Assembly (NCBI GenBank): GCA_030622125.1
Contig: JAUXGM010000127.1
Span: 1-6,450 of the forward strand
Source of the DNA: a bacterium
GTDB taxonomy: Bacteria > AUK180
Direction of reading: 5' to 3'
DNA length: 6,450 nt
The position numbers and the translations under genes were made by a program. The notes below the pieces were generated by a model. It made no database searches. It saw only the letters and a list, made by a program, of their open reading frames with translations, and had not been told where the DNA came from. Below, piece after piece: positions 1 to 6,450 of this stretch; position 1 is the first letter of the stretch; every line of letters begins with the position of its first letter.

Positions 1-31
1 ACAATACTAATCTCCGAAAAACCATAAAAGA

Positions 32-77
32 GGGACATTACCTCATCAAACTGATTTTTTTTGTTGAGGTGTGTCCC
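32..77. repeat. Imperfect inverted repeat (hairpin)
   Basis: The outer arms GGGACA (32-37) and TGTCCC (72-77) pair perfectly. After a small internal loop, CCTCA (41-45) pairs with TGAGG (65-69), and CAAA (47-50) pairs with TTTG (60-63) across one T-T mismatch. The loop is T-rich. The right arm runs into the 15-base repeat at 70-84. Such hairpins occur at the ends of IS200/IS605-like and REP-type elements, but no transposase or other diagnostic feature is visible, so that origin is only a suggestion. Confidence 0.6.
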
Positions 78-84
78 GGACTCT
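70..84. repeat. 15-base direct repeat, copy 1
   Basis: TGTGTCCCGGACTCT is repeated exactly at 141-155. The first six bases of this copy overlap the right arm of the hairpin at 32-77. Confidence 0.75.
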
Positions 85-140
85 TCATTAGATAACGATA
101 AATTACCCGAGAACAATATAGTCAAAGGGAATAGAATGAC

Positions 141-155
141 TGTGTCCCGGACTCT
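141..155. repeat. 15-base direct repeat, copy 2
   Basis: This is an exact copy of 70-84. It follows directly after an AGAATGAC edge (133-140), so it marks a junction between two kinds of repeat. This copy has no hairpin partner, so it looks like a fragment. Confidence 0.75.
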
Positions 156-158
156 GTC

Positions 159-193
159 AAAAGATGGATTATCGGGTCAAGCCCGATAATGAC
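159..193. repeat. Palindromic repeat element, copy E1
   Basis: The left edge is AAAAGATGGATT (159-170) and the right edge is AATGAC (188-193). Between and partly within the edges lies a perfect 9-base stem, ATTATCGGG (168-176) with CCCGATAAT (182-190), around a 5-base loop TCAAG. Both edges are shared with the elements at 243-281 and 410-464, while the stem sequence is not. The layout GATT-stem-loop-stem-AATGAC resembles short dispersed repeats of other bacteria, such as neisserial dRS3 (ATTCCC-N8-GGGAAT). I infer that it is a dispersed non-coding repeat. Confidence 0.75.
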
Positions 194-194
194 A

Positions 195-222
195 GTAAGG
201 GCACGGCATGCCGTGCCCCTAC
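195..222. repeat. Long perfect GC-rich palindrome
   Basis: Bases 199-218 form a perfect 20-base palindrome, GGGCACGGCA followed by its own reverse complement. It extends to 195-222 (GTA...TAC) with a single A-C mismatch. It is far more G+C-rich than the surroundings and begins two bases after element E1 ends. Palindromes of this GGGGCACGGC type are, from memory, scattered through intergenic DNA of many bacteria. With no T-run after it, it does not look like a standard intrinsic terminator. Confidence 0.85.
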
Positions 223-242
223 GGCTTTGTATTATATTTTTT

Positions 243-281
243 AAAAGATAGATTCTTCACCCACAAGGGGTTCAGAATGAC
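243..281. repeat. Palindromic repeat element, copy E2
   Basis: The left edge AAAAGATAGATT (243-254) differs by one base from those of E1 and E3, and the right edge AATGAC (276-281) is identical. The stem is imperfect: ATTCT (252-256) pairs with AGAAT (274-278), two mismatches follow, then ACCC (259-262) pairs with GGGT (268-271) around a 5-base loop. The right half, AAGGGGTTCAGAATGAC (265-281), recurs exactly at 493-509. Confidence 0.7.
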
Positions 282-289
282 CCCGTATT

Positions 290-329
290 AAAAGGTTAAA
301 AGGTTGAAAGGTTCAAAAGTTTAAGGTAA
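290..329. repeat. Degenerating 8-base tandem repeat
   Basis: Successive 8-base units read AAAAGGTT (290-297), AAAAGGTT (298-305), GAAAGGTT (306-313) and CAAAAGTT (314-321), then a decayed unit TAAGGTAA (322-329). It is non-coding low-complexity DNA, and variation in copy number between strains would be expected. Confidence 0.75.
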
Positions 330-360
330 AACAATAAAAAGCGAAGAATGAAAACGGAAT

Positions 361-374
361 ACGGGGTAAACTCC
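361..374. repeat. 14-base direct repeat, copy 1
   Basis: ACGGGGTAAACTCC recurs exactly at 474-487, and a near-copy in inverse orientation lies at 428-440. The preceding bases AATACGGGG (358-366) are also the inverse of CCCCGTATT at 281-289, which follows element E2. Confidence 0.75.
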
Positions 375-409
375 ATATAAACTAAAAACTAAAAGTGAAA
401 AATAAAAAG

Positions 410-464
410 AAAAGATGGATTCCTGCCGGAGTTTATCCCGAACTTGATTCGGGGCAGGAATGAC
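410..464. repeat. Palindromic repeat element, copy E3 (interrupted)
   Basis: The left edge AAAAGATGGATT (410-421) is identical to that of E1, and the right edge is AATGAC (459-464). The outer stem ATTCCTGCC (419-427) pairs with GGCAGGAAT (453-461). The inner stem CCGAA (438-442) pairs with TTCGG (448-452) around loop CTTGA. The right arms are contiguous, but the left arms are separated by 10 extra bases, GGAGTTTATC (428-437). Without those bases the element would be a perfect 14-base stem with a 5-base loop. The extra bases resemble the inverse of the neighbouring 14-base repeat. Confidence 0.75.
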
Positions 465-473
465 CCAGTATCA

Positions 474-487
474 ACGGGGTAAACTCC
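474..487. repeat. 14-base direct repeat, copy 2
   Basis: This is an exact copy of 361-374. Together with the inverse near-copy at 428-440 (one mismatch over 13 bases) it could form a long-range stem across element E3. Confidence 0.75.
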
Positions 488-492
488 GAGGG

Positions 493-509
493 AAGGGGTT
501 CAGAATGAC
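493..509. repeat. Solo right half of an E2-type element
   Basis: AAGGGGTTCAGAATGAC matches 265-281 exactly over 17 bases, but the AAAAGATRGATT left edge is missing. AACTCC at 482-487 can still pair with GGGGTT (495-500) with one G-T pair. It is probably a truncated or recombined copy. Confidence 0.7.
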
Positions 510-559
510 AGAAAAGAGTGATTAAAAAAATCTATTTCGCAAAAAACTAAAAAAATCCC

Positions 560-588
560 TTGAATTTTTAAGCAAAAAAAGATAAAAT
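560..588 (+). promoter_or_regulatory. Sigma-70-type promoter of the ABC operon
   Basis: A -35 box TTGAAT (560-565) and a -10 box TAAAAT (583-588) are separated by 17 bases. A-tracts at 541-546 and 549-555 lie where an UP element would contact the RNA polymerase alpha subunit. Transcription would start near 595, leaving a leader of about 20 bases before the ATG at 615. No operator-like inverted repeat overlaps the boxes, so there is no visible sign of a dedicated regulator. Confidence 0.65.
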
Positions 589-604
589 ACAAAATTGGCA
601 ATTT

Positions 605-609
605 GGAGG
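605..609 (+). promoter_or_regulatory. Ribosome binding site of the ATPase gene
   Basis: GGAGG lies 5 bases before ATG 615. It selects this start over the in-frame TTG at 603, which lies upstream of the site itself. Confidence 0.8.
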
Positions 610-614
610 CTGCT

Positions 615-1544
615 ATGATTAAGGTAGAAAACCTAACAAAAAGGTTTGGAAAGTTAGTTGCAGTTGATAATATTTCATTTGAAATTGAAAGAGGAGAGAT
701 AGTTGGTTTTTTAGGTCCGAATGGCGCCGGCAAAACGACAACGCTGCGTATGCTTACCGGTTATTATGAGCCCAGCGGCGGCAGTATCAGGATAGATGAT
801 ATTGATATTATTACCGATCCGATCTCAGCAAAGAAAAAAATCGGATATCTTCCGGAAAATGCACCACTTTATGGGGATATGACGGTAGAGGAATTTTTGA
901 CTCTCGCTGCCGACATAAGAGAACTAAAAAATAAAAGGGCAAGAATAAAAGAGATTATTAATATAACGGGATTGAATGAAGTTTACAACCGTTTTATATG
1001 GGAGTTGTCAAAGGGATATCATCAAAGGGTTGGAATTGCTCATGCACTTTTAAGCGATCCCGATTTCCTTATTTTGGATGAACCGACAGCAGGCTTGGAT
1101 CCGAATCAAATAGTGGAAATCCGTTCTCTTATAAAAGAACTCGGCAAGAGTAAAACAATTCTTTTATCAACTCATATCCTTCAGGAAGCGGAAGCAATCG
1201 CAGATAAGGTGATCATAATAGATAAAGCAAAGATCATTGCAAAAGGCAATAAGGATGAACTCAAGGATCTTCTTCAATCTCAAAATAATATCCTGATTAC
1301 TGCAAGAAAAAACAAGAAATTTATAAAGGATATAGAAAAAATTGACGGTGTTTTGGAATGCAAGATAGAATCATCGGATAAGAATTATGATCATTTGAAG
1401 ATCTATTCAAAAAGAGATGTTGTAGAAGATATCTTTAAATCAGCGGTAAATACAGATACCGTTTTAAGGGAACTTTCTACCGAAGCGGTTTCACTTGAAG
1501 ATGTCTTTATTAAACTAACAGGTAAGGAGGTTGGCAATGAATAA
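615..1544 (+). CDS. ABC transporter ATP-binding protein, GldA-like
   Basis: This is a 309-residue cytoplasmic ATPase that should power the permease encoded next. Visible motifs, numbered from ATG 615, are Walker A GPNGAGKT (34-41), the signature LSKGYHQRV (131-139), Walker B FLILDEP (151-157), the D-loop GLDP (160-163) and the switch histidine H187. The Q-loop position reads YLPEN with glutamate (E81) instead of glutamine, and the signature is LSKGY rather than LSGGQ. Both are usual for the GldA/ABC-2 branch. About 85 residues after the ATPase core form the C-terminal extension typical of ABC-2 ATPases and end in SLEDVFIKLTG. The last codons overlap the permease start by 8 bases, implying coupled translation. 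The family assignment is firm. The substrate is unknown, and gliding motility should not be assumed, since homologues occur in non-gliding bacteria. Confidence 0.93.
   Translation: MIKVENLTKRFGKLVAVDNISFEIERGEIVGFLGPNGAGKTTTLRMLTGYYEPSGGSIRIDDIDIITDPISAKKKIGYLPENAPLYGDMTVEEFLTLAADIRELKNKRARIKEIINITGLNEVYNRFIWELSKGYHQRVGIAHALLSDPDFLILDEPTAGLDPNQIVEIRSLIKELGKSKTILLSTHILQEAEAIADKVIIIDKAKIIAKGNKDELKDLLQSQNNILITARKNKKFIKDIEKIDGVLECKIESSDKNYDHLKIYSKRDVVEDIFKSAVNTDTVLRELSTEAVSLEDVFIKLTGKEVGNE
1524..1530 (+). promoter_or_regulatory. Ribosome binding site of the permease gene
   Basis: AAGGAGG lies inside the ATPase gene, 6 bases before ATG 1537. It favours that ATG over the in-frame TTG at 1531, which would touch the site. 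Confidence 0.8.
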
Positions 1545-2247
1545 ATATAAATACATATTGAAAAGAGAACTCGAAGGTTACTTTAATTCAATGATCGCCT
1601 ATATCTTTATTACCATTTTTCTTATCCTGGAGAATTTCTTTTTCTTCAGAACCTTTTTTATAAACGGTTCATTGACAATGAGGTCTTTTTTTGAGATAAC
1701 TCCGTGGATATTTTTGTTTTTTATTCCGAGCATTACAATGAGATTGTGGGCTGAAGAAAAAAAGACAGGTACTAACGAACTCCTTTTTACAATGCCCATT
1801 TCAGAATGGGATATTGTGATCGGGAAGTTTTTCGGTGCCCTGATATTTATAGCAATTGCAATCTTACTTACGATAAATATTCCAATAACACTTTTAATAT
1901 TGGGAAATGCAGATATAGGACCGATTATCGGAGGTTATCTTGGACTTGTGTTTGTTGCCGCAGCATTTATTTCAGTTGGACTTTTTGCATCAACTACAAC
2001 AGCAAATCAGATAATAGCATACATTGTCGGTGCAGTAATATGTTTCTTGTTTTTTATGCTCGGGCAGCAGTTCATAATCTTTAATCTCTCCGCTTCAATA
2101 GCAAAAATGTTTACATTTTTAAGTATTTCCACTCATTTTGCCTCAATATCAAGAGGGGTGTTGGATTTCATTGATATCGTTTACTATATTGGATTTACAA
2201 GTATTTTTTTGTGGTTGGGATATATTATGATCAAAAAGAGAGTATAG
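1537..2247 (+). CDS. ABC-2 type permease, GldF-like
   Basis: This 236-residue inner-membrane protein is the likely channel subunit of the transporter energised by the upstream ATPase. About six hydrophobic segments are visible, near residues 20-40, 52-70, 97-122, 131-152, 157-182 and 214-232. Between segments two and three lies the family's cytoplasmic motif, W71-AEEKKTGTNELLFTMPIS, which resembles the W-EE-(K/R)-(K/R)-GT-E-L-P pattern of GldF-type ABC-2 permeases and is probably the coupling region that contacts the ATPase. The length is normal for the family. The start at 1537 is set by AAGGAGG six bases upstream, and the gene overlaps the ATPase gene by 8 bases (ATGAATAA). It ends 9 bases before the next gene, whose ribosome site AGGAG overlaps this stop codon. 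Half-transporters of this size normally act as dimers. The substrate is not evident. Confidence 0.92.
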   Translation: MNKYKYILKRELEGYFNSMIAYIFITIFLILENFFFFRTFFINGSLTMRSFFEITPWIFLFFIPSITMRLWAEEKKTGTNELLFTMPISEWDIVIGKFFGALIFIAIAILLTINIPITLLILGNADIGPIIGGYLGLVFVAAAFISVGLFASTTTANQIIAYIVGAVICFLFFMLGQQFIIFNLSASIAKMFTFLSISTHFASISRGVLDFIDIVYYIGFTSIFLWLGYIMIKKRV

Positions 2248-2256
2248 GAGTGAGAT

Positions 2257-3825
2257 ATGAAAGGTAAAAAGAATATATTTATTGAATTTGCGTTTGTTAT
2301 TGTGATCGTTGTTCTTATCAATTTGATATTCGGACAATTGATGATTAGATTCGACTTAACAAAAAATAGCCGTTATACACTTTCGAAAAGTACAAAGACA
2401 ATATTAAACGACCTGAATAATGATATCTATGTGGAATTTTATGTATCAAAAAATCTCCCCTCTTACATTATCAATCTGAAAAAGGAAATATGGGATGTGT
2501 TAAATGAATATAAAATCCATTCTAAAAACAGAATACATATAAAGGAAATTGATCCGTCAAAAAATCCAGACCTTGCAAGAAGGCTGTATATGTATGGAAT
2601 TAAACCCGTTAGCATTAACGCATATCAGAAAGATAGAGCAGAGGTAATAAGCACCTATATTGGAATTGCCGCATTTTATAAGGACAAAGTAGAATCTATA
2701 CCATTTATTCAGGATGCCGGTGATCTTGAATATAAATTTTCATCGTTGGTTATGAAGTTGACCGCAAAAAAGATCCCAATAATCGGATATCCTTCCGTAG
2801 GCAGTGAAATTAATATTGCGAAAGAGTCAACCCTTCTGTTGGACTCATTAGGGAAACAGTATAAGGTTATTCCTGTAAATTTGGAAAAAGAGGATTCATT
2901 AAAAAATATTGATCTCTTGATCGTGCCCAATTACAAGGTCAATCTTAGTGATAAGGCACTTTATAATTTGGACCAATTCATTATAAAAGGTGGTAAGACA
3001 TCGTTTTTTGTAAGCGGTGTAAATATTGATTTTCAAAGGGAGAGTAAGGTAAATCATTCGAACATAATCGATTTTCTAAAAAGTAAATCTATAACCGTAA
3101 ACAATGATCTTGTAAATGATTTTTCAAATAACATGATCGGATTTTCAGCAGGGCAGCGTCAGCTTATTGCACCGTATCCGCTTTTTATTAAGGTGCTGAA
3201 TAAAAATATGAATCCGAAATTTTCGTTCTTAAAGAAAATCCCAAGTGTTGATATCGGTTGGGTCTCGTCATTGTTTTTTTCAACTTCGGCGGATTGTGGT
3301 TTTGATATTATTATGAAATCATCAGTGAAAGCATGGTTAAGTAAGAACTATTTTAACATAGATCCGACGACCATTAAACCGCCGAAAGATAAAACTTTTC
3401 TTGGTCAATTCATATTAGCAGGGATTGAATATGGGAAATTTTCTTCATATTTTAAAAAGGAGTCACTGCCCGATGATATTGATGCCAATGATTTTCAGGA
3501 AAAAAGTACCGTATCAAATAAGATATTTGCTATTGGAACTTCCCATATCCTAAGGGATGATATTCAACGGCGATTCCCAAATACAAAAATATTTATATTA
3601 AATTTTTTTGATAATCTTTTACTTGGTGATAAACTTTCAAATATAAGGACAAAATCAATTAGAGATCCATCTGTAAAACCCTTATCGGATGATATAAAAG
3701 CTCTAATTAAGATTTTAAATTATATTTTTATGCCCATAATCGTTATTTTGTTCGGGCTATTTAGATATTTAAAAAGAAAAAGACGAGGAAGAGCAAAAGT
3801 GGAGGCGAAAAATGAAACAGTATAA
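2257..3825 (+). CDS. GldG-like ABC transporter auxiliary protein
   Basis: This 522-residue protein has one membrane segment at each end (about 7-30 and 488-505) and a large domain between them expected outside the cytoplasmic membrane. The motif R31-FDLTKNSRYTLSKST just after the first segment is the hallmark of the GldG/ABC-transporter auxiliary family. Other family-like stretches are DLLIVPNYK (219-227), LDQFIIKGGK (238-247), NKIFAIGTSHIL (421-432, where many relatives read GDSDF) and a late LSNIRTKS block (460-467) before the C-terminal anchor, which ends in a basic KRKRRGR tail. Length and topology are typical. AGGAG (2246-2250) sits 6 bases before the ATG. The gene overlaps the DUF4340 gene by 14 bases. 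Members of this family accompany GldA/GldF-type subunits and are thought to assist the transporter in the periplasm. The biochemical role is not established. Confidence 0.9.
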   Translation: MKGKKNIFIEFAFVIVIVVLINLIFGQLMIRFDLTKNSRYTLSKSTKTILNDLNNDIYVEFYVSKNLPSYIINLKKEIWDVLNEYKIHSKNRIHIKEIDPSKNPDLARRLYMYGIKPVSINAYQKDRAEVISTYIGIAAFYKDKVESIPFIQDAGDLEYKFSSLVMKLTAKKIPIIGYPSVGSEINIAKESTLLLDSLGKQYKVIPVNLEKEDSLKNIDLLIVPNYKVNLSDKALYNLDQFIIKGGKTSFFVSGVNIDFQRESKVNHSNIIDFLKSKSITVNNDLVNDFSNNMIGFSAGQRQLIAPYPLFIKVLNKNMNPKFSFLKKIPSVDIGWVSSLFFSTSADCGFDIIMKSSVKAWLSKNYFNIDPTTIKPPKDKTFLGQFILAGIEYGKFSSYFKKESLPDDIDANDFQEKSTVSNKIFAIGTSHILRDDIQRRFPNTKIFILNFFDNLLLGDKLSNIRTKSIRDPSVKPLSDDIKALIKILNYIFMPIIVILFGLFRYLKRKRRGRAKVEAKNETV

Positions 3826-4792
3826 AAATTATATAATTGTAGCGGCATCTTTATTGATCATCTATCTTTTATTGGTAATACCGCCGATTTTTTCCAAAAA
3901 AGATCTACCGAAATTGATGTTTCCAACCCTAAATTCTGATATCATAACAAAGATAGTTATTGAACATCCGAATAAAGAAAAGGTTGACATAGTCAAAAAA
4001 GAGAGTGATTGGGAAATAGAGATCAATAAGAACTACTATGAGATAGATCCGGGAAAACAGGAAGGCGTTTTAAAATTAATTACGGATCTGACCTCCGATC
4101 GCAAGGTAACTAAGAATATGAAAGAACTTTCTACCTATTCCTTAACAGATACAACGGCACATAAGATCAATGTTTATGTAAAGGATGAATTATTTGCCAC
4201 GATCCTTGTCGGAAAGTCCGCGAGGGATTTCCGAAGCACATTCTTTAAACTTGATCAGGAAAAAGTTGTAAGATTATCTTCCGAAACCTTGATATCAAAG
4301 ATCAGAGGTAATTCAAAAAATTGGATGGATCATAAGATATTCGAGGTCAATTCTGCGGATGTAGAGGAAATTAAATTACCGCAGGTTCACCTTATAAAAA
4401 AGAAAGATACAAGATGGTACTATGCAGATAGCGATAAGATAAAGGTTGACGAGCAAAAGGTTACCGGTTATCTTAATATTTTTTCCGCTTTTCGAACAAA
4501 TGATTTCGAACTTGAAAAAAACGAGAAAGAATGCGGACTTGAAAAAGGAGAACCGATTATTACCCTTAAAACGATAGATGGAATTTCGTACAATATCATT
4601 AGAGGAAATGAGGATAAAAAGAATACCTATATAAAGGCATTTATAAATGGTAAACCATTACCTTTAATTTACAAGTTCACTACGAACAGGGTAAAAGGAC
4701 TTATAAAGAAACCGGAGCACTTTATACTTGAACAACTTGATTCCACAGATGTTGATGTAAGAATAAAAAAGAGGAAAAAGCCCAATAAATAA
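3812..4792 (+). CDS. DUF4340 domain-containing membrane-anchored protein
   Basis: This 326-residue protein has an uncleaved N-terminal membrane anchor (about residues 7-27) and a hydrophilic remainder expected in the periplasm. The pattern ILVGKSARDFRSTFFKLDQEK (131-151) followed by VVRLSS, and NWMDHKIFEVNSADVEEI (170-187), matches the beta-rich repeats of DUF4340 proteins. These are commonly encoded directly after GldG-like genes. That position, together with the 14-base overlap with the preceding gene, argues that it is a fourth subunit of the same envelope complex. The ATG at 3812 has GGAGG (3801-3805) 6 bases upstream, inside the GldG-like gene. The C-terminus is strongly basic (KKRKKPNK). 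No catalytic motif is visible and the molecular function is unknown. Confidence 0.85.
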   Translation: MKQYKNYIIVAASLLIIYLLLVIPPIFSKKDLPKLMFPTLNSDIITKIVIEHPNKEKVDIVKKESDWEIEINKNYYEIDPGKQEGVLKLITDLTSDRKVTKNMKELSTYSLTDTTAHKINVYVKDELFATILVGKSARDFRSTFFKLDQEKVVRLSSETLISKIRGNSKNWMDHKIFEVNSADVEEIKLPQVHLIKKKDTRWYYADSDKIKVDEQKVTGYLNIFSAFRTNDFELEKNEKECGLEKGEPIITLKTIDGISYNIIRGNEDKKNTYIKAFINGKPLPLIYKFTTNRVKGLIKKPEHFILEQLDSTDVDVRIKKRKKPNK

Positions 4793-5485
4793 ATGGATCT
4801 TTTTATTCCTTCTGCCGGTCTTGGGAAACGACTAAGACCAATTACTAATTATATTCCGAAGCCGCTCATAAAAATTAGGGGTGAAGAAAATCTTTTAAGG
4901 ATCATTAAGAAATTCAAAAAGGTTGATACTATTATTGTAAATGTCTCATATCTCGGCGATAAGATCATAAATTTTTTAAGATTGCAGAAATTAAAGAATT
5001 TATCCATTTATAAAGAAACGGAACCTCTTGGAGTAATCGGTGGATTATACAATGCATTTTCAGTAATGAAGAGAAATGATATATTTGTCCATAACAGTGA
5101 TATTTATTTTGATGGGGGTATTGATACAATTCTAAAAAGTGGTGGTGATCTCGTTTTAGGGCTTGTTAAAAATGGAACCCGAGATGTTCTTGTTAACGAT
5201 AATGGAGAAATTATTAAGATAGCAAATTATTCTTTCAATAACGGTAAGGGATCAAAATGGTACGGTTATAGTGGAATAATGTTAATCAGAAGGAGAGTGC
5301 TTCGGTTTTTTAGTGATTTCCATAAAAGAGGAAAGTATTTAACCTTTATAAATGATTTTATAAAGATATTAAATGAGAAAAAAATGAACATAACAGGGGT
5401 GGTTCTGTCCGGTGTATGGTCTGATTTCGGCAGCATAGATAAATTAGATAATTTCAGAAATTTTGAAAAAACTATTGACAAATAA
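4793..5485 (+). CDS. Sugar-phosphate nucleotidyltransferase, MurU/GMP-pyrophosphorylase-like
   Basis: This 230-residue cytoplasmic enzyme of the NTP_transferase family should join a sugar 1-phosphate to an NTP, giving an NDP-sugar and pyrophosphate. Visible signatures are the nucleotide-binding loop SAGLGKRLRP (7-16), PKPL (22-25), IIVNVSYLGDKI (48-59), PLGVIGGL (78-85), the metal-binding aspartate in NSD (D103) and WSDFGS (209-214), equivalent to the W-x-D-x-G-T motif. The short length without a left-handed beta-helix or acyltransferase domain fits MurU-like MurNAc-1-phosphate uridylyltransferases or small mannose-1-phosphate guanylyltransferases, and sequence alone does not decide between them. 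The start codon abuts the DUF4340 stop (TAA-ATG). The nearest purine-rich site, GAGG at 4771-4774, is 18 bases away, so translation probably depends on coupling. The gene is not a usual partner of Gld-like transporters. Confidence 0.85.
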   Translation: MDLFIPSAGLGKRLRPITNYIPKPLIKIRGEENLLRIIKKFKKVDTIIVNVSYLGDKIINFLRLQKLKNLSIYKETEPLGVIGGLYNAFSVMKRNDIFVHNSDIYFDGGIDTILKSGGDLVLGLVKNGTRDVLVNDNGEIIKIANYSFNNGKGSKWYGYSGIMLIRRRVLRFFSDFHKRGKYLTFINDFIKILNEKKMNITGVVLSGVWSDFGSIDKLDNFRNFEKTIDK

Positions 5486-5502
5486 AAAATATTTGATATA
5501 AT
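5475..5502 (+). promoter_or_regulatory. Consensus promoter of the tRNA cluster
   Basis: A perfect -35 box TTGACA (5475-5480) and a perfect -10 box TATAAT (5497-5502) are spaced by 16 bases. TG at 5494-5495 adds an extended -10 (TGnTATAAT). The -35 box overlaps the last codons of the nucleotidyltransferase gene, and AAATTTTGAAAAAA just upstream resembles an UP element. Transcription should begin near 5509, about a dozen bases before tRNA-Lys. The A-rich sequence after the -10 lacks the GC-rich discriminator of stringently controlled stable-RNA promoters. Confidence 0.85.
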
Positions 5503-5520
5503 AAAAAATTGCTATCTAGT

Positions 5521-5593
5521 GGGCCGCTAGCTCAGTTGGTAGAGCAACGCCCTTTTAAGGCGTGGGTCGAAGGTTCGAATCCTTTGCGGCTCA
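5521..5593 (+). tRNA. tRNA-Lys (anticodon TTT)
   Basis: This 73-base cloverleaf has acceptor arms GGGCCGC (5521-5527) and GCGGCTC (5586-5592) with one G-T pair and discriminator A5593. The D arm is GCTC-AGTTGGTA-GAGC. The anticodon stem ACGCC/GGCGT encloses loop CTTTTAA, giving anticodon TTT. The T arm is GAAGG-TTCGAAT-CCTTT. CCA is not encoded (TAG follows), so a CCA-adding enzyme is needed. It is the first gene of the cluster. Confidence 0.97.
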
Positions 5594-5602
5594 TAGTATA
5601 GT

Positions 5603-5674
5603 GTCCCCATCGTCTAGGGGTTAGGACACCGGGTTTTCAACCCGGCAGCAGGGGTTCAATTCCCCTTGGGGACA
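5603..5674 (+). tRNA. tRNA-Glu (anticodon TTC)
   Basis: This 72-base cloverleaf has acceptor arms GTCCCCA (5603-5609) and TGGGGAC (5667-5673), with discriminator A5674. The anticodon stem CCGGG/CCCGG encloses loop TTTTCAA, giving anticodon TTC. The T arm is AGGGG-TTCAATT-CCCCT. The D arm (GTCTAGGGGTTAGGAC) closely matches bacterial tRNA-Glu. CCA is not encoded. It lies 9 bases after tRNA-Lys and 27 bases before the start of the small protein gene. Confidence 0.97.
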
Positions 5675-5690
5675 CTTTTATTTATTATAA

Positions 5691-5700
5691 AAGGAAAAGG
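5691..5700 (+). promoter_or_regulatory. Ribosome binding site of the small intercalated gene
   Basis: AAGGAAAAGG contains an AAGG core (5691-5694) 7 bases before ATG 5702. It supports this start over the in-frame TTG at 5666, which lies within the tRNA-Glu gene. Confidence 0.6.
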
Positions 5701-5701
5701 T

Positions 5702-5938
5702 ATGAAAAAAGAAGAGTTCGATACGATTTATGAAGATGTTCTGGCAGCAGCATTAAAGTTAATGTATTTAATGAGACAGGATAAAAAATTTAACATTGAT
5801 ACATCTAAAAAAAACTACTACAAACTTGTTTTAGAAGAGTTAAAGACAGAAGGAGTGATTAAAACTCCTGATAAAGAAGCGATCAACGAATTATACAAAA
5901 GAAAAGAAAAAGAAGAAGATATTAATTTGGGGGATTAG
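5702..5938 (+). CDS. Small charged helical protein of unknown function
   Basis: I do not recognise this 78-residue protein. It is rich in Lys and Glu with roughly balanced charge, has no signal peptide or membrane segment, has no cysteine or histidine, and should be mostly alpha-helical. A short hydrophobic stretch, VLAAALKLMYLM (13-24), would give an amphipathic helix, and the tail KRKEKEEDINLGD is very charged. The start is ATG 5702, chosen for its ribosome site. An in-frame TTG at 5666 lies inside tRNA-Glu and is unlikely. The gene lies between tRNA-Glu and tRNA-Ala on the same strand with no promoter of its own that I can see, so it should be transcribed from the tRNA promoter. Its last ten bases, including stop codon TAG 5936-5938, belong to the tRNA-Ala gene. 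That it is a real gene is likely from start context and composition, but unproven. Confidence 0.7.
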   Translation: MKKEEFDTIYEDVLAAALKLMYLMRQDKKFNIDTSKKNYYKLVLEELKTEGVIKTPDKEAINELYKRKEKEEDINLGD

Positions 5939-6001
5939 CTCAGTTGGGAGAGCGCTTCCTTGGCGTGGAAGAGGTCAGGGGTTCGATTCCCCTATTCTCC
6001 A
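5929..6001 (+). tRNA. tRNA-Ala (anticodon GGC)
   Basis: This 73-base cloverleaf has acceptor arms GGGGGAT (5929-5935) and ATTCTCC (5994-6000), with discriminator A6001. Pairs 3-70 and 5-68 are G-T, and G3:U70 is the established alanine identity element. The D arm is GCTC-AGTTGGGA-GAGC. The anticodon stem CTTCC/GGAAG encloses loop TTGGCGT, giving anticodon GGC. The T arm is AGGGG-TTCGATT-CCCCT. CCA is not encoded. Its first ten bases overlap the end of the small protein gene, and its 3' end is 2 bases from the stop codon of the convergent antiporter gene. No terminator hairpin follows it. Confidence 0.97.
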
Positions 6002-6003
6002 TT

Positions 6004-6450
6004 TTACTTATTTTCTTCCTTCTCCTTTATCTTCAACAGATGCAATTTGAATATTGGGGGAGCCAATATGTCGGTAATTACTATGAGAGAAATTGATACG
6101 GCAACAAGGTCCGCATATCGAGGGAAACTATTTTTTATTATCAAAGCAATGGCAAGTGTAACACCCGATTGGTTTATAAAACCGCTCCAGCCGTATTTAT
6201 AGATCCATGGTGTATCCTTTTGCAATTTTGAAGCAAATCGTAAAGCAAAATAGGTTATGACAGTTCTTAAAACAATAAGCATAATGCTGATAAAATAGGT
6301 TTTTTTGACCGCTTCAAGATCAAGGTTTGCCCCCCTTATTGAAAAGAAGAGAATATAGATAAATGTTGATATGATCTCAACATTGGTTAAAAATTCATCA
6401 CCGAGATCAGAAAAATTCTCAATGATAAATCCGACCGATATTGCGACCAA
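6004..6450 (-). CDS. Cation:proton antiporter, C-terminal part (gene runs off the right edge)
   Basis: The visible 148 or so residues are the C-terminal part of an integral-membrane exchanger of the Na+/H+ (CPA2/Kef-like) family, which swaps monovalent cations for protons across the cytoplasmic membrane. Hydrophobic segments lie near visible residues 23-40, 51-72, 92-107 and 112-134. Family-like stretches are ILFFSIRGANLDL (33-45), GFINQSGVTLAIALII (90-105) and ISLIVITDILAPPIF (120-134). The frame is open to the edge, so the true start lies beyond 6450. The TTG there is an internal leucine codon, not a start. After the last segment only a short charged tail, KIKEKEENK, remains, so no C-terminal RCK/TrkA regulatory domain is fused. 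The gene converges on the tRNA cluster, with its stop codon 2 bases from tRNA-Ala. Ion specificity cannot be read from this part. Confidence 0.85.
   Translation of the reverse strand: MVAISVGFIIENFSDLGDEFLTNVEIISTFIYILFFSIRGANLDLEAVKKTYFISIMLIVLRTVITYFALRFASKLQKDTPWIYKYGWSGFINQSGVTLAIALIIKNSFPRYADLVAVSISLIVITDILAPPIFKLHLLKIKEKEENK

Follow-up and report, generated by a model that had tools for sequence, protein, structure and literature searches.

A small protein gene conserved in a bacterial family lies within a tRNA operon and ends, in one species, on the TAG of the following tRNA-Ala

Introduction

Mixed operons in which tRNAs and an mRNA are transcribed together are known in bacteria, for example thrU-tyrU-glyT-thrT-tufB of Escherichia coli. 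The locus described here resembles this type, in that a protein gene probably shares its transcript with tRNAs and is freed when these are processed. It differs from it in three respects: the open reading frame (ORF) lies between tRNAs, the small protein that it encodes is an orphan, and the codon that ends the frame is located inside the tRNA that follows.

The second system that invites comparison is the human mitochondrion, where non-stop mRNAs arise in the course of tRNA punctuation and some coding sequences have an in-frame stop codon that is formed together with the flanking tRNA (PMC9674279). The likeness is that tRNAs flank coding sequences, messages are released by RNase P and RNase Z, and non-stop transcripts result, the latter by inference at the present locus. 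Unlike the mitochondrial case, this is a bacterial operon in which the stop codon is encoded in the primary transcript, no stop-completing polyadenylation is known, and tmRNA is available for rescue. A search of part of the literature returned no bacterial report of a coding sequence whose stop codon is supplied by a tRNA.

The DNA analysed (the window) is a stretch of 6,450 nucleotides, positions 1 to 6,450 of contig JAUXGM010000127.1 in assembly GCA_030622125.1.

Results and discussion

The tRNA cluster and a putative promoter

Three tRNA genes are found on the forward strand near the end of the window, tRNA-Lys(TTT) at 5521-5593, tRNA-Glu(TTC) at 5603-5674 and tRNA-Ala(GGC) at 5929-6001, all of them scoring above the Rfam gathering score with 64-70 bits. 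Rfam places the start of tRNA-Ala at G5929, whereas ARAGORN includes one base more. With the Rfam boundary, RNase P would cleave between 5928 and 5929. The ORF of interest, on the same strand at 5702-5938, occupies the space between tRNA-Glu and tRNA-Ala.

A consensus scan revealed a promoter-like element ahead of the cluster at 5475-5502 (forward strand), consisting of TTGACA and TATAAT separated by 16 nucleotides. It matches the consensus at 12 of 12 positions and has a TG before the second hexamer, with a chance expectation of two such sites in the region. A TTGAC(A/T) ... TATAAT-like element is also kept ahead of tRNA-Lys in the relatives, and the same scan gave no further promoter-like site between the tRNAs. 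Because of this consensus match and the short gaps, 9 nt between tRNA-Lys and tRNA-Glu and 27 nt between tRNA-Glu and the ORF, a single transcript covering tRNA-Lys, tRNA-Glu, the ORF and tRNA-Ala is likely.

The 27-nt gap carries the sequence AAGGAAAAGG at 5691-5700 (forward strand), which reads as a ribosome-binding site. The last base of tRNA-Glu is A5674 and no CCA is encoded. An earlier note on this DNA had proposed that 3' processing of tRNA-Glu would free the message at about 5675, and this fits the boundary. The resulting 27-nt leader would hold AAGGA six bases before the ATG at 5702, which is a normal distance.

Further upstream, at 603-5485, the window contains an operon-like run of genes. 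Read by eye, their translations resemble an ABC transporter ATPase and permease, two gliding or ABC auxiliary proteins and a nucleotidyltransferase.

A family-conserved protein gene between tRNA-Glu and tRNA-Ala

The frame is open from the ATG at 5702 to the TAG at 5936-5938 and encodes 78 amino acids. The protein is single-copy in its own genome. Orthologues were found in all four other genomes of the family examined (E 8.2e-24, 2.1e-23, 2.6e-21 and 5.8e-12), and the order Lys(TTT)-Glu(TTC)-ORF-Ala(GGC), on the same strand and with short gaps, is kept in five of five family genomes. Since two of the five belong to one genus and are nearly identical here, they represent four genera, including that of the window. 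Conservation of the frame in relatives, to which the earlier note had tied its reading as a gene, is thereby established within the family.

The orthologues are 37–55% identical to the window protein and share 23 invariant residues, the last of which is Y65; beyond this residue the C-terminal tail is unconserved in the comparison of five orthologues. Over the 78 codons, differences from the window gene fall mostly on the third position (41–51), with 26–33 on the first and 19–25 on the second; dS is saturated in these comparisons. The closest pair of orthologues gave dN 0.016 and dS 0.10, values with few changes underlying them. A synonymous-site bias, the absence of which the earlier note had named as evidence against a gene, is thus present as third-position-biased divergence. 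Because the orthologues occupy the same place and diverge with this bias, we judge that ORF 5702-5938 is a genuine protein gene, conserved in the family, and not a chance ORF.

Its distribution appears to be narrow. A profile of the five orthologues matched nothing at E ≤ 0.01 in two sister-family genomes; at both sister-family loci examined tRNA-Lys and tRNA-Glu are present, with no such ORF behind tRNA-Glu. Across 386 genomes the same profile gave just two weak matches outside the family, at E 0.005 and E 0.009; one of the two contains internal stops. Only the four relatives, all of them metagenome-assembled genomes, came up when genome contigs were scanned.

What the protein may be

Homology searches with the ORF protein returned nothing above the Pfam cut-offs (best DUF6429, E 0.01), no NCBIfam match, no credible sequence match among solved structures and no match in viral contigs. 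An AlphaFold model predicts three helices (pLDDT 75, pTM 0.60); Foldseek with this model found nothing significant.

One lead concerned the omega subunit of RNA polymerase. On this reading, which we consider unlikely, the ORF would encode a strongly diverged omega, relocated to the tRNA operon from gmk-rpoZ-coaBC. The omega family PF01192 scores above cut-off in 14 of 14 control genomes and in none of seven genomes of the phylum (G000-G006), in which a 24-sequence omega profile likewise detected none. In addition, coaBC directly follows gmk in the five family genomes and in G005, that is, in all phylum genomes readable there, while omega adjoins gmk in 11 of 30 other loci. The absences weigh less, however, given that, in a wider sample with five phylum members, 21 of 69 good-quality genomes also go without a PF01192 hit. 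When the window model was compared with VIA-align, four of the six matches with Z ≥ 2 were to chain E of RNA polymerase structures, omega by the usual naming (Z 2.7–3.6). The best of these was 6j9e_E (Z 3.6, rmsd 3.3, 54 aligned residues), but all Z values of the comparison were low, and no omega match came up when the most diverged orthologue was modelled. At the sequence level a full omega HMM ranked the window ORF as the best non-omega small ORF of the controls, with a marginal 4.7 bits. Against this, the profile-profile comparison did not rise above shuffles and the ORF was not among the hits of a genome-wide omega profile; neither PF01192 nor the omega sequence profiles identified it as omega. 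Candidates that the omega profile did raise in phylum genomes looked like chance matches, two of them inside frames resembling ribosomal protein L1. It is very improbable that the whole chain holds, namely a diverged omega now lodged between tRNA-Glu and tRNA-Ala, with synthesis of the subunit tied to tRNA expression and its termination in the window species competing with RNase P.

As a separate observation, the omega gene of a distant genome (L157) precedes, on the same strand, a cluster of tRNAs for Thr, Tyr, Gly, Thr and Trp.

The stop codon within tRNA-Ala

The junction carries the tail codons AAT (5924), TTG (5927-5929), GGG, GAT and TAG, and the TAG at 5936-5938 (forward strand) is T8-A9-G10 of tRNA-Ala. 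The last residues of the protein, LGD, are therefore encoded wholly or partly in tRNA sequence. The letters and the Rfam tRNA boundaries agree with the earlier note that the frame is closed by bases 8-10 of tRNA-Ala, and the codon positions agree that RNase P cleavage after 5928 would interrupt the TTG codon and separate the frame from its stop.

The overlap is peculiar to the window species among the five family genomes examined. In the four relatives the stop codon is TAA and ends before G1 of tRNA-Ala, by 1 nt at L002 and L003, 3 nt at L004 and 6 nt at L005. Conservation of the overlap, unlike that of the gene, thus fails at all four orthologous loci. The tail in the window (KRKEKEEDINLGD) is unconserved; compared with L002 the frame can be aligned as far as GAA GAA GA and is then followed by small changes at the stop. 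After the position of the stop in L002, the next in-frame stop in the window is the TAG of the tRNA. That the window lineage lost the upstream stop is the simpler reading, though not a proven one. The overlap could also be ancestral and have been lost in the other members of the family, as the tree of gmk and coaBC does not fix where the family is rooted. Folding of the junction between ORF and tRNA in its context gave nothing special (z -0.15).

Overlaps of this kind elsewhere in the lineage

Among 34 distinct tRNAs examined in the window genome, 24 carry TAG at bases 8-10. An ORF that enters a tRNA in that frame meets this TAG, so that the arrival of the present ORF at T8-A9-G10 is unremarkable. 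Several of the 40 tRNAs in this genome are preceded by a same-strand coding sequence ending within about 11 nt, with stops 4 to 11 nt before the tRNA.

A second overlap was found in the same genome. A 175-amino-acid Sm_multidrug_ex coding sequence (PF06695, E 1.8e-34), located at 1564-2091 of L087 (G000:C4, reverse strand), ends on the TAG at bases 8-10 of tRNA-Pro(CGG), just as the ORF does on tRNA-Ala. The two cases differ in their conservation: the tRNA-Pro overlap is kept, with the same TAG, in five of five family genomes (relatives' loci L108-L111), and the tRNA-Ala overlap occurs in one species. This makes the tRNA-Pro overlap the more interesting of the two. In the phylum genome G006 the Sm_multidrug_ex orthologue stops just upstream of tRNA-Pro. 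In another, G005, a GHMP-kinase coding sequence, IspE-like, at 652-1521 of L056 (G005:C124, forward strand) runs 21 nt into tRNA-Gln(TTG) and has its stop in the D-loop region. Judged from the assembled genomes, overlap between coding sequences and tRNAs is a recurring habit of the lineage.

Proposed processing, and alternative readings of the overlap

We propose that tRNA-Lys, tRNA-Glu, the ORF and tRNA-Ala form one operon, probably transcribed as one molecule from the strong promoter ahead of tRNA-Lys. Processing of the 3' end of tRNA-Glu and RNase P cleavage at tRNA-Ala would excise the intervening message, in the manner of tRNA punctuation. In the window species, where the upstream stop of the relatives is missing, the near-universal U8-A9-G10 would close the frame. 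A ribosome at this stop would have to open the acceptor stem, which RNase P needs in its folded form. One molecule would then yield either the complete protein, if read before the RNase P cut, or mature tRNA-Ala together with a 5' fragment that lacks a stop codon and would be dealt with by tmRNA. Cleavage by RNase P in the relatives would give a message that extends 1–6 nt past the stop, so that the steric conflict would remain without the stop being lost. tmRNA is present in five of five family genomes, and the window genome encodes its own tag, AEDNFALAA. It is plausible that non-stop fragments are a by-product in the window species; as the 'constitutive tmRNA substrate' of the earlier note, the message is possible in that species only.

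The earlier note had gone further and suggested that the overlap might couple protein output to maturation of tRNA-Ala. A functional switch, in which RNase P and full translation compete, so that protein output is coupled to tRNA maturation or the protein is fed to tmRNA, would make use of a geometry that renders the full protein and tRNA-Ala exclusive on one molecule, in a genome that has tmRNA. A terminating ribosome may still hinder RNase P in the relatives, whose stops are so close to G1, and the analogous tRNA-Pro overlap has been kept in five genomes. The overlap is nevertheless found in none of the orthologues of the ORF, and coupling through it cannot for that reason be the conserved function of the gene. 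Since the overlap itself is not conserved, and with the C-terminal tail unconserved as well, we regard such a switch as quite unlikely. About equally hard to credit is a sequencing or assembly artefact, whereby an indel in the A-rich tail would mask an ordinary TAA like those with which the relatives end the frame just ahead of the tRNA. A TAA does lie in another frame at 5923-5925, at the position of the relatives' stop, and the assembly is a draft of 192 contigs; yet the frame up to GAA GAA GA can be aligned with L002 and L003 without an indel, and the occurrence of the tRNA-Pro overlap, in an unrelated gene, in five separate genomes shows that overlaps of this type do exist here.

That the overlap is tolerated rather than functional is the most likely reading, because the tail of the protein is unconserved. 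The occurrence of the same overlap in an unrelated gene, Sm_multidrug_ex, in the same genomes also speaks for tolerance and not for a device special to this ORF. Taken as a whole, the account of a family-restricted gene in a mixed tRNA-mRNA operon, with an overlap that is tolerated and not a conserved switch, is one that we hold to be probable.

Significance

The locus is an example, from an uncultured phylum, of a conserved protein gene lodged in a tRNA operon. Gene finders that forbid overlap between coding sequences and tRNAs may mis-trim genes of this kind. A gene that precedes a tRNA can take its stop codon from the near-universal U8-A9-G10, an arrangement that in one case is stable in five genomes, and we infer that the lineage tolerates coding sequences whose stops are supplied in this way. 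The tRNA-Pro case would offer a clean natural test of whether cleavage by RNase P makes non-stop messages in bacteria.
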